A DNA stretch of 64,000 nt from Loktanella sp. M215. Its GTDB lineage: Bacteria > Pseudomonadota > Alphaproteobacteria > Rhodobacterales > Rhodobacteraceae. The notes below the pieces were generated by a model. It was not told where the DNA came from and made no database searches. It saw only the letters and a program-made list of their open reading frames with translations. Positions 1-64,000 of the stretch are shown here, one piece after another; position 1 is the first letter of the stretch; every line of letters begins with the position of its first letter. The stretch covers positions 616,001-680,000 of the forward strand of contig NZ_WMEA01000001.1 of assembly GCF_021735925.1 (NCBI RefSeq). The letters are read 5' to 3'. The position numbers and the translations under genes were made by a program.

Positions 1-1052
1 GCCGGCAGGACCGTGCAGCTGCCGGGGGCGAAGGTCACGCTGACCACATCGCCGGAGGCGATGTCCGGCCGCGCCGACGGATGATAAAGGGCCGTGATGT
101 CCTGACCGTTCAGATCAAGCACGTAGTGCACGCTTTCGCCCAGATCGCGGACAAAGATGACACGGGCGGTCAAGGTGTCCGGCCCATCTTCCCGCACCGT
201 CAGACGCACGTCCTCTGGCCGGACCGACAGGACAGCATCGGTCCCGCCCCCGCAATTGACCCGGTCATCGGGATGCAGCGTCAGCGGCTGTCCGGCGATC
301 TCGATCGTGCGCCCCCCGACCAACCGGCAGGGGATCAGCGCCGACGTCCCGATGAACCCCGCGACAAAGGCATTGGCCGGGTTGCGATAGACCTGCATCG
401 GGGCACCGATCTGCCGGACACGGCCCTTTTCCATGACGATGACCTGATCCGACATCGTCAGCGCCTCCTTCTGATCGTGCGTCACGCAAACCGTCGTGAC
501 GCCCAGCCGCTGCTGCAACTGCCGCAATTCGACCTGCATATGCTCGCGCAGGTTCGCATCCAGCGCGGACAGCGGCTCGTCCAGCAGAAACACCTTCGGA
601 TTGATCGCCAGCCCGCGCGCGATGGCGACGCGCTGGCGTTGACCGCCCGACAATTGGTGAATCCGCCGATCTGCGACGCCGTCCAGCTGCACGAGGGCGA
701 GCAGTTCCTCGGCCCGCGCCCGCGCCTCGGCCTTCGGGCGACCCCGGATCGTCAGGGGATAGGCCACATTCTGGGCGACGCTTAAATGAGGAAACAGGGC
801 AAGCGATTGAAAGACCATGCCGAAATCGCGCTTTTCCGATGGCACATCGGTCTGATCCTCGCCGGCCACCAGAATGCGACCGGCACTTGGCACCTCCAGC
901 CCCGCCATCAGGCGCAGCAGGGTCGTCTTGCCACAACCGGACGGCCCCAGAAGGCAGACGAAGCTGCCGTCGGGGATATCGAGTGTCACATCGTCAACGG
1001 CGGTCAGATCGCCAAACCGCTTCGTGATGCCCTGAAGCGAAAGTTGTGTCAT
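1..1052 (-). CDS. ABC transporter ATPase, PotA-like (partial)
   Basis: Energises import of a polyamine or related cation through an ABC importer. The frame opens at ATG 1052 (MTQLSLQGITKRFGD) and stays open to the window edge, so the C-terminus is missing. Visible motifs are Walker A GPSGCGKTT, the signature QLSGGQ, Walker B FLLDEPLS and the switch VTHDQ. These fit the spermidine/putrescine/iron ATPase class, which carries a C-terminal TOBE domain. It lies 61 bp downstream of a polyamine-type binding protein and an agmatinase-family gene on the same strand, so a guanidino compound or polyamine is the likely cargo. The permeases must lie left of the window. Confidence 0.9.
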   Translation of the reverse strand, partial: MTQLSLQGITKRFGDLTAVDDVTLDIPDGSFVCLLGPSGCGKTTLLRLMAGLEVPSAGRILVAGEDQTDVPSEKRDFGMVFQSLALFPHLSVAQNVAYPLTIRGRPKAEARARAEELLALVQLDGVADRRIHQLSGGQRQRVAIARGLAINPKVFLLDEPLSALDANLREHMQVELRQLQQRLGVTTVCVTHDQKEALTMSDQVIVMEKGRVRQIGAPMQVYRNPANAFVAGFIGTSALIPCRLVGGRTIEIAGQPLTLHPDDRVNCGGGTDAVLSVRPEDVRLTVREDGPDTLTARVIFVRDLGESVHYVLDLNGQDITALYHPSARPDIASGDVVSVTFAPGSCTVLP

Positions 1053-1113
1053 GACGCTGTCCTGCCTTTTTCTCTGGCCCGGGCAAAGGCCCCGGACCAG
1101 CATTCGTATCGCT

Positions 1114-2184
1114 CTAGCCGGTGACGAGTTCGGACCACTTCTGGTTCACCCAGTCCGCACGATCCACATAAAGATCGTAGCGCGGCAGGATCGGCGCGAT
1201 GTCAGACGAGACGGCTGCAAATTCTTCATCCGTCAGATCAGTCAGCTCGCGCGGGACGGTCGGGGCGGTGCCGACGAACCGCGACAGTGTCGCCTGAACC
1301 GACGGCTGGGCCATGTAGTTGATGAAGACCTGCGACTGCTCGATCTGCTTGGACGCGCTCGACACGACCCAAGAGCCGGAATCGAGCACTGCGCCCTCTT
1401 TCGGAAAGGTCGACCGGACGGGTTTGCCGTCCGCTGCGGCCAATCCGGTCACGTCGTGATAGTATTGACCCATCGGAATTTCGCCTGTTTCCAGCGCCTG
1501 CTGGAACTGACCTTCGTCACGGTACCACAGCCTGACGTTCGGTTTGACCTCTGCCAGCTTGGCCATGACCTGCAGCACGCCCTCTTCGGTCGCGAGGATA
1601 TCGGTGCCATCGAAATAGGTCGTCGCCGTGATTTCCAGCAGGAACGAATTCGAGGCAAGCGCCAGAAGACCCAGCTTGTCCGCATTCGCAGAGTCCCACA
1701 GCGCCATCCAGGATGCCGGCGCATCAGTATAGACGTCGGTATTCGTGACCAGGCTCACATACCAGCTGACCGCACCGGTGCCGTACATCTGTCCGTCGTC
1801 GTAGCTGTGCTGAAAGAAGTCCGGCAGGCTTTTCGTCTCGGGCATCGCGGCCTGATCCAGCGGCGCCCAAAGCTTCGCCTGCTCGCCGCGCAGCCGGGCG
1901 ACCTGGGCGATCATCGACACATCGGCCGGGGCCTGACCGGCACGCGCCGCCTGTTGCAGCTGTACCAGCCATGCCTCACCGGTGGGTTCGGCAATCGACT
2001 CCACCTCGATCCCCGTGGCTTTGGTGAATTCGGGAAAGATGTGCGTCTTGAAGCTGTCTTCGAAATAGCCGCCGTAGGTGCCGACCTTCAGCGGCGCACC
2101 TTGGGCGCTCAGCAACGTCGGCGCCGCCAGCGTGCCGATCGTCGCAGCACCGGTGGTGGCCAGAAATGTGCGTCTTTTCATCAT
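1114..2184 (-). CDS. ABC substrate-binding protein, PotD/PotF-like
   Basis: Periplasmic binding protein of the spermidine/putrescine family (SBP_bac_8 type). The N-terminus MMKRRTFLATTGAATIG has twin arginines followed by a hydrophobic stretch, so Tat export is likely. Mature protein starts near QGAPLKVGTYGGYFEDSF, typical of polyamine-binding proteins. The start at 2184 is chosen because GGAG sits 8 bases upstream; a second ATG follows immediately at 2181. About 356 residues, normal for the family. It begins 2 bp after the stop of the agmatinase-family gene, so the two are one transcript. The actual ligand cannot be read from sequence; a guanidino compound or polyamine is inferred from the neighbour. 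Confidence 0.9.
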   Translation of the reverse strand: MMKRRTFLATTGAATIGTLAAPTLLSAQGAPLKVGTYGGYFEDSFKTHIFPEFTKATGIEVESIAEPTGEAWLVQLQQAARAGQAPADVSMIAQVARLRGEQAKLWAPLDQAAMPETKSLPDFFQHSYDDGQMYGTGAVSWYVSLVTNTDVYTDAPASWMALWDSANADKLGLLALASNSFLLEITATTYFDGTDILATEEGVLQVMAKLAEVKPNVRLWYRDEGQFQQALETGEIPMGQYYHDVTGLAAADGKPVRSTFPKEGAVLDSGSWVVSSASKQIEQSQVFINYMAQPSVQATLSRFVGTAPTVPRELTDLTDEEFAAVSSDIAPILPRYDLYVDRADWVNQKWSELVTG

Positions 2185-2186
2185 TC

Positions 2187-3206
2187 TCAGAACTCCAGGT
2201 TGGTTAATGTGATGTCGCGGCGTCCGACGCCCGGCAAGGCGCACAGCATTTCGAACAGCAGGTTTGCACCGATTAGTGCCGTATTGCCGGTGGTGTCATA
2301 AGGCGGCGACACCTCGACCAGATCGCAGCCGACCAGATTGAGCCCGGCACAGCCCCGCACGATCTCGAACGCCTGCCACGTGGACAGACCGCCCGGTTCA
2401 ACTGTGCCTGTCCCGGGGGCAAAGCCGGGATCAAGGGCGTCGATATCAAAGCTCAGGTACACCGGCGTATCGCCGATCATCTCGCGGATGCGCGCCATCA
2501 GCGGCACAAGCGAGCGGTGCCAGCAGCCCTCGGCCTGCACGACCTTCCAGCCCCGGTCACGTCCCCAATCGAAATCCTGCGGCGCATAGCCCGTTCCGCG
2601 CAGCCCGATCTGGAACACCTTGTCGTTCAGCAGGCAGTCATCTTCCCAGGCCCTGCGGAACGGACACCCGTGAGCGACCGTTTCGCCGAACATGTGTTCG
2701 TTGACGTCGGCGTGCGCGTCGATGTGGATCAGGGCGACCGGACCGTGCACCTTGCGGATCGCCTTCAGGATCGGCCAGGTCAGCGTGTGATCGCCCCCCA
2801 GCGTCAGGGGAATGGCGCCCGTCGCCAGCACATCGTCATAGAAGGTTTCGATGATCCCGACGGATTTCTTCAGGTCGAACGTGTTGATCGGGACATCGCC
2901 GATGTCCGCCACCTGAAGATGCTCGTAGGGGGCGGCACCCGTTGCCATGTTGAAGGGCCGCAGCATCCGGCTTTCGTCGCGGATCTGGCGCGGCCCTAGC
3001 CGCGTCCCCGGCCTGTTCGATGTCCCGATGTCCATCGGAACGCCGATGAAACAGGCGTCCAGCCCCGCTGCGGTGGGCTGTGTGGGCAGCCGCATCATCG
3101 TTGCAGGGCCTGCGAAGCGCGGCATCTCGTTGCCGCTTAGCGGTTGGTTGAATGTTGCAGTCAGCTTGGGCCTCCGTTCCGGATGTTTTCTGTTGTCACG
3201 CACCAT
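2187..3206 (-). CDS. speB: agmatinase-family ureohydrolase
   Basis: Hydrolyses a guanidino compound (agmatine, guanidinobutyrate or similar) to urea and an amine. All dinuclear metal ligands are present: GGDHT (H140), DAHAD (D163, H165, D167) and SFDIDALDP (D254, D256). About 320-339 residues, usual for bacterial agmatinases. The start is uncertain. ATG 3206 has no visible ribosome site. A CTG codon at 3164 is preceded by GGAGG at 6 bases, and the residues after it (LTATFNQPLSGNEMPRF) resemble the N-terminus I recall for close relatives. It is followed by the ABC genes, suggesting that uptake and cleavage of the same substrate are linked. Substrate is not certain within the family. Confidence 0.87.
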   Translation of the reverse strand: MVRDNRKHPERRPKLTATFNQPLSGNEMPRFAGPATMMRLPTQPTAAGLDACFIGVPMDIGTSNRPGTRLGPRQIRDESRMLRPFNMATGAAPYEHLQVADIGDVPINTFDLKKSVGIIETFYDDVLATGAIPLTLGGDHTLTWPILKAIRKVHGPVALIHIDAHADVNEHMFGETVAHGCPFRRAWEDDCLLNDKVFQIGLRGTGYAPQDFDWGRDRGWKVVQAEGCWHRSLVPLMARIREMIGDTPVYLSFDIDALDPGFAPGTGTVEPGGLSTWQAFEIVRGCAGLNLVGCDLVEVSPPYDTTGNTALIGANLLFEMLCALPGVGRRDITLTNLEF

Positions 3207-3239
3207 AGATCAGCCGGTCAGGACAAATATACCAAATGC

Positions 3240-4196
3240 TCAATCAAAAGGTGGATGATCGTCAATGTATCGGTTCGTGTCTGGCGGATCCTGATCCGCA
3301 GCCAGTCCGTAGACCTCTGACAGTTCCTCCAGAAAGGCATCGGCCAGAGCGCCCCGGGATGCCGCAGGTCTGAGTGCGACGTCAAAGGGGCAGGCATAGC
3401 GAAACAGGTCTGGGCGCAGGCAGCGCAGGGTACCGCGCCCGACCCACGGCAAGGCTGCATGATCCGGCACATATCCCAGATAGGCCCCCGACAGGATCAG
3501 AAACAGCTGCTGCTCGACCCCTTCCGCCGTGGCCGTGGTCTGGGCAAAGACCTGATTGTTGGCATGGTCCGGCCGCCAGTAGGTGCGTCCCGCAACCTTG
3601 TGCGTCCGCAGGATATCCGCCGTGATGTCCTGCGTCGGCAGATCGAACATCGGATGACCGCGCCCGCAATACAGCGTGTTCGTCTCGGTATAAAGGTACC
3701 GGTAGGCCAGTCCCCGCACCTTGTAGGGAAAACTGCCGACCGCTGCGTGCAGATCACCGTCTAGGACGCCGGTCTGAAGCGTCTGCGGCGACCCGTTGCG
3801 GAATTCGAACCTGACCTGAGGATGGCGCTTCTCCATCCGGGCAATCACCTGCGGGATGTGGCAATCGGGGTCTGACACGATGCTGTCCACCACACCGATC
3901 CGTAGCCGCCCGACCAGCCGGCCATGAATGACCTCGGTCTCTCCTACGAAACCGTCAAGAGCCATCAGAAGCCGCACCGTGGCCTCGTGAACCACCCGTC
4001 CCTCCTCGGTCAACGCAAAGCCCGCGCGACCGCGGGTGCAAAGCGTGACTTTCAACCGATCCTCAAGCGCCTGGATGTGGTTGGAAATGGTCGATTGATG
4101 CAGGTTCAGAACGGCCTGTGCCGCAGCAAACCCCCGATGTCTGACAACCGCGTCGAACACGCGCAAAAGCCGCAAGTCTGACCCCAGGATCTGCAT
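3240..4196 (-). CDS. LysR-family transcriptional regulator
   Basis: DNA-binding regulator with an N-terminal winged helix-turn-helix (residues about 5-65: LRLLRVFDAVVRHRGFAAAQAVLN...STISNHIQALE) and a C-terminal ligand-binding domain. 318 residues, standard for LysR. Start ATG 4196 is preceded by AAGGGG. It lies just upstream of the agmatinase/ABC genes on the same strand and probably controls them or the peptide-transport operon that ends 165 bp further upstream. The co-inducer is unknown. Confidence 0.9.
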   Translation of the reverse strand: MQILGSDLRLLRVFDAVVRHRGFAAAQAVLNLHQSTISNHIQALEDRLKVTLCTRGRAGFALTEEGRVVHEATVRLLMALDGFVGETEVIHGRLVGRLRIGVVDSIVSDPDCHIPQVIARMEKRHPQVRFEFRNGSPQTLQTGVLDGDLHAAVGSFPYKVRGLAYRYLYTETNTLYCGRGHPMFDLPTQDITADILRTHKVAGRTYWRPDHANNQVFAQTTATAEGVEQQLFLILSGAYLGYVPDHAALPWVGRGTLRCLRPDLFRYACPFDVALRPAASRGALADAFLEELSEVYGLAADQDPPDTNRYIDDHPPFD

Positions 4197-4360
4197 GGTG
4201 TTGGCCCCTTTCAGATCAGACAGCCACCTCTTGTTTTCAAGACGGATGACGAGATCCCGCGTTTCAGATGAAGATCTTGCAGTTGTGCGCGCTCTAGCCG
4301 ACCGAGCCGCGTGATACCGGTTCGCAGAAACGTTTACATGATGATGGTACAGCCGCCGCG

Positions 4361-5350
4361 TCAGGCCAGCGGGTGATGGCAGGCCAGCGTGCGGCCGTCT
4401 GATGTCGGCACCAACGCGGGGCGCGTGCTGCGGCACAGGTCGCTTGCATGGGGGCATCGCGTTGAAAACTTGCATCCCGCGGGCGGGTTCAACGGGCTGG
4501 GTATTTCACCCTCCAGCACGATCCGCTTGCCCCGACCGCTGTCCACGCGCGGCACCGGAATCGCTGAAATCAGGGCCTGCGTGTAGGGATGCGCCGGCCG
4601 GTCGAACACCGCCTCGACCGGGCCCGTCTCGACGATAGAGCCGAGATACATGATCGCCACCCGGTCCGAGACCTGCCGCACCACGCCCAGATCGTGTGCG
4701 ATGAACAGATAGGTCAGCGACAGCCGTTCGCGCAGGTCCGCGAACAGGTTGACGATCTGCGCCTGCACCGACACGTCCAGCGCAGATACAGGCTCGTCAG
4801 CCACGATCAGGTCGGGTTCCATGGCCAGCGCCCGGGCGATGCCAATGCGTTGGCGCTGCCCACCCGAGAATTCATGCGGAAACCGTTCAAGGTAGGCCTG
4901 CGGCAGACCGACAAGATCCATCAGCTCGTCCAGCCGCCTCGACACCTCGTCGCGGGGGCGGATGCGGTGAACGATCAGGGGTTCGCTCAGGATATCGCGG
5001 ACCCGGCGGTGCGGGTTCAGCGACGACGAGGGGTCCTGAAAGATCATCTGCACCTTGCGCCGGAACGGCCGCAGGGCATGGGTGCCTAGCCGCGTCACCT
5101 CTTGCCCGTCAAAGCGCAATGCGCCGCCCGAGATGTCGTAAAGCCGCGTCAGGCAGCGGCCCAGCGTGGATTTGCCAGATCCGCTTTCGCCGACCAGGCC
5201 CAAGGTCTCGCCTCGGTCGATGCGCAGGTCGATGCCGTCGACAGCGTGCAACGCGCGACCGCTGCCGGGCAGAAGCGTCTTTCCGACCGTGAAGGTCTTG
5301 CGCAGGGCCACGGCCTCCATCAGCGGGCGGGCGATCGGGGACTGGATCAT
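4361..5350 (-). CDS. dipeptide/oligopeptide ABC ATPase, DppF/OppF-like
   Basis: Second ATPase of a peptide-type importer. Walker A GESGSGKST, signature FSGGQRQRIGIARAL, Walker B IVADEPVSALD, and the C-terminal oligo_HPY region with the Cys cluster (CKFSTRCPHASDLC) that marks the Opp/Dpp subfamily. Starts at ATG 5350 through an ATGA overlap with the stop of the preceding ATPase gene, implying coupled translation. 329 residues. Last gene of the operon that begins at the peptidase near 10991. Confidence 0.93.
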   Translation of the reverse strand: MIQSPIARPLMEAVALRKTFTVGKTLLPGSGRALHAVDGIDLRIDRGETLGLVGESGSGKSTLGRCLTRLYDISGGALRFDGQEVTRLGTHALRPFRRKVQMIFQDPSSSLNPHRRVRDILSEPLIVHRIRPRDEVSRRLDELMDLVGLPQAYLERFPHEFSGGQRQRIGIARALAMEPDLIVADEPVSALDVSVQAQIVNLFADLRERLSLTYLFIAHDLGVVRQVSDRVAIMYLGSIVETGPVEAVFDRPAHPYTQALISAIPVPRVDSGRGKRIVLEGEIPSPLNPPAGCKFSTRCPHASDLCRSTRPALVPTSDGRTLACHHPLA

Positions 5351-6351
5351 GCGGGCACCGCCGTCACGGATCGGGCTGCAGCGCGCTGTTCGGCGTTCAG
5401 ATGGCACAGCGCCATGTGATCGCCGTCGCGCCGGGCGGGTGGTTCGGTGCCGCACACCGCCATGCGAGCGGGGCAGCGCGGGGCAAAGGCGCAGCCTTTG
5501 GGCACCTGTCCCACCATCGGGGGCGCACCGGGGATGGACGGCAGACGCGCGGGGCGCTGGCCTGTCAGCGGCGGGATAGAGCCGAGCAGACCCCACGTAT
5601 AAGGATGCATCGGCGCGTTGAAAACGTCGGCGGCGGTGCCGCTTTCCACAACGCGGCCCGCATACATCACGACGACCCGGTCGGCCATTTCGGCGACGAC
5701 ACCCATGTCGTGGGTAATCAGCACGATGGCCGATCCATGATCGCGCCGCAGCTTGCGCAACAGGTCCAGCACCTGCGCCTGCACCGTCGTATCCAGCGCC
5801 GTCGTCGGTTCATCCGCGATCAGCAGCGACGGGTTGCACGACAGCGCCATCGCGATCACCGCCCGCTGGCGCATGCCGCCCGACAACTGGTGCGGAAACC
5901 GGCGGGCGGTATCGTCGGGGTCGAATATCCCCACCTCGGCCAGCAGCGCCACGGCCCGGTCCCACGCCGCACGCGCACCGACGCGTTCATGCGCCCGGAT
6001 CTGCTCCACGATCTGCGCCCCGATGCTCAGCACAGGGGTCAATGCGGTCATGGGGTCCTGAGAGATGAAGGCGATCTCGTTCCCGCGCAGGCGGCGCATC
6101 TGCCGTTCCTTCAGCCCCAGCAACGACTGGCCGCGAAAGGTGACGGTGCCCCCGACGGTCGTGTTGCGCGGATCGTGCAGACCCATCACCGACAGCAGCG
6201 ACAGGGTCTTGCCGGACCCGCTTTCGCCCACGACGGACAGGATCTCTCCGGGCTGCACGGTAAAGGACACATCCTGCACCGCGGTCAGCGCTCCCGCCTC
6301 GGTGGCAAACGTGACGCTCAGCCCAGTGACGTCCAGCAAGGGTTCGGTCAT
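5347..6351 (-). CDS. dipeptide/oligopeptide ABC ATPase, DppD/OppD-like
   Basis: First ATPase of the importer. Walker A GESGSGKTL, signature QLSGGMRQRAVIAMAL, Walker B LIADEPTTALD and a C-terminal Cys-containing region (GCAFAPRCPARMAVC). 334 residues. Its start overlaps the end of the upstream permease gene by 4 bases and its end overlaps the next ATPase, so the operon is tightly packed. The pair of distinct ATPases is characteristic of Dpp/Opp/Nik-type systems. Confidence 0.93.
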   Translation of the reverse strand: MTEPLLDVTGLSVTFATEAGALTAVQDVSFTVQPGEILSVVGESGSGKTLSLLSVMGLHDPRNTTVGGTVTFRGQSLLGLKERQMRRLRGNEIAFISQDPMTALTPVLSIGAQIVEQIRAHERVGARAAWDRAVALLAEVGIFDPDDTARRFPHQLSGGMRQRAVIAMALSCNPSLLIADEPTTALDTTVQAQVLDLLRKLRRDHGSAIVLITHDMGVVAEMADRVVVMYAGRVVESGTAADVFNAPMHPYTWGLLGSIPPLTGQRPARLPSIPGAPPMVGQVPKGCAFAPRCPARMAVCGTEPPARRDGDHMALCHLNAEQRAAARSVTAVPA

Positions 6352-7316
6352 GCGCGCATCCTCGGGTCGATCACGGCGTAAAGCATGTCGACGACCGCGT
6401 TGGCCGCGACGACGAAAAAAGAGGCATACATCACCGTGGCAAGGATCACGGGCAGATCAAGACTTTGCAGCGCCTGATAGGTCAGCCGCCCGACGCCGTT
6501 GATGCCAAAGACGACCTCTGTCAGCAGCGCCGCCCCGCCGACCAGCGCACCGAAATCGAGGCCGAACATCGTCACGAAGGGCAGCAGCGACGTGCGAAAG
6601 GCATGCCGCAACATGATGCGGCGGCCCGACAGACCCTTGGCGCGGGCGGTGCGGATGTAATCCTCGCCGTAAGCCTCGATGATATTGGCCCGCAGGATGC
6701 GGGCGTAGATGCCGATGTAGAGCACCGCGAGGGTCAGCCACGGGATGACGAGGGATTTGAACCAGCCCGACACGCTGTCCGTCAGCGGCACGTAGCCCAG
6801 CCCCGGCACCCATGAAAACAGCCATGTGTCGTGAAACCGGCTTTGACTGACGAGGTTCATCACCTCGCCCAGCCAGAACACGGGCATAGAGATGCCGATG
6901 AGGGCAAGGATCATCAACCCCCGGTCCACCCATGTATCGCGCATCGCGGCCGCCACCAGTCCGACGCCGATGCTGCCGACGACCCACAGGATCGCGGCCC
7001 CCGTGACCAGCGACAGCGTTGCGGGCACGGCGTCCAGCACCTGCGGGATCACCTTTTGCCCCCGGTTCACGAAGGACGTCAGATCGCGTGTGATGAACAG
7101 CCGTTTCATCAGCACCGCGTATTGCACCGGCAGCGGACGGTCGAAGCCGAAGTCGTGGCGGATCTGGGCCACCGTCTCTGGCGCGGCATTGCGGCCTGCG
7201 ATCCGGGCGGCGGGGTCCGATCCGGGGGTCGCAAAGAAGATGGCAAAGACCAGCACCGAGATGCCGAACATCACGAAGGCCATCTGGATCAGGCGTTGCA
7301 GGATGGTTGCGATCAT
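6348..7316 (-). CDS. peptide ABC permease, DppB/OppB-like
   Basis: Inner-membrane permease with an N-terminal membrane segment (MIATILQRLIQMAFVMFGIS) and the EAA-type coupling loop near the C-terminus (YIRTARAKGLSGRRIMLRHA). 322 residues, standard for DppB. ATG 7316 lies 4 bp after the stop of the preceding permease gene; an upstream in-frame ATG at 7367 would overlap that gene and is less likely. Works with the permease encoded at 7321-8373. Confidence 0.92.
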   Translation of the reverse strand: MIATILQRLIQMAFVMFGISVLVFAIFFATPGSDPAARIAGRNAAPETVAQIRHDFGFDRPLPVQYAVLMKRLFITRDLTSFVNRGQKVIPQVLDAVPATLSLVTGAAILWVVGSIGVGLVAAAMRDTWVDRGLMILALIGISMPVFWLGEVMNLVSQSRFHDTWLFSWVPGLGYVPLTDSVSGWFKSLVIPWLTLAVLYIGIYARILRANIIEAYGEDYIRTARAKGLSGRRIMLRHAFRTSLLPFVTMFGLDFGALVGGAALLTEVVFGINGVGRLTYQALQSLDLPVILATVMYASFFVVAANAVVDMLYAVIDPRMRA

Positions 7317-7320
7317 CGGC

Positions 7321-8373
7321 CTATCCCAGCTTGAACCGGGGATCGAGCGCGTCGCGCATGCAATCACCCAGCACGTTCAGCGCCAGCACCGTGATGACGA
7401 TGGCGATCCCGGGCGCCAGTGCGACGACAGGCCGGGAATACAGCAAGGTCTGCCCGTCCTGAATGATCGTGCCCCAGCTGGCATCCGGCGGTTGCACCCC
7501 GATCGACAGGAACGAAAGCGCGGATTCCGTCACGATAGCCAGCGCCAGAAGGATCGGCACGAAGACGATCAGCGTCGGCACGACGTTGGGCAGGATGTCC
7601 CGCAGCAGGATGCGGCGGGTCGGCATGCCAAGCCCGATAGCGGCCAGCACGAATTCCGACTGGCGCAGGGTCAGCACCTTGGACCGGATCGGTCGCGCGA
7701 CATAAGGAACGTAGATGACGCCGATGATCCCGATGGGCAGCACGAGGCTGCCCGCGGTGATGGTGAATGGCCCGATGGCAAAGCTGCTGTTCAGCAGCAC
7801 GATCGACAGCGAAATCGCCAGCAGATAAACCGGAAACGCCCAAAGCACGTCGAGAATCCGGCTTAGCACCATGTCCACGACGCCGCCCGCAAACCCCGCG
7901 ACAACACCGATGAGCGAGGCGAGAGTCAAGCAGATCACCGTGGCCGCCCCCGCGATGAACAGCGAATTCCGGCCGCCATAAAGCAACCGCGCCGCCACGT
8001 CGCGCCCCTGATTGTCGGCGCCCAGCATATAGGCCGTCGTCCATGTCGGCCCGATCGGCGTCACGCCCAGCCCCAGCCCGGTGGTGGATGGCTGCATGAC
8101 CGGAACGCTTGTGCCGTTCAGCGTGATCGACCCGCCGAGGTTCGACCGGAACGGATCGCTGCCCGCCAAATCGGCATAAAGCGGCGCCAGCGCGCTCAGC
8201 ACCACGATGATGCACAACACGATGACGGACACGACGGCAGAACGATTGCGGGACAGCCGCCGCACCGCCGTGGCCCAGGGACCGCGTCCGGCGCGGACGC
8301 CGGGCGCGGACAGGTTCACAGGATCGACCCCTGCGGCGGGTGCGGAGTCCGATACTGTGGCAGGCCGGTTCAT
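7321..8373 (-). CDS. peptide ABC permease, DppC/OppC-like
   Basis: Second inner-membrane permease. A cytoplasmic N-terminal stretch is followed by a hydrophobic helix (SVIVLCIIVVLSALAPLYA), as in DppC. Further features are a periplasmic segment and a BPD_transp_1 domain with the coupling loop (LRQSEFVLAAIGLGMPTRRILLRDI). 350 residues, slightly longer than average. It starts 3 bp after the binding-protein stop codon, in the usual binding protein-permease-permease-ATPase-ATPase order. Confidence 0.92.
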   Translation of the reverse strand: MNRPATVSDSAPAAGVDPVNLSAPGVRAGRGPWATAVRRLSRNRSAVVSVIVLCIIVVLSALAPLYADLAGSDPFRSNLGGSITLNGTSVPVMQPSTTGLGLGVTPIGPTWTTAYMLGADNQGRDVAARLLYGGRNSLFIAGAATVICLTLASLIGVVAGFAGGVVDMVLSRILDVLWAFPVYLLAISLSIVLLNSSFAIGPFTITAGSLVLPIGIIGVIYVPYVARPIRSKVLTLRQSEFVLAAIGLGMPTRRILLRDILPNVVPTLIVFVPILLALAIVTESALSFLSIGVQPPDASWGTIIQDGQTLLYSRPVVALAPGIAIVITVLALNVLGDCMRDALDPRFKLG

Positions 8374-8376
8374 GGC

Positions 8377-10053
8377 CTATTGGACCCAGGAATTGGCCAT
8401 GACCCACTGGAACTGGTTCGAGAATTCGAAATTCCCGACCCGCTTTGACAGGAAGTCGACGTGCTTGGGCGTGAACAGCGGCGCCATCGGGGCCTTTTCC
8501 ATGATCGCCTTGTCGATGGCCGCCCATTCGGTATTCGCAGCCTCCGGGTCGGTGACGGCCAGCTGCATCGCGGCCTGCATCCGGGCGTCGATGTCGGCGT
8601 CGCAGAAGCCCGCGATGTTGACCGACGAATCCGACCCCGGGTGGAACGAGGCGCAGGACAGAAGCACGTTCAGAAAGTTCGAGGCGGCCGGATAGTCCTG
8701 ATACCACTGGCTGACCGAGATCTGCACGTTGTTGCTGGTGTTCTGGATATAGGTGAACTGGATATTGGCCGAGATCGCCTTGACCGAAGCGTTGTAGCCC
8801 AGATCGGTCAGCACCGATGCAATGTAGGTGCCGACATCGCGGCTGACGACGGAATCCTCGGTAATGACGGTGATATCCTGCCCCTTGGTGCCGGATTCAT
8901 CGACCAGCGCCTGCGCCTTTTCCATATCGGGCGCGGACCAGACCGTGCCCGGGTCCTTGGTATACATGCAGGTATCCTCATGCCCCGGAAAGCCCGGCGG
9001 CAGGATCTGGCAGACGGGTTGAGCGAGGACCTGCCCCCCGAAGATGCCGACCAGCGCGGCGCGGTCGACCGCATAGTTCACCGCCTGCCGCACGCGCACA
9101 TCGTCGAAGGGGGCAAGGTTCACGTTCATCGGCGCATACCAGAAGGCGGTCAGCGGATTGACGTGGACCTGATCGGCGTATTGCGTGCCGATTTCCGACA
9201 GGCGGTCGGACGGGGGCGGATCGAACATCCAGTCGGCCTGACCGTTCTGGACCGCCGTGACCTCGGCCTCGTCCGTCAGGCCGAAGCCGTATTCGATGCG
9301 GTCCACGAACCCGTCAGGCTGGGCCTGCTCGCTCCACTGGGTGAAGTTTGGATTGCGCACCATGACAAGGGCTTCGTTCGGATTGTAGCTGTCGAACATG
9401 TAGGGGCCGGTGCCAGGGATCGGTTCGACGCCCACGTCGGTCGTCGGCGCCTCTGCCGGAAGGATCGACGCATGGGGCACGGCGATCTTGAAGAAGAATT
9501 CCGGATCCGCTGCCGTCAGGTTGATCGTGACAGTGCCCGCTTCGGCATCGCCGATGACACCGCCTTCAAGCGTGCAGTCGGCGGGCGACGCGATGCAGGC
9601 CTCGGCCCCCACGATGCCGTTGTAGAACGTGCCGGACGTCGGGCTGGACACCTTGAAGATGCGCTGGAAGGACGCGACCACGTCGTCGACGCCCAGATCG
9701 CTGCCATCGGCGAACTTGATGCCATCGCGCAGCTTGAAGACATAGGTCTTGCCGTCGTTCGTGGCCTCCGGGATCGCCTCGGCCAGATCGGGGACCAGCA
9801 CGGTGCCGTCGATGCCGTTGCCCTTCTGGAACGCAACAAGGCCGTCATAAACCGACTGGTACAGCTGCCAGTATTGCAGGGTGTAATTCACGTGCGGGTC
9901 GATGGTGCCGGCGGCGGCGCGGGCCACAAGCTTCAGCGTGCCGCCCTTGTGGGCGTCCATCAGGGACGCGCGGTCCTGTGCCGTGGCCAGCGCGGTCCCG
10001 GCCAGCAGCGCCAGACCGGACGCCAGCAGTGTCGTCTTTGGATGTCGTATCAT
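8377..10053 (-). CDS. peptide-type ABC substrate-binding protein (SBP_bac_5)
   Basis: Periplasmic binding protein of the DppA/OppA class, 558 residues. Signal peptide MIRHPKTTLLASGLALLAGTALATA with probable cleavage before QDRAS. The family-5 pattern is present: LVPDLAEAIPE, YVFKLRDGIKFADGSD, and VRQAVNYAVDRAAL. It heads the transporter genes and follows the proline-iminopeptidase-like gene by 44 bp. Family members also bind nickel, glutathione or opines, so peptide specificity is an inference strengthened by the adjoining peptidase. Confidence 0.92.
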   Translation of the reverse strand: MIRHPKTTLLASGLALLAGTALATAQDRASLMDAHKGGTLKLVARAAAGTIDPHVNYTLQYWQLYQSVYDGLVAFQKGNGIDGTVLVPDLAEAIPEATNDGKTYVFKLRDGIKFADGSDLGVDDVVASFQRIFKVSSPTSGTFYNGIVGAEACIASPADCTLEGGVIGDAEAGTVTINLTAADPEFFFKIAVPHASILPAEAPTTDVGVEPIPGTGPYMFDSYNPNEALVMVRNPNFTQWSEQAQPDGFVDRIEYGFGLTDEAEVTAVQNGQADWMFDPPPSDRLSEIGTQYADQVHVNPLTAFWYAPMNVNLAPFDDVRVRQAVNYAVDRAALVGIFGGQVLAQPVCQILPPGFPGHEDTCMYTKDPGTVWSAPDMEKAQALVDESGTKGQDITVITEDSVVSRDVGTYIASVLTDLGYNASVKAISANIQFTYIQNTSNNVQISVSQWYQDYPAASNFLNVLLSCASFHPGSDSSVNIAGFCDADIDARMQAAMQLAVTDPEAANTEWAAIDKAIMEKAPMAPLFTPKHVDFLSKRVGNFEFSNQFQWVMANSWVQ

Positions 10054-10097
10054 TGGTATCCCCCAAGTCGAGTTCAGTCAGATGATGTGCGGGCCGT

Positions 10098-10991
10098 TCA
10101 GCGGCCCGTCTGGTTCAGGAAAGCGGCGACAACAGACAGGCAGGCGTCCTTCTCCTCGACATGCGGCATGTGGCTGCTGTCTTCAAAGATCTGCCAGCGC
10201 ACGTCGGGAATGTTGTCCGCATAGGGCTGCACTGTGGCCGGCGTCGCCTCATCATGGCGACCGGAAATCAGAAACGTCGGCACGGCGATCCGGTGCAGCC
10301 TGTCGATGATCGTCCAGTTCTTGAGGGTGCCGATGACGTGAAATTCGCTGGGTCCATTCATCGTGTGATATACGGTCGGATCGGCGGCGATGGCATCGAA
10401 GGTCCGCACGACCTCTGGCGGCATCGGCTGCACGCGACAGACATGCTTGGCGTAGAAGACATCGGACGCCGCGACATAGGCGGGATCGTCGGTCGTGCCC
10501 GCTGCCTCATGGGACGTCAGCGCCTCGGCCACGTCGGCGGGCAGTGCGGCCTTCAGCTTGTTCGCCTCCTGCACCCAAAGCGCCATCGAAGCGGGCGAAT
10601 CCGCGATCACGAGGGAGATCAGACCATCGGGCCGGCGCACGGCGAATTCGGCGCCCAGCATCCCGCCCCAGGACTGACCAAGGACGTGATACCCGTCCCG
10701 CACGCCCAGATGATCGATCAGGTTTTCCAGCTCTGCAATGAACAGGTCGACAGTCCAGAAGTCCGGCCCCTTGTCGCGCAGGTGGGTCGAACGTCCGTTC
10801 CCGATCTGGTCATACAGGATGACAGGCCGCCCGGTGTCTGCAATGTCGCCGAAGGCCAGAACGTAGTCATGGGTGCAGCCCGGACCGCCATGCAGGACGA
10901 TCAACGGCGGCGTTTCCGAGTCCAGATCGCCCTTCACCTGATACCACGTCTCGTATTCCCCGAATGCCGCTGTGCCCGTGGTAATCTTCAC
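10098..10991 (-). CDS. proline iminopeptidase-like alpha/beta hydrolase
   Basis: Cytoplasmic serine hydrolase likely to release an N-terminal amino acid, or hydrolyse an amino-acid amide. Motifs are HGGPGC (oxyanion region), the nucleophile elbow GQSWGG, an acid in SGRHDEATP and a C-terminal His in [13 protein letters not shown] at 10991 is chosen because AGGCGG lies 7 bases upstream and translation then begins [17 protein letters not shown], giving a family-standard 297 residues; an in-frame TTG at 11024 is weaker. First gene of the peptide-transporter operon, suggesting intracellular processing of the imported peptide or amide. Confidence 0.87.
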
Positions 10992-11296
10992 CTGATATCC
11001 GCCTGTGATCGCTCTTTGGCGCAAGCATGCGCTTTAAAAAATCGAAGGCAATCGAACAGGTCAAAATGATCCGGAACTCTCCGTTTCAGGTAGCGCAGCG
11101 CTTAAAATTTAGGCACGCAAATAGATCAAGATAATCAATCGATACACCCATGTAGAACGCCTTTCGGCACCAGAACAGGCTGGACCGTTCGACCGATGTG
11201 CGTCGTATAGACGGTCGATCCAATGCCAAATTTGATCAAACGGTCCGAAGCATAAAAAGATGGGACCGTATGGCGTGATCAGTGCTCCGCACCCGC

Positions 11297-12103
11297 TCAG
11301 TCGGCAATGACCGTAAAGCCCTGCCTTTCAAAGGCCACCCGCGCAGAGTCGCTGCGCAGGAAGGCCAGAAAGTCGCCATTCAAGGGATTGTCACTCGCCG
11401 CCATGGCTGCCGCCGGATAGATGATCGGCGGGTGCGAGTCCTCTGGGAACGTGCCGACGACGCTGACCCGATCGTCGGCAGCGGCGTCGGTGGCATAAAC
11501 GATACCCAAGGGCGCCTCTCCCGTCGACACAAAGGCGAGGGCCGCGCGGACGGTGTTGGCCTGCGCCACATCAGGCGCGACCTTGTCCCACACACCAAGG
11601 CTTGTCAGCGCCGCCTTGCCATAGACGCCCGCAGGCACAGCATCCACCAGCGCCATTGCCAGACGGCCGTCCCCCAGCAACCCTGCCAGATCGAAACCGG
11701 GTGTGATGGCGACCGGTGGCACATCCGTTCCGTGCGCAATCAGGACAAGGGTGTTGCCCAGCAGATCGAACCGCGTGCCTGCGGCCACAAGGCCACCTTC
11801 ATCAAGCGCGTCCATCCAGTCGGGACTGGCAGAGATGAAGATATCGGCAGGCGCCCCCTGCTGGATCTGCCGTGCGAGTTCAGAGCTGCCGCCAAGCGAG
11901 ACCACAGCAGTGTTGCCCGTCGCATTGGCCCACCGGGCTGCGACCTCGTCCATCGCGTTCTTCATGCTGGCTGCGGCAAAGACCGTGATGTCATCGGCCG
12001 AGGCCTGTATGGGGCAGGATGCCACTATCGCCGCCAAGACCACGGCAGCCATGGACAAGGACGGGGTCATCCGGAAAGGGCGTGTCACCGTGGCGGCTTC
12101 CAT
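11297..12103 (-). CDS. modA: molybdate ABC substrate-binding protein ModA
   Basis: Periplasmic molybdate/tungstate-binding protein. Characteristic segments are ITVFAAASMKNAMDEV, GGSSELARQI, GAPADIFISAS, and the late-domain VPAGVYGKAAL. A signal peptide precedes ADDITVF. Start 12103 is preferred over 12070 because it gives an n-region with arginines before the hydrophobic core; neither has a clear ribosome site. About 268 residues. No modB or modC is adjacent, so it is an orphan here and must use permeases encoded elsewhere. Molybdenum supply is not obviously needed by the neighbouring enzymes. Confidence 0.85.
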   Translation of the reverse strand: MEAATVTRPFRMTPSLSMAAVVLAAIVASCPIQASADDITVFAAASMKNAMDEVAARWANATGNTAVVSLGGSSELARQIQQGAPADIFISASPDWMDALDEGGLVAAGTRFDLLGNTLVLIAHGTDVPPVAITPGFDLAGLLGDGRLAMALVDAVPAGVYGKAALTSLGVWDKVAPDVAQANTVRAALAFVSTGEAPLGIVYATDAAADDRVSVVGTFPEDSHPPIIYPAAAMAASDNPLNGDFLAFLRSDSARVAFERQGFTVIAD

Positions 12104-12403
12104 TGGCAGCGATAAGTTCAGCAAGAGATATCGCGTGTCGGTGTATCGGAACGCAAGCGTCATTTCTTTCCGGGCATATCGCCCAGCAGCGACTGGATCG
12201 CGCCGCTGGACCTGCGGCAGCGGCATCTGCAAGCGGCTTGCGTCGCCCGCACCACCCAGCTGACGCTTTCAAAAGCAAAAGTGTGCCTTGGCGCAGCACC
12301 ACCCGTGGCCAAATAACCACCACATGCAATCCAGCGCAATACACGTGCCAAAGCACCCAGCAGATCGTTGCGGTCCGGATGCTTGGTCGCCCTGACGGGC
12401 CGG
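12104..12403. other. intergenic region with no recognised gene
   Basis: Between modA and the last Nit1C gene. Open frames here are short and have Arg/Cys-rich compositions typical of shadow frames. I see no ModE-type operator, tRNA or clear terminator. Confidence 0.5.
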
Positions 12404-13684
12404 TCAGGCAGAATGACTCCGGACCGGTTCCGCGCCGCACCGTCCGGCAATCGCACGGGCCACATAGGCCGCATCTTCTGCCACGCCCAGAAAGCGACCG
12501 GACCCCCAGGTGTGCAGCCAGCCGAGGCCCAGAAAGTAGACCCCGTCCACCTCGCAAATCCCACGCTTGTGAACCGGCCGACCACGCGGGTCGAGGCAAT
12601 CGACCTGCAGCCAATCGTAATTTGGCCGGAACCCGATACACCACAGGATCGAGGTGATCCCTTCGCCCGCTGCATCGATCTCCGTCACTTCGACGCCGGG
12701 CCGCCAGACCTTCTCGAACGGCGGCTCCACCGGCGCGTCGATCCCTTCCCGCGCGATATAGGCGTCGATCATCTGCCTGATGCTGACATAACTCTTGTCG
12801 GCGGCATCCAGATTGGCCTCCAGATCCGGCTGAAACCGGATCGTCGTGCCGTCCATATCCGCGACAGAGCCATACATCTGCAACCCGTCCAGCGCAAAGC
12901 GCCGCAGGTCGATTTCATGACCGCCGTCGCGGCCCGACATGTAGTGGTTGGTCTTCGCCTCGGTCGTCTTGGGGTCCGGTTGCTGCGCGATCGTCGTCTC
13001 GTAATACCCCAGCTGATGCAGCCAGTCGGTCGCGTCCCGCCCGCGATACCAGCGCGGGCTGCGCGGCGCGGGACCGACGGCCAAGCGCACGTCACGCCCG
13101 GCGATGGTCAGATCCTCCATCATCTGCACACCGGACTGGCCGGTGCCGACGACAAGGCAGGTGCCGTCCGGAATGTCCGACGGGCGGCGGTAGGATTTCG
13201 AATGGATCTGGGTGATCGCCGGGTCCAGCTTGTGGGCGAAGGGCGGCGTGATGGGTGTGTCATAACCACCGGATGCGATGATGACGTGATCGCAGGACCA
13301 CAGGCCCTGATCGGTGTCGACCTCGAACCCCGCGCCCACCTTTTCGACGCGGATCACGGTGACGCCTTCGTGCAACGGCGCGTCGAAGCTCTCGCAGAAC
13401 CCTTCCACGTATTCGACGATCTGATCCTTCAGCATGAACCCGGTGGGATCGTCGCCGCGATAGGGCCAGTCCGGCAGCTTGCATTGCCAGTTCGGCGTCA
13501 CGAGGCAGAAGCTGTCCCAGCGGTCTGCCTTCCATGCATGGAACCGCTGGTGGCGTTCCAGCACCACGTGATCGACACCGGCCTGACACAGGTAATAGGA
13601 CGCCGACATCCCCGCCTGCCCCGCCCCCACGATGACGGTCGTGACATGGGTGCGGGCGGCTGGTTTCAGTGGATGGACAGGCAT
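12404..13684 (-). CDS. nitH: Nit1C cluster flavin-dependent oxidoreductase (MSMEG_0569 family)
   Basis: FAD-dependent monooxygenase-like protein, 426 residues, with an N-terminal dinucleotide fold (TTVIVGAGQAGMSASYYL) and a second NAD(P)H fold (CLVVGTGQSGVQM). The segment WDSFCLVTPNWQCKLPDWPY is typical of the family fixed in Nit1C clusters. Seventh and last gene of the cluster. It overlaps nitG by 19 bp and has AGAGGAG 9 bases before ATG 13684. Its substrate is not established; the cluster is linked to growth on cyanide as nitrogen source. The symbol follows the published cluster order as I recall it. Confidence 0.9.
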   Translation of the reverse strand: MPVHPLKPAARTHVTTVIVGAGQAGMSASYYLCQAGVDHVVLERHQRFHAWKADRWDSFCLVTPNWQCKLPDWPYRGDDPTGFMLKDQIVEYVEGFCESFDAPLHEGVTVIRVEKVGAGFEVDTDQGLWSCDHVIIASGGYDTPITPPFAHKLDPAITQIHSKSYRRPSDIPDGTCLVVGTGQSGVQMMEDLTIAGRDVRLAVGPAPRSPRWYRGRDATDWLHQLGYYETTIAQQPDPKTTEAKTNHYMSGRDGGHEIDLRRFALDGLQMYGSVADMDGTTIRFQPDLEANLDAADKSYVSIRQMIDAYIAREGIDAPVEPPFEKVWRPGVEVTEIDAAGEGITSILWCIGFRPNYDWLQVDCLDPRGRPVHKRGICEVDGVYFLGLGWLHTWGSGRFLGVAEDAAYVARAIAGRCGAEPVRSHSA

Positions 13685-13944
13685 GTGACGGTCTCCTCTG
13701 GGTCATAGCGGGCGACGGCAGCGGCGATCCTTGCCGCCTGCGCGTCGGCGGAGGTGCAGCGGAACCCGAATTTCGCCTCGACCCGCCGCGCGGCAAGGTC
13801 GAGTGCTGTGCGGGTGCGCACGTGGAAATCGTCGACGCGGTAGGCCTCGCCCGCCTTCAGATGATCGAAGATGACGGTGGAGGGCGAATAGCAGGACTCC
13901 TCTGTCCCGTCGGGCCAGCGGATGCGGAATGTGGCTTCAGGCAT
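13666..13944 (-). CDS. nitG: Nit1C cluster small protein (MSMEG_0570 family)
   Basis: A 92-residue protein beginning MPEATFRIRWPDGTEESCYSPSTV, matching the small conserved 'nitrogen starvation response' family found only in Nit1C clusters. No catalytic motif is evident. ATG 13944 has AGGAG 8 bases upstream; the longer in-frame start at 13992 would run deep into the AIR-synthase-like gene. Overlaps nitF by 8 bp and nitH by 19 bp, so it is translated as part of the operon. Function unknown. Confidence 0.87.
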   Translation of the reverse strand: MPEATFRIRWPDGTEESCYSPSTVIFDHLKAGEAYRVDDFHVRTRTALDLAARRVEAKFGFRCTSADAQAARIAAAVARYDPEETVTCLSIH

Positions 13945-14911
13945 CGGCAGGCTCCTTCTGCGGGGCAAGGCCAAGATAGGGTTGCTTTCCATGGTCCCAG
14001 ATCGTGTGCTGCATGCCCCCCTCGGTCAGCGTGACGGCACTGCAAGAGGTCACGGTGCCGATGATCCCAGCTCCGATATCGCGGTCGCGAAAGCGGCGCA
14101 GCACGGCGGCTGCGTTGTCCGGTGTCGCCGTCAGCAGAAAGCCGAAGCTGGGAAAGGCCGTCATCCAGCGGGTCAGGTCGCCGTCGGGCGGGGTGATCTG
14201 CGCGGGGTCGATGGCAATGCCCACACCGGAACATTCCGCCAGCATGACGGCCGTGCCCGCGATCCCGCCCTGACTGATATCCTTGCCCGCGGTGACAAGC
14301 CCGTCCTCTGCCAGCAACGGCAGAATTTCCATGTCACCGCGCAGGCGGGCGTGGGGCGCGTTCAGGAAGGCGGGAAAATTGCTGCTCTCGCCCGCATAGG
14401 CACCGCGCAGGTCGGCGCTTGCGATCAGAACATCGCCGGGCTTGGCATCGAAACTGGTGATCAGCGCGCGGGCCCGCCCCCAGATCGCGGCGGCAAGTTG
14501 CGGCTGCGCCGTGCGCAGGTTCGTATGACCGCCAACGATGGGGATACCGTAGGCTGCCGACGCCTCCTTCATACCGCGCAGGATCTCGGCGGCGGTCGCG
14601 GCGTCGGGGGCCCAGAGCGCGTTTGTGACAGCAGTGGGCCTGCCACCCATGGCAAGGATATCGCTCATGTTCACCATGACCGCGCACCAGCCCGCGAACC
14701 ACGGGGCAGAGGCCACGAAGTCGTTCATGAACCCTTCGGTCGCCATCAGCTGCCAGCCGTCACCGTCGGGGATCGCGGCGGCGTCGTCGCCGGGGCGGCC
14801 GGGACTGTCCTGCGTCAGGCCCAGCGCCGCACAGGCCAGATCGATGTCGCGTTTGCCCGTCACATGGGGATGTGCGGCCAGACGCGCGGCAAGGGCGGCC
14901 ACGTCGCTCAT
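13937..14911 (-). CDS. nitF: Nit1C cluster AIR synthase-like protein (sll0787 family)
   Basis: ATP-dependent enzyme of the PurM/selenophosphate synthetase/thiamine-monophosphate kinase superfamily, 324 residues. Visible superfamily features are GDDAAAIPDGDGWQLMATEGF near the N-terminus, VNMSDILAMGGRP, IVGGHTN and GKDISQGGIAGTAVML. These resemble the ATP- and Mg-binding segments of the fold. Starts by ATGA overlap with nitE. It probably phosphorylates or condenses an intermediate made from the nitrile/cyanide route; the real substrate is unknown. Confidence 0.9.
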   Translation of the reverse strand: MSDVAALAARLAAHPHVTGKRDIDLACAALGLTQDSPGRPGDDAAAIPDGDGWQLMATEGFMNDFVASAPWFAGWCAVMVNMSDILAMGGRPTAVTNALWAPDAATAAEILRGMKEASAAYGIPIVGGHTNLRTAQPQLAAAIWGRARALITSFDAKPGDVLIASADLRGAYAGESSNFPAFLNAPHARLRGDMEILPLLAEDGLVTAGKDISQGGIAGTAVMLAECSGVGIAIDPAQITPPDGDLTRWMTAFPSFGFLLTATPDNAAAVLRRFRDRDIGAGIIGTVTSCSAVTLTEGGMQHTIWDHGKQPYLGLAPQKEPADA

Positions 14912-15450
14912 GCGGCGCGCCGGGTCAGCGCCATCCAGCCCCGCGCGGGGTCGATGACGGCGGGATAGGACGCAAGGTCCGCCTGCATCTTCATGTGCGG
15001 ATGGCCATGCAGGTCCTGCTGGCCCAAGGGCTGCCAGTTCAGTTTCTCGAACAGGGCCACGTTCTGCATCTGGACATGGGCAAGGAATGTTTCACAACCC
15101 CGCGCATGGGCGGTGCCGACGGCCAGCCGGATCAGTTCCGCCCCCAGTCTGCCGACACGGCGGTAGGCCGGGGCGACGGCCAGACGCCCGCCCCACCAGA
15201 CCCCGGGCGATTCCTCGTGGATGCGCACGGTGCCGACGACCTCGTCCGCCTCTGACGCCATGGTGGACAGGGCGACCAGCGGCAGCGCGGTGCGGTCGAT
15301 GGCGTCGCGGTCATGATCCGTAAAGATGCCCTGTTCGGTCACGAAGGTGCGGTGCCGCAAGGACGCCGCCCCGCCAATCTCCCACGCCTGCGTCGCCTGC
15401 CGGATCAGAAACTCTGGCGTGACGAAGGCTTCGGGGCGTTCGATGATCAT
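14908..15450 (-). CDS. nitE: Nit1C cluster GNAT acetyltransferase (MSMEG_0567/Sll0786 family)
   Basis: GNAT-fold N-acyltransferase, 180 residues. The acetyl-CoA-binding segment is LAVAPAYRRVGRLGAELIRLAV, a modified R/Q-x-x-G-x-G/A loop, followed by ETFLAHVQMQNVALFEKLNW. ATG 15450 overlaps the stop of nitD (ATGA), and its own stop overlaps the start of nitF (ATGA). A longer frame to 15948 is only the read-through of a shadow frame. Acceptor substrate unknown. Confidence 0.9.
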   Translation of the reverse strand: MIIERPEAFVTPEFLIRQATQAWEIGGAASLRHRTFVTEQGIFTDHDRDAIDRTALPLVALSTMASEADEVVGTVRIHEESPGVWWGGRLAVAPAYRRVGRLGAELIRLAVGTAHARGCETFLAHVQMQNVALFEKLNWQPLGQQDLHGHPHMKMQADLASYPAVIDPARGWMALTRRAA

Positions 15451-16565
15451 GACGCAGTCTCCAGCGCGGGTCGCTTGAACTTCTCGAAGGCCGACAGCGC
15501 CGAACAGGCCCCGCAGCGGCCGCAGCCCGCCTTGATATCCTCGGCCCGCATCCCCTGATCGACGATCATCTGCGACAGGGGGGACAGGACGCGGTGCATG
15601 AAGGCAGAGGTTGGCGCGGGGTGGCTTTCCAGCGGCGTGCCGGTGACGGGCACGAAGGGCACGACGAAGGGATAGACGCCGATCGCGGTCAGGCGCTTGC
15701 ACATCGCAAGGATCGCCTCCTCGGTATCGCCAAGCCCCGCGAGGATGTAGGTCGAGACCTGCCCCCAGCCGAACACCTCGACCGCGGCACCGAAGCTGTC
15801 GAAGTATTTCTCCAACGACACCTGCGCCTTGCCCGGCATGATCTGCTGGCGCAGTTCCGGCGTCACGACTTCCAAATGCATGCCCAAGGTGTCGATGCCT
15901 GCATCCTTCATGCGGCGATGCCAGGCGTCGTCTTCGGGCGGTTCGCATTGCGCCTGCAGCGGCAGATCGACGGCGGCGCGGATCGCTACGGCACTCTCGG
16001 CCAGCACCTTCGCGCCCCGGTCCTTGCCCGCAGGCGTGCCGGTCGTCATGACCATGTGCTTGACCCCGTCCAGCAGGACGGCGGCACGGGCGACTTCGGC
16101 CAGTTGCGCGGGGCTTTTGTGGGCAATGGTGCGACCGGCGGCAAGGCTTTGGCCGATGGCGCAGAACTTGCAGGTTTTCTTGCGGCTTTCATAGCGGATG
16201 CAGGTCTGCAGCACGGTCGTCGCCAGCACGTCCTTGGCGTGCAGCTGCGCGATATGGCCGTAAGGCACGCCGTCGGCGGTGGACAGATCGAGGAACTTGG
16301 CCCGCTGCGGAAACTGCACGTCGGCAAAGAACGCACCATCTTTCATGACACGCGCATGACCCTCTGCATCGGGGGCCTCGACCAGATAGGGCGACTCGAA
16401 CGCCGTCGCGGTGTGGACCGGGATCATGACCGTCAGGCCACCGATGGTGACCGCCTTGTGGTCCGTGGGCCCCGCCCCGCCCCGCCTGCTGTCGGCCCCC
16501 GCGCGCGGATCGACAAGGCGCATGCCGCGGGTCTGCAGGTCGTTGATGATGTCGCCGGTCTGCAT
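15447..16565 (-). CDS. nitD: Nit1C cluster radical SAM protein (MSMEG_0568 family)
   Basis: Radical S-adenosylmethionine enzyme related in layout to biotin and lipoyl synthases, 372 residues. Candidate cluster-binding cysteines are C122, C132 and C135 (spacing CX9CX2C rather than the canonical CX3CX2C), inside CIRYESRKKTCKFCAIGQ. A second Cys set (C348, C351, C354; CGRCGAC) near the C-terminus could bind an auxiliary Fe-S cluster. Separated from nitC by 1 bp and overlapping nitE by 4. The radical chemistry performed is unknown. Confidence 0.9.
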   Translation of the reverse strand: MQTGDIINDLQTRGMRLVDPRAGADSRRGGAGPTDHKAVTIGGLTVMIPVHTATAFESPYLVEAPDAEGHARVMKDGAFFADVQFPQRAKFLDLSTADGVPYGHIAQLHAKDVLATTVLQTCIRYESRKKTCKFCAIGQSLAAGRTIAHKSPAQLAEVARAAVLLDGVKHMVMTTGTPAGKDRGAKVLAESAVAIRAAVDLPLQAQCEPPEDDAWHRRMKDAGIDTLGMHLEVVTPELRQQIMPGKAQVSLEKYFDSFGAAVEVFGWGQVSTYILAGLGDTEEAILAMCKRLTAIGVYPFVVPFVPVTGTPLESHPAPTSAFMHRVLSPLSQMIVDQGMRAEDIKAGCGRCGACSALSAFEKFKRPALETAS

Positions 16566-16566
16566 G

Positions 16567-17532
16567 TCAGTCCTCCAAGGGGATCGGCTGGAATTCGGGG
16601 CCTGACGCGGTGGTGTGCCGCGCGGGCGTCAGGTCGGTGTTGTGGTTCAGCGACAGCAGTTCCGGCCGGGCATAGTGGCCGACGGAATCCATCATCCGCT
16701 TGCGTTTCGTTACCAGCGCCATGTCGAGGTCGCCGTAAAGGATGCCTTCGCCGCTGGTCAGCGGCGGCACGACGTGACGCCCTTCGGGTGTCACGATGCA
16801 GGTCATGCAACCGTCGCGCAGCGCCTTCTGCAGGGTCGTGTCGGGCGTGATGCTCTCGATCTGGTCATCCGTCAGCCAGCCGGTCGCATTGACGACAAAG
16901 CAGCCGGATTCCAACGCGTGATGCCGCATCGTGACCTCGATCTGTTCGGCAAAGATCGGCCCGACAAGGCTGCCGGGGAATTGCGCCACGTGAATTTCCT
17001 CGTGTTGGGTCATCAGCGCGTAGCGGGCCAGCGGGTTGTAGTGCTCCCAACAAGCCAATGCACCCACGCGCCCGACGCGGGTGCCCACAACCTTCAGCCC
17101 CGCGCCGTCGCCCTGACCCCAGACCATCCGCTCGTGGTAAGTCGGCGTGATCTTGCGGCGCTTCAGTAACAGCGTGCCGTCCGCGTCAAAGATCAGTTGC
17201 GCGTTATACAGCGATCCGTGGTCGCGTTCGTTCACGCCCAGCACGACGACAACGCCGTGGTGGGCACAGCGTTCGGCCACGCGGCGGGTGTCGTCTGACG
17301 GAACGGTGACGGCCTGTTCGTACAGGTGCAGATGCGGCTTGCCCTGCTGACACGGCGGCAGCACAAAGGAGAAGTAGGGATAGAACGGCACGAAGGTTTC
17401 GGGAAACACGATCAGGTCTGCACCGTTGCCCGCCGCCTCGTCGATGGCATCCAGCACGCGGGCCATGGTCTTCTCACGGCTGGTCAGATCGGGTGCGATC
17501 TGGACGGCGGCGGCCTTGACGATGCGGGACAT
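16567..17532 (-). CDS. nitC: Nit6803-type nitrilase, Nit1C cluster
   Basis: Carbon-nitrogen hydrolase, 321 residues, converting a nitrile (or cyanide, as reported for this cluster in Pseudomonas) to acid plus ammonia. The catalytic triad is visible: E45 in VFPETF, K127 in [16 protein letters not shown] and C161 in [10 protein letters not shown]. Nit6803-like nitrilases are known for hydrolysis of fumaronitrile and other dinitriles, but the conserved neighbourhood points to cyanide-linked metabolism. ATG 17532 directly follows a strong intercistronic hairpin at 17554-17577. Confidence 0.95.
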
Positions 17533-17553
17533 GGGAACTCTCCGAAACGGGAT

Positions 17554-17577
17554 GCCGGGGCCAGCACTGGCCCCGGC
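17554..17577 (-). terminator. intercistronic hairpin between nitB and nitC
   Basis: A perfect 11-bp inverted repeat (GCCGGGGCCAG / CTGGCCCCGGC) with almost no loop lies in the 54-bp gap between nitB and nitC. No T-run follows, so it is more likely an mRNA-stabilising or partial-termination element that raises nitB over the downstream genes than a full terminator. Confidence 0.6.
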
Positions 17578-17586
17578 GGTGGGCGC

Positions 17587-18069
17587 CTACAGCGTCCAGG
17601 TGTCGATGATCACGGAATTATCGCGCACGTGCAGCAGCTTCAGATCCAGCACGTCCTGCGGGGCGATCGGGATGATGCCCGGCAGCAGCGCCGCCTCGCC
17701 GTGGCCATAAAGCGCCTGCAGCGCAAAGCGGCAGGCATAGATCTTGCTGCCCTCGGCCATGAATTTCTTGAGGTTGTCGGCAAAGTTCTGGTGCCCCGGA
17801 AAGGCCGCGTCGCCCAGCGTCGGAAACCCGCGCTGGATGCCCAGCGTGACGCCGGGGCCATAAAGCAGGATCGACGTCTCGAACCCCTTGCGGGCCAGAC
17901 GGATCGCGTTGAGCATGTTGACCAGGCCGATGGACCCCTCGAAGGCGACGGTGTGGAAGGTGACCAGCGCCTTCTGGCCCGGTTCCGCCTTCACATCCTC
18001 AAAGACCTTGTCTTCGTAATCGACGAAGAAGTCGCCGTCCTTGTGCTTTTCCTGGGTGACTGCTGGCAT
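17587..18069 (-). CDS. nitB: Nit1C cluster DsrE-like protein (MSMEG_0572/Sll0783 family)
   Basis: First gene of the Nit1C operon, 160 residues, matching the Sll0783-type 'nitrogen starvation response' family with a DsrE/DsrF-like fold ([26 protein letters not shown]...[15 protein letters not shown]). It has a cysteine at [14 protein letters not shown] that could be redox-active. ATG 18069 has AAGGGAG about 8 bases upstream. Exact role unknown; it always accompanies the nitrilase and may carry or sense a sulfur or cyanide-derived species (inference). Confidence 0.9.
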
Positions 18070-18167
18070 CGTGAACGCTCCCTTGAGGTATCGGGCCGGT
18101 GGTGGCCGTGTGGTGTGGGATCACGATGGACCAAAGACCGAAATCCGATCAATAAATCTATCAATAC

Positions 18168-18282
18168 TCCATACAATTTAGCGGCGCCGACGGCAGGAAC
18201 CGCCAATAATTCGCCATATCCGCCCAATTCGGCATCGCAGCGCGAATGTGTTCCGCTGTTTTCAGGCCGTGATCCATACAAT
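18168..18282. promoter_or_regulatory. direct repeats in the nitB-mocR intergenic region
   Basis: TCCATACAAT occurs exactly at 18168-18177 and 18273-18282, 105 bp apart (ten helical turns at 10.5 bp). A second short repeat, ATCAATA, lies at 18148 and 18160. MocR regulators commonly bind direct repeats in the intergenic region they share with their target, so these are candidate operator half-sites. The second copy lies 40 bp before the mocR start. Confidence 0.45.
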
Positions 18283-18321
18283 CTGCTTCAATGTCGCCGG
18301 AATCTGCGCCAGACAGATCGC

Positions 18322-19683
18322 ATGAGAGACTGGAAACCGATTCTGCGCAGCGACGGTGCCGCCCGTTACCTGCAACTCGCCGATGCAATCGCCGCGGGCA
18401 TTGCCGACGGCACCCTGCGCGACGGCGCTCGCCTGCCGCCGCAGCGCATTCTGGCAGAGCGTCTGGGCATCGACTTCACGACCGTGTCCCGCGGCTATGC
18501 CGAGGCGCGCGAGCGCGGGTTGACCGCCAGCCACGTCGGGCGCGGCACCTTCGTCATCGGGCGCAAGCCCGTCCCGCCGGAACAGGATCTGCGACGTCAC
18601 GCCGACATCGACCTGACCATGAACCTGCCACCGGAAACAGACGATCCCGTCCTGCTGGGCCGGATGGAGGCGGGATTGCAAACCGTGTCCGCGAACCTGA
18701 TCGACCTGCTGCGCTACCAATCCTCCACCGGCGGTCAGATCGACAAGGAGGCGGCGTCCACCTGGCTGTCGCTGCGCGGCCTCGTGCCGTCACTCGACCG
18801 GATCGCGGTGACGCCGGGCGCGCATCCGACGATCCTTGCCATCCTGATGCGCCTGACGACCCCCGGCGATATCGTGCTGTGCGAAGACATCACCTATGCG
18901 GGCGTCCGGGGTATTTGCGCGCGGCTGGGCCTGCGCCTGATCGGTCTGCCCGGCGACGCCGAAGGCATCGACGCCGAGGCCTTGGACCGGGCCATCGTTC
19001 AGCACCGGCCCAAGGCCCTTTACCTCAACCCGACGCTCAACAATCCCACGACCCGCACGATCACGCTGGACCGCAGACAGGCGATCGCCGACGTGATCCT
19101 CAAGCATCATCTGCCCCTGATCGAGGATGACGCCTATGGCTTCATCCCCGCGCATCCGCCCGCCCCGCTGGCCAGCTTCGCCCCCGATCTGGTCTGGCAC
19201 ATCGGCGGGCTGGCGAAATGCATCGGTGCCGGACTGCGGCTGGCCTATACCGTGGCCCCGGACAGCCACGCCGCCCGCGATCTGGCGCATCAACTCAAGG
19301 TCATCTCGGTCATGCCGTCACCGCTGATGATGGCGCTGGCCACCCGCTGGATCACCGATGGCACCGCCGACGGCATCCGCCGCTTCATCCGAGAGGAAAC
19401 GCAGGCCAGGCAGGCAATCGCCGCTCAGGCGCTTGCCCCTTTCCGGTACGAATCGGCGCAGCATGCCTTCAACGTCTGGCTGCACCTGCCAGGTGGCGTG
19501 ACCCGCGCGGACATCATCGGCCGCATGGCCGGGACCGGGATCGGGATGATGCCGTCGGACGCCTTCACCGTCGCGGGAGAGCCTGCCGAGTCCATCCGCG
19601 TCTGCCTCGGGGGCCGCATCACGCGCAGCCAGTTGCGCGATGCGATGGGACTGCTGGCCTACATGATGTCCACACCGATCTAA
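18322..19683 (+). CDS. MocR/GntR-type regulator with aminotransferase domain
   Basis: Transcription factor of the MocR subfamily, 453 residues. N-terminal winged helix (about residues 10-75: AIAAGIADGTLRDGARLPPQRILAERLGIDFTTVSRGYAEA) fused to a type I aminotransferase-like domain. The PLP lysine is in GLAKCIGAGLRLAY. The start is ATG 18322 (MRDWKPILRSDG); the longer open frame to 17326 is read-through across the divergent genes. Divergent from nitB, so it is the obvious regulator of the Nit1C cluster, perhaps sensing PLP or an amino-compound. Confidence 0.92.
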   Translation: MRDWKPILRSDGAARYLQLADAIAAGIADGTLRDGARLPPQRILAERLGIDFTTVSRGYAEARERGLTASHVGRGTFVIGRKPVPPEQDLRRHADIDLTMNLPPETDDPVLLGRMEAGLQTVSANLIDLLRYQSSTGGQIDKEAASTWLSLRGLVPSLDRIAVTPGAHPTILAILMRLTTPGDIVLCEDITYAGVRGICARLGLRLIGLPGDAEGIDAEALDRAIVQHRPKALYLNPTLNNPTTRTITLDRRQAIADVILKHHLPLIEDDAYGFIPAHPPAPLASFAPDLVWHIGGLAKCIGAGLRLAYTVAPDSHAARDLAHQLKVISVMPSPLMMALATRWITDGTADGIRRFIREETQARQAIAAQALAPFRYESAQHAFNVWLHLPGGVTRADIIGRMAGTGIGMMPSDAFTVAGEPAESIRVCLGGRITRSQLRDAMGLLAYMMSTPI

Positions 19684-19733
19684 GCGGCAAGGACGGGCCG
19701 TCCCCCGCAGCAACCGCATCCGCGGGCCGCACC

Positions 19734-22700
19734 TCAACTGACCAAGGCGTCGGCAATCACCGCTGTCAGATCCTTGCCCACCCGTTGAAAGCCCAAGAGA
19801 CGGGCGATGGCGCGGATCAGGTCGTCACCGGACACATCACCGTTTTCCAGTCGCACAAGGGCCGCAGCCGCCGCGATCTCGGCGGGGGAAATGAAGGCGG
19901 CCTTCAGCAGATGGCCCGTCTCGGCGGCGCGGTCGCGCACAGGGGGTGCGGCGGCTTGCGCCTGCGTCATCAGAAACGGGCCGTCCTGCGTCAGCATCGG
20001 ATCCTGCCGCAGGGCCTGACGGACTGCCCCGCTGGTCGCCTCAACGATCCGGCTGCCGGCCTTGGCCTTGCCGAAGGCGGTCGTGATCCGGCGGGCCACC
20101 TCGTCGATGTGAATCGGCCCCTCGATCCCCACGATCTGCGACACAAGGTCCGCCAGTTGGCCGACCGGCGCCTCGTGCGGCTCGACGTTTGATCGCACGG
20201 ACAGATCGGCCCGCACATAAACGGGCATCTTCAGGTCCAGATGACCGATGTCGATGGCCTCGGGCGCGGACGAGGCCGGCGCAGGGCCGCCGCCCGAGGC
20301 ATTGGCGCCGCTCACCCTGATGCCGGTCTCAAGCTGGTCCCGCGCAAGCGCCAGCGCCGCCTTCAGCCGCGCGATCTCGCGCTTGCGGTGGTGGAACCAG
20401 TCCGTGCTCCAGATGCGGTGAAACTGCCAGCCAAGATTTTCAAGGATATCCTGCCGCAGCCGGTCCCGTTCTCGCGCCCAAAGCGCGCTGTGATAGGCGG
20501 CACCATCGCATTCGACGGCGACAAGGTATTGTCCCGGCCGGTCCGGGTGCCGCACACCGATGTCGATGCGAAAGCCGTCGCTGCCAACCTGCGCATCGGC
20601 CAGAAAGCCAAGCGACGTGATGACCGCGGCGACGTCCTCCTCGAACGGACTGTCCGCCTCTAGGCCAGTCGGCGTGCGCACATCCATGATTCCGGTCTTG
20701 GCATAGTCGAGAAACCGCTTCAGCACCCGTGGTCCGTCACGCTTGACCCGCGACGGGTCGATATCGCCGGGATCGAAAGACGCGAAAACCTCGCACCGCG
20801 CTCGCGCGCGCGAAAACAGGACGTTCAGCCGCCGCTCGCCGCCCTCGCCGTTCACGGGGCCAAAGCTCATGGCCGGCAACCGCCCGTTCGGCTCCTGCGG
20901 GCCGTAGCCCACCGAGATCAGGATCACGTCCCGCTCGTCGCCCTGCACATTCTCGATGTTCTTGACAAAGACGTCCTCGGATTTGCCTTCGCGCAGAAAG
21001 GCATCCAGCACCGGGTCGCGGCGGCGGTGCAGTTCCAGCACCTCGGTCAGCATATCGGCCTGTGCCTTGGAAAACGCCACGACCCCCAAGGACATGTCGG
21101 GCCAAGCGCGGGCATGCGCGGCCATCGCCGTGACGACCGCCTCGGCCTCGATCCGGTTGGTGCCCTGCCGCCCCAGACCACTGCCGCCGCGGGCATAGAC
21201 GCCAGGCACCCGGCGGAATTTCAGGCCGTAATCGGGATCAAGCTGCAGGGGTGACGGCGGCAGCACCAGACCGTCGCCATAGAACTCTGCGTTCGACACG
21301 CGGATCAACGAGGGATCGCGCGACCGGTAATGCCATTCCAGCATCCGCTGACGCAGCCCCCGCGCCTCGCACAGCGACAGGATGCTTTCCATGTCGGCGG
21401 CGGTCGCCCCCACCGGGGCCTCGTCGTCCGCGTCGCTCTCCTCAATATCGTCGACCAGCCGGTCGAAAAAGGACGTGGGCGGCAACTGCTTCTGGTAGCC
21501 CACCACCACGATCTGCCGCGCGCGCGCGATGACGCCCAGTGCATCCTCCGGCCGGATCTGAGAGGCCTCGTCGATCACCAGCAGATCAAAGGTCACACCC
21601 CCCGGCGGCAGGAACTGCGCGACCGAAATCGGGCTCATCAGCATGACCGGCTTGATCCGCTGCACCATGGATCCTGCAGTCTTCATCACCCAGCGGATCG
21701 GCTTGTGACCCTTCTTGCGCCCGATCTCACCCCAGATCACGCCCATCTCGCCCACGGTGCCGCGCGGCATCTGGTCGAAGTGGCGCGACAAGATCAGCGT
21801 CTTGGCCGCCTCGATCCGGTCCTTTTCCAGATCGCGGAACAGGCTGACCAGATCGTGCCGGGCCAGTTGCGGCAACCGGTCAAGGTCGGGCCGGGCCAAA
21901 CGGGCGGCGGTCCAGCGCGCCTCGGCGCAGGCATAGGCGAATTCCTCTGCGGCGCGCGCGGGGTCCACCCGCCCGTCCGACACCGCATCCACGATGCGGC
22001 CAGCCCCGGCCGCGACGGCCGCGCCGATGGCCCCCGCAAGGCTGGCCCATTCGCCATAGCGGGCCGTATCCGTCGCCATGTCCCCCAGAAGGGCGCGCAC
22101 CTTTGACAGCGGTGCCGTATCCAGATCGGTGCCAAGTCCCGCCTGCGCCAGATCAAGCCGCAGGCGGGCCAGCGGCGCCGCGACACGGTCCCGGCACGTG
22201 GCAATCCGCGCCGTCAGGGCCGCGGCCTCTGTGCCCGGGTCAGGCAGGGGGTCCCGTGCCGCCACCAGCTGTGCAGCCGATGCAAACACCCCCGCCCGCC
22301 GGATGTCGGACAGCCAGCGCGCCACGCCCTGCACCTCGGCAAAGGGCGTGCGTTCGCCGCGCCATGCTGCGCCAAGGACGGATTGCAGCCAGCCCTCCTC
22401 CTCGGCCAGCCGCAGACGCAGGGCCTGCACCGCGGCCAGTTCATCGACCAATGCCACGCGCGCACCGGGGGCCTTGGGCAAGGCCCCTGTCAGAAGGCTC
22501 GCCAGTTCGGCCGAGGCGCGGCGATAGCCGCCAAAAAGACGCGCAAAGAACGATGCCTGCCCGCGCACCAGCGCCGTGCGCAACGCTGTCACGTCTGCCG
22601 TCCATGCGGGTGCTGCAAAGCGCGCCTGCGCGGCCCCATGCGCCGTGGCCCAGTCGGCCCCTGCGGCCAGACCCTCTGCCAGCCGCGGTTGCGCCGCATG

Positions 22701-24410
22701 ATCGAACAGGACCGCAATCAGCGGCGCGGCACCCGGCGGTTGCGTCGCCAGCGACCGAAGCGCCGTGGTCAGGACTTCAGCCTCGGACAGGGACACCGGG
22801 GCCGGCGATCCAACGATCTGCGCAATGCGCCCCAGATCGGCCGCAAGCGCGTCGATCCCGGACAGCCCGGCCGCCAGTTCGGTGTCCAGCCGGGCCAGAT
22901 CGGTCGGCTGCAGATCCAGCGCGCCGGTGCCGCGGAACGGATGATCCTCTGGCGGACCGACACGGCCCAGCGCCGCGACAAAGCCTGCGATGGCCCCGAG
23001 CGCGCGATCGCGCGCCGCACGGTCCAGTGTTGCCAGCCCGTCCAGCGGGACCGTGGGGGGCGGCGCACCCTTGCCGATATGGCCGACGATCTCTGACACG
23101 GCCCGGAACGGCGTGTCGCCCGTCGGCGGCAGCGGATCATGCAGCAAGGCCGTGATCTCGTTCAACTGATCGCGTGTGGCACGCAGGCGGGCGGGGTCCG
23201 CCGCGCCCGGCAGAGCCTTCGCACTGGCCATCAAGGTCCGGCCCAATTCCTGCGCCAGCGCCTTCTTGTTGGCGGTGCGGGAATGCAGTTCGAGGCAGAT
23301 GTCCCGCAGTCCCGCGCGCACCAGCCGATCATGGACCACCGACAGCGCCGCCATCTTTTCGGCCACGAACAGCACCGACTTGCCGTCATGCGCGGCTGCC
23401 GCGATCAGGTTGGTGATCGTCTGGCTTTTCCCGGTGCCCGGCGGGCCCTGCACCACAAGGCTCGCGCCACGGCGCACTTCCTCAATCACCTTGGTCTGCG
23501 ATGCGTCGGCGTCGATGACCTGTATGATCTGCGCGGGGTCCAGAAGATCGTCCAGCTTGTCCTCGGGGCCAGAGATCGGCGTATCCTCTTCGAACCCGTC
23601 GGCCAGAAGCCCGCGCAGCAAGTCACTGTCCGCAAAGGCATTGACCGGCCATGAGGCAGGGTCGAGGTCGCGGTGCATGAGAAGTTTCGCAAACGAGAAA
23701 AAGCCCAGTTGCATCCCGTTGCCGTCGATCGACCAACCGGGCTGGCCCGCCACGGCCTCCTGCACCTGCGCGAAATAATCGGACGGTGCCCAGTCCTCGG
23801 CCTCTTCAATGTCTGGCAACTGGATGCCGAAATCCTGCCGCAACCGTTCCTGCAAGGGCAGATTGGTCGACATGTCATCGTCACGGGCGATGATGTCGAA
23901 CGTCGACGTGCGCGCGTTGCGGACCAACTGGACCGGCAGCAGCATCAGGGGCGCCTCGCGCTGCACCTCTGACGACGGGCTTTCGCGCCAGCGCAGGAAC
24001 CCGATGGCCAGATACAGGATGTTCAGACCCTGCTCCTCTTCCGCCGTGCGCGCATCCGTCGCCAGACGCAGCAGGCGGCGGGCCAGGGCCTCGGGGCCCA
24101 GCGGCGTTTCAAGATTGCTGTCGGTCAGCCGGTCGGAATCCGCGGGCAGGTCAGCCTCCGGCAGGGCAAGCAGCATCTCCTGCCCGTCGCCAGCCTTGTC
24201 CTTGCCCATCGCCCTGAACCGCATCCTGCGGCCATGACTGCGCAGAATGTCAAAGACCGCATCGGCCTGTTCGTTGATGACGTTCAGGCAATTGGCGCGG
24301 GCATTGCCGCGGTTCACGTGAACCAGCCGGTTCCGCGTGCCCGTATCCAGAAGCCTGCGGCGCGCGGCGTCGAGCACTTTGGACACATTTTTCTCTTTAG
24401 TTTCAAACAT
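19734..24410 (-). CDS. DUF4011-helicase-Vsr-DUF3320 protein, Hhe-like defence factor
   Basis: A 1,558-residue nucleic-acid-dependent ATPase. The N-terminus (LDTGTRNRLVHVN) is DUF4011-like. Superfamily 1 helicase motifs follow: Walker A GPPGTGKSQT near residue 322, DEAS (LLVIDEASQIRPEDA) near 945, then NVQGDERDVILIS and LNVLFSRAR. Next comes a Vsr/MTES_1575-type nuclease region (VECDGAAYHSALWARERDRLRQ...RIWSTDWF) near 1298, and a C-terminal DUF3320. This architecture matches the single-gene DUF4011-helicase-Vsr (hhe) antiviral system. ATG 24410 (MFETKEKNVSK) is preferred to a longer start at 24458. Convergent with mocR. Anti-phage activity here is inference. Confidence 0.88.
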   Translation of the reverse strand: MFETKEKNVSKVLDAARRRLLDTGTRNRLVHVNRGNARANCLNVINEQADAVFDILRSHGRRMRFRAMGKDKAGDGQEMLLALPEADLPADSDRLTDSNLETPLGPEALARRLLRLATDARTAEEEQGLNILYLAIGFLRWRESPSSEVQREAPLMLLPVQLVRNARTSTFDIIARDDDMSTNLPLQERLRQDFGIQLPDIEEAEDWAPSDYFAQVQEAVAGQPGWSIDGNGMQLGFFSFAKLLMHRDLDPASWPVNAFADSDLLRGLLADGFEEDTPISGPEDKLDDLLDPAQIIQVIDADASQTKVIEEVRRGASLVVQGPPGTGKSQTITNLIAAAAHDGKSVLFVAEKMAALSVVHDRLVRAGLRDICLELHSRTANKKALAQELGRTLMASAKALPGAADPARLRATRDQLNEITALLHDPLPPTGDTPFRAVSEIVGHIGKGAPPPTVPLDGLATLDRAARDRALGAIAGFVAALGRVGPPEDHPFRGTGALDLQPTDLARLDTELAAGLSGIDALAADLGRIAQIVGSPAPVSLSEAEVLTTALRSLATQPPGAAPLIAVLFDHAAQPRLAEGLAAGADWATAHGAAQARFAAPAWTADVTALRTALVRGQASFFARLFGGYRRASAELASLLTGALPKAPGARVALVDELAAVQALRLRLAEEEGWLQSVLGAAWRGERTPFAEVQGVARWLSDIRRAGVFASAAQLVAARDPLPDPGTEAAALTARIATCRDRVAAPLARLRLDLAQAGLGTDLDTAPLSKVRALLGDMATDTARYGEWASLAGAIGAAVAAGAGRIVDAVSDGRVDPARAAEEFAYACAEARWTAARLARPDLDRLPQLARHDLVSLFRDLEKDRIEAAKTLILSRHFDQMPRGTVGEMGVIWGEIGRKKGHKPIRWVMKTAGSMVQRIKPVMLMSPISVAQFLPPGGVTFDLLVIDEASQIRPEDALGVIARARQIVVVGYQKQLPPTSFFDRLVDDIEESDADDEAPVGATAADMESILSLCEARGLRQRMLEWHYRSRDPSLIRVSNAEFYGDGLVLPPSPLQLDPDYGLKFRRVPGVYARGGSGLGRQGTNRIEAEAVVTAMAAHARAWPDMSLGVVAFSKAQADMLTEVLELHRRRDPVLDAFLREGKSEDVFVKNIENVQGDERDVILISVGYGPQEPNGRLPAMSFGPVNGEGGERRLNVLFSRARARCEVFASFDPGDIDPSRVKRDGPRVLKRFLDYAKTGIMDVRTPTGLEADSPFEEDVAAVITSLGFLADAQVGSDGFRIDIGVRHPDRPGQYLVAVECDGAAYHSALWARERDRLRQDILENLGWQFHRIWSTDWFHHRKREIARLKAALALARDQLETGIRVSGANASGGGPAPASSAPEAIDIGHLDLKMPVYVRADLSVRSNVEPHEAPVGQLADLVSQIVGIEGPIHIDEVARRITTAFGKAKAGSRIVEATSGAVRQALRQDPMLTQDGPFLMTQAQAAAPPVRDRAAETGHLLKAAFISPAEIAAAAALVRLENGDVSGDDLIRAIARLLGFQRVGKDLTAVIADALVS

Positions 24411-24596
24411 CACATGCGTCCCGGTTGCGCCTTGGCGCATTTGGGCGCCAAGCGGCACCGGGTGTCAAGGTACGGCCTGCTGGCCAAGGCATCACCGACC
24501 TTGGGTTGATGTGATGGGGCGCGCAGTCGCGCAGCAGGCTATCCTGGCGCGCCACCGGTGACGCCATGTGCGGCCAAATGCTGCTGGTCTGGCGGC

Positions 24597-25061
24597 CTAA
24601 AGGCCCAACGCGCTCAATCCCGGGTGGTCGTCCGGGCGCGGCCCCTGTGGCCAGTGAAACAGACGGTCAGCCTCGGCCATCGGCACGTCGTTGATCGAGG
24701 CATGACGCTCGGCCATGTAGCCGCCCGCATCAAACGCCCAGTTTTCATTGCCGTGGGCGCGGAACCATTGGCCGGCATCGTCGTGGTATTCATAGCAGAA
24801 GCGAACCGCGATGCGGTCGTCGCCATGCGCCCAGATTTCCTTGATCAGGCGGTAGTCGTGTTCGACCGCCCATTTCCGCGTCAGGAAACCCACGACGGCG
24901 GCGCGCCCGGTCAGAAAGGTCGACCGGTTGCGCCACCGCGTGTCCGGCGTATAGGCCAGCGCCACCACCTCCGGATCCCGAACGTTCCACGCATTTTCCG
25001 CCAGACGCACCTTCCGGACCGCGTCTGCGTGGGTAAAGGGTGGCACGGGCATGCGGGTCAT
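24597..25061 (-). CDS. DUF1348 NTF2-like protein
   Basis: A 154-residue cystatin-like/NTF2-fold protein of the DUF1348 family, recognisable from [29 protein letters not shown] and [29 protein letters not shown]. Such folds often make small pockets for hydrolysis, isomerisation or binding, but the function is not known. It lies 35 bp downstream of cyanase in the same orientation and is probably the last gene of the cyanate operon. Confidence 0.82.
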
Positions 25062-25096
25062 CGTGGTTTCCTTTGGGTCACAGGACGGTCGGTCGC

Positions 25097-25564
25097 TTAC
25101 CAGTTGTTGTAGCCCAGATACTTGCCCGACATCTCGACCTTGACCCGGTCGCCCTTGGGGTTTTCCTCGCGCGTGACGGACATGTTAAAGTCGATGGCCG
25201 ACATGATGCCGTCGCCGAACTTTTCCTGAATCAGCGCCTTCAACGTCGGGCCATAGACGCCGACGATTTCGTAAAAGCGATAGATGCAGGGGTCGGTCGG
25301 CACCGCCTGCGTCCAGATCTTTGTCGGGCTCTCGGACAACAGGCTTTCCGCCTCTTGCGGCAGGCCCATCGTGGCGACCATCAGTTTCGCCTTGTCAGCA
25401 GGAAAGGCGTTCATGCCCATCGCGGCGGAATGGGTCCAGACGGGGGACATGCCGATCTTGTCGGCGATCTGTTCCCACGTCATCCCGGCCTGCTTCTTGG
25501 CCGACAGGATCATGGCGGTCACGTCTTCCTTGGTCATCGTCTCGGTCATGGCAAAGTCTTTCAC
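25097..25564 (-). CDS. cynS: cyanate hydratase (cyanase)
   Basis: Converts cyanate plus bicarbonate to carbamate and CO2, ultimately ammonia and CO2. 155 residues, as in E. coli CynS, with the catalytic residues at matching numbers: R96 and E99 in [10 protein letters not shown] and S122 in [10 protein letters not shown]. The N-terminal helix-turn-helix-like domain ([20 protein letters not shown]) is also present. GTG 25564 is chosen as start because AGAGGAG lies 6 bases upstream; ATG 25549 lacks such a site. Follows the importer genes in one operon. Confidence 0.96.
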
Positions 25565-25582
25565 TGGTTGCTCCTCTCGGTC

Positions 25583-26485
25583 TTAGTTGGTGACGGCCCG
25601 CAAGGCCGGTCGGCGGTCCTCGGGGTCATCGGTGGGTGTGGTCTTGTCGATGCGCACCGTGTCCGGGCGGTTGGTGTCGCCACCGGACTGCTGGCCGGCC
25701 AGTTCCCTGGACCGGCGGCCCAGAAACTGCACCAGATGGTTGCGGATCGCGTAATAGTTCGGATGCTCCACGATCTCGGTCCGGCTGCGGGGCCTGGGAA
25801 TCGTGATCTCGACGCTTTCGGCGACGCGGGCAAAGGGGCCGTTCGTCATCAGCAGGATGCGGTCGGCCAGCAGGATCGCCTCGTCGATGTCGTGGGTGAT
25901 CATGAAGACGGTCTGTTCCGTGCCGCCCCAGATCTTCAGCAACTCGTCCTGAATGGTGCCCCGCGTCAGCGCGTCCAGCGCACCAAAGGGTTCGTCCAGC
26001 AACAGCAGCTTGGGATGATTGGCAAAGGCGCGGGCGATGGACACCCGCTGTCGCATGCCGCCCGACAACTGGCTGGGCTTGCGGTGGATGACGTCGCCCT
26101 CAAGTCCGACCATGCCAAGGTATTTGACCGCATGTTCCGTTACCTGCGCCTTGGTCCATTCCGGGTGCCGGGCGGCGACGCCGAAGGTCACGTTCTTCAA
26201 AGTCGAGAGCCACGGCAGCAGGGAATAGTTCTGGAACACAACCCCACGGTCCAAGCTGGGGCCGCGCACCTCTTGCCCGTCCATGACGACAACGCCAGAG
26301 GTCGGATCGGCCAAGCCGGCCAGGATGTTCATGATCGTGGACTTGCCGCAGCCAGAATGGCCCAGGATCACGACGAACTCGCCTTTTTCGACGCCAAAGG
26401 TCGCGTCCTCGAAGACCGTCAGCTGCCCGCCCTGTCCGTCAGGGAACCGCTGGGTCAGTTTCTCGATACTCAGAAACGGTTTCAT
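25583..26485 (-). CDS. cynD: cyanate/nitrate ABC ATPase (CynD/NrtD-like)
   Basis: ATPase of the NrtD/SsuB/TauB class, 300 residues. Walker A GHSGCGKST, Q-loop FQNYSLLPW, signature QLSGGMRQRVSIARAF, Walker B LLLDEPFGALD, switch THDIDEA. The C-terminal extension is rich in Asp/Arg/Thr and unlike a second NrtC-type binding domain. The neighbouring cyanase makes cyanate the likely cargo, although nitrate and nitrite transporters share this family. Confidence 0.9.
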   Translation of the reverse strand: MKPFLSIEKLTQRFPDGQGGQLTVFEDATFGVEKGEFVVILGHSGCGKSTIMNILAGLADPTSGVVVMDGQEVRGPSLDRGVVFQNYSLLPWLSTLKNVTFGVAARHPEWTKAQVTEHAVKYLGMVGLEGDVIHRKPSQLSGGMRQRVSIARAFANHPKLLLLDEPFGALDALTRGTIQDELLKIWGGTEQTVFMITHDIDEAILLADRILLMTNGPFARVAESVEITIPRPRSRTEIVEHPNYYAIRNHLVQFLGRRSRELAGQQSGGDTNRPDTVRIDKTTPTDDPEDRRPALRAVTN

Positions 26486-26495
26486 GGGTTTTCCC

Positions 26496-27329
26496 TTATT
26501 CGACGTAGGCGACGCGGCGTTGCAGCAGGCCGAACATCGCGTCCAGCAGCATGCCGACGATGCCGATCATGAGGATTGAGAAGATGACAGAGGTCAGGTC
26601 GAGGTTGTTCCACTCGTTCCAGACGTAATACCCGATGCCGGTGCCCCCCACGAGCATCTCTGCCGCGACGATGACCAGCCAGGCGATCCCGATGGAAATC
26701 CGCATCCCCGTCACGATGGTCGGTGCGGCGGCGGGCAGGATCACGGTAAAGGCGGTCTTCAGGGCGCTCAGCTCATGCGTCTTGGCCACATTCACCCAGT
26801 CCTTGCGCACCCCCGCCACACCGAAGGCGGTGTTCAGCAGCATTGGCCAGATCGAGCAGATGAAGATCACGAAGATCGCGGACGCTTCTGAATCTTGGAT
26901 GATGAACAGCGCCAGCGGCATCCACGCGAGCGGAGAAATCGGTCGCAGCACCTGAATGAAGGGGTTCAGCGCCTTGTAGGCCACCGGCGACATGCCGATC
27001 AGGAACCCCAGCGGGATCGCGATGATCGCCGCCAGCACGTACCCGGTCAGCACGCGGTAGATCGAGTAACCGATCTGGATACCGATCCCCTTGTCGTTGG
27101 GACCGGCGTCGTAGAACGGATTGCTCAGCTCCTCCCACGCCTTGACGATCACCTGACTGGGCGGCGGCACGCCCGCGCGGGCAGCACCCACCCCTGTCAG
27201 CTTTTCGTATTCGGTCAGCTCTCCTGCGGCCTGCTGGGCCGGGATCGCAAGTTCCCAGACCAGCAGGCCAACGAACAGGATCAGGACCGACAGCAGCGCC
27301 GCGCGGGCATTGAGGGAGAGGCGGTTCAT
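26496..27329 (-). CDS. cynB: cyanate/nitrate ABC permease (CynB/NrtB-like)
   Basis: Inner-membrane permease, 277 residues, with an N-terminal helix (ALLSVLILFVGLLVWELAI), a periplasmic loop and further helices. The coupling segment includes KTHELSALKTAFTVILPAAAPTIVTGMRI, as in NrtB/SsuC. Gene spacing is 10 bp to the ATPase and 3 bp from the binding-protein gene. The permease is expected to act as a homodimer because only one permease gene is present. Confidence 0.92.
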   Translation of the reverse strand: MNRLSLNARAALLSVLILFVGLLVWELAIPAQQAAGELTEYEKLTGVGAARAGVPPPSQVIVKAWEELSNPFYDAGPNDKGIGIQIGYSIYRVLTGYVLAAIIAIPLGFLIGMSPVAYKALNPFIQVLRPISPLAWMPLALFIIQDSEASAIFVIFICSIWPMLLNTAFGVAGVRKDWVNVAKTHELSALKTAFTVILPAAAPTIVTGMRISIGIAWLVIVAAEMLVGGTGIGYYVWNEWNNLDLTSVIFSILMIGIVGMLLDAMFGLLQRRVAYVE

Positions 27330-27332
27330 CCC

Positions 27333-28715
27333 CTAGGCCTTCTTGATCGCGAAGCTGTCGACATAGGCGGCGGGCTCGGCCGGATCGAAGGTCTTGCCCA
27401 TGATCATGTGGGATTTGTAGGTCTCGGCCGGGGCCTCGTAGCCCAAATCTTCCATGACCTTCTTGCAGTCGGCGGCCAGATAGACCTGCTCCGCCACGCC
27501 CTTGTAGTCGACGTCGCCCTCGATATAGCCCCAGCGCTTCATCTGGGTCAGGATCCAGACGCCCATCGACTGCCAGGGGAACGGGTCGAAATCGATGCGG
27601 TCAGGGACCTGCTTCACCTCGCCCAGACCGTCGGCATAGGTGCCGGTCAGCACCTGTTCGATCACGGTCACGGGCTGGTTAAGGTAATTGGTCGGTGCGA
27701 TCGCCTCCGAGATTTCCTTGCGGTTTTCGGCCTTCGACGCGTATTGCGTCGCGTCCACGATGGATTTCAGCAGGGCGCCGTAGGTGTTCGGCAGTTCCGT
27801 GGCAAAGGAGAGCGGGGCAGCAAAGGCGCAGCACGGATGCCCTTCCCAGATTTCCTTGGTCAGGATGTGGATGAACCCGATGCCTTCGTAGACCGCGCGC
27901 TGGTTGAACGGGTCGGGCGAGAGATAGCCGTCGAGGTTCCCGGCCCGCAGGTTCGCGACCATCTCGGGCGGCGGCACGACGCGGATCTGGATGTCGACAT
28001 CGGGATCGAGGCCGAATTCCGCCACGTAGTAGCGCAGCAGGAAGTTGTGCATCGAATACTCGAACGGCACGCCAAAGGTCATGCCCTTCCACATCTTGGG
28101 GTCGCGCTTGTCCAGATGCTCGTTCGACAGCACGATCGCCTGACCGTTGATGTTCTCCACCGCCGGCATGATGTAGGGTTCGGCCACGGACCCGGCACCC
28201 AGCGTCATCGCCAGCGGCATCGGCGTCAGCATGTGGCTGGCATCGTATTCACCCGCCAGCGACTTGTCGCGCGCCACGGCCCAGCCTGCGGTCTTGATGA
28301 CGGATGCGTTCAGCCCGTAGCGGCTGTAGAACCCCAGCGGTTCCGCCATGATGATCGGCGTCGCACAGGTGATCGGCACGAAGCCGATGTTCAGGTCGGT
28401 CTTCTCTGGCGCCCCGAGCTTGTCCATGATCGCGGCCTTCGCCTCGTTCAGCGGAAAGACCGACGCCAGCGCCGCGGCCATCGTCGAACCACCCATCATC
28501 CCCATGAAGGACCGCCGCCCGACATCGCTCTGGCCAAAGACGGACCGGACGATCGCGCTTTCCACCGCACGCTCCATGATGCCGTCGGACGTGGTCAGGT
28601 CGATCCGGTCATCCCGCGCCACGGCGGCGGTGACGCAAGAGCCGCAGCCGCAGTCGCCCCCGTGCCGCAGATCGGTCTTGGACGAAAATGGGTTCCCGAG
28701 GCTCTTGAAGGTCAT
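27333..28715 (-). CDS. cynA: cyanate/nitrate ABC substrate-binding protein (CynA/NrtA/CmpA family)
   Basis: Binding protein of the CmpA/NrtA family, 460 residues, first gene of the cyanate operon. ATG 28715 follows GGAG at 6 bases and is preferred to 28727 or 28784. The N-terminus is unusual: a cysteine cluster (C22, C24, C27; GGDCGCGSC) and about 65 residues precede a Tat-like motif (GRRSFMGMMGG, R67-R68). The binding domain includes LNIGFVPITCATPIIMAEPLGFYSRYG. The substrate (cyanate rather than nitrate or bicarbonate) is inferred from the cyanase in the same operon. Confidence 0.9.
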   Translation of the reverse strand: MTFKSLGNPFSSKTDLRHGGDCGCGSCVTAAVARDDRIDLTTSDGIMERAVESAIVRSVFGQSDVGRRSFMGMMGGSTMAAALASVFPLNEAKAAIMDKLGAPEKTDLNIGFVPITCATPIIMAEPLGFYSRYGLNASVIKTAGWAVARDKSLAGEYDASHMLTPMPLAMTLGAGSVAEPYIMPAVENINGQAIVLSNEHLDKRDPKMWKGMTFGVPFEYSMHNFLLRYYVAEFGLDPDVDIQIRVVPPPEMVANLRAGNLDGYLSPDPFNQRAVYEGIGFIHILTKEIWEGHPCCAFAAPLSFATELPNTYGALLKSIVDATQYASKAENRKEISEAIAPTNYLNQPVTVIEQVLTGTYADGLGEVKQVPDRIDFDPFPWQSMGVWILTQMKRWGYIEGDVDYKGVAEQVYLAADCKKVMEDLGYEAPAETYKSHMIMGKTFDPAEPAAYVDSFAIKKA

Positions 28716-28849
28716 CTGTCGCTCCATTGCTGATTTGCAATTATCGTGATGGAGCGTGCGCCGGTTCAGAAGGGTCAAGGACACTTTTGCTGAAATTCGT
28801 ATTTCCTATACTTATCGGTAAGTTAGGCGGATTCCACGACTCCGCATCG

Positions 28850-28880
28850 TTACGATTTTTCGTGAATTACGATTTTTCGT
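28850..28880. promoter_or_regulatory. tandem palindromic operator between cynA and the activator
   Basis: Two exact 14-base copies of TTACGATTTTTCGT at 28850-28863 and 28867-28880, 17 bp apart. Each contains the palindrome ACGA-TTTT-TCGT. A third related palindrome, ATCGTTACGAT, overlaps the first copy at 28846. Their place between divergent genes and the A/T-rich centres suggest binding sites for the activator encoded from 28917. Confidence 0.65.
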
Positions 28881-28916
28881 ATTGCGCGACATGATCCTGA
28901 CGGGTTCAGATCACGC

Positions 28917-30770
28917 ATGACCCAAGCTTTGTCTGACTACGATTCCCATCTTGCCGGCGCCTTCGGGCCGACCCTTCTGATCGACCTGCGGTCGGACCGC
29001 ATCCTTGCCACCTCCCCCGAAGCCGCCCAGCTGTTTCAGGACCCGGCACTGGCGGGATCGCGCCTCTCGCCCCGCATTGCCACCGATTTCACCCAAATGA
29101 TCGTCTTCATCGACGAGGTCTTTCATCGCCTGGAGGCATGGACACGCCGCGTCGTCTTTCAGACCACCGCAGCAGAGCACCTGACCTGCGAGGTGCGGGG
29201 CCGTGTCATGCCGCAGGTCGGCGACGGGATCATCCTGCTGAACATCATCGACCTTGCCGCGCTGAACGACCGGACGGAACGCGCGGAGGCGGCACGGATG
29301 TATGGCGGCGGCCTGCTGGAATGGCAGCGCGCGCAGGCGTTCTTTTCCGAACTCGAACGCCAGAACCAGTTGATCCTGAACGCCGCGGGCGAAGGCATCT
29401 ATGGCGTCAATGCCGACGGCAAGACGACCTTCGTGAACCGCGCCGCACAGGAAATGCTGGGCTGGACCAGCGACGACCTGCTGGGCCGCGACATCCACAA
29501 CATGATCCACCACCACCACCTGAACGGCGATGTCTATCCGTCCCAGCACTGTCCGATCTACCGGTCCTTCCGGTTCGAACAGGTCAACCGGATCGAGGAC
29601 GAGGTCTTCTGGCGCAAGGACGGCAAGCCGATCCGCGTCGAATATGTCTCGACCCCGATCTACGAAGGTCAGGTGCTGGTCGGCGCCGTCGTGATCTTTC
29701 GCGACATCACCGAACGGTGGGAAAACGAACGCCGCCTGCGCGAGGCGATGGAGGAGGTCGGCGCATTACGCGACAGCCTGATGCAGGAAAACGCCTACCT
29801 GCAGGAAGCAATCAACATCGAGCGTGCCCACCACGACATCATCGGCCATTCAGACGCCGTGCGTCAGGTCATCGCGCAGATCGACCTTGTCGCCCGCACC
29901 GACACCAATGTCCTCATCACCGGCGAAAACGGCACCGGCAAGTCGCTGGTCGCCTCTGCGATCCACAACGAAAGCCCCCGCAGCCGTCGCCCCATGATTC
30001 ACCTCAAGGGCGGGGCCGTGTCGCCCGATGCCATCGAAAGCGAGCTGTTCGGCCATGTCCGCGGCGCCTTTGGCGGTGCCCTGCGGGACAAGCCCGGCAA
30101 GCTGGAACTAGCCCACGGCGGCACATTGTTCATCGACGAGCTGGGCGACATCCCCTTCGACCAGCAGGGCAAGCTGCTGGAAACCCTGCAACGCCGGTCG
30201 GTGACGCGGCTGGGCGAGGATCGCGAACGCGCGCTCGACCTGCGCGTCATCGCCGCGACAGGCCGCAATCTGGACCGAGAGGTGCAGGCGGGCCGCATGC
30301 GACAGGACCTCGTGCTGTTCCTGAACGTCTTTCCGATCCACTGCACGCCGCTGCGGGACCGCCCCGAAGACATCCCGCCGCTGGCCTCGCACCTACTGAA
30401 ACTCGCCTGCAAGCGTCTGGGGCGCAGCCAGCCCGTCGTGACCGAAGGCATCATGCGCCAGTTGCAGCGCTATGACTGGCCCGGCAACGTGCGCGAACTG
30501 GCGAACGTCATCGAACGCAGCGCGATCGTGTCCCACGGCGGCAAGCTGGTGGTCGACATCCGCACGCCCTCGCAGCCCAGCGTGCGCGGTGCCACGGCCC
30601 TGCTGACCGAAGCCGAGGTCGAACAGATCCGGATCGCCAACACCATCGCCTGCCTGAAAGAGGCCGGCGGCCGCGTATCAGGCCCGCGTGGTGCCGCGGC
30701 CCTGCTCGGAGTCAGGCCGACAACGCTTTATTCGCGGATCCATAAACTGGGGCTCACGTCGCGGGACTGA
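28917..30770 (+). CDS. PAS-AAA+ sigma54-activator-like regulator with degenerate GAFTGA
   Basis: NtrC-superfamily regulator, 617 residues. N-terminal sensing region with a PAS domain (about 145-270: LILNAAGEGIYGVNADGKTTFVNRAA), AAA+ domain with Walker A GENGTGKS (336-343) and Walker B GGTLFIDELGD, and a C-terminal Fis-like helix-turn-helix (GPRGAAALLGVRPTTLYSRI). The sigma54-contact loop reads GAFGGA (383-388) instead of GAFTGA, and the usual YYRLNV reads VLFLNV, losing a probable arginine finger. It may therefore act without sigma54, as R. capsulatus NtrC does. Divergent from the cyanate operon, which it probably controls. Confidence 0.88.
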   Translation: MTQALSDYDSHLAGAFGPTLLIDLRSDRILATSPEAAQLFQDPALAGSRLSPRIATDFTQMIVFIDEVFHRLEAWTRRVVFQTTAAEHLTCEVRGRVMPQVGDGIILLNIIDLAALNDRTERAEAARMYGGGLLEWQRAQAFFSELERQNQLILNAAGEGIYGVNADGKTTFVNRAAQEMLGWTSDDLLGRDIHNMIHHHHLNGDVYPSQHCPIYRSFRFEQVNRIEDEVFWRKDGKPIRVEYVSTPIYEGQVLVGAVVIFRDITERWENERRLREAMEEVGALRDSLMQENAYLQEAINIERAHHDIIGHSDAVRQVIAQIDLVARTDTNVLITGENGTGKSLVASAIHNESPRSRRPMIHLKGGAVSPDAIESELFGHVRGAFGGALRDKPGKLELAHGGTLFIDELGDIPFDQQGKLLETLQRRSVTRLGEDRERALDLRVIAATGRNLDREVQAGRMRQDLVLFLNVFPIHCTPLRDRPEDIPPLASHLLKLACKRLGRSQPVVTEGIMRQLQRYDWPGNVRELANVIERSAIVSHGGKLVVDIRTPSQPSVRGATALLTEAEVEQIRIANTIACLKEAGGRVSGPRGAAALLGVRPTTLYSRIHKLGLTSRD

Positions 30771-30788
30771 CGCCCGGCCGCGATCTGC

Positions 30789-32312
30789 CTAGGCAACCGG
30801 GACCGCATAGGTGTCGCGCAACTGGTTCTTCTGGACCTTGCCCATCGTGTTGCGCGGCAGGGCGTCGATGACGTGAATAGCGCGGGGATGCTTGTACCGC
30901 GCCAGTTGCGGCGCGATTGCCGCGCTGATCGTCTCCGGCGTGACGGCAGCACCCCGCTCCAGCACGACAGCGACCGCGACGCTTTCACCGAAATCAGCGT
31001 CCGGCAGACCGAAGGCCGCACTTTCGACCACGCCGTCGATATCGTCGATCAGGGCCTCGATTTCCTTGGGATAGATGTTGTACCCGCCAGAGATGATCAG
31101 GTCCTTGGACCGCCCGACGATCGAGACATAGCCGTCGTCGTCGATCTGCCCGATGTCGCCAGTGATGAACCAGCCATCGGCGCGCATGTCCGCGGCGGTC
31201 TTTTCCGGCATCTGCCAGTAGCCCTTGAACAGGTTCGGGCCCCGCACCTCGATCCCGCCGGGCTCGCCTTTGGGCGTCGGATTGCCGTCTGCGTCGGCCA
31301 GTCGCAGTTCGACCCCCGGCAGCGGCAGGCCGACGGTGCCGGGCTTGCGCGTGCCGTCATAAGGGTTCGAGGTATTCATGCAGGTCTCGGTCATGCCGTA
31401 GCGTTCCAGCACCGTATGCCCGGTGCGATCCTGCCATTTCAGGTGGGTATCCAGCAGCATCGGGGCAGAGCCAGACACGAACAGCCGCATGTCAGCGCAA
31501 GCCGCCTGCGTCAAACCGGGCTGGTCCAGCAGCCGGGTATAGAATGTCGGCACGCCCATCAGCGACGTCGCACGGGCGAAGTCGGCCAGGATCGCTGCGG
31601 CATCGAAATTGCGGTGCAGGATGATCGCCCCCCCGGCCATCAGGGTGACGTTGATCGCAACGAACAGCCCGTGCGTATGGAAGACCGGCAGCGCGTGGAT
31701 CAGCACGTCACCATCAGTGAACTGCCAGTGATCGCGCAGCGTCTCTGCGTTGGAGGCGAGGTTGCCATGCGTCAGCATCGCGCCCTTGCTGCGCCCCGTC
31801 GTGCCAGAGGTATAGAGGAACGCCGCCAGATCGTCCGCGTCCCGCGCCACCGCATCGCGCAACGGCGTGGCACCCTGGGCAGCGTCGGTCAGCGCCCCCT
31901 GCCCCGCGGCGTCCAGCGTCAGAACGTGGGTCACGCCCGCCTGTTCCGCCACGGGCGTCAGCGTGTCCAGCTTCGCCGGGTCGCAGACAAAGACGCGCGG
32001 GGCGGCGTCGGTCAGGAAATACGACACCTCTGCCGCGGGATAGCCCGTGTTCAGTGGCAGGTGGATCGCGCCCGCCAGCACCGTGCCAAGATAGCAGGCC
32101 AGCCCGTTGATCGACTTCTCGATCTGCACGGCGACCCGGTCGCCGGGGGCGACGCCAAGGGCCACCAGTGCCCCCGCCATCGCCTCGGCCTGTGACCACA
32201 GGTCGTCATAGGTCGTCACCGCCCCGCTGGTCGCATCCGTGGCAAAGGTCGCTTCCTCGCGGCCGACAGAGGCAGCGCGCAGGGCGTGGGCCAGGTGATT
32301 CTCACTATACAT
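30789..32312 (-). CDS. matB: malonyl-CoA synthetase
   Basis: AMP-forming acyl-CoA ligase activating malonate to malonyl-CoA, 507 residues. ANL-superfamily motifs: phosphate loop YTSGTTGRSKGAML, ERYGMTET, GWFITGDIG and the C-terminal catalytic lysine region PRNTMGKVQKNQL. Start ATG 32312 (MYSENHLAHAL); the longer frame overlaps the upstream decarboxylase gene. The pairing with malonyl-CoA decarboxylase and a TRAP transporter fixes the assignment. Last gene of the malonate operon and convergent with the cyanate regulator. Confidence 0.94.
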   Translation of the reverse strand: MYSENHLAHALRAASVGREEATFATDATSGAVTTYDDLWSQAEAMAGALVALGVAPGDRVAVQIEKSINGLACYLGTVLAGAIHLPLNTGYPAAEVSYFLTDAAPRVFVCDPAKLDTLTPVAEQAGVTHVLTLDAAGQGALTDAAQGATPLRDAVARDADDLAAFLYTSGTTGRSKGAMLTHGNLASNAETLRDHWQFTDGDVLIHALPVFHTHGLFVAINVTLMAGGAIILHRNFDAAAILADFARATSLMGVPTFYTRLLDQPGLTQAACADMRLFVSGSAPMLLDTHLKWQDRTGHTVLERYGMTETCMNTSNPYDGTRKPGTVGLPLPGVELRLADADGNPTPKGEPGGIEVRGPNLFKGYWQMPEKTAADMRADGWFITGDIGQIDDDGYVSIVGRSKDLIISGGYNIYPKEIEALIDDIDGVVESAAFGLPDADFGESVAVAVVLERGAAVTPETISAAIAPQLARYKHPRAIHVIDALPRNTMGKVQKNQLRDTYAVPVA

Positions 32313-32323
32313 TGGGTCCGTCC

Positions 32324-33595
32324 TTATCGTGTCTTCAGCAGGCGGCGCACCGGCGGGGCCGCAATGATCTCGCCTTGGCCAGAATAGGCTTCGTGGTTTC
32401 GCTCGATCGTGTCCAGATCGTAAAGGTAATTGACCATCACGCCCCACGACGCCTTTTGCCCGTTGGCGCTGGCGTCGGCGTCTCGGTTGATCCGCTCCAG
32501 CCGCGCCCCGTTGCCAAGGTGAAAGCGGGCGACCGGGTCGGTGGCACCGCCGCGCGAATGGCGGGCTGTCAGCATGTAATGCGCGGTCAGATCCGACAGG
32601 GTGATGGGGCGCTTGCCGTCTTCGGCGGCGGTGACCGTGTCGGCCAGATAGGTCGGCAGGTCGTCCCGATGCGCCAGCGCCCACTTGCGCAGGCCCGGCA
32701 CCGGCGACAGCGTGACAAAGGTTGTCAGGTTCGGCCATTCGCGGCCCAACTCCTCCACCACCTGCTTGATCAGGAAATTGCCGAAGGAAATCCCGCGCAA
32801 CCCCGTCTGGCAGTTCGAGATGGAATAGAACACTGCCGTCTGGGCGCGGGCCGGGTCCGTCATCTGACGGTCAGCGGCAAGGATCGCACCGATATCGCCG
32901 GGGATACCGGCGGTCAGCGCGACCTCGACAAAGATCAGGGGATCGTCGCCCAGCGCGGGATGAAAGAAGGCATAGAGCCTGCGGTCGGGCGCCGCGACCC
33001 GGCGACGCAGATCGTCCCAGCCGCTGATTTCGTGCACCGCTTCGTACTGAATTATCTTTTCCAGCACGTTGGCGGGCGTCTGCCAGTCGATCCGCTGCAA
33101 TTCCAGAAAGCCGCGGTTGAACCACGACCCGAACAGATGCCGGAAATCCGCATCAAGCAACGCCAGCGCCGAGTCCTCTCCCATCAGGTGCAGCAGGTCA
33201 TTGCGCATGGCGACCAGCCTGCGGGTGCCGCCGGGCGCGCGGTTCAGGCGGCGGATCAATTCCTGAGAGCGCGGCTCGGAGGCGATATGCAGATCGCGCA
33301 GCGCGGTCTCGTCCCCCTCCTGCCAGTGTCGCAGCGCGGTTTCCGTCCGCTCCCGATCGACGCCGAACCGGTCGCGCAGCATGGTGAAAAAGTCATGCTT
33401 GGCCGCCCAGTCCATGCCGTCGTAACGGTCAAAGATCGCGCGGGCGAGGGCGAGGCCCGTCGCCTCTCCCTTGCCCGTCAGCAGGGTGTCGCACATCTGG
33501 ACGACTGAACGTGGCGCGGTCGTGCCCATCAGGCTGCGCCCCCGGTCGGCGACCCGGCCGACCAGATCGTTGAAGACGGTCGTCGCGCGGATCAC
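32324..33595 (-). CDS. matA: malonyl-CoA decarboxylase
   Basis: Decarboxylates malonyl-CoA to acetyl-CoA, 423 residues, MLYCD family. Recognisable by the C-terminal catalytic region (TTFVTLSPVPGLRKWAL, HSRGGATDPVARFHLGNGARLERIN, SWGVMVNYLYDL). GTG 33595 is the likely start: it overlaps the dctM stop (GTGA), implying translational coupling. A long in-frame extension upstream is a shadow of dctM. Together with matB it turns imported malonate into acetyl-CoA. Confidence 0.93.
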   Translation of the reverse strand: MIRATTVFNDLVGRVADRGRSLMGTTAPRSVVQMCDTLLTGKGEATGLALARAIFDRYDGMDWAAKHDFFTMLRDRFGVDRERTETALRHWQEGDETALRDLHIASEPRSQELIRRLNRAPGGTRRLVAMRNDLLHLMGEDSALALLDADFRHLFGSWFNRGFLELQRIDWQTPANVLEKIIQYEAVHEISGWDDLRRRVAAPDRRLYAFFHPALGDDPLIFVEVALTAGIPGDIGAILAADRQMTDPARAQTAVFYSISNCQTGLRGISFGNFLIKQVVEELGREWPNLTTFVTLSPVPGLRKWALAHRDDLPTYLADTVTAAEDGKRPITLSDLTAHYMLTARHSRGGATDPVARFHLGNGARLERINRDADASANGQKASWGVMVNYLYDLDTIERNHEAYSGQGEIIAAPPVRRLLKTR

Positions 33596-34911
33596 TGCTC
33601 TGGCCCCATCAGTACGTCGGGCAACCATGTCACGATGGACGGGAAGGCCGACAGGAACACGATGGCCAGCACCATGCACAGCACGAAGGGCATCGACCCG
33701 ACCAGGATCTTCTTGAGGCTGATGTCGGGTGCTATCCCGTTGATGACGTAAAGGTTCAGACCCACGGGTGGTGTGATCAGGCCGATCTCCATGTTGATGG
33801 TGACGATGACGGCGAACCAGTAGGGATCGAAGCCCGCGGCGGTGATGATCGGCAGCAGGATCGGCGCGCTCATCAGGATGACGGCGACGGGCGGCAGAAA
33901 GAAACCCGCGACCAGCAGAAATACGTTGATGACGCCCATCAGGACCCAGCGGTTCACCTCCAGATCGGCGATCCATGCGGCGATGGATTGCGTGACGAAC
34001 AGCGACGACAGCATGAAGCTGAACACGCCCGCCGCACCGATGATGAACAGGATCATCACGGATTCCCGCGTGCTGTCGCGCAACACGGCCCACAGGGCTG
34101 CGGGCTGCACCATGCGGTAGACGACGACCGCCACGATGAAGCATAGCAGCGCACCGACGGCGGCCGTCTCGGATGGCGTCGCGATGCCGCCGTAGAGCGC
34201 ATAAAGCACGCCTGCGATGATCACGATGAAGGGGATCACGCGGGGCAGGATCTCGAACTTCTCTTTCCACGAATAGGTCACGCCGGACAGCGCCACGCCA
34301 GCAGCCCCCCGCCGCCAGGTATCAAAAATCGCCCATGCGATGAACAGCGTGACCAGCAGGATGCCGGGCAGGACACCCGCAAGGAATAGCCGCCCGATGC
34401 TGGTTTCCGTGGCGATCCCGTAGACGATCATCGTGACCGACGGCGGGATCAGGATGCCCAGCGTGCCGCCCGCGGCAATGGACCCGGCGGCGACCTCGTC
34501 CGGATAGCCGCGCTTGCGCATCTCGGGGATGCCCATCTTGCCGATGGCCGCACAGGTCGCGGGACTGGACCCGGACATCGCGGCGAACAGCGCACATGCG
34601 CCAAGGTTCGACACCAGCAGGCCGCCTGGCACCTTCGTCAGCCAACGCTCCAGCGCTTCATACAGGTCAGGCCCCGCGCGGGTCGATGAAATCGCGGCCC
34701 CCATGATGATGAACATCGGGATCGACAGCAGGGCGAATGAATTGAGGTCGCCGTAGAACAGCTCTGGCAGGGCCTGCAGGCTGCGGGGACCATCGAAGAC
34801 GAACAGGAACCCTGTCGCGACCATCAGCAGGCCGACGGCGACGGGGATGCCGGAAAACAGGATGACGACGGTGAACAGCGCGACAAGGCCGCCAAGGGAT
34901 AGCGGGTCCAT
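33592..34911 (-). CDS. dctM: TRAP transporter large permease DctM-like (malonate)
   Basis: Integral membrane carrier of a tripartite ATP-independent transporter, 439 residues with about twelve hydrophobic segments. Family signatures include GSSPATCAAIGKMGIPEMRKRGY and GGTLGILIPPSV. ATG 34911 shares one base with the stop of the small permease (TGATG). Cargo is inferred as malonate from matA and matB directly downstream. Confidence 0.93.
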   Translation of the reverse strand: MDPLSLGGLVALFTVVILFSGIPVAVGLLMVATGFLFVFDGPRSLQALPELFYGDLNSFALLSIPMFIIMGAAISSTRAGPDLYEALERWLTKVPGGLLVSNLGACALFAAMSGSSPATCAAIGKMGIPEMRKRGYPDEVAAGSIAAGGTLGILIPPSVTMIVYGIATETSIGRLFLAGVLPGILLVTLFIAWAIFDTWRRGAAGVALSGVTYSWKEKFEILPRVIPFIVIIAGVLYALYGGIATPSETAAVGALLCFIVAVVVYRMVQPAALWAVLRDSTRESVMILFIIGAAGVFSFMLSSLFVTQSIAAWIADLEVNRWVLMGVINVFLLVAGFFLPPVAVILMSAPILLPIITAAGFDPYWFAVIVTINMEIGLITPPVGLNLYVINGIAPDISLKKILVGSMPFVLCMVLAIVFLSAFPSIVTWLPDVLMGPEQ

Positions 34912-35483
34912 CAGTAATCCTCGCTCATTTCGGGGCCGATGGCGGGCAGGCCCTTGGCGTCCATCGGAAAGGCCGTGACCGACAGCCACAGGTCGGCCAG
35001 CAGTTGCAGCAGGAACAACGCAAAACCCACGGGAATCGCGAGGTAGGGTATCCACAAGGGCGCGGACAGGACCGTCTCGGACTTCCACCCGCGGACATAG
35101 GCAAAGTGCCACATGTCATAGCCGTAATAGAGCATGATCGCGATCATCGCGGCGGTGACGACCAGCGTGCCGATCGCCAGACCGCGCCGCATCGCCTGCG
35201 GCAGCAGCGTCGGCAGCAGATCGACGCCCACATGCCCCCGCAGCTTCTGCACGTAAGGCAGCCCGATCAGCGTGGCCGCGATCATCAGGTAGATGACGAC
35301 CTCGGTCTGCCAGACGGTGGACTGGTTCAGCACGTTGCGCACAAAGATCATCTGGCAGGTGATGATGACGGCAGCCAGCATCATCAGGGCCGCGACGACG
35401 CCGCAGAGGCCGGAAACGCCCATGATCAGGCGGATGGGAAGCGGCAGTGTTCGGACGCGGTCAGCGCCAGTCAGGTCGGTCAC
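34911..35483 (-). CDS. dctQ: TRAP transporter small permease DctQ-like
   Basis: Four-helix membrane subunit, 190 residues. Helices are visible around GVVAALMMLAAVIITCQMIF, EVVIYLMIAATLIGLPYV, LAIGTLVVTAAMIAIMLYYG and IPYLAIPVGFALFLLQLLA. It links the periplasmic binding protein to DctM. It begins 59 bp after the dctP stop, and that gap carries a terminator-like hairpin. Confidence 0.92.
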   Translation of the reverse strand: MTDLTGADRVRTLPLPIRLIMGVSGLCGVVAALMMLAAVIITCQMIFVRNVLNQSTVWQTEVVIYLMIAATLIGLPYVQKLRGHVGVDLLPTLLPQAMRRGLAIGTLVVTAAMIAIMLYYGYDMWHFAYVRGWKSETVLSAPLWIPYLAIPVGFALFLLQLLADLWLSVTAFPMDAKGLPAIGPEMSEDY

Positions 35484-35500
35484 GACGGATCACCTCTGAG

Positions 35501-35535
35501 AGAAAAAGACGGGCGGCAGGTCACCCCACCGCCCG
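35501..35535 (-). terminator. attenuator-like hairpin between dctP and dctQ
   Basis: On the minus strand CGGGCGG and CCGCCCG (7-bp arms at 35529-35535 and 35510-35516) enclose a 12-base loop and are followed by TCTTTTTCT. This looks like a leaky intrinsic terminator that would make more binding protein than permease, a common arrangement in TRAP operons. Confidence 0.65.
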
Positions 35536-35542
35536 GAACGCA

Positions 35543-36532
35543 TCACTCGACGGCCAAAGCCATGTCGAGAAGGTTCTGACCACCGTCGGGCATTTCAGCG
35601 ACGAAGGCCGGGTAGGACGTGGTCTTGGCCAGTTCCAGCCAGGCGTTGAAGTCCGCCTCGTTCATCTGCGCGATCTCGACCCCGGCCTTCGTGAAGGCAT
35701 CGGTCGCGACCTGATCGCCCAGCTTGGCCTGCTCCAGATAGAAGGCCTCGGCCTTCTTGCCGGCGTCGGTCAGGGCCGTCTGCTGTTCCGGCGTCAGCCC
35801 GTCGAAGGTGGTCTTGTTCATCATCAGCGGCTGATACATGAACCAAAGCGCGTATTCGCCGGCGGGCGTGTAGCAGGACAGCTGTTCGTACAAACGGTAG
35901 CTGACAAAGCTTTCGGACGAAGTGTTGGTCGCGTCCAGCACGCCGGTCTGCAGTGCCGGATAGATTTCCGACGATGCCATCGACGAAATCGACGCCCCGG
36001 CGCCCGCCAGCATTTCCTCGAACGACTTGCCGGCAGCGCGGATGCTGACGCCCTTGACGTCCTCGGGCTTCACGATGCACCCCTTGTTGGACCCGAAGCC
36101 GCCAGCAAGGTAGCCGTGCACCAGCGTGATCACGTCGTCCTCGGCCATGATCTTCTCGATCTCGGCCATGAAGGGGGACGCGGACAGGCGGGCGGCGTGG
36201 TCGTGGTTTTTCACCAGTCCCGGCATCAGGGTCAGGTTGTAGGCCGGCTGCTGGCCGCCGGCGTAGGACAGCGGCAGGATCGTCATATCCAGCTGGCCGC
36301 GCGACAGCGGCGTATACTGCTCGCGCGCTTTGAACAGGGTCTGGTTCGGAAAGATCTGGATATCCAGATCGACACCGGCGGCCTTCACGTCGTCGGCGAC
36401 CATCTGGGCGACCTGATGGCGCACGTCGCCTTCGGCCCACTGATGGCTCAGCTTCAAGGTCTCCGCGAACGCGGCAGAACCGAAGGTGGCAGTCGCAAGC
36501 GCCGCAACGGCGCCCAAAGTTGCAAATTTCAT
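35543..36532 (-). CDS. dctP: TRAP transporter substrate-binding protein DctP-like (malonate)
   Basis: Periplasmic binding protein, 329 residues. Signal peptide MKFATLGAVAALATATFGSAAFA. The DctP-fold ligand-contact region is SIRAAGKSFEEMLAGAGASISSMASSEIYPALQTGVLDA, including the Arg that usually salt-bridges the carboxylate. First gene of the malonate operon and divergent from the GntR gene at 36694. Malonate as ligand is an inference from the enzymes downstream. Confidence 0.93.
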   Translation of the reverse strand: MKFATLGAVAALATATFGSAAFAETLKLSHQWAEGDVRHQVAQMVADDVKAAGVDLDIQIFPNQTLFKAREQYTPLSRGQLDMTILPLSYAGGQQPAYNLTLMPGLVKNHDHAARLSASPFMAEIEKIMAEDDVITLVHGYLAGGFGSNKGCIVKPEDVKGVSIRAAGKSFEEMLAGAGASISSMASSEIYPALQTGVLDATNTSSESFVSYRLYEQLSCYTPAGEYALWFMYQPLMMNKTTFDGLTPEQQTALTDAGKKAEAFYLEQAKLGDQVATDAFTKAGVEIAQMNEADFNAWLELAKTTSYPAFVAEMPDGGQNLLDMALAVE

Positions 36533-36635
36533 TGGTTTTCCTCCCCAATAGATAACGGTTTGCCGGGGTCTCCTCCAAGACGGGTCCGGCGCCTTGCCGT
36601 CACGTTAACAACAAATCGACGTCACGCAACAATTA

Positions 36636-36645
36636 TTGTATACAA
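36636..36645. promoter_or_regulatory. MatR-type operator
   Basis: Perfect palindrome TTGTATACAA in the dctP-matR intergenic region, within ATTGTATACAAGAT. It closely resembles the TCTTGTATACAAGA palindrome I recall as the MatR site in rhizobia. It lies 49 bp before the matR start and about 100 bp before the dctP start, suited to repress both. Confidence 0.65.
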
Positions 36646-36693
36646 GATGCGATATCTGGTATTCATGGTAGTGAAGATCGGAAAGGCGACGCG

Positions 36694-37359
36694 GTGACGA
36701 CTGACACCTCCAACCTGCGCGATGCGATCGAAGACCGCATCCTGACCGGCGCCTTGCGCCCGGGCACCCGGCTCGACGAGGCATCATTGGCCGAAGAATT
36801 CGGCGTATCCCGGACGCCGATCCGTCAGGCGCTGTTTCATCTGGCGGCGACCGGACTTGTCGAACACTTTCCCAGACGCGGCGCCTTCGTCATCGACACC
36901 GGGCCCGTTCGCCTGCGCGAGATGTTCGAGGTCATGGCCGAACTTGAGGCGCTTTGCGCGCGCAACGCCGCCCGCCGGGCGACGCAGGCCGACCTTCAGA
37001 GCCTCGACGATTGTCACGACGCCTGTTGCATTGCAGCAGAGGCTGGCGACAGTGACACCTATTACTACGCCAACGAGGCCTTTCACGAAGCCATCCGCCT
37101 AATCGGCGGCAACGGCTTCCTGCACCTCGAAATCGGCCGCCTGCAAAAGCAATTGCAGGCCTTTCGGCGCCTGCAACTGCGTGCGAGGGCGCGCGTTGGC
37201 GCGTCTTTGCGGGAACACGCCGATATCCTGCAAGCGATAAAGGCCGCCCAGCCCGGCGATGCCGCAGAGGCGATGCGGACCCATATCGCGATCCAGAACG
37301 ACCAGTTCACCGACATGATCGCGACCCTGCAACGCAACCAGCCCCACAGCGCGGCCTGA
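36694..37359 (+). CDS. matR: GntR/FadR-family regulator, MatR-like
   Basis: Repressor with an N-terminal winged helix (about residues 5-70: LRDAIEDRILTGALRPGTRLDEASLAEEFGVSRTPIRQAL) and a C-terminal FCD ligand domain with metal-binding His residues (ANEAFHEAIRL, REHADILQAI, AMRTHI). 221 residues. GTG 36694 is the start, with AAGG about 7 bases upstream. Divergent from the malonate operon and next to a MatR-like palindrome, so control by malonate or malonyl-CoA is likely. Confidence 0.88.
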   Translation: MTTDTSNLRDAIEDRILTGALRPGTRLDEASLAEEFGVSRTPIRQALFHLAATGLVEHFPRRGAFVIDTGPVRLREMFEVMAELEALCARNAARRATQADLQSLDDCHDACCIAAEAGDSDTYYYANEAFHEAIRLIGGNGFLHLEIGRLQKQLQAFRRLQLRARARVGASLREHADILQAIKAAQPGDAAEAMRTHIAIQNDQFTDMIATLQRNQPHSAA

Positions 37360-37367
37360 CACCCGGT

Positions 37368-38078
37368 TCAGTCCCGTGAAAACAGGGCATCCTTCAGGCT
37401 GACGGTCGATTGATCCGGTGGTCGCAGATCAAGACCGTCATGCAGGTCGTCAAGGTGGCGCTCCATCACATCCCGCGACAGGCTGACGTCGCCCGCCGCA
37501 ATCGCGGCCAGCAGATCGTGATGGGCCCCGGTTTCGCAAAGACTGCTTTGCTTGCGCCAGTAAAGCGCGATGATAAGGCTGGAGCGTTCGACAAGGGACC
37601 TGACCATATCGGCAAGGATGGCCTGGTCGGCGATGCGCGCGATCGCGACGTGGAATTGTCCCGACATCGCCAGCGCCTCTCCGGGTTTGCCCTCAGTCAT
37701 GGCCGCGTGTTCTTCTGCAACATGCTGTTTCAATATCGCGATATCCTGCGGTGTGGCTTTGCGGGCTGCCGATTCCGCCACATGCGGTTCGACAAGCCTA
37801 CGCGCCTCGAACACCTCATGCGCCTCGCGCGGTGTCGGACTGGCGACATAGGCCCCGCGATTGCGCCGGATCTCGACCAGCTTGTGATGCGCAAGCCCCT
37901 GCAGGGCGCTGCGCACGATGGTCCGAGACACGCCGTAGATCACGCCCAGATCGTCCTCTCCCAACTTCTGACCGGGGCACAGCCGGTGCGACAGGATCGC
38001 GGCGGACAGGTCCTGTGCGATATCGGTCGCTGCAGCACCGCGGTCGGGCGAAGACACGGGGGAAGGTCCAGAGGTCAT
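37368..38078 (-). CDS. GntR/FadR-family regulator
   Basis: 236-residue FCD-type repressor. The winged helix (DLSAAILSHRLCPGQKLGEDDLGVIYGVSRTIVRSALQGLAHHKLVEI) is followed by an all-helical ligand domain (SGQFHVAIARIADQAILADMVRSLVERSSL). Start ATG 38078 (MTSGPSPVSS); the frame extends to 38330 without a better start. Divergent from the ABC operon at 38317 and therefore its probable regulator. Ligand unknown. Confidence 0.88.
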   Translation of the reverse strand: MTSGPSPVSSPDRGAAATDIAQDLSAAILSHRLCPGQKLGEDDLGVIYGVSRTIVRSALQGLAHHKLVEIRRNRGAYVASPTPREAHEVFEARRLVEPHVAESAARKATPQDIAILKQHVAEEHAAMTEGKPGEALAMSGQFHVAIARIADQAILADMVRSLVERSSLIIALYWRKQSSLCETGAHHDLLAAIAAGDVSLSRDVMERHLDDLHDGLDLRPPDQSTVSLKDALFSRD

Positions 38079-38164
38079 ACGGATTAACTGCCGAATCCAT
38101 GGTGGGGGCGCTGCAACCCCTGCATGCAACCAACTGGCGATGATGGACACAATCCCCCGCCGTA

Positions 38165-38191
38165 TCGTATACAATTTTGCTGCTAAATTGT
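38165..38191. promoter_or_regulatory. GntR-type operator upstream of the ABC operon
   Basis: TCGTATACAA at 38165-38174 shares the GTATAC core of the MatR-like site. It overlaps an inverted repeat ACAATTT (38171-38177) / AAATTGT (38185-38191). Placed between the divergent GntR gene and the ABC operon, it is a candidate binding site for that GntR protein. Confidence 0.5.
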
Positions 38192-38316
38192 AGTCAGACA
38201 CCCCCGGTTCTGCCGAAAATTGCAGCGCCATTGTGTCTGGCCCGCCCCGACCGCACGCAAATGATTGCCGCCTGATGGTCCACCACCTCTGCTGAGCGCG
38301 ACAGCACGGGGGGCGC

Positions 38317-39303
38317 ATGAGCACAGTCATTCAGGATCTGGAACTGGTCAACGTGACCAAGCGCTACGGCACTACGGTCGCCGTGGACCGGGTCAGCCAT
38401 CATTTCCGGCCATCAAGCTACACCTGCCTCCTCGGCCCCTCGGGCTGCGGCAAATCCTCGACCCTGCGTATGATTGCCGGGCACGAAAGCATCAGCGACG
38501 GCTCGATCCTGCTGGCGCACCGCGACATCTCTCATCTGCCGCCCGCCAAGCGCGGCACAGCGATGATGTTCCAAAGCTACGCCCTGTTTCCGCACCTAAG
38601 CGTCGCCGACAACGTGGCCTTCAGCCTCAAGATGAAGGGCGTGGACCTCAAGGACCGTCGCGCCAAGGCCGGCGAGATGCTGGAGCTGGTCGATCTGACG
38701 GCGCTGGCCGACCGCCTGCCTGCGCAACTGTCCGGCGGCCAGCAGCAGCGCGTCGCCCTCGCCCGCGCGCTGATCACCCGCCCGCAGGTGCTGCTGCTGG
38801 ACGAACCGCTCTCGGCGCTCGACCCCTTCCTGCGCGTGCGGATGCGGACAGAGCTGCGCAACCTGCAAAAGGAACTTGGCATCAGTTTCGTGCATGTCAC
38901 CCACGGCCAAGACGAAGCGCTGGCACTGGCGGACGAAATCGTGGTGATGAACAACGCCGTCATCGAACAGGCCGGCCCCGCGCGCGATGTCTTCAACGCG
39001 CCGCGCACCCGGTTCGTCGCGCAGTTCATGGGCGGCCACAACGTGATCGCCCTGCCGCAGGGCCACTTTGCGATCCGGTCCGACGCGGTGCAGGTCACGC
39101 CGCAGGGTGCCGGCCAGATGGAGGGCCATGTCACCGCCATCGAATACCAGGGCACCCACGTCAGCGTCCTGTCCCGCGTTGCCGGTGATCAGGAGGTCAC
39201 GGCGCTGGTCCCCGACGCCGCCTTTTTTGAATCCCCGCACCAGCCCGGCGACCGCATCGGCCTGACCTGGGACGACCGCAACCTTCACAAACTGACGGCG
39301 TGA
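38317..39303 (+). CDS. ABC transporter ATPase, PotA-like
   Basis: ATPase of the polyamine/opine importer class, 328 residues. Walker A GPSGCGKSS, signature [16 protein letters not shown], Walker B LLLDEPLSALD, THGQDEA switch, and a C-terminal TOBE-type region (VTAIEYQGTHVSVLSRV). First gene of an operon with binding protein, two permeases and three catabolic genes. Confidence 0.93.
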   Translation: MSTVIQDLELVNVTKRYGTTVAVDRVSHHFRPSSYTCLLGPSGCGKSSTLRMIAGHESISDGSILLAHRDISHLPPAKRGTAMMFQSYALFPHLSVADNVAFSLKMKGVDLKDRRAKAGEMLELVDLTALADRLPAQLSGGQQQRVALARALITRPQVLLLDEPLSALDPFLRVRMRTELRNLQKELGISFVHVTHGQDEALALADEIVVMNNAVIEQAGPARDVFNAPRTRFVAQFMGGHNVIALPQGHFAIRSDAVQVTPQGAGQMEGHVTAIEYQGTHVSVLSRVAGDQEVTALVPDAAFFESPHQPGDRIGLTWDDRNLHKLTA

Positions 39304-39330
39304 ACCGCCGCATTCAACACGGAGAGAGCC

Positions 39331-40608
39331 ATGACCGAAACGACCAAACTATCCCGCCGCAGCGTCCTGAAGGGCGCGACCGCCACCGCCGCCTTTGCCG
39401 CCGGCACCACGCTGGGTGCGCCGATGATCTGGGCGCAGAACATCAAGGATATCACCCTGCGTCAGTTCGGCACCGGCGTGTCGAACCTGAACGACGTGGC
39501 GATGAAAGTGAAAGAAGACCTCGGCTTCACCCTCGAAATGACGGCGCTGGATTCCGACAGCGTGACGCAGCGCGCAGCGACGCAGCCCGGCAGTTTTGAC
39601 ATTGCCGACATCGAATACTGGATCTGCAAGAAGGTCTGGCCGACCGGCAACCTGCAGGGCATGGATACGTCCAAGATCAAGAATTACGACAAGATCGTCG
39701 GCATCTTCCGCAACGGCAAGCTGAACGCCGACAGCGTGATCGCGCAGGGGACCGCACCGCATAAGGTGGGATTCACCTCTGGCGAGGATGGCACGGACTT
39801 CGTGCAGGAGGAATCCGGCTGGATGACCCTGATCCCGACGATCTACAACGCCGACACGCTGGGCATCCGCCCCGACCTGATCGGGCGACCGATCAGCAAA
39901 TGGTCGGAACTGCTGAACCCGGAGTTCAAGGGCAAGGCGTCGATCCTCGACATTTCCTCCATCGGGATCATGGACATGGCAATGGTCGTGGAATCCATGG
40001 GCGAGTACAAATACCCCGACAAGGGCAACATGACGAAGGAAGAGATCGACATGACCCTCGGCATCTTTACCGAGGCCAAGCGCAACGGCCAGTTCCGCGC
40101 GTTCTGGAAATCCTTCGACGAAAGCGTGAACCTGATGGCCTCCGGCGAGGTCGTGATCCAGTCGATGTGGTCGCCCGCCATCACCGCCGTCAAGGCGCGC
40201 GGCATCGATTGCGTCTATCAGCCGCTGGAAGAAGGCTATCGCAGCTGGGGTGGCGGCATCGGCCTGTCCAAGGCCCTGAGCGGGCTGGAGCGCGACGCCG
40301 CCTATGAATACATCAACTGGTATCTGGACGGCTGGGTCGGCGGTTACCTGATGCGGCAGGGCTATTATTCCGCCGTGCCGGAAACGTCCAAGGCCTTCAT
40401 GTCCGAAAACGAGTGGGGCTATTGGTTCGAAGGCAAGGCGGCCGCCGACGTCATCACGTCCCCCACGGGCGATCCGCTGGCGCAGGCGGGCGACGTGCGC
40501 GACGGCGGGTCGTTCGAGGAACGGATGGGCTCGGTCGCCTGCTGGAATTCCGTCATGGACGAAAACCAGTACATGGTCCGCAAGTGGAACGAGTTCATCG
40601 CCGCCTGA
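39331..40608 (+). CDS. ABC substrate-binding protein with Tat signal
   Basis: Periplasmic binding protein of the spermidine/putrescine-like family, 425 residues. A clear Tat signal (LSRRSVLKGATATAAFAAGTTLGAP) precedes the mature protein at AQNIKDITLRQFGTG. GGAGAG lies a few bases before ATG 39331. Ligand unknown; the downstream racemase and deacetylase-type amidohydrolase suggest a cyclic or carbamoylated nitrogen compound such as a hydantoin or ureide (inference). Confidence 0.91.
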   Translation: MTETTKLSRRSVLKGATATAAFAAGTTLGAPMIWAQNIKDITLRQFGTGVSNLNDVAMKVKEDLGFTLEMTALDSDSVTQRAATQPGSFDIADIEYWICKKVWPTGNLQGMDTSKIKNYDKIVGIFRNGKLNADSVIAQGTAPHKVGFTSGEDGTDFVQEESGWMTLIPTIYNADTLGIRPDLIGRPISKWSELLNPEFKGKASILDISSIGIMDMAMVVESMGEYKYPDKGNMTKEEIDMTLGIFTEAKRNGQFRAFWKSFDESVNLMASGEVVIQSMWSPAITAVKARGIDCVYQPLEEGYRSWGGGIGLSKALSGLERDAAYEYINWYLDGWVGGYLMRQGYYSAVPETSKAFMSENEWGYWFEGKAAADVITSPTGDPLAQAGDVRDGGSFEERMGSVACWNSVMDENQYMVRKWNEFIAA

Positions 40609-40618
40609 TGAACGCAAG

Positions 40619-40644
40619 GCGGCGCGCGCCCTGCCGCGCGCCGC
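40619..40644 (+). terminator. hairpin between binding-protein and permease genes
   Basis: GCGGCGCGCG and CGCGCGCCGC form a perfect 10-bp stem with a 6-base loop, followed shortly by CCCTTTT. It lies directly after the binding-protein stop and probably lowers downstream permease expression or protects the upstream mRNA end. Confidence 0.65.
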
Positions 40645-40665
40645 ACCCTTTTGAAAGTGTCCGTG

Positions 40666-41520
40666 ATGCAAGCAAGACCCAACCTGACCGGCTGGCTGAT
40701 GGTCTCGCCGCTGGCCTTCGTGCTGGCGGTCTTCCTTTTGATGCCGATCATCCTGATCGCCGTCGTCAGCTTCTGGACCGCGACGGAATTCAGCATCGTC
40801 CCCGCCTTCTCGTGGGAAAATTACGATTTCCTCTTTGGCTCGTCCGTCACCTACCGGGTCTTCCTGAACACCTTCAAATACGCGGCCATCGTCTGGGCGC
40901 TGACGTTCCTGATCGGCTTCACCGTCGCCTATTACCTCGCTTTCCACATCCGCACACAGACCTGGCAGATCGCAATGTTCCTGCTGTGCACGATCCCGTT
41001 CTGGACCAGCAACATCATCCGCATGATCTCGTGGATCCCGTTTCTGGGCCGCAACGGCATCGCCAATTCCGCGCTGCTGTCATGGGGCGTGATTGACGAA
41101 CCCGTCGAGTGGCTGCTGTTCAGCGACTTCGCCGTGATCCTCGCCTTCGTGCACCTCTACACGCTCTTCATGGTCGTCCCGATTTTCAACACCATGATGC
41201 GGATCGACAAATCCCTGATCGAGGCGGCCCGCGACGCCGGCGCCACGGGGCCGCAAATCCTGTGGAACGTGATCCTGCCGCTGACCAAGCCGGGCATCAT
41301 GATCGGCACTATTTTTGTCGTGACGCTGGTCATGGGCGACTTCATCACCGTGCGCTTCATGAGCGGCAGCCAGTCCGCCAATGTCGGACGCCTGATTTCC
41401 AACGACATCGCCCTGCTGCAATATCCCAGCGCCTCGGCCACGGCGATCGTGCTGCTGGCCACCGTGCTGATCGTGATCGGCATCCTGCTGCGCTTCGTCG
41501 ATATCCGGAAGGAGCTCTGA
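40666..41520 (+). CDS. ABC permease, PotB-like
   Basis: Inner-membrane permease, 284 residues, with a first helix LAFVLAVFLLMPIILIAVVSF and a coupling loop around KSLIEAARDAGATGPQILWNVILPLTKPGI. ATG 40666 (MQARPNLTG) is preferred; an in-frame TTG at 40651 is possible. The ribosome site is weak. The next permease gene begins 1 bp after its stop. Confidence 0.92.
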   Translation: MQARPNLTGWLMVSPLAFVLAVFLLMPIILIAVVSFWTATEFSIVPAFSWENYDFLFGSSVTYRVFLNTFKYAAIVWALTFLIGFTVAYYLAFHIRTQTWQIAMFLLCTIPFWTSNIIRMISWIPFLGRNGIANSALLSWGVIDEPVEWLLFSDFAVILAFVHLYTLFMVVPIFNTMMRIDKSLIEAARDAGATGPQILWNVILPLTKPGIMIGTIFVVTLVMGDFITVRFMSGSQSANVGRLISNDIALLQYPSASATAIVLLATVLIVIGILLRFVDIRKEL

Positions 41521-41521
41521 C

Positions 41522-42361
41522 ATGGAACCCCGCCCCCGCTCCTTCTATATCCTCACCGCCTTCTTTGCGCTATTCCTGCTGTTCCTCTACGGCCCGACGA
41601 TCACCATCGGCATCCTGTCGTTTCAGGGCGAAGGCGGCGGCCTGACATTCCCGATGCGCGGCGTGTCGACCTACTGGTTCCGCGACCTGTTCGAACAGCA
41701 GGCGGTCGGCGACATCTGGGGCAGCTTCAGCCGCAGCATCGTGCTGGGCCTGATGGTCATGGTCTCGACGATCGTCGTGTCGGTCATGGGCGGCCTCGCC
41801 TTTCGCAAGCGGTTCTGGGGGTCGGGCATCCTCTTCTACCTCATCATCACCGCACTGGTGATCCCCTCGATCCTGATCTCGCTCGGCGTCGGCCTGATGT
41901 TCAGCCAGGCCGACCTGACCGTCCACTGGGCAACCTCCGGCTTTGGCGCACAGCTGACATGGACTCTGCCGTTCGGCCTGCTGATCATGTTTGCCGTCTT
42001 CAACCGCTTCGACAAAAGCTACGAGGAAGCCGCCCGCGACCTTGGCGCCAGCCCCTGGCAGACCCTCCGCCACGTCGTCCTGCCGATCATTGCGCCCAGC
42101 CTGATCGGCGTGGCCCTGTTCGGGTTCACCCTGTCCTACGACGAATTCGCGCGGACCCTGCTGACGGCGGGCAGTTACAACACGCTGCCGCTGGAAATCT
42201 ACGGCATGACGACGAACGTGACCTCCCCGGTGCTCTACGCCTTGGGCACGCTGACGACAGGGTTCTCGCTGGCGATCATCGGCGTCTTCCTGACCATCGC
42301 GCTGCTGGGCAACCGCCGCCGGGCGCGCGCAGCATCCGACGCGGGCAAGGGTGTGCTGTGA
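41522..42361 (+). CDS. ABC permease, PotC-like
   Basis: Second inner-membrane permease, 279 residues. First helix ILTAFFALFLLFLYGPTITIGIL; coupling loop KSYEEAARDLGASPWQTLRHVVLPIIAPSLI with the conserved EAA-G pattern. Its stop overlaps the GTG start of the racemase gene (GTGA), so transporter and catabolic genes are translationally coupled. Confidence 0.92.
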   Translation: MEPRPRSFYILTAFFALFLLFLYGPTITIGILSFQGEGGGLTFPMRGVSTYWFRDLFEQQAVGDIWGSFSRSIVLGLMVMVSTIVVSVMGGLAFRKRFWGSGILFYLIITALVIPSILISLGVGLMFSQADLTVHWATSGFGAQLTWTLPFGLLIMFAVFNRFDKSYEEAARDLGASPWQTLRHVVLPIIAPSLIGVALFGFTLSYDEFARTLLTAGSYNTLPLEIYGMTTNVTSPVLYALGTLTTGFSLAIIGVFLTIALLGNRRRARAASDAGKGVL

Positions 42362-42987
42362 TCGTCATCATCAACCCCAACAGCACCGTCGCCATGACGG
42401 AAACCATGCTCTCCACCGCGCGCCGGATGATGCCCGACGCCCGCATCGAAGGCTGGACCTCTCACGACGGCCCCCCCGCCATCCAAGGGCCAGAAGACGG
42501 CGCTGCCTGCATCCCGCCCCTGCTGACCTTGGTGGCCGAGGCCGAAGAGGCGGGCGCCCGCATCATCATCATCGGCTGCTTTGACGATACCGGGCTGGCC
42601 GAAGCGCGCGCCATGACCGATTGTATCGTCCTCGGCATCGGAGAGGCCGCCTATGCCCAGGCCGCCCGTCTGGGACAGTTCAGCGTCGTCACGACGCTGG
42701 CCGTCTCCGTCCCGGTGCTGGAATCGAACATCGCGGCACTCGGCTTGACCCCGCGCTGCGCGCGCGTCCGCGCCAGCGGTGTCCCGGTGCTGGATCTGGA
42801 GAGATCGCCCGCCACCGCGATCCCCCGCATTCTGGCAGAGGCGCGTGTCGCAGTGGCCGAAGACGACATCCGCGCTATCGTGCTGGGCTGTGCCGGGATG
42901 GTGGATGTCGCGGCACAGGCCCCGGATTTCCCGGTGCCCCTGATCGACGGCGTCCGCGCCGCGCTGGAAAGGACGAAACGCCTGTGA
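42358..42987 (+). CDS. Asp/Glu/hydantoin racemase family protein
   Basis: Cofactor-independent racemase-like protein, 209 residues. The N-terminal INPNSTVAMT motif and the two catalytic cysteines (IIGCFDDTG and VLGCAGM) mark the Asp/Glu/hydantoin racemase family, which also includes maleate isomerase and related enzymes. Starts with GTG 42358 overlapping the permease stop. It probably interconverts enantiomers of the imported compound or its breakdown product; identity unknown. Confidence 0.9.
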   Translation: MIVIINPNSTVAMTETMLSTARRMMPDARIEGWTSHDGPPAIQGPEDGAACIPPLLTLVAEAEEAGARIIIIGCFDDTGLAEARAMTDCIVLGIGEAAYAQAARLGQFSVVTTLAVSVPVLESNIAALGLTPRCARVRASGVPVLDLERSPATAIPRILAEARVAVAEDDIRAIVLGCAGMVDVAAQAPDFPVPLIDGVRAALERTKRL

Positions 42988-43400
42988 CAGACCCGGTTAC
43001 CCACGCAAAACAGGTGGTCGAAGCCTACCTCGAACGCTCCATGATCCCCGACCCCGAAGGGGCATCCGCCTACGTCGCGGCCGGGCTGAGCATCACCTTC
43101 ACCGGCGGCCGCGCCTTTACCGCGCCTGCGCAAACCACGGCGTTCAACGCCAAACGCTACGCCTGGGTGAAAAAGCGGTTCATCCGCACCGATGCGGCAC
43201 TGGACCCGGACACCGGCGACGTCCACGTCTACAACACCGGCCACCTTTATGGCGCATGGCCGGACGGCACGCTGTTCGACGGCAACCGCTACATCGACAT
43301 CTTCACGGTGCGCGACGGGCTGATCGTCGCCACGCAGGTCTGGAACGACAGCGCGGAAATCCTGCTGGATCGCGCCGGACTGGCAGAGGCTCCGCTATGA
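42984..43400 (+). CDS. NTF2-like (SnoaL-type) protein
   Basis: 138-residue NTF2-fold protein (HAKQVVEAYLERSMIPDPEGASAYV, ITFTGGRAFTAP, YIDIFTVRDGLIVATQVWNDSAEILL). GTG 42984 overlaps the racemase stop and its own stop overlaps the next start (ATGA). Probably a small lyase, isomerase or accessory factor in this pathway; no catalytic residue can be assigned. Confidence 0.8.
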   Translation: MTDPVTHAKQVVEAYLERSMIPDPEGASAYVAAGLSITFTGGRAFTAPAQTTAFNAKRYAWVKKRFIRTDAALDPDTGDVHVYNTGHLYGAWPDGTLFDGNRYIDIFTVRDGLIVATQVWNDSAEILLDRAGLAEAPL

Positions 43401-44275
43401 CCCTGCCGACCCATGGACGCTACGCCTACAGCGCGATCACCGACCGCCCCGATTTCGACTGGCCGGACGGCAAGCGGCTGGCAGTTTACCTAGGCGTGAA
43501 CCTCGAACACTTCGCCTTCGGCGAAGGAAAGGGCGCCCAGATCGGCAACGCCGAACCCGCGCCCGACGTTCTGAACTACGCCTGGCGCGACTATGGCAAC
43601 CGGGTCGGCGCGTGGCGGCTGATCGAAATGCTGGACGCCCTCTGCCTGCCCGCCACCGTCCTGCCCAACAGCGAAATGTACGACTACGCCCCCGACCTGA
43701 TGGCCGCCCACCGCGACCGCGGCGACGAGATCGCGGGCCACGGCCGCACGAACTCCGAAAGCCAGAGCGGCATGAGCGAGGCAGAAGAGGCCGCGATGAT
43801 CGCGGAATCCTCCGACGTGATCGCCAAAGGCGCGGGCCAGCGGCCCTTGGGCTGGCTCAGCCCGTGGATCGCCGAAACGGACCTCACGCCCGATCTGCTC
43901 GTCGAGGCGGGCTACACCTACACGATGAACTGGTGCATGGACGATCAACCCGTCTGGATGCGCACCCGATCCGGTCCCCTCCTGTCGCTGCCCTACGGGC
44001 AAGAGATCAACGACATTCCCGCCATCGTCGGCCGCAAGACCGGGGCCGCGGAATTCGCCGACATGATCATCGACAACTTCGACGAGCTGCTGGAGCAGAG
44101 CGCGCGGCAACCGCTGGTCTATGGCATCGCCCTGCATCCCTATATCGTCGGGCAGCCGTTCCGCCTGCGCCAGTTGCGCCGGGCGCTCACGCATATCGCG
44201 AACCACCGCGACACCGTCTGGATCGCCCGCGCGGGCGAGATCGCGCAGGCCTTCGCGGACCGGAACCCGGCCTAG
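43397..44275 (+). CDS. polysaccharide deacetylase-fold amidohydrolase, PuuE allantoinase-like
   Basis: NodB-homology protein, 292 residues, of the group that includes the PuuE allantoinase rather than true polysaccharide deacetylases. Visible segments: DWPDGKRLAVYLGVNLEHF, RDYGNRVGAWRLIEMLD, GDEIAGHGRTNS, and HPYIVGQPFRLRQLRRAL near the C-terminus. It likely hydrolyses a cyclic amide or ureide taken up by the ABC system. Ends in a 4-bp convergent overlap with the GntR gene. Confidence 0.87.
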   Translation: MTLPTHGRYAYSAITDRPDFDWPDGKRLAVYLGVNLEHFAFGEGKGAQIGNAEPAPDVLNYAWRDYGNRVGAWRLIEMLDALCLPATVLPNSEMYDYAPDLMAAHRDRGDEIAGHGRTNSESQSGMSEAEEAAMIAESSDVIAKGAGQRPLGWLSPWIAETDLTPDLLVEAGYTYTMNWCMDDQPVWMRTRSGPLLSLPYGQEINDIPAIVGRKTGAAEFADMIIDNFDELLEQSARQPLVYGIALHPYIVGQPFRLRQLRRALTHIANHRDTVWIARAGEIAQAFADRNPA

Positions 44276-44964
44276 GCCAGCGCCACGCCAACGCAGGCGG
44301 CGGTGTTGCGGATATGCGCCCGCATCGCCTGCGCCGCCCGGTCGCCGTCGCCCGCGCGCAGGGCGTCCAGAATGGCGCGGTGTTCGCTGATCGACGCCTG
44401 CATCCGGGCGACAGCGGTATTGGGGATCGGCACGCGCTGGCTCTCGGTCATCAGGTCGCGGACCGAGCGATAGAAATCCCGCAGCATCGGATTCGGACAG
44501 GTTTCCACGATCAACCCGTGAAACCGCAGATCGGCCTCGACATGGGCAATCAGGTCGCCGGCGGTCCAGGCGTCCTCGAAGGCGGCGGTCGCCCGTTCCA
44601 GCTGATCCGCGATCGCGGGCGTGACATGGGGCGCGGCCAGCCTGCACAATTCCGTCTCGACCAGCGCGCGGGTCTGGAACACGTCACCGATCCGCACCTG
44701 ACCGTCGAACCGCCAGGGCTGCGGCCCGCCCGCGTCCTGCGCCCCGGTGACGAAGGTGCCGCGCGCCGGATAGGTGCGCACAAGGCCCAGCGTTTCCAGC
44801 GTCAGCAGCGCCTCGCGCAGGGACGCGCGGGACACCTGCAACCGGTCCGACAGGATGCGCTGCGAAGGGATCTTTTCGTCGGGCTTCAGCTCTCCTGTGC
44901 GGATCATGTCCTGCAGGGTGGCCGCGACGGTCTGGGTGACGCTCTTGCCGCTCATGTGGTTCAT
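44272..44964 (-). CDS. GntR/FadR-family regulator
   Basis: FCD-type repressor of about 230 residues. The winged helix is TVAATLQDMIRTGELKPDEKIPSQRILSDRLQVSRASLREALLTLETLGLVRTY; the ligand domain includes ALVETELCRLAAPHV and EADLRFHGLIVE. Start is uncertain among 44988, 44964 and 44955; GAAAG 7 bases before 44964 is the best ribosome site. Divergent from the amino-acid ABC operon, with an unusual triple operator between them. Confidence 0.87.
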   Translation of the reverse strand: MNHMSGKSVTQTVAATLQDMIRTGELKPDEKIPSQRILSDRLQVSRASLREALLTLETLGLVRTYPARGTFVTGAQDAGGPQPWRFDGQVRIGDVFQTRALVETELCRLAAPHVTPAIADQLERATAAFEDAWTAGDLIAHVEADLRFHGLIVETCPNPMLRDFYRSVRDLMTESQRVPIPNTAVARMQASISEHRAILDALRAGDGDRAAQAMRAHIRNTAACVGVALA

Positions 44965-45062
44965 CGCGTGACTTTCGGTATGGCGCATTTTTCATCGTAT
45001 CGCGCCGTTGGGCCGGTTTCCCCAATCCCTAGCCTTGCCAGACGTCGTGTCGCATGCTTGTA

Positions 45063-45095
45063 ATTGGTCAGACCGGTCTGACCGGTCAGACCAAT
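45063..45095. promoter_or_regulatory. triple tandem GGTCNGACC operator
   Basis: Three abutting 9-base palindromic sites: GGTCAGACC at 45066, GGTCTGACC at 45075 and GGTCAGACC at 45084, bounded by ATT and AAT. The outer halves give the TTGGTC...GACCAA pattern used by FadR-family regulators such as LldR and PdhR. Located 42 bp before the binding-protein start and about 100 bp before the GntR gene. Confidence 0.75.
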
Positions 45096-45136
45096 AGTGA
45101 AGCAATAATCACACCAACGACAGGGAAAACGACACC

Positions 45137-45925
45137 ATGTTTGGAAAGATCAGCAAGATTGCCACAGTGGCCTTGGCGGCCACAGCCTTTGGCAGCACGG
45201 CCTTCGCGCAGGACCTTCAGGTCGGCGCGAACATCGGCAACGTGCCGTGGGAGTTTCAGGACGACACCGGCGCCAATGTCGGCTTCGAGGTCGATCTGGT
45301 GAACGCCGTCGCCGAAAAGCTGGGCCGCGGCGTCGAGATCGTCAACATCCCCTTCCAGGGCCTGTTTTCGGCCGTGCAGTCGGGCGGCGTCGACATCGCC
45401 ATGTCGTCGATCACCATCACGCAGGAACGCCTGCAATCCGTGACCTTCGCCCAGCCTTATTACGACAGCGACCAGTCGCTGACCGTGGCCGCCGACGGCC
45501 CCGCATCGCTGGACGAGATGAAGGACAAGGTCGTGGGCGTCGACACCGGGTCGACCGGCGACATGTGGGCGACGGAACATCAGGCCGAATACGGGTTTTC
45601 GACCATCAACCGCTACGAAGGTCTGGCCCCCGCGATGCTCGACCTCGCCGCGGGCCGGATCGACGGCTACATCTCTGACATCCCGGCGCTGCAATACTAC
45701 GTCAAGGACAAGCCGGACCTAAAGGTCGTCCAGCGGATCGAGACCGGCGAGAAATATTCCATGATGTTCGCCAAGGACGCGCCCTTGGCGACAGAGGTCA
45801 ACGATGTGCTGACCACGCTGAAGGAAGACGGCACCATCGCCGGCTTGCACGAAAAGTGGTTTGGTGCGGCACCAGAGGACACGACATCGACCGTGACCGT
45901 CATGGACATGCCGACCCTGAACTGA
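45137..45925 (+). CDS. amino-acid ABC substrate-binding protein
   Basis: Family 3 periplasmic binding protein, 262 residues. Signal peptide MFGKISKIATVALAATAFGSTAFA. Characteristic segments: GFEVDLVNAVAEKLG, GLFSAVQSGGVDIAMSSITITQERLQSVTFAQPYY and GRIDGYISD. Two-domain fold expected to bind a polar amino acid or derivative. Followed by a strong hairpin, permease, ATPase and a class V aminotransferase. Confidence 0.93.
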   Translation: MFGKISKIATVALAATAFGSTAFAQDLQVGANIGNVPWEFQDDTGANVGFEVDLVNAVAEKLGRGVEIVNIPFQGLFSAVQSGGVDIAMSSITITQERLQSVTFAQPYYDSDQSLTVAADGPASLDEMKDKVVGVDTGSTGDMWATEHQAEYGFSTINRYEGLAPAMLDLAAGRIDGYISDIPALQYYVKDKPDLKVVQRIETGEKYSMMFAKDAPLATEVNDVLTTLKEDGTIAGLHEKWFGAAPEDTTSTVTVMDMPTLN

Positions 45926-45931
45926 CCGGAC

Positions 45932-45963
45932 GTGGCACGGCCCCCGATGCCGGGCCGTGCCAC
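45932..45963 (+). terminator. 12-bp stem-loop after the binding-protein gene
   Basis: GTGGCACGGCCC (45932-45943) and GGGCCGTGCCAC (45952-45963) form a perfect 12-bp stem with an 8-base loop in the gap before the permease gene. No T-run follows, so an mRNA-protecting role or partial terminator is more likely than full termination. Confidence 0.7.
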
Positions 45964-45980
45964 ACCAATGAAAGACTTTC

Positions 45981-46655
45981 ATGGACGTTTTCGACACCTT
46001 TCTGAACGTGGCGGTGCTGCGCCGCAGCCTGCCGATGCTGCTGGACGGGCTGTGGCTGACCCTGCAACTGGGGGCCGCCAGCATCGTCGCGGGCCTGATC
46101 CTCGGCCTGATCGTGGCGCTGCTGGGGCTCTATGCAGTCAAGCCGGTGCGGATCCTGATGCGGCTCTATATCGACATCTTCCGGTCGATCCCGCTGCTGG
46201 TGCTGCTGATCGTCGTCTACTACGCCCTGCCCTTCGTCGGCGTGCGGCTGACGTCCTTCGCCTCGGCCATGGCTGCCCTAACACTCGTGTCCGGCGCCTA
46301 CACCGCCGAGATCTTTCGCGCCGGGATTCAGGCGATCCCGCATGGCCAGTTCGAGGCGTCCGCCGCCCTTGGCCTGAACCAGCGGCAGACGATGGTGGAC
46401 GTGATCCTGCCGCAGGCGGTGCGCATCGTGATCCCGCCGCTGACCAACAACGCGATCAACGTGATCAAGGACACCGCCCTCGCCTCTGTCGTCGCGATGC
46501 CCGATCTGCTGAAGCAGGCAACGCAGGCGCAGGCCCTGACCGCCAACCCCTCGCCGCTGATCGGCGCCGCGCTGATCTACATCGCCTTCCTCTGGCCGCT
46601 GGTCCTTTTCGTGTCCTACCTTGAACGCCGCTACAGCGGGGGGCGCCAGGCATGA
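45981..46655 (+). CDS. amino-acid ABC permease
   Basis: HisM/GlnP-type permease, 224 residues. Conserved segments: [47 protein letters not shown] and the coupling loop [28 protein letters not shown]. Only one permease gene is present, so a homodimer is expected. Overlaps the ATPase start by 4 bases. Confidence 0.94.
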
Positions 46656-47386
46656 GCGCTGTCTCCATCCGCAACCTGCGCAAATACTACGGCACGTTCG
46701 AGGCGTTGCGCGGCATCGACTTCGACATCGCTAAAGGTGAGGTCGTCTGCATCATCGGCCCCTCCGGGTCCGGCAAATCGACCCTGATCCGCTGCATCAA
46801 CCGGCTGGAGGATTTCGACCCGAAATCCGAGATCCGCGTCGACGGCATCCCCGTCGAGAAAGGCCGGTCGCTGGCCCGCGTGCGGGCCGAGGTCGGCATG
46901 GTCTTTCAGGGCTTCAACCTCTTCCCCCACCTCAGCGTGCGCGACAACGTCATGCTCGCCCCCCGCCGGGTGCGCGGCACGTCACGGCTTGAGGCGGCGA
47001 AGCTCGCCGACCGTTTGCTGGCCCGCGTCGGCATCGCGGAACAGGCGGACAAGTATCCACAGCACCTGTCCGGCGGCCAACAGCAGCGGGTCGCCATCGC
47101 CCGTGCGCTGGCGATGGAACCGCAGGTGCTGCTGTTCGACGAACCGACCTCCGCCCTGGACCCCGAGATGGTGGGCGAGGTGCTGGACGTGATGAAATCG
47201 CTGGCCCACACCGGCGTCACGATGATCGTGGTCACGCATGAAATGGGCTTTGCCCGTCAGGTCGCCGACCGCGTGATCTTCATGGACGGTGGAGAGGTGA
47301 TTGAAACCGGCACCCCCGCCGCCCTGCTGGAAAACCCGACAGAACCCCGCACGCGCAACTTTCTGGGCGCCGTGCTGAACCATTGA
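46652..47386 (+). CDS. amino-acid ABC ATPase, GlnQ-like
   Basis: ATPase, 244 residues. Walker [11 protein letters not shown]-loop [12 protein letters not shown], signature [16 protein letters not shown], Walker [20 protein letters not shown] and switch VTHEMGFA, all characteristic of polar amino-acid importers. Completes the transporter with the two preceding genes. Confidence 0.95.
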
Positions 47387-47400
47387 TGACAGGACAGATG

Positions 47401-48651
47401 ATGACACACGACGCGCTCGACATGGATTTCGTGCAAGGCCAGTTTCCCGGCCTTGCCGCCCCTTGGGTCTTTTTCGACAACGCGGGCGGCAGTCAGATCG
47501 TCGGCGGCGTGGTGGACAAGATCAGCGAATTCCTGATCCACCGTAACGTCCAGATCGGCGGCAGCTATGCCGTGTCGCAGGCTGCCGCCGAAGGGCTGAT
47601 GCTGGGCCGCAAGGCCGCGCAGACGCTGGTGAACGCGGCAAGGCCAGAGGAAATCCTCTTCGGCCCCTCCACCACGCAACTGATGCGCACCCTCGCCGCG
47701 TCGATGCGCCGGCAATTCAGCCCCGGCGACGAGATCATCGTCAGCCACGCCGACCACGAATCTAACATCGGCCCGTGGAAGGAACTGGAGGAGTTCGGGA
47801 TCGTCATCAAGAACTGGCCGCTGGACCAAGGCAGCCTGACGATGCGGCTGGAGGATCTGGAGCCGTTGATGACCGACCGGACCAAACTGGTCTGCGTCCA
47901 CCACGCGTCCAACATCCTTGGCTGGATCAACCCGATCCGCGACTTCGCCGATTTCATCCATGCCCGAGGTGCGCGGCTTTGCGTCGATGCGGTGGCCTAT
48001 GCCCCGCACCGGGCGATCGACGTGCAGGCCTGCGATGCGGATTACTACGTCTTCAGCCTGTACAAATGCTACGGCCCCCACACCGCGATCATGTACGGCA
48101 AATACGACCTGCTGGGCGAACTCGACGGGCAATACCACTGGTTCTACGGCAAGGACAAAATCCCAGGCAAGCTGGAACCGGGCAACCCGAACTACGAACT
48201 CGCCTACAGCACCACGGCGGTCGTCGAGTACCTAGCGGAACTCGGCACCCGGCAGGGGGCCACCGGCAGCACGCGGGACAAGCTAGAGGCCGCTTTCGAG
48301 GGCATCGCCGCGCAGGAAAACCTGCTGGCCGAGCGTCTGCTGTCATGGCTGGGTGCGCGCAACGACTGCCATATCGTCGGGCGCGGCTACACGCCCGGCA
48401 CCCGCGTGCCAACCATCGCCTTCCGCTTCGATGGCCACGACTCGGGCGAGGTCGCCCGCGCGATGGACGCCCACGGCATCGCGATCCGCTTCGGAGACTT
48501 CCATTCCCGCCGTCTGGTCGAGGATTTGAAAGAGGCCCACGACAGCGGCGTGCTGCGCGTCTCGATGGTCCATTACAATACGCTGGCGCAGGTCGACAAA
48601 CTGACCGCCGCATTGGGCGAGGTGGTGTCGAAACAGGCGATGGCATCATGA
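47401..48651 (+). CDS. class V aminotransferase / cysteine desulfurase-like PLP enzyme
   Basis: PLP-dependent enzyme of the aminotransferase class V/SufS-like family, 416 residues. N-terminal FFDNAGGSQIVGGVV, phosphate-binding region GPSTTQLMRTLAAS, HADHESNIGPW, DAVAYAPHRAIDVQACDADYYVFSLYKCYGPH with the PLP lysine in YKCYGPH. ATG 47401 has AGGA 6 bases upstream; ATGs at 47386 and 47398 are alternatives. In the same operon as the amino-acid importer, it probably acts on the imported amine or amino acid rather than making Fe-S clusters. Confidence 0.88.
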   Translation: MTHDALDMDFVQGQFPGLAAPWVFFDNAGGSQIVGGVVDKISEFLIHRNVQIGGSYAVSQAAAEGLMLGRKAAQTLVNAARPEEILFGPSTTQLMRTLAASMRRQFSPGDEIIVSHADHESNIGPWKELEEFGIVIKNWPLDQGSLTMRLEDLEPLMTDRTKLVCVHHASNILGWINPIRDFADFIHARGARLCVDAVAYAPHRAIDVQACDADYYVFSLYKCYGPHTAIMYGKYDLLGELDGQYHWFYGKDKIPGKLEPGNPNYELAYSTTAVVEYLAELGTRQGATGSTRDKLEAAFEGIAAQENLLAERLLSWLGARNDCHIVGRGYTPGTRVPTIAFRFDGHDSGEVARAMDAHGIAIRFGDFHSRRLVEDLKEAHDSGVLRVSMVHYNTLAQVDKLTAALGEVVSKQAMAS

Positions 48652-49030
48652 GCGCGCCGCACGATCAGGCGATCCGTGGCGGCACAGTGCAGGCACAGCG
48701 CGGAACATGACGTGCTGCAGATAGATGACCAGATTGAGGACGACGATCGAGACGAGAACCGCAACCCACTCCGGTGCTGCGATGATATTGAACAGCCGCC
48801 AGCCACGGCCTTGCGCAATCACGGCCAATCCGACCGCAAGGATCGGGAAACGCCATCGCTACACAATGGTATAAACCACCACGAGGCGCAGATTGTTCGT
48901 CCAGCGGATCGCCCGCGGAATCTCTCGCCTGCGCCGGGGTGCTGCGCGGTCCCATAGCGCCGTCGCCACCAGAACACCGAGACACACGTTGAGGCGCAGT
49001 TGCGCTTCGGGGGCAAGAAGGGACCCTCAT
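48650..49030 (-). pseudogene. sterol desaturase/fatty-acid hydroxylase remnant
   Basis: Reading the minus strand from about 49015 gives EAQLRLNVCLGVLVATALWD, then RREIPRAIRWTNNLRLVVVYTIV, an in-frame TAG, then RWRFPILAVGLAVIAQGRGW, and finally LVIYLQHVMFRAVPAL. This is the N-terminal third of the sterol desaturase family. The start codon is missing (TGA lies upstream in frame), one internal stop is present, and the sequence ends just before the expected histidine-box region. A decayed gene. Confidence 0.75.
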
Positions 49031-49064
49031 CGACACTCCCGAAGCTTTCTTCGCAGCGCGGGCG

Positions 49065-50474
49065 TCAGGTGACGGTGAATTGCCCCATCATGCCTGCATC
49101 TTCGTGTTCGAGGATATGGCAATGGAACATGAACGGCGTGTCGCGGCTTGCGGGTTGGTCGAACCGAGCGAGGATCTCGGCCTCGCCGGTCACCAACACG
49201 GTGTCTTTCCAGCCGGTGTTCTCGGGCCGCGGGGGGCCGCCGTTCTCGGTAACCACCCGGAAGCGTACGCCATGGACGTGGAAGGGATGCGCGACCATGG
49301 TGCTGCGGATCTGCCAGCGTTCTACCGACCCGAGGGCGACTTCAAAATCGATCCGGTCCATATCGTAGGGTCGCCCGTTGATGGCAAAGCCACCTCCGCC
49401 CATCATCATGCCACCCATCCCCATGTCGAGCGAGACCTGCCGCGTCGCAACCTCTGCTCCGGTCAAATCTTCGGGCGCACCATCCAACTGCTCTGGCAGG
49501 CGGGTGATCCGCGCGGGCAGCGTGCTGTCGGTGGCGAACTGCAGGACACCGTAGGCTTGGTCAGGATCGCTCATCAGGACGGGCGCGCCACCATCCGAGA
49601 AATCGACAAGAACCTCGGCCCGTTCGCCGGGTGCAAGGCGCAGCACATCCAATGCAACAGGCGCTGGCAGGAAACCACCATCCGTCGCCACCAGGTGCAT
49701 CGGCCGCGTATCTTCGAAAAACAATCTGTAGCTGCGCGCATTCGAGCCGTTCAGCAGGCGCAAACGCACGATCCCCTCTGGCACCACCGCCGTTGCACCC
49801 GCCTGACCGTTGACCAGTATTCTGTTCCCGGAAAACCCGTGCATCACGTCCATCATGGACGGGTCGTAGACCATGCGCCCGGCGGCATCGAACCGACGAT
49901 CCTGCACGACAAGCGTCAGATCGTCGATCCCATATGCGGACGGCAGACCGCGCGCATCGTCCTGCCCGTCCGTCACATGGATAACCCCGGCCAGTCCGAA
50001 ATAGACCTGTTCTGCGGTGCGTTCATGGATATGAGAATGATACCAGACGGTTGCCGGATCCTGCGCAATTGTCATTTCGGGTTGCCATGTGGCACCGGGT
50101 GCGATCGCAAGATGCGGGCCGCCGTCATGTTCACCGGGCACCAAAAGGCCGTGCCAATGCGCGCTGATGGGTTCATCAAGGTTATTCTGCACCTCGGCCG
50201 CCAGATCGCCGTTCTGCATGATGATGGTCGGCCCCAGATACCCCTGATTGAACCCTGCGGTCGGTGTGCCGGGCCCGCCGAAAAAGCTGCTGCTGCCTGT
50301 GCTTGCCGTCAGCGCCAACCGCCCCGTCGCACGCGTATCCAGAAGCGGCGGCATCGCAAGGCGCATCAAAGCCGGTTGGCCTTGCGCAAATGCACGCTGG
50401 CCGAACATTGGTGACACAACACCCGCAGTCATGATTGCTGCGGAGGTTGAGGTCAGGAATTGGCGTCTTTTCAT
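49065..50474 (-). CDS. multicopper oxidase
   Basis: Periplasmic multicopper oxidase, 469 residues, with a Tat-type N-terminus (MKRRQFLTSTSAAIMTAGVV). Copper motifs: HWHG (AHWHGLLVPG), HSH (WYHSHIHERT), HPFHVHG and HCHILEHEDAGMM, covering the trinuclear and type 1 sites. A Met/Gly-rich stretch (MGMGGMMMGGGG) resembles Met-rich copper-binding inserts of CueO-like enzymes. Likely cuprous oxidase or copper-detoxifying laccase. Next to a small SHOCT-domain protein gene. Confidence 0.93.
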   Translation of the reverse strand: MKRRQFLTSTSAAIMTAGVVSPMFGQRAFAQGQPALMRLAMPPLLDTRATGRLALTASTGSSSFFGGPGTPTAGFNQGYLGPTIIMQNGDLAAEVQNNLDEPISAHWHGLLVPGEHDGGPHLAIAPGATWQPEMTIAQDPATVWYHSHIHERTAEQVYFGLAGVIHVTDGQDDARGLPSAYGIDDLTLVVQDRRFDAAGRMVYDPSMMDVMHGFSGNRILVNGQAGATAVVPEGIVRLRLLNGSNARSYRLFFEDTRPMHLVATDGGFLPAPVALDVLRLAPGERAEVLVDFSDGGAPVLMSDPDQAYGVLQFATDSTLPARITRLPEQLDGAPEDLTGAEVATRQVSLDMGMGGMMMGGGGFAINGRPYDMDRIDFEVALGSVERWQIRSTMVAHPFHVHGVRFRVVTENGGPPRPENTGWKDTVLVTGEAEILARFDQPASRDTPFMFHCHILEHEDAGMMGQFTVT

Positions 50475-50624
50475 GCTGATCTTTCAAGGCTTGGCTGGAA
50501 GCGGTGCCATCGCAAGCCACTTCTGTGGTTAAGGCGTATGACCCGGCGCGTCACAAGGCAACAGCAGGCTGAAGCCCCGCACGCCAATGACGCGCGAGGC
50601 TTGAACCAACACGAAGATAGCAGG

Positions 50625-50996
50625 TTAGTCAGCCAGCAGCTTCTTGCGCTCGGTGAACTCGGTCGAATCGATTTCACCTTTGGCATAGCGTTCCTTCAAC
50701 AGCATCACGGCACGGTCGTGCGCGGCATGACTGCCGGTGGCAGGTCCAGCCGCACCGAACAGACGCAAAAGATATAGGATCGCAGCGACGATCCCGACGA
50801 CAATCAGGATCATGAAGATCGGTCCAAGGACCATACCGAAGCCGCCCCACTCGTTGCCTCCCCACATCATGTCATGTCCATGATTGTATTGGCCAAAACG
50901 CTCTGGGATTTCCCCGACCTGTGCCATCGCAGCGGTGGAGGTTGTGTAAAGTATGCCCGCGACCATCGGGGCAATCGCCCTAGTCTTGAATTCCAT
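50625..50996 (-). CDS. SHOCT-domain membrane protein
   Basis: 123-residue protein with a signal or first helix (MEFKTRAIAPMVAGILYTTSTAAMA), a Met/His/Trp-containing stretch (YNHGHDMMWGGNEWGGFGM), a transmembrane helix (IFMILIVVGIVAAILYLLRL) and a C-terminal SHOCT motif (AVMLLKERYAKGEIDSTEFTERKKLL). ATG 50996 has AAGGAG 7 bases upstream. Often found near copper-resistance genes; function unknown, and here it lies upstream of the multicopper oxidase. Confidence 0.85.
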   Translation of the reverse strand: MEFKTRAIAPMVAGILYTTSTAAMAQVGEIPERFGQYNHGHDMMWGGNEWGGFGMVLGPIFMILIVVGIVAAILYLLRLFGAAGPATGSHAAHDRAVMLLKERYAKGEIDSTEFTERKKLLAD

Positions 50997-51343
50997 CTTG
51001 CGACTCCTTTTGCACGGCATCAACGTTGGCCGCCTATTGAGTGTGTCAGTGTAGGATAGAAACGGAGCGCAGGCCTTGATCTGCATCACGACGGCAGGAC
51101 TGAGAGACGATAGGTTGATGCACCGAGACTCAGGCGTGACTTGTGGACCGTCGCATCTGATTTGGGTGCGCAAAGCCGATGTCAGTGGTGCCTCGCAAAC
51201 TCATCGCCCCGGTGGCGTCCATGCAGGCGATCAAGAACGCTGGACTGACGGCCCTATCGGGCCAGTCTGGGCCCTTCTGGAGAAGGCAGTAGAGGCGATC
51301 TGAAATGCGATGAGGCATCGACACCCTTGCTGCGATTGTAGTC
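50997..51343. other. intergenic stretch without a convincing gene
   Basis: About 350 bp between the SHOCT gene and a doubtful small frame. A short frame reading VPRKLIAPVASMQAIKNAG near 51190 has no homologue I recognise. No RNA gene or strong hairpin is visible. Confidence 0.4.
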
Positions 51344-51448
51344 ATGGGGCTCGCCGTATTAGGTGTCTGGCGGTTGGTCCTGACCGACACCCAGAGCCTG
51401 ATGCAGCGCGAGACGCGCAAGGTGCGGGTGGCGCAGCCTGCTGAATGA
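51344..51448 (+). CDS. possible 34-residue membrane peptide or gene remnant
   Basis: Frame MGLAVLGVWRLVLTDTQSLM followed by QRETRKVRVAQPAE; it has a hydrophobic start and an Arg-rich tail. The same frame continues upstream as IDTLAAIVV without a start codon, so it may be a truncated gene. It ends 27 bp before the rhodanese-like gene. Low certainty. Confidence 0.25.
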   Translation: MGLAVLGVWRLVLTDTQSLMQRETRKVRVAQPAE

Positions 51449-51474
51449 AACAAAACCGGACTGGAGATCGACGA

Positions 51475-51978
51475 ATGGTTCAACTTCTCAACATAACGGC
51501 GGACGAGACGAAACGGGTCGTCAACCTGGCTGGCGGACCCGTTGAAATCGAGCGGCACCGGAACGACATGCAGCTGATTACCGGTTATCTGCAACCAATG
51601 GTCCCGATCGCCGGTGTCACCCCCGTCGGCGAGCTTGAGGTTCTGGCCTGCCTGGCGGATGACGACTACGTCGTGGTGGACATGCGCGACCCCGACTGGC
51701 GATTGAAGGGCACGATTCCGGGAAGCATCTCGATTCCATTTGAAGAGGTGGCAAACCGTCTGGACCTGTTGGGATGTGTGCGATCATCGTCCGGCTGGAC
51801 CTGCGACGCCGCCAAGAAGGTCGTCGCGTTTTGCAATGGCCCGGCCTGCCCTCAAAGTACGCGTGCGATGCACGCGATGGTCGACAACGGCTTTCCGCCG
51901 GACAAGATCTACTATTACCGCGGCGGCATGCAGGACTGGCTGGTGCTGGGCCTGACGACACAGTCTTCGGCCGCGTGA
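51475..51978 (+). CDS. rhodanese-domain protein
   Basis: 167-residue protein with a C-terminal rhodanese-like domain: DDDYVVVDMRDPDWRLKGTIPGSISIP and the active-site loop VVAFCNGPACPQS, followed by YYYRGGMQDWLVLGL. The loop Cys could carry a persulfide. The N-terminal 50 residues are not recognised. ATG 51475 follows GGAG at 8 bases. It could relate to cyanide-to-thiocyanate conversion given the cyanide genes in the window, but that is speculation. Confidence 0.85.
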   Translation: MVQLLNITADETKRVVNLAGGPVEIERHRNDMQLITGYLQPMVPIAGVTPVGELEVLACLADDDYVVVDMRDPDWRLKGTIPGSISIPFEEVANRLDLLGCVRSSSGWTCDAAKKVVAFCNGPACPQSTRAMHAMVDNGFPPDKIYYYRGGMQDWLVLGLTTQSSAA

Positions 51979-52070
51979 CCGTGCCTGGTCCTTTAGGCAT
52001 TGCCGATACGCCGGATCGCGACCCGACGCGAAACCGATGCACAGTGCTGACAAATTAGAGACCGCTCGTT

Positions 52071-52529
52071 ATGACAACTCATAAGATCAAATTGAGACCG
52101 GCGAATTCTGACGAAAGCAATACAGTCGCATCGATTGCATGGACGTCGCGAAAATACTTCTTGCCTTATCTGCCAGATTTGCACCCGATGGATGACTACA
52201 GGCAATTTTACCGCAAAAATGTATTCGTCGCATGCGATGTCTGGGTTGTTGAAGATAATCAGAATGTTGTCGGATTTTGCGCCTTCAAAGAAGGCTGGGT
52301 CGAGCACCTTTACCTACTTCCATCGCACGTCGGAAGAACACTTGGCGAAACTCTTTTAAACACTGCGAAAGAAAAGCACGGCCTCTTGCAGCTTTGGGTG
52401 TTTCAGCGGAACAGTCGCGCCATCAGCTTCTACGAACGCAATGGATTTACGAAGGTAAAGGAAACCGACGGGACGTCGAACGAAGAAAATCTTCCTGACG
52501 CCCTGTTTGAATGGCGTAGGCCCCTATAA
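52071..52529 (+). CDS. GNAT-family N-acetyltransferase (low-GC, likely acquired)
   Basis: 152-residue GNAT protein: VEHLYLLPSHVGRTLGETLLNTAKEK (acetyl-CoA loop region) and LWVFQRNSRAISFYERNGFTKV, the usual C-terminal signature. The gene is clearly richer in A/T and uses AAA, TTT and ATT codons more than its neighbours, which suggests recent transfer. Acceptor unknown; family members act on small amines, antibiotics or protein N-termini. Confidence 0.88.
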   Translation: MTTHKIKLRPANSDESNTVASIAWTSRKYFLPYLPDLHPMDDYRQFYRKNVFVACDVWVVEDNQNVVGFCAFKEGWVEHLYLLPSHVGRTLGETLLNTAKEKHGLLQLWVFQRNSRAISFYERNGFTKVKETDGTSNEENLPDALFEWRRPL

Positions 52530-52727
52530 TACGACTCGATCCTGATGGATATTTGGGCTCAGACTTGCCGCGCCCCCGCACGAAAGTCCGCTGAGCGAGA
52601 CTTTTCGACCATTCGCGGTCGATGCAAATCTCAACTGATGCTGATGCAGCATGAATTGAGGAGAGCGAGAGGCGGACGTTGCTGCGATCCAACGAATTCG
52701 GTGAACTGCAGGGCTAGGATGTGCGTT
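52530..52727. other. non-coding or decayed stretch
   Basis: No homologous coding frame is recognised between the acetyltransferase and the deacetylase remnant. Composition is mixed and several short frames exist on both strands. Confidence 0.4.
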
Positions 52728-52875
52728 AGTCGCCCGGCTTCGGCCTTGCGCTAAACCCTTACATAGCCGGCCGACCGTTACACTTGCGCCACCTGGCCGG
52801 GCGCTGAACCATATCGCGCTGCAGAGCGACCGGATCTGGCTGACCCCGGCAGGTAGGATGGCAGCCCTCTGCGCA
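52728..52875 (+). pseudogene. C-terminal remnant of a PuuE-like deacetylase
   Basis: One frame reads SPGFGLALNPYIAGRPLHLR then HLAGR and a stop; a +1 shift continues ALNHIALQSDRIWLTPAGRM. Together these align with HPYIVGQPFRLRQLRRALTH and IANHRDTVWIARAGEIAQ of the intact gene at 43397-44275. One deleted base explains the break. It is a decayed fragment of a second copy or relative. Confidence 0.65.
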
Positions 52876-52921
52876 GAAAAAACTTGCACCGGCCCGGTCG
52901 GGACTGAACCGGTGCAAATCG

Positions 52922-53083
52922 TCAGGCGGCGTGCCGACGCAGCAGCGCGATCGTCGCCGCAACCACTATAACCGCAGCACCGGCGATCAATGCTGCGGGG
53001 GAATCCGCGTGGATCGGCGTATCACCATGAGCCAGCGCGGGGCTGGCGGCGGTGAGGGCAATCAGGGTCGATACGTATTTCAT
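52922..53083 (-). CDS. 53-residue secreted/membrane microprotein of the guanidine operon
   Basis: Encodes MKYVSTLIALTAASPALAHG, then DTPIHADSPAA, then a hydrophobic helix (LIAGAAVIVVAATIALL) and RRHAA. A signal peptide with an ALA cleavage site would leave a mature N-terminus beginning HGDTPIH, a possible metal ligand set, anchored by one helix. ATG 53083 overlaps the stop of the His-rich gene (ATGA) and AAGGAC lies upstream. No family is recognised. Position and composition suggest metal handling; this is inference. Confidence 0.7.
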   Translation of the reverse strand: MKYVSTLIALTAASPALAHGDTPIHADSPAALIAGAAVIVVAATIALLRRHAA

Positions 53084-53529
53084 GCGTGGTCCTTTCGGGA
53101 GGCAGAGTGGTTTTGCAGAAAGCTGCGCAGGTCGGTGACGTGCTTGGCGTCAAGCGAGACATAGACGAGCCCCATGTTCGTGCGTTCCGTCACCATCGGG
53201 CCGGGATAGGGCAAATAGCTGAGTTCGCGCGACCCGAACGACGGTGACGCCGTGCCGACCTGCCATTCGGTCGTCAGTTTCACGTCCACAAGTTTCATCG
53301 TTGGTCCACCCGCGGGGGCCGGGATTTCCAGCGGCACACCGGCAATGCGCAGATAGGACATCTTGTCCTTGGCCGCGATAAAGCCATCGATGAACTGCGT
53401 CGTCAGAACGTGCAACTCAGCCGCCGCGTCCGCCTCTTGCAGATGGGAATGCAGATGGTCTGCTGGGTCGTGGCTGTGGTTGTCGCCGTGGTGATGGTGG
53501 TGGTGATCCGGTGCGTTATCGTGAGGCAT
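53080..53529 (-). CDS. histidine-rich protein of the guanidine operon
   Basis: 149-residue protein. The first 40 residues contain 13 histidines, including six in a row (MPHDNAPDHHHHHHGDNHSH). The rest (FIDGFIAAKDKMSYLRIAGVPLEI...TMKLVDVKLTTEWQVGTASPSFG...ERTNMGLVYVSLDAKHVTDL) is a compact domain I do not recognise. Overlaps the guanidine hydrolase gene by 14 bp and the microprotein by 4. His-rich tails are typical of nickel chaperones such as UreE and HypB, so nickel delivery to the hydrolase is a reasonable hypothesis; not demonstrated. Confidence 0.82.
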   Translation of the reverse strand: MPHDNAPDHHHHHHGDNHSHDPADHLHSHLQEADAAAELHVLTTQFIDGFIAAKDKMSYLRIAGVPLEIPAPAGGPTMKLVDVKLTTEWQVGTASPSFGSRELSYLPYPGPMVTERTNMGLVYVSLDAKHVTDLRSFLQNHSASRKDHA

Positions 53530-54763
53530 TGGACCACCGCTTTCCTTCGAATTCGCCATGCGGGATGACGACCGGCTTGTCCATGTGCCGCTTGTGAGCG
53601 CCCATTTTGCCCGATGCGACCAGCGATCCCAGCACATCCACGATCACGCGGGTGCCCATCAGGGCCGTGATCTCGGACTGGTCGTAGGGCGGTGCGACCT
53701 CGACAAGCTCCATGCCGCAGATACCCTCGGCGGCGACTTTCGACACCAGCCCCAAGGCTTCGCGCGGCAGGAAGCCACCGGGTTCGGGCCAGCCGGTGCC
53801 GGGGACGAACCCGCAGTCGATGCTGTCGATGTCAAAACTCAGATAGACCATGTCGACGCCGTCCCAGGCCATCTCCAGCGCCATTTCGGCGGTGCGGTCG
53901 ATGCCCATCTTCTCCATGTCGCCCATCGTGATGATGTTCGTCTCGCGCTCGCGCGCGACCTTGACCGCGTCGCGGGGCACCTGCCAGCCGCCAATGCCGA
54001 TCTGCACGAGGTTCTTGGCCGACACGTTGGGCATGTTGGTCGCGTGGAACCACGGCGTCGTGTGCATCCGTTCGTCCAGATCCTTTTCCTGAATATCGGC
54101 GTGGCGGTCGAAGTGGATGATGCCGATCTTCTTGGACGTGCATTGGGCAATACCGCGCAGGCAGGGAAAGCCGATGGAATGGTCGCCGCCGATCATGATG
54201 GGCAAGGACCCCGACGATGCGACATGGCTGACGGCGCGGCTGATCTGGTCGAAACTCTTTTCGATATTGGCGGGGATCGTGAACACGTCGCCCGCATCGC
54301 ACAGCGTCATCTGTTCGCGCAGATCGACAGCCATTTCATAGTTGTAGGGCGTATAAAGTGCGCTGATCTTGCGCACCCCCTGCGGACCAAAGCGTGTGCC
54401 CGCGCGGTAGGTCGTGCCACCGTCGAAGGGGATGCCCAGCACGGTCGCGTCGTAGTCGCCGACCTCGGTCACATCCTCGGCGTAGGGTGCCTTCAGAAAG
54501 GTGTTGATGCCCGCGTAGTGGGGCAGCTCGCCCCGGGCGAAGGTCGGGATCGACTTGTCCTCGATGCTGTCGGCCCCGGTCAGGCCCATGCGCAAGGCCC
54601 ATTTCTTCTCCTGCGCCCAGCCAGAGCCGGGAATGTCTGCCTCTTCCTGCATGGCCTTCCAGCCGCGCAGCTGGCTCAGGTCCGGGTGGTGATGGCGGCG
54701 GGCGTCATGCCCCATGTCGCGCGGATGGTGCGACCGGGTCCGGTCACGCGGGGTGGTAAACAT
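53516..54763 (-). CDS. gdmH: guanidine hydrolase, GdmH-like ureohydrolase
   Basis: Ureohydrolase-fold enzyme of 415 residues, longer than agmatinases through an N-terminal extension that is itself His-rich (SHHPRDMGHDARRHHHPDL). Metal ligands: GGDHS (H195), HFDRHAD (D219, H221, D223) and SFDIDSID (D311, D313). The sequence and length match the Ni-dependent guanidine hydrolase group (Sll1077-like), which makes urea and ammonia. The upstream guanidine-I riboswitch strongly supports this over agmatinase. ATG 54763 follows AAGGAGG at 6 bases and overlaps the ATPase gene by 20 bp. Confidence 0.88.
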   Translation of the reverse strand: MFTTPRDRTRSHHPRDMGHDARRHHHPDLSQLRGWKAMQEEADIPGSGWAQEKKWALRMGLTGADSIEDKSIPTFARGELPHYAGINTFLKAPYAEDVTEVGDYDATVLGIPFDGGTTYRAGTRFGPQGVRKISALYTPYNYEMAVDLREQMTLCDAGDVFTIPANIEKSFDQISRAVSHVASSGSLPIMIGGDHSIGFPCLRGIAQCTSKKIGIIHFDRHADIQEKDLDERMHTTPWFHATNMPNVSAKNLVQIGIGGWQVPRDAVKVARERETNIITMGDMEKMGIDRTAEMALEMAWDGVDMVYLSFDIDSIDCGFVPGTGWPEPGGFLPREALGLVSKVAAEGICGMELVEVAPPYDQSEITALMGTRVIVDVLGSLVASGKMGAHKRHMDKPVVIPHGEFEGKRWSNASR

Positions 54764-55511
54764 GGATATCCTCCTTGAGGGTCTGGAAAGGAATGCCGCC
54801 GTCGCGGGCGTCGAAATCGTAGGTGATGGTCGCCCCGTGCAGGTTCGGGTCCTGCGGATCCCAGCGCACCTTGTCGAAGACCAGCACGCGATCGCCCAGC
54901 TTGAACGCCTCGCCCAGATCATGCGTGACCATGAAGACGGTCATCTGTGTCTGCGCCCGCAACTCGGTCAGGAAATCGTGCATCTGGATGCGCGTGCCGG
55001 GGTCCAGCGCGCCGAAAGGTTCGTCCAGCAGCAGCACCGATGGCTTGGCCACCAGCGCCTGCGCAATGGCCAGACGTTGCTGCATGCCGCCCGACAGGGT
55101 CGCCGGATACTGGTCCGCGACATGATCAAGGCCGATGCGGGCCAGTGTCTCGTCTGCCCGCGCCAGTGCGCGGCGCCGGTCCGCGCCCCAGAACCGGCCC
55201 CAACCGCGCCGGAAGCTCTCTCCTGCGACGATATTTTCGCGCACGGTCAGGTGGGGAAAGACTGAATAGCGCTGGAACACGATGCCACGGTCCAGCCCCG
55301 GTTCGCGGGCAGGGGCCGCGCCGTTGATGCTGATGTGGCCCCGCGTCGGCGTTTCCTGCGCCAGCAGCAGGCGCAGGAACGTGGATTTGCCACAGCCCGA
55401 CGCGCCAACGATGCTGATGAACTCGCCCTCGGCCACGTCGACGTTCACGCGCTCGATGATCGGGCGGCGGCCATAGCTCTGGAACAGGTTTTCGACGTGA
55501 ACAAAGGTCAC
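54744..55511 (-). CDS. ABC ATPase of the guanidine operon (NitT/TauT-like)
   Basis: ATPase, 255 residues. Walker A GASGCGKST, Q-loop FQRYSVFPHLTV, signature TLSGGMQQRLAIAQAL, Walker B LLLDEPFGALDP and switch THDLGEA. Subfamily resembles TauB/SsuB. Its cargo is inferred as guanidine because it sits between the riboswitch and the guanidine hydrolase. Overlaps the permease gene by 4 bases. Confidence 0.91.
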   Translation of the reverse strand: MTFVHVENLFQSYGRRPIIERVNVDVAEGEFISIVGASGCGKSTFLRLLLAQETPTRGHISINGAAPAREPGLDRGIVFQRYSVFPHLTVRENIVAGESFRRGWGRFWGADRRRALARADETLARIGLDHVADQYPATLSGGMQQRLAIAQALVAKPSVLLLDEPFGALDPGTRIQMHDFLTELRAQTQMTVFMVTHDLGEAFKLGDRVLVFDKVRWDPQDPNLHGATITYDFDARDGGIPFQTLKEDIHVYHPA

Positions 55512-56320
55512 AGGCCCGCCTCCGCCCAGGGGAAAGCCTTGCGCGACAGGGCCCGCAGCGCCCAGTCCATGACGAATGCCAGCAGCGTGATCCAGATCAC
55601 GTAGGTCAGGATCACATCCATCGCGAGGTAGCGGCGCACCAGAAAGATGCGATAGCCGAGGCCCGCATCCGCCGCGATCGCCTCTGCCGCGATCAGGAAC
55701 AACCAGGCGGGGCCAAGCGACAGGCGCACGGACTGGATCAGCCGCGGCATCAGTTGCGGCAGCGCCACGCGGACCGCGATGACCCAGGTCGAGGCGCCAA
55801 GGGTCTGCGCCTTGACGATCAGTTCCTGCGGCACCTCCAGCACCCGCTGGGACAGGTCGCGGATCAGAAACGGCAAGGTGCCGATAACGATCAGCACGAC
55901 CTTGGACAATTCCCCCAACCCGAAGACGATGAACAGGATCGGCAGCAGCGCCAGAGGCGGGATCATCGACACGACGGCCACGAACTGCGCCAGCAGGGCG
56001 CGCGCCATCGGGATCAGCCCGATCAGCAGCCCGAACATCAGCCCGATGGCCGACGATATGCCGACCCCCAGCAGCAGCCGTTGCAGGCTGGCCCCTGTAT
56101 CCTGCCAGAACAGGATGTCGCCGCTGCGGCGGTCAGGTTCCGAGATCAGCCGTCCGGCTGTCGCCATGACCGTATCGGGGGCTGGCAACAGCTTGTCCGC
56201 CGGGTTGGCGGTCAGGCGGATGTCGGACGCCACGGCGTAGGCGATCAACACCGCAACAAAGGGCAGCAGCGCCAGAACGACGACCGTCGGGCGGCTGGGT
56301 GCCCGGTTGATGATCCGCAT
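55508..56320 (-). CDS. ABC permease of the guanidine operon
   Basis: TauC/SsuC-type inner-membrane permease, 270 residues. Helices around TVVVLALLPFVAVLIAYAVAS, ISSAIGLMFGLLIGLIPM and MIPPLALLPILFIVFGLG; coupling loop VPQELIVKAQTLGASTWVIAVRVALPQLMPRLI. Begins 24 bp after the binding-protein gene. One permease gene only. Confidence 0.91.
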   Translation of the reverse strand: MRIINRAPSRPTVVVLALLPFVAVLIAYAVASDIRLTANPADKLLPAPDTVMATAGRLISEPDRRSGDILFWQDTGASLQRLLLGVGISSAIGLMFGLLIGLIPMARALLAQFVAVVSMIPPLALLPILFIVFGLGELSKVVLIVIGTLPFLIRDLSQRVLEVPQELIVKAQTLGASTWVIAVRVALPQLMPRLIQSVRLSLGPAWLFLIAAEAIAADAGLGYRIFLVRRYLAMDVILTYVIWITLLAFVMDWALRALSRKAFPWAEAGL

Positions 56321-56344
56321 GACGGCGCGCCCCGACGGGTCGGA

Positions 56345-57391
56345 TTACAACGCGCCGTCCGCCGCCATCTGCATATAGGTGGTGTCATAACGGAACATGA
56401 CGTTGTTCGCGTCGCCGCTGGTCGCACCGTCCGGATAGGCCACACCGACGAAATCCGCCGATGGCGCGCCCTCTCCAAGGATGCCCTTGTCGAACAGGAA
56501 GTCTGCCACGCTGGTCATCGTGCCGGGCAGCGCCGCGTCTGCGGTGAACGCCACGGCGGCGTCGGGGTCGTAGAACATCTGCGTGGCATCCAACTGCGCG
56601 GTGTAGCCTGCCAGATCGGTGCCAGAAGCTTCGGCCATCGCCGTCAGCGCACCCTCATCGCCTGCGGCCATCAGCGCCATGACCTCGTACCACGCACCCG
56701 CGACGGCCTTGCCGAAATCGGGGTTGTCTGCCAGCGTCTGGGTGTTCACGACCATCAGGTCGATGATCTCTCCGGGGATGTTGGAACTGTCGAACAATTT
56801 GTTTGCGGCAGGGTCTTCCATGATTGTCGACACCAGCGGGTTCCACGTCACGACCGCCTGCACGTCGTCGGTGGCAAAGGCGGCGACCATATCGGCGTCG
56901 GACGTATTCACGACCCCTGCAAGATCAGCCTCTGCAAGGCCCGCAGACTCCAGCGCCCGTGCCAGCAGGTAGTGCGACACCGACAGCTCCACCAGGTTGA
57001 CGGGCATGCCAGCCAGCGTCGTCAGATCACCTTCGCCTTTCAGGATGACCGCATCGTTGCCGTTCGAATAGTCGCCAACAATCAGCGCGGTCGTGTCAAC
57101 ACCGCTGCCTGCCGGGATCGAGAGGGTATCCATATTCGTGGCCGAAACGCCGTCAAACTGACCGGCCGTATATTGGTTGATCGATTCGACGTAGTCATTG
57201 ATCTGCGTGATCTCGACCGTGATGCCGTATTTTTCGGCCCATTTGTCCATGATACCGCTGTCGGACAGATAGCCCCACGGCATCCAGCCCGCATAGATCG
57301 ACCAGGCAAGTTTGAAATCGGTTTTGGCCTCGGCGTGGGCGCCGGTGGCAAGGCTCAGGACGAGGGCGGTCGTGGTGATCAGCTTGTTCAT
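56345..57391 (-). CDS. ABC substrate-binding protein of the guanidine operon
   Basis: NMT1/TauA-type periplasmic binding protein, 348 residues. Signal peptide MNKLITTTALVLSLATGAHA; mature protein begins EAKTDFKLAWSIYAGWMPWG. Start 57391 is chosen for GGAG at 6 bases; ATGs at 57403 and 57418 are alternatives. First gene after the riboswitch. Ligand inferred to be guanidinium; aromatic and acidic residues (IYAGWMPWGYLSDSG) could form a cation pocket. Confidence 0.9.
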   Translation of the reverse strand: MNKLITTTALVLSLATGAHAEAKTDFKLAWSIYAGWMPWGYLSDSGIMDKWAEKYGITVEITQINDYVESINQYTAGQFDGVSATNMDTLSIPAGSGVDTTALIVGDYSNGNDAVILKGEGDLTTLAGMPVNLVELSVSHYLLARALESAGLAEADLAGVVNTSDADMVAAFATDDVQAVVTWNPLVSTIMEDPAANKLFDSSNIPGEIIDLMVVNTQTLADNPDFGKAVAGAWYEVMALMAAGDEGALTAMAEASGTDLAGYTAQLDATQMFYDPDAAVAFTADAALPGTMTSVADFLFDKGILGEGAPSADFVGVAYPDGATSGDANNVMFRYDTTYMQMAADGAL

Positions 57392-57467
57392 ATCGGTCTC
57401 CATCACGTTTGCATTCATGGAATGACCGCGTAGAAAACGGATGCGGCGCGCGGGTCAAACCGGCGCA

Positions 57468-57568
57468 GTAGCCTCCCGGGATTTTCCCCCGCCGTGTATC
57501 GCACCGGAATTTGCCGGTTCGACGATATCTCTTGGACCTGACCCTTGTGCGGCGGAACCCTAGACATC
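57468..57568 (-). promoter_or_regulatory. guanidine-I (ykkC) riboswitch
   Basis: The minus-strand leader contains the conserved blocks of the ykkC class in order: CTAGGGTTCCG (57553-57563), GGTCCAAGAG, ACACGG, then GGGGGAAAATCCCGGGAG. Spacing and sequence match the guanidine-I aptamer. It lies about 80 bp upstream of the binding-protein start and should switch the whole operon on when guanidinium binds. The expression platform is not clear; no strong T-run hairpin is seen. Confidence 0.92.
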
Positions 57569-57579
57569 CTGCATCCCCA

Positions 57580-57608
57580 CATTCCGAAGCATCTTCCGTA
57601 TTCGTCAA
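57580..57608 (-). promoter_or_regulatory. candidate promoter of the guanidine operon
   Basis: TTGACG at 57603-57608 and a poor -10 (GGAATG, 57580-57585) with a 17-base spacer would start transcription just before the riboswitch. The -10 is weak, as often in alphaproteobacteria. Confidence 0.35.
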
Positions 57609-57833
57609 GTCCGCCCTCGGATCACACGCTCCGGCCCACCTTTTCGCCGTGATACTGACGAAAAATTCATCACTCCAGTGCGGCATGACGCATTTTTAAT
57701 CGAGAGTCGCTCGCCGCGGCGGGCAGTTCACAGGCTCATCATCGGTGTGCTCAATCGAGGTTCCGAGTGACCTGCTGCCCGGAAGTTCCCTCGATCTGAT
57801 GTAGTTTCTGCCCAACCTGAAGGAGCAGACGAG

Positions 57834-58097
57834 ATGAGGAAAAGCTGTTTCACCGAAGCGCAGATAATCGGGATGATCAAAGAGCAGGAGGCTGGTTTGC
57901 CGACGGCTGATCTGTGCCGGAAGCATGGCTTGGGTCCTGCCACGTTCTACAAGCTGAAGGCCAAGTATGGCGGGATGGATTTGTCTGACGCCAAGCGGCT
58001 GAAACAGCTCGAAGATGAGAACGCGAAGCTGAAACGCCTGGTGGCAGATGTCATGCTGGACAATGTTGTGCTGAAGGATCTCTTGGGAAAGCCCTGA
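57834..58097 (+). CDS. IS3-family transposase OrfA
   Basis: 87-residue DNA-binding subunit with a helix-turn-helix (FTEAQIIGMIKEQEAGLPTADLCRKHGLGPATFYKLKAKYGG) and a leucine-zipper-like tail (LKQLEDENAKLKRLVADVML). Appears intact. Normally fused to OrfB by frameshifting, but OrfB here is broken. Confidence 0.92.
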   Translation: MRKSCFTEAQIIGMIKEQEAGLPTADLCRKHGLGPATFYKLKAKYGGMDLSDAKRLKQLEDENAKLKRLVADVMLDNVVLKDLLGKP

Positions 58098-58905
58098 CGA
58101 CGCCGATGCAACGGCGGGACGCAGCGCTGCGGGATCATCAGATCTCTCAACGCCGGGTCTGCGTCCTGATCGGTGTCGAACCGAAAACCGTGCGGTGCGA
58201 AAGGCCGCCCGATAACCCGGAGATCCGTCTGGAAATGAACAAGATTGCTGAGAAACGTCGCCGGTTCGGTTATCCCGCTGCCCGGCAGGCGATTGCGCAG
58301 CAATCTGCCGAGAGGGGCGCATTGGCGTCCTGCTGGAGCGCGTGGGCATGATTATGAACGAAAAGAAGCTCTATCGGATTTACCGGGAAGAGGGCCTGTC
58401 AGTGCGCCGCCGTAGAGGCCGGAAACGGGCGCGAGGCAGCCGCACACCAATGCCAATGCCATTGCGCCCGAACCAGCGCTGGTCCTTGGACTTCCTGTCC
58501 GACACTTTCGGGGCCTGTCGCAAATTCCGCATCCTGGCGGTCGATGACGATTGTTGGCGCGAAAACCTATGCTTGGTCCCCGACACCAGCATCTCCGGGG
58601 CCAGGGTCGCACGAGAGTTGGATGCACTAGTCCGGATCTATGGGAAACCCGCTTGTATCGTTTCCGACAACGTCCTAGCTCGGGAACAAAACGCTGTTTA
58701 GGGCGTCAGATCACATGGCATCCGAGCTACCGGATACCTTTTGAATTGTTGCCCAGGCGGGCTCCGCCGTCAAGAAGTGGTCTCTCCCATAGCAAATACA
58801 GGGTCGGCCACGATGCCGCCCCTCACCGTCCTTAAGACGAGATCCTAAATCCCAAGCGGAAGGCCCGAACATTATCTACGAGGTCAGGAACCTGCCTCCA
58901 CGGCT

Positions 58906-60168
58906 CTACAGAGAGGGGTCCTTCCGCACGGGCTCGTCCCCCTCGAAGAAGGGACGATAGGGTTCGCCGGATTTGATCACGGCGTGAATGGTGCGGGCCA
59001 TCTTTGCGGCGATGGCTGTGTAAGCCTTGCGGCGCAAATCCGGGTTGTGACGATCTTGCGCAATGTAACGCTCGAACTTGTCGCGGAAGCTGTTGGCCTT
59101 CTTCATGACCGCCGTCTGCCCTGCAAGCCACAAAGTGCGGCGCAAACGGGCGTTGCCGTATTTGGAGATCTTGCTTCGACCGCGGAACATGCCGGACTGG
59201 ACGGTTGCCAGATCCATGCCGCAAAACTTCAGAAACTGCCGGTGATGACGGAAGCGGCGCAGGTCACCGGTCTCGGCGGGGATCGTCAGGGCGTTGATCG
59301 GCCCGATGCCGGGAATGGTGCGCAGCAGCAGGTAATCGGGACGATCGCCGAGCAGTTCGACGGCACGGCCTTCGATGGCATTGCGTTGGCGGATCAGGCT
59401 TCTGCCTTCGGCCAGCATCATGCGGAACATCCTGATGGCGTCAGAATCCGGCGACACGGGCAGCCCCGCGGAAGTCTTCGCCGTCTCGTAAATATCTGAC
59501 AACATGAGGGTCTTCTCGACCTTGCGTCCAACCACTTCCCAGGCCGCCTTGGTGAACTCATCCTTGGTCAGGGCAGATATCATGTGTGGAGACGGGAACA
59601 TCTCGAGGAAGGCCAGGAACCAGTCGGTGCGCGAGCTGCGGTGGAAGCGGTCGGCCTCGGGAAAATAAAGTGGCAGATAGTGGGTCAAAATCCGATGCCA
59701 CAGCTCGGTCTTGGACCGCGACACCGCATCATGAGTCTTGGACAATTCCTGAATGTCATTCGTACCGGCGACCATCGGGTCCTGGAAGATCTGCACCGCG
59801 CCGATTTGCAGCATGTGCAAGATGACTTGCGCATCCTTCGGATCATTCTTGTCCCAGCTGTTGTGCAGCGCCTCGCGTGTGCGGGCGAGGGCGACCGAGG
59901 ATACCAGCTTCAGGTCGAACCCGGCGACGCCGAGATGATACATCAGCACACGGTGATAGTTGCCGGTGGCCTCAAACCCGATCCGGACCGGCAGGCCATA
60001 TTCCCGCAAGATCGCGATCAGGCGCATGAAGTCGTCGGTGGAATTGGTGATCGTCATGCGCCGCCGCCGCGTCTTGCCCGGGACGGCAATCAGCACCTCG
60101 TGCCGGTGTTTGGAAATGTCGATGCCTACCAGAACGCGGGCATCCGAAGTATGTTCAACCTTGGCCAT
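58906..60168 (-). CDS. IS110-family transposase
   Basis: 420-residue recombinase. N-terminal RuvC-like DEDD domain ([49 protein letters not shown]) and C-terminal Transposase_20 domain ([26 protein letters not shown]...[12 protein letters not shown]). ATG 60168 (MAKVEHTSD) follows AGGAG. Appears intact and possibly active. Confidence 0.94.
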
Positions 60169-60222
60169 GGCCGGTCTCCTCTGTGGTGTGGTTCGCAAAA
60201 CCACCATAGAGACCCGAGACCC

Positions 60223-60274
60223 GGTTATGGCCGCCTGCTGCGCAATTTTGGAGGCTGCGCAGGCGGCCATAACC
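60223..60274. ncRNA. strong stem-loop in the IS110 end, candidate bridge-RNA part
   Basis: GGTTATGGCCGCCTG (60223-60237) and CAGGCGGCCATAACC (60260-60274) form a perfect 15-bp stem with a 22-base loop, between the transposase start and the element boundary. IS110-family elements transcribe a structured bridge RNA from a non-coding end. Whether this hairpin is part of that RNA, or the bridge RNA is in the other end (58672-58905), is not settled. Confidence 0.45.
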
Positions 60275-60524
60275 TTGAACGGCACTTCATTCCCAACATG
60301 CTACGGAACGGAGTTCACCAGCAAAGCGATCCTGAAATGGGCAAACGACAACAAGGTCGAGTGGCATTACATCGATCCCGGCAAGCCACAGCAGAATGGT
60401 TACATTGAATCATTCAACGGCAGCTTGCGCGACGAATGCCTCAACGAGGAAATCTTCGACAGCCTGACCGACGCACGCCGAACGCTGAGGTGCTCCCCTT
60501 CCCTTGGACAGGATCTGGCGCTTT

Positions 60525-61401
60525 CTAAGCTCTGATCTGCTCCTGCTGATCGGGTTGCGTTGCTTCGACTTTCAGCGAGTAGACTACGGCCGGTGGTTGG
60601 CCGCCAAGGGCTTTGTGCGGGCGGCGGTGATTGTAGAACCCCATCCATGTCCGGACACCCGCGCGGGCCTGAGACCCGGTCTCCCAGACATGCAGATAGA
60701 CGCACTCGTATTTCAGCGTGCGCCACAGGCGCTCGATGAAGATGTTGTCCAAGTAGCGGCCCTTGCCATCCATCGATATACGGACGCCCGACCGCCGCAG
60801 GCGGTCTGTCCAAGCAAACGATGTGAACTGCGATCCCTGATCGCTGTTCATGATGTCAGGTGGCCCGAACCGATAGATTGCCTCGTTCAGCGCGTCGACG
60901 CAGAAGTCGGCGTCCAGCGTGTTCGAGATCCGCCGAGGCCAGAACCATTCGGGTGTGCCAGTCCATGATCGCCACCAGATAGAGAAACCCTCTGCGCATC
61001 GGCAGGTAGGTGATGTCCACGCACCAAACCTGATTGGGCCGCTCTACGCGCAGCCCGCGCAAGAGGTAGGGATAGGTCTTGTGCCCCTTCGCCGGCTTGC
61101 TGGTGTTGGGTTTCTGGTAGATTGGAATCAAACCAATCAGGCGCATAAGCCGACGGATGCGCTTTTCGTTCACCGCGTGTCCCTCGTTGCGCAGGTGCCA
61201 CGTCATCTGGCGCACGCCGAAGAAGGGCGTCTCCAGGAATTGCACGTCGATCAGCCGCATCAGCGCGAGGTTCTGCTCCGTCTCACCCTGCGGCGTATAG
61301 TAAAACGACGACCGAGAAACCTGTAGCAGCGCGCACTGCTGGCCAATCGACAGGTCCGGATGGTCGCGCTCGACCATGCTGCGCCTCACTTCCCGCCCCA
61401 A
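60525..61401 (-). pseudogene. IS3-family transposase OrfB with a frameshift
   Basis: From about 61401: MVERDHPDLSIGQQCALLQV, HTH_21, then the integrase core VWCVDITYLPMRRGFLYLVA and HTRMVLA, where an extra C (GCCTCGG instead of GCCTGG) near 60940 shifts the frame. The rest (DALNEAIYRFGPPDIMNSDQ, then LDNIFIERLWRTLKYECVYL, NHRRPHKALGG) continues in the next frame. All catalytic DDE parts exist but in two frames. Confidence 0.87.
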
Positions 61402-61679
61402 GGTTTGAGCTTTCTTTCCAAAAAAGAGTTGGCCACCGCCAGCTCCCCGATCTTGGCATGCAGATCCCTGACCTGGTCTTCATCGATGACCGGCGTCTTG
61501 CGGCCGCCGCGTTCAAAGACACCGGACGCGCCATCCAGCAGCGCACGTTTCCATTGGTTGATCATCGTCGGATGCACGCCGAACCGGCTCGCCAGCTCCG
61601 ACACCGTCGCCTCACCTTTCAGCGCCTCAAGCGCCACCTTCGCCTTGAACTCAGGGGCGTGCTGCTTTCGTTTCGACAT
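61386..61679 (-). CDS. IS3-family transposase OrfA
   Basis: 97-residue helix-turn-helix protein (HAPEFKAKVALEALKGEATVSELASRFGVHPTMINQWKRALLDG) with a coiled tail (VRDLHAKIGELAVANSFLERKL). Intact. Ends overlapping the orfB start region, where frameshifting would make the fusion transposase. Confidence 0.93.
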   Translation of the reverse strand: MSKRKQHAPEFKAKVALEALKGEATVSELASRFGVHPTMINQWKRALLDGASGVFERGGRKTPVIDEDQVRDLHAKIGELAVANSFLERKLKPWGGK

Positions 61680-61759
61680 CTTCGATCTCCTTCGTGGTGA
61701 AGATCAACAGACAGCAAATCGGAGCTTACGTCAGTGTCCAGTTTTCGGGGGGCACCTCA

Positions 61760-62380
61760 ATTCAGCTGGCTGCCGAATAACGCTACCTTTAAAGAGCTTT
61801 CAGCCCGTCCATCAGATGGGCTGAAACCGAAATAGCCTGACCCAGATTGCCTTCCATTATCTGTCTCGTAGTGTCCGATCGGGCCGCGTGGTTTGACGAG
61901 CTCCATGGCAGGAGATCATCCACTCGGGTGATACTGTAGTCGGGGATGTATACCAGCGTATCGGCGGACCGTTTCTGCGGGTTTCCATGTGCTCGGCAAT
62001 GCGCGCTGATTGAAGCCCAGCTTTGGTTAATCGCAAGCTGACAAGCACACAGATGCATAGTTGGAGAACGTCAGGAAACGGGTACCACTGCCCTCCTTGA
62101 CCTTGCCGAACTGGCTTGGCGTAGAATCTTTTCACTGCGCCGCAGGATAAAGCCAGAGGTCCCGGATAGGTACGCGGGAGGAAAGTGAGTGTGGCAAGCT
62201 CAATGAAGCTTCAGTTTGACCAAATCCGCGCAACGGCCAACCACCTGCATGCCACTGCCCGCTTATGCGTGCAGGTGCTGTCTTTCTGTTGCGGTGTTGA
62301 TGTGGCGTTGATGTAGACTGAAAACGCAAAAACCAGACTGATTAAGTCGGGCTCTAAGCTTCTGATTTAGCGGTATAATT
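61760..62380. other. decayed mobile DNA and unrecognised sequence before the rRNA operon end
   Basis: Apart from the IS66 fragment at 61890-61995 no gene is recognised. Frames on both strands are short. Lower GC than the metabolic part of the window. Confidence 0.5.
61890..61995 (-). pseudogene. IS66-family transposase C-terminal remnant
   Basis: The minus strand reads NPQKRSADTLVYIPDYSITR then VDDLLPW, matching the usual C-terminal end of IS66 transposases (DPQ...ADTLARIPDYKITRVDDLLPW). Only about 30 residues survive. Assigned from memory of the family pattern. Confidence 0.5.
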
Positions 62381-62457
<77 letters not shown>

Positions 62458-62528
62458 ACAGGGTGTTTTAAATCGTTTGAGAGATACAGGTTGAACGTTT
62501 GGGTTCAACCACGGGTGTTTCTTACTAG

Positions 62529-62644
62529 GTGTGGCAATGACTTACTCTCCCACGTCTTAAGACGCAGTACCATCAGCGCTGTGGCACTTAACGGCCGAGT
62601 TCGGGATGGGATCGGGTGTTTTGCTCACGCTATGATCACCACAC
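62529..62644 (-). rRNA. rrf: 5S ribosomal RNA
   Basis: About 116 nt. Terminal stem GGTGTGG / CCACACC; conserved CCCGATCCCATCCCGAAC loop and GGTACTGCGTCTTAAGACGTGGGAGAGTA region, typical of Rhodobacteraceae 5S rRNA. Lies between 23S and tRNA-fMet. Confidence 0.95.
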
Positions 62645-62867
62645 CAAGAAAGAAACACCGGCGGACGCACCCGTGTGCGTCCGCCGGGTGGCAGAGCACG
62701 TTCGCAAAGCAAATGTGCAGCCACTCAGCAGAACACTTCGGTGCATCTACCTATGTTTGTCATCAGCGGCCTGCGTTTTCACGCGGACCGTCGTTCAAGC
62801 CAAGTACGGCTAATGTTGTGTATGTATTATGATTTGGGTCAGTCGAAGTCTCGCTTCTACTGGATCA

Positions 62868-64000
<1,133 letters not shown>

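Follow-up and report, generated by a model that had tools for sequence, protein, structure and literature searches.

The described operon closest to the locus analyzed here is the GdmH operon of Synechocystis, in which GdmH is encoded together with GhaA/GhaB, a HypA/HypB-like pair (PMC12186494; PMC12930504). A second relevant system is the metformin hydrolase operon, which comprises hypA, hypB, two ureohydrolase genes and hupE (PMC11399263). One study describes a hydrolase dependent on its chaperones (PMC11399263), and another describes co-expressed chaperones without a significant effect on activity, yet a chaperone knockout that did not grow (PMC11271267). GdmH itself is nickel-dependent, and the comammox guanidine paper states that nickel loading without chaperones is unclear; it also reports that the guanidinase of Nitrospira inopinata works in E. 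coli without chaperones, with 0.42 Ni per subunit (PMC11410670).

The window, a 64,000-nucleotide stretch of the Loktanella sp. M215 genome, contains a minus-strand operon headed by a guanidine-I riboswitch aptamer (RF00442; 57471..57574) that lies upstream of the guanidine genes and scores 71.1 bits, above the covariance-model gathering score of 63. Behind it, on the same strand, are genes for the substrate-binding protein of an ABC importer (56345..57418; TIGR03427, 'putative urea ABC transporter', 515.9 bits against a cut-off of 333.9), the permease (55508..56320; PF00528, 71.8 bits) and the ATPase (54744..55511; PF00005, 119.3 bits), a GdmH-type guanidine hydrolase of 415 residues (53516..54763), a 149-residue protein of an unnamed family, which we call HisR (53080..53529), and a 53-residue microprotein (52922..53083). 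By context, the TIGR03427-type importer is a guanidine importer. The gdmH gene overlaps that of the ATPase by 20 bp, HisR overlaps gdmH by 14 bp, and the microprotein gene overlaps HisR by 4 bp. Scores and coordinates thus confirm the riboswitch, the importer, GdmH, the 149-residue protein and its 13 His within a stretch of 40, the 53-residue peptide and the three overlaps of the preliminary description of this DNA. The window operon and that of Synechocystis (PMC12186494; PMC12930504) have in common a guanidine-I riboswitch, an ABC importer, a nickel guanidine hydrolase and accessory genes, all in one operon. Whereas the Synechocystis accessory genes are HypA/HypB-like, the window operon has neither; HisR, in which no sequence relation to either was detected, is present instead, often along with the microprotein. 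Seventeen fetched loci were searched for the riboswitch, which is present in 10 of the 13 that bear HisR (absent from L048, L105 and L107) and, among the four without HisR, only in L116. One locus, L128, consists of riboswitch (10355-10244), gdmH and HisR without the importer: substrate-binding protein and permease matches are absent from it, and the only ATPase match is 5 kb away.

The window GdmH belongs to the arginase family (PF00491, 258.8 bits), and its closest solved structures are 7esr/7oi1 (548.6 bits) and 9fek (534 bits), the next best match scoring 169.7 bits. Its N-terminus itself contains His (RRHHHPDL). A Thr and a Trp are reported as guanidine-specificity residues in the comammox study (PMC11410670); in the 7esr alignment, with the published numbering mapped by us, they sit in conserved GTTY and GTGWP stretches. 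Among the 104 loci where GdmH is matched, some of them truncated, 93 have the strict motif pair. Its place closest to the solved guanidinases suggests that the window gene encodes a GdmH-type guanidine hydrolase, with nickel use and guanidine activity predicted.

Rather than lying mostly away from guanidine genes, an outcome that the preliminary description had held would count against its proposal, HisR has gdmH immediately upstream in 97 of the 98 HisR loci looked at (L035 and L126 being one and the same locus), each spanning up to about 9 kb either side of HisR or gdmH, or less on short contigs. In one set of 79 gdmH-bearing loci, 46 show an 11-bp overlap between the two genes. In a sample of 292 genomes of the order, GdmH was found in 28 and HisR at E<1e-50 in 27 (Fisher p 3e-37; two weak partial hits at E 2e-4 were not counted as HisR). 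All 27 HisR genes lie within about 200 bp of gdmH, and the remaining GdmH match, the 28th, is limited to residues 7-329 of 415. In a sample of 385 genomes of the class, 14 have GdmH at E<=1e-60; HisR adjoins all 11 with E<=1e-200, a line set post hoc from the gap between 6e-201 and 5e-83, and is missing from the three at 1e-63 to 1e-83 (p 1e-19 for the 11 close GdmH; p 5e-17 for all 14). The weak GdmH matches G126, G111 and G054 have no HisR in their loci (L111-L113), of which L112 and L113 end at contig ends. Two class-sample genomes without gdmH have a HisR match. Away from gdmH, L131 has an incomplete HisR-like stretch interrupted by one stop, and L132 has a nearly full HisR core next to an importer gene that is truncated; the 11.5 kb covered at L132 contains no gdmH. 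The tie extends from Sinorhizobium fredii to many Rhodobacterales, and HisR is nearly one to one with gdmH in the sampled alphaproteobacterial genomes, bearing out the co-occurrence that the preliminary description had anticipated for it.

The usual helpers were not detected near these genes, as the preliminary description had noted for the window operon. HypA was found near gdmH in 0 of 105 loci, and the same model detects it in 9/9 control regions; 8 of these regions had gone into building it. A HypB-like GTPase was likewise not detected in the 105 gdmH loci by queries that find a GTPase in 8/9 control regions; the GTPase hits in L105, L106, L108 and L116 fit UreG or MeaB. Across the whole window genome, HypA (PF01155) has no match. 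This genome has urease and UreG, and of its five cobW-family matches four best match CobW, a COG0523-type GTPase, UreG and MeaB, none reaching the HypB cut-off; the fifth is weak and partial. Some genomes that bear HisR do have HypA at another site (9/47 and 5/21 exceed the cut-off in two sets), and we therefore make no claim that HisR replaces it genome-wide. Neither HisR nor HypA/B was detected near gdmH in relatives outside the clade, from Rubrobacter (L116, which has the riboswitch, and L118) and actinomycetes (L117 and L119). Because these relatives exist and the N. inopinata enzyme works without chaperones, GdmH may not strictly need one.

In three loci, L115 and L120 (both Sinorhizobium fredii) and L129, the gene directly behind HisR is hupE (PF04955, 157.1 bits for this nickel permease gene in L115), in the place of the microprotein. 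This arrangement resembles the metformin hydrolase operon (PMC11399263) in combining a nickel ureohydrolase with accessory genes and with HupE for nickel transport; it differs in that HisR occupies the position expected for HypA/HypB. The microprotein has a signal-peptide-like start ending ALA, then HGDTPIH, a His thus coming immediately after the presumed cleavage site, one hydrophobic stretch and an Arg/His-rich end. Judged from sequence and a hydropathy filter, it is apparently exported, with a single helix. Of 93 loci, 42 have a microprotein-like ORF following HisR, as compared with 29 of 1680 random 270-bp windows, rates that are descriptive because the filter was written after examples had been seen. 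In the other 51 loci the peptide is missing or unrecognised. The undescribed nickel pair of the preliminary description thus survives in part: HisR is a family tied to gdmH, microprotein-like ORFs recur and HypA/HypB go undetected nearby, but HisR does not invariably come with the microprotein, which is found in only 42/93 loci.

As a query, the window microprotein finds only 7 other proteins, and its weak Pfam hits fall below cut-off (DUF202, E 0.006; Gram_pos_anchor, 0.04). HupE/UreJ (PF04955) is not among the families found in the microproteins. The DUF6732 peptides (PF20506) are similar in design: about 70 residues, a signal-peptide-like start immediately followed by His, a single hydrophobic stretch, and a gene that overlaps or directly precedes one for metal insertion, with a CbiX-type (cobalt chelatase) start in 28/30 loci. 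DUF6732 does not match the window peptide at E<=1; it matches 12 of the 37 members of the microprotein alignment at that level, and the L042 microprotein reaches 28.3 bits against a gathering score of 27. Homology was considered and rejected. In a comparison of alignments (36 of the 42 microproteins plus the window's own; DUF6732 from 18 of 30 loci), the hhalign probability of 96% does not extend beyond the signal peptide and the very start of the mature peptide, and 60 column-permuted control alignments scored 33-43 against 45.8 for the real one; we keep the similarity as a resemblance only. The nickel or cobalt neighbors, HupE and DUF6732/CbiX, point toward a nickel role for HisR and the microprotein. 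A microprotein unrelated to nickel, serving the guanidine importer as a small membrane subunit or as a modulator, seems unlikely to us. It shares an operon with the importer, and short one-helix peptides commonly modulate transporters; its gene, however, overlaps HisR and not the importer genes, and the His at the cleavage site, the DUF6732 peptides ahead of CbiX and the three loci with HupE in its place all argue against this role.

HisR itself is a real family, still unnamed. Of 1417 candidate proteins, 1400 match it at E<=0.001, the best 120 of which were detailed. The window protein has no convincing Pfam, NCBIfam or PDB match and no Pfam family at all; HypA is not among the 8 families found over 46 members, no P-loop GTPase (cobW/HypB) match was found by Pfam/NCBIfam for the window protein or in the 46 members, and a UreE model hits one of the 46 at E 0.78. 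Two structure models gave no confident match against the PDB. A search of the open literature (titles and abstract openings, subscription papers lying mostly outside it) returned no paper on HisR or DUF6732. Residues 1-40 (53410..53529, minus strand) form a tail that starts MPHD and holds 13 His, modeled with low to intermediate confidence at block mean pLDDT values of 54-76; the remainder, modeled as an α/β core, has 3, and the protein has no Cys. The alignments used for HisR structure comprise 46 and 41 rows selected from the 98 loci plus the proteins detailed above. In the 41 sequences, the core of ~100 residues has seven invariant positions (F46, D55, L60, L80, P96, P109 and Y123) and no well-conserved His or Cys. 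The stretch ahead of the last 104 residues varies in length and in His content (median 12, range 1 to 27, in 93 loci), and in L106-L108 it is down to 1-4 His with the core retained. Loss of the His tail in the presence of HypA was considered (3/5 few-His genomes, L103, L106, L107, L108 and L110, have HypA) and dropped, as the HisR proteins of the nine genomes with HypA in another set hold 6-20 His within residues 1-45. In UreE/HypB-type nickel chaperones, a folded core carries a variable tail rich in His, and the protein serves one nickel enzyme. HisR is like them in plan, but it has no family match, no P-loop family, and its His-rich part is at the N-terminus.

That HisR instead belongs to GdmH as a structural or regulatory subunit, stabilizing it, assisting its assembly or modulating its activity with metal binding by the tail secondary, would suit a gene that adjoins and overlaps gdmH and a conserved core free of conserved His or Cys. 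We regard it as quite improbable given the His-richness of most members and the HupE gene or His-bearing peptide that often comes next; the N. inopinata guanidinase, moreover, is a homohexamer, although it belongs to another clade than the window GdmH (PMC11410670). A cytoplasmic Hpn-like store or buffer, whose tail takes up Ni2+ during GdmH synthesis without acting on GdmH directly, is about as improbable: it would account for the 13 His in 40 residues and for the His-rich, variable stretch before the core, but what is conserved is the core, the tail can dwindle to 1-4 His, and a store has no need to accompany gdmH one to one. Because the tail shrinks in this way, the folded core, rather than storage, seems essential to HisR; storage by a His-rich chain is unlikely to be its main role. 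Of the nickel delivery or storage suggested in the preliminary description, the nickel role is favored by HupE and the DUF6732/CbiX parallel, and the mainly-store reading is not.

We propose that HisR is probably a dedicated accessory protein for the maturation of, or nickel delivery to, alphaproteobacterial GdmH, and that the microprotein handles metal at the membrane. Guanidine would open the riboswitch, and translational coupling would place HisR synthesis right behind that of GdmH. The tail could then collect Ni2+, which we infer to be the metal, and the folded core would engage GdmH and load or stabilize its two-metal site, so that HisR would stand in for the cyanobacterial HypA/HypB-type pair. 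Where present, the microprotein may be a membrane-anchored, periplasm-facing His peptide that brings Ni2+ to or through the inner membrane, a place that HupE would fill in some relatives. A farther-reaching version is possible but doubtful: HisR would be the founding single-protein, GTPase-free nickel insertase, of a new fold and able to mature GdmH alone, would form with the peptide a two-sided route of periplasmic capture and cytoplasmic insertion, and would have a parallel in DUF6732 acting likewise for CbiX.

HisR may explain how GdmH is loaded with metal without the usual helpers in marine and soil alphaproteobacteria, and the operon supplies definite genes to delete and express. HisR could also raise the activity of recombinant guanidinase. 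More broadly, it may represent a third means of delivering nickel, next to the Hyp and Ure systems.

The guanidine operon lies on the minus strand and extends from its start at a guanidine-I riboswitch (57574-57471, 71.1 bits) down to position 52922. The riboswitch is followed, in order, by genes for a TIGR03427-type substrate-binding protein, a permease, an ATPase, the GdmH-type hydrolase (54763-53516, 415 residues), an unnamed His-rich protein of 149 residues that we call HisR (53529-53080) and a 53-residue peptide, the microprotein (53083-52922). The preliminary description of this arrangement is borne out in full, including the overlaps of 20, 14 and 4 bp that it gave for the last four genes. 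Upstream of the operon, an IS3-like element split by an IS110-like transposase gene (58906-60285) can be recognized by eye at 57834-60535; a tRNA, 5S rRNA and the 3' part of the large-subunit rRNA are found at 62384-64000 on the minus strand.

Among solved ureohydrolases, the two guanidinases match GdmH best, at 548.6 and 534 bits, with the next structure at 169.7. Two stretches that carry reported guanidine-specificity residues are present in GdmH, the placement of these residues being our own mapping. An HHP(D/E) motif near the N-terminus (in the window, within the His-containing stretch at 54640-54763) recurs in 77 of 79 loci (L007-L086) and is a possible docking or receiving site.

HisR homologues do co-occur with gdmH, a point on which the preliminary description had proposed to check its idea. 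When public genomes were scanned with a profile made from 21 HisR members, 125 loci were confirmed, and in 79 of the best 80, which were kept, gdmH lies immediately upstream of HisR at a gap of at most 377 bp; this count includes two loci (L046 and L060) with gdmH partial at a contig edge, and the 80th HisR locus itself begins at a contig edge. Of the 79 loci with gdmH, 46 show an 11-bp overlap between the two genes, the most frequent form of this junction. In the samples that follow, gdmH was sought independently, so as not to select by HisR. GdmH occurs in 28 of 292 genomes sampled from the order Rhodobacterales, and HisR (E<1e-50) in 27, each time adjoining gdmH; the sole GdmH without HisR is a match that spans only residues 7-329 of 415. 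Sampling of 385 genomes of the class gave a GdmH match at E<=1e-60 in 14, with HisR beside gdmH in all 11 genomes at E<=1e-200 and in none of the three weaker ones. All seven GdmH genomes among 398 sampled from the phylum belong to the window's own class, and HisR adjoins gdmH in each. Gene order, overlaps and co-occurrence are direct observations. In two more genomes of the class no gdmH accompanies the HisR match (L131:7103-7360 and L132:9643-9921), one match being partial with a stop and the other lying beside a truncated importer gene. At one locus (L128) gdmH and HisR stand behind the riboswitch with neither substrate-binding protein nor permease, an indication that HisR tracks the enzyme rather than the transporter.

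HypA and HypB, absent from the operon, were not detected near gdmH in its relatives either. A HypA model built from eight of nine fetched HypA regions finds all nine of these controls (one outside the model) and none in 105 gdmH/HisR loci. Queries for UreG and other G3E proteins, which detected a GTPase in eight of the nine control regions, returned near gdmH only matches fitting UreG or MeaB (L105, L106, L108, L116). In the window's genome HypA was not found, and none of four identified cobW-family proteins scored above the HypB cut-off. HypA stands above cut-off elsewhere in the genome in 9 of 47 genomes and in 5 of 21 of another set (three with weak GdmH, two without gdmH and one shared with the first set included), in the latter always on contigs other than that of gdmH.

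HisR is a real family. A protein search returned 1400 relatives, and the names shown among the best 120 are hypothetical or uncharacterised protein; 46 diverse members gave only weak matches in Pfam (best E 0.014) and NCBIfam (0.0011), and a search of an open library by title or abstract start found no paper on HisR. Structure models of the window's protein and of one tail-poor relative agree in predicting one long and one short helix plus five strands that end in a helix, and the tail is modelled at low confidence; no confident PDB match was found for either, which is not proof of a new fold. The tail usually starts MPHD (37 of 41 sequences for each of P, H and D), and a median of 12 His precede the core (93 loci). 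In the core, F46, D55, L60, L80, P96, P109 and Y123 are invariant across the 41 sequences, and no His or Cys is conserved in 80% of them. Because the tail shrinks to 3, 4 and 1 His in L106, L107 and L108 while the core is kept, the core seems to be the invariable functional part, with the tail as an amplifier. In HypB and UreE, His stretches likewise act as amplifiers.

A microprotein-like ORF of 50-77 residues follows HisR in 42 of 93 loci, with an exact 4-bp overlap in 39 of the 42, as compared with 29 of 1680 random windows under the same filter, which was devised post hoc from examples already viewed. These ORFs begin like a signal peptide, with His directly behind, and have a single hydrophobic stretch and, as a rule, a basic end. 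The nickel permease HupE stands in this place in Sinorhizobium fredii (L115, L120) and at L129; it occurs anywhere in the genome in 23 of 36 gdmH-bearing genomes and was not found in the window's genome. Three loci (L014, L062, L086) share a similar ORF of about 260-270 residues downstream of HisR or the microprotein.

Likeness to Pfam DUF6732 was seen at E<=1 in 12 of 37 microproteins. DUF6732 proper, which passes the cut-off in 47 of 140 genomes sampled from the order, is a His-bearing peptide of about 70 residues with a signal-peptide-like start (loci L145-L174); an open-literature search for the term found no paper. It resembles the microproteins in shape, and its setting is at CbiX: a CbiX-type gene starts directly behind it in 28 of 30 fetched loci, Pfam identifies that gene as CbiX, the B12-synthesis cobalt chelatase, in all three loci tested, and the window's own genome carries such a pair (L175:4815-5018). 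As the two groups of peptides resemble each other only in the signal peptide and the first residues of the mature part, we regard this as a parallel, with kinship unproven. The parallel puts peptides of this kind at both nickel and cobalt sites. The DUF6732 peptide is a candidate cobalt handler.

Two observations speak against a strict chaperone requirement: the comammox enzyme is active in E. coli without one, although its nickel loading there is only partial (0.42 Ni per subunit; PMC11410670), and neither HisR nor Hyp was detected near Rubrobacter GdmH. The literature is split on the chaperones of the metformin enzyme (PMC11271267, PMC11399263). The proposal that HisR and the microprotein are candidate nickel handlers is strengthened by comparative evidence that was not available to the preliminary description. 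We propose as most likely that guanidine would open the riboswitch, so that importer and GdmH are made, with HisR produced in step with the enzyme; the HisR tail would gather Ni2+, and the core, in contact with GdmH, would hand it over for insertion. The microprotein or HupE may serve nickel at the membrane.

At L105, a urease-alpha-like ORF seen by eye (2210-3919) upstream of the guanidine operon and a UreG-like match are in keeping with a route from guanidine through urea to ammonia. The window's genome encodes a urease (UreC, UreG), and guanidine could therefore pass via urea to ammonia in this organism.
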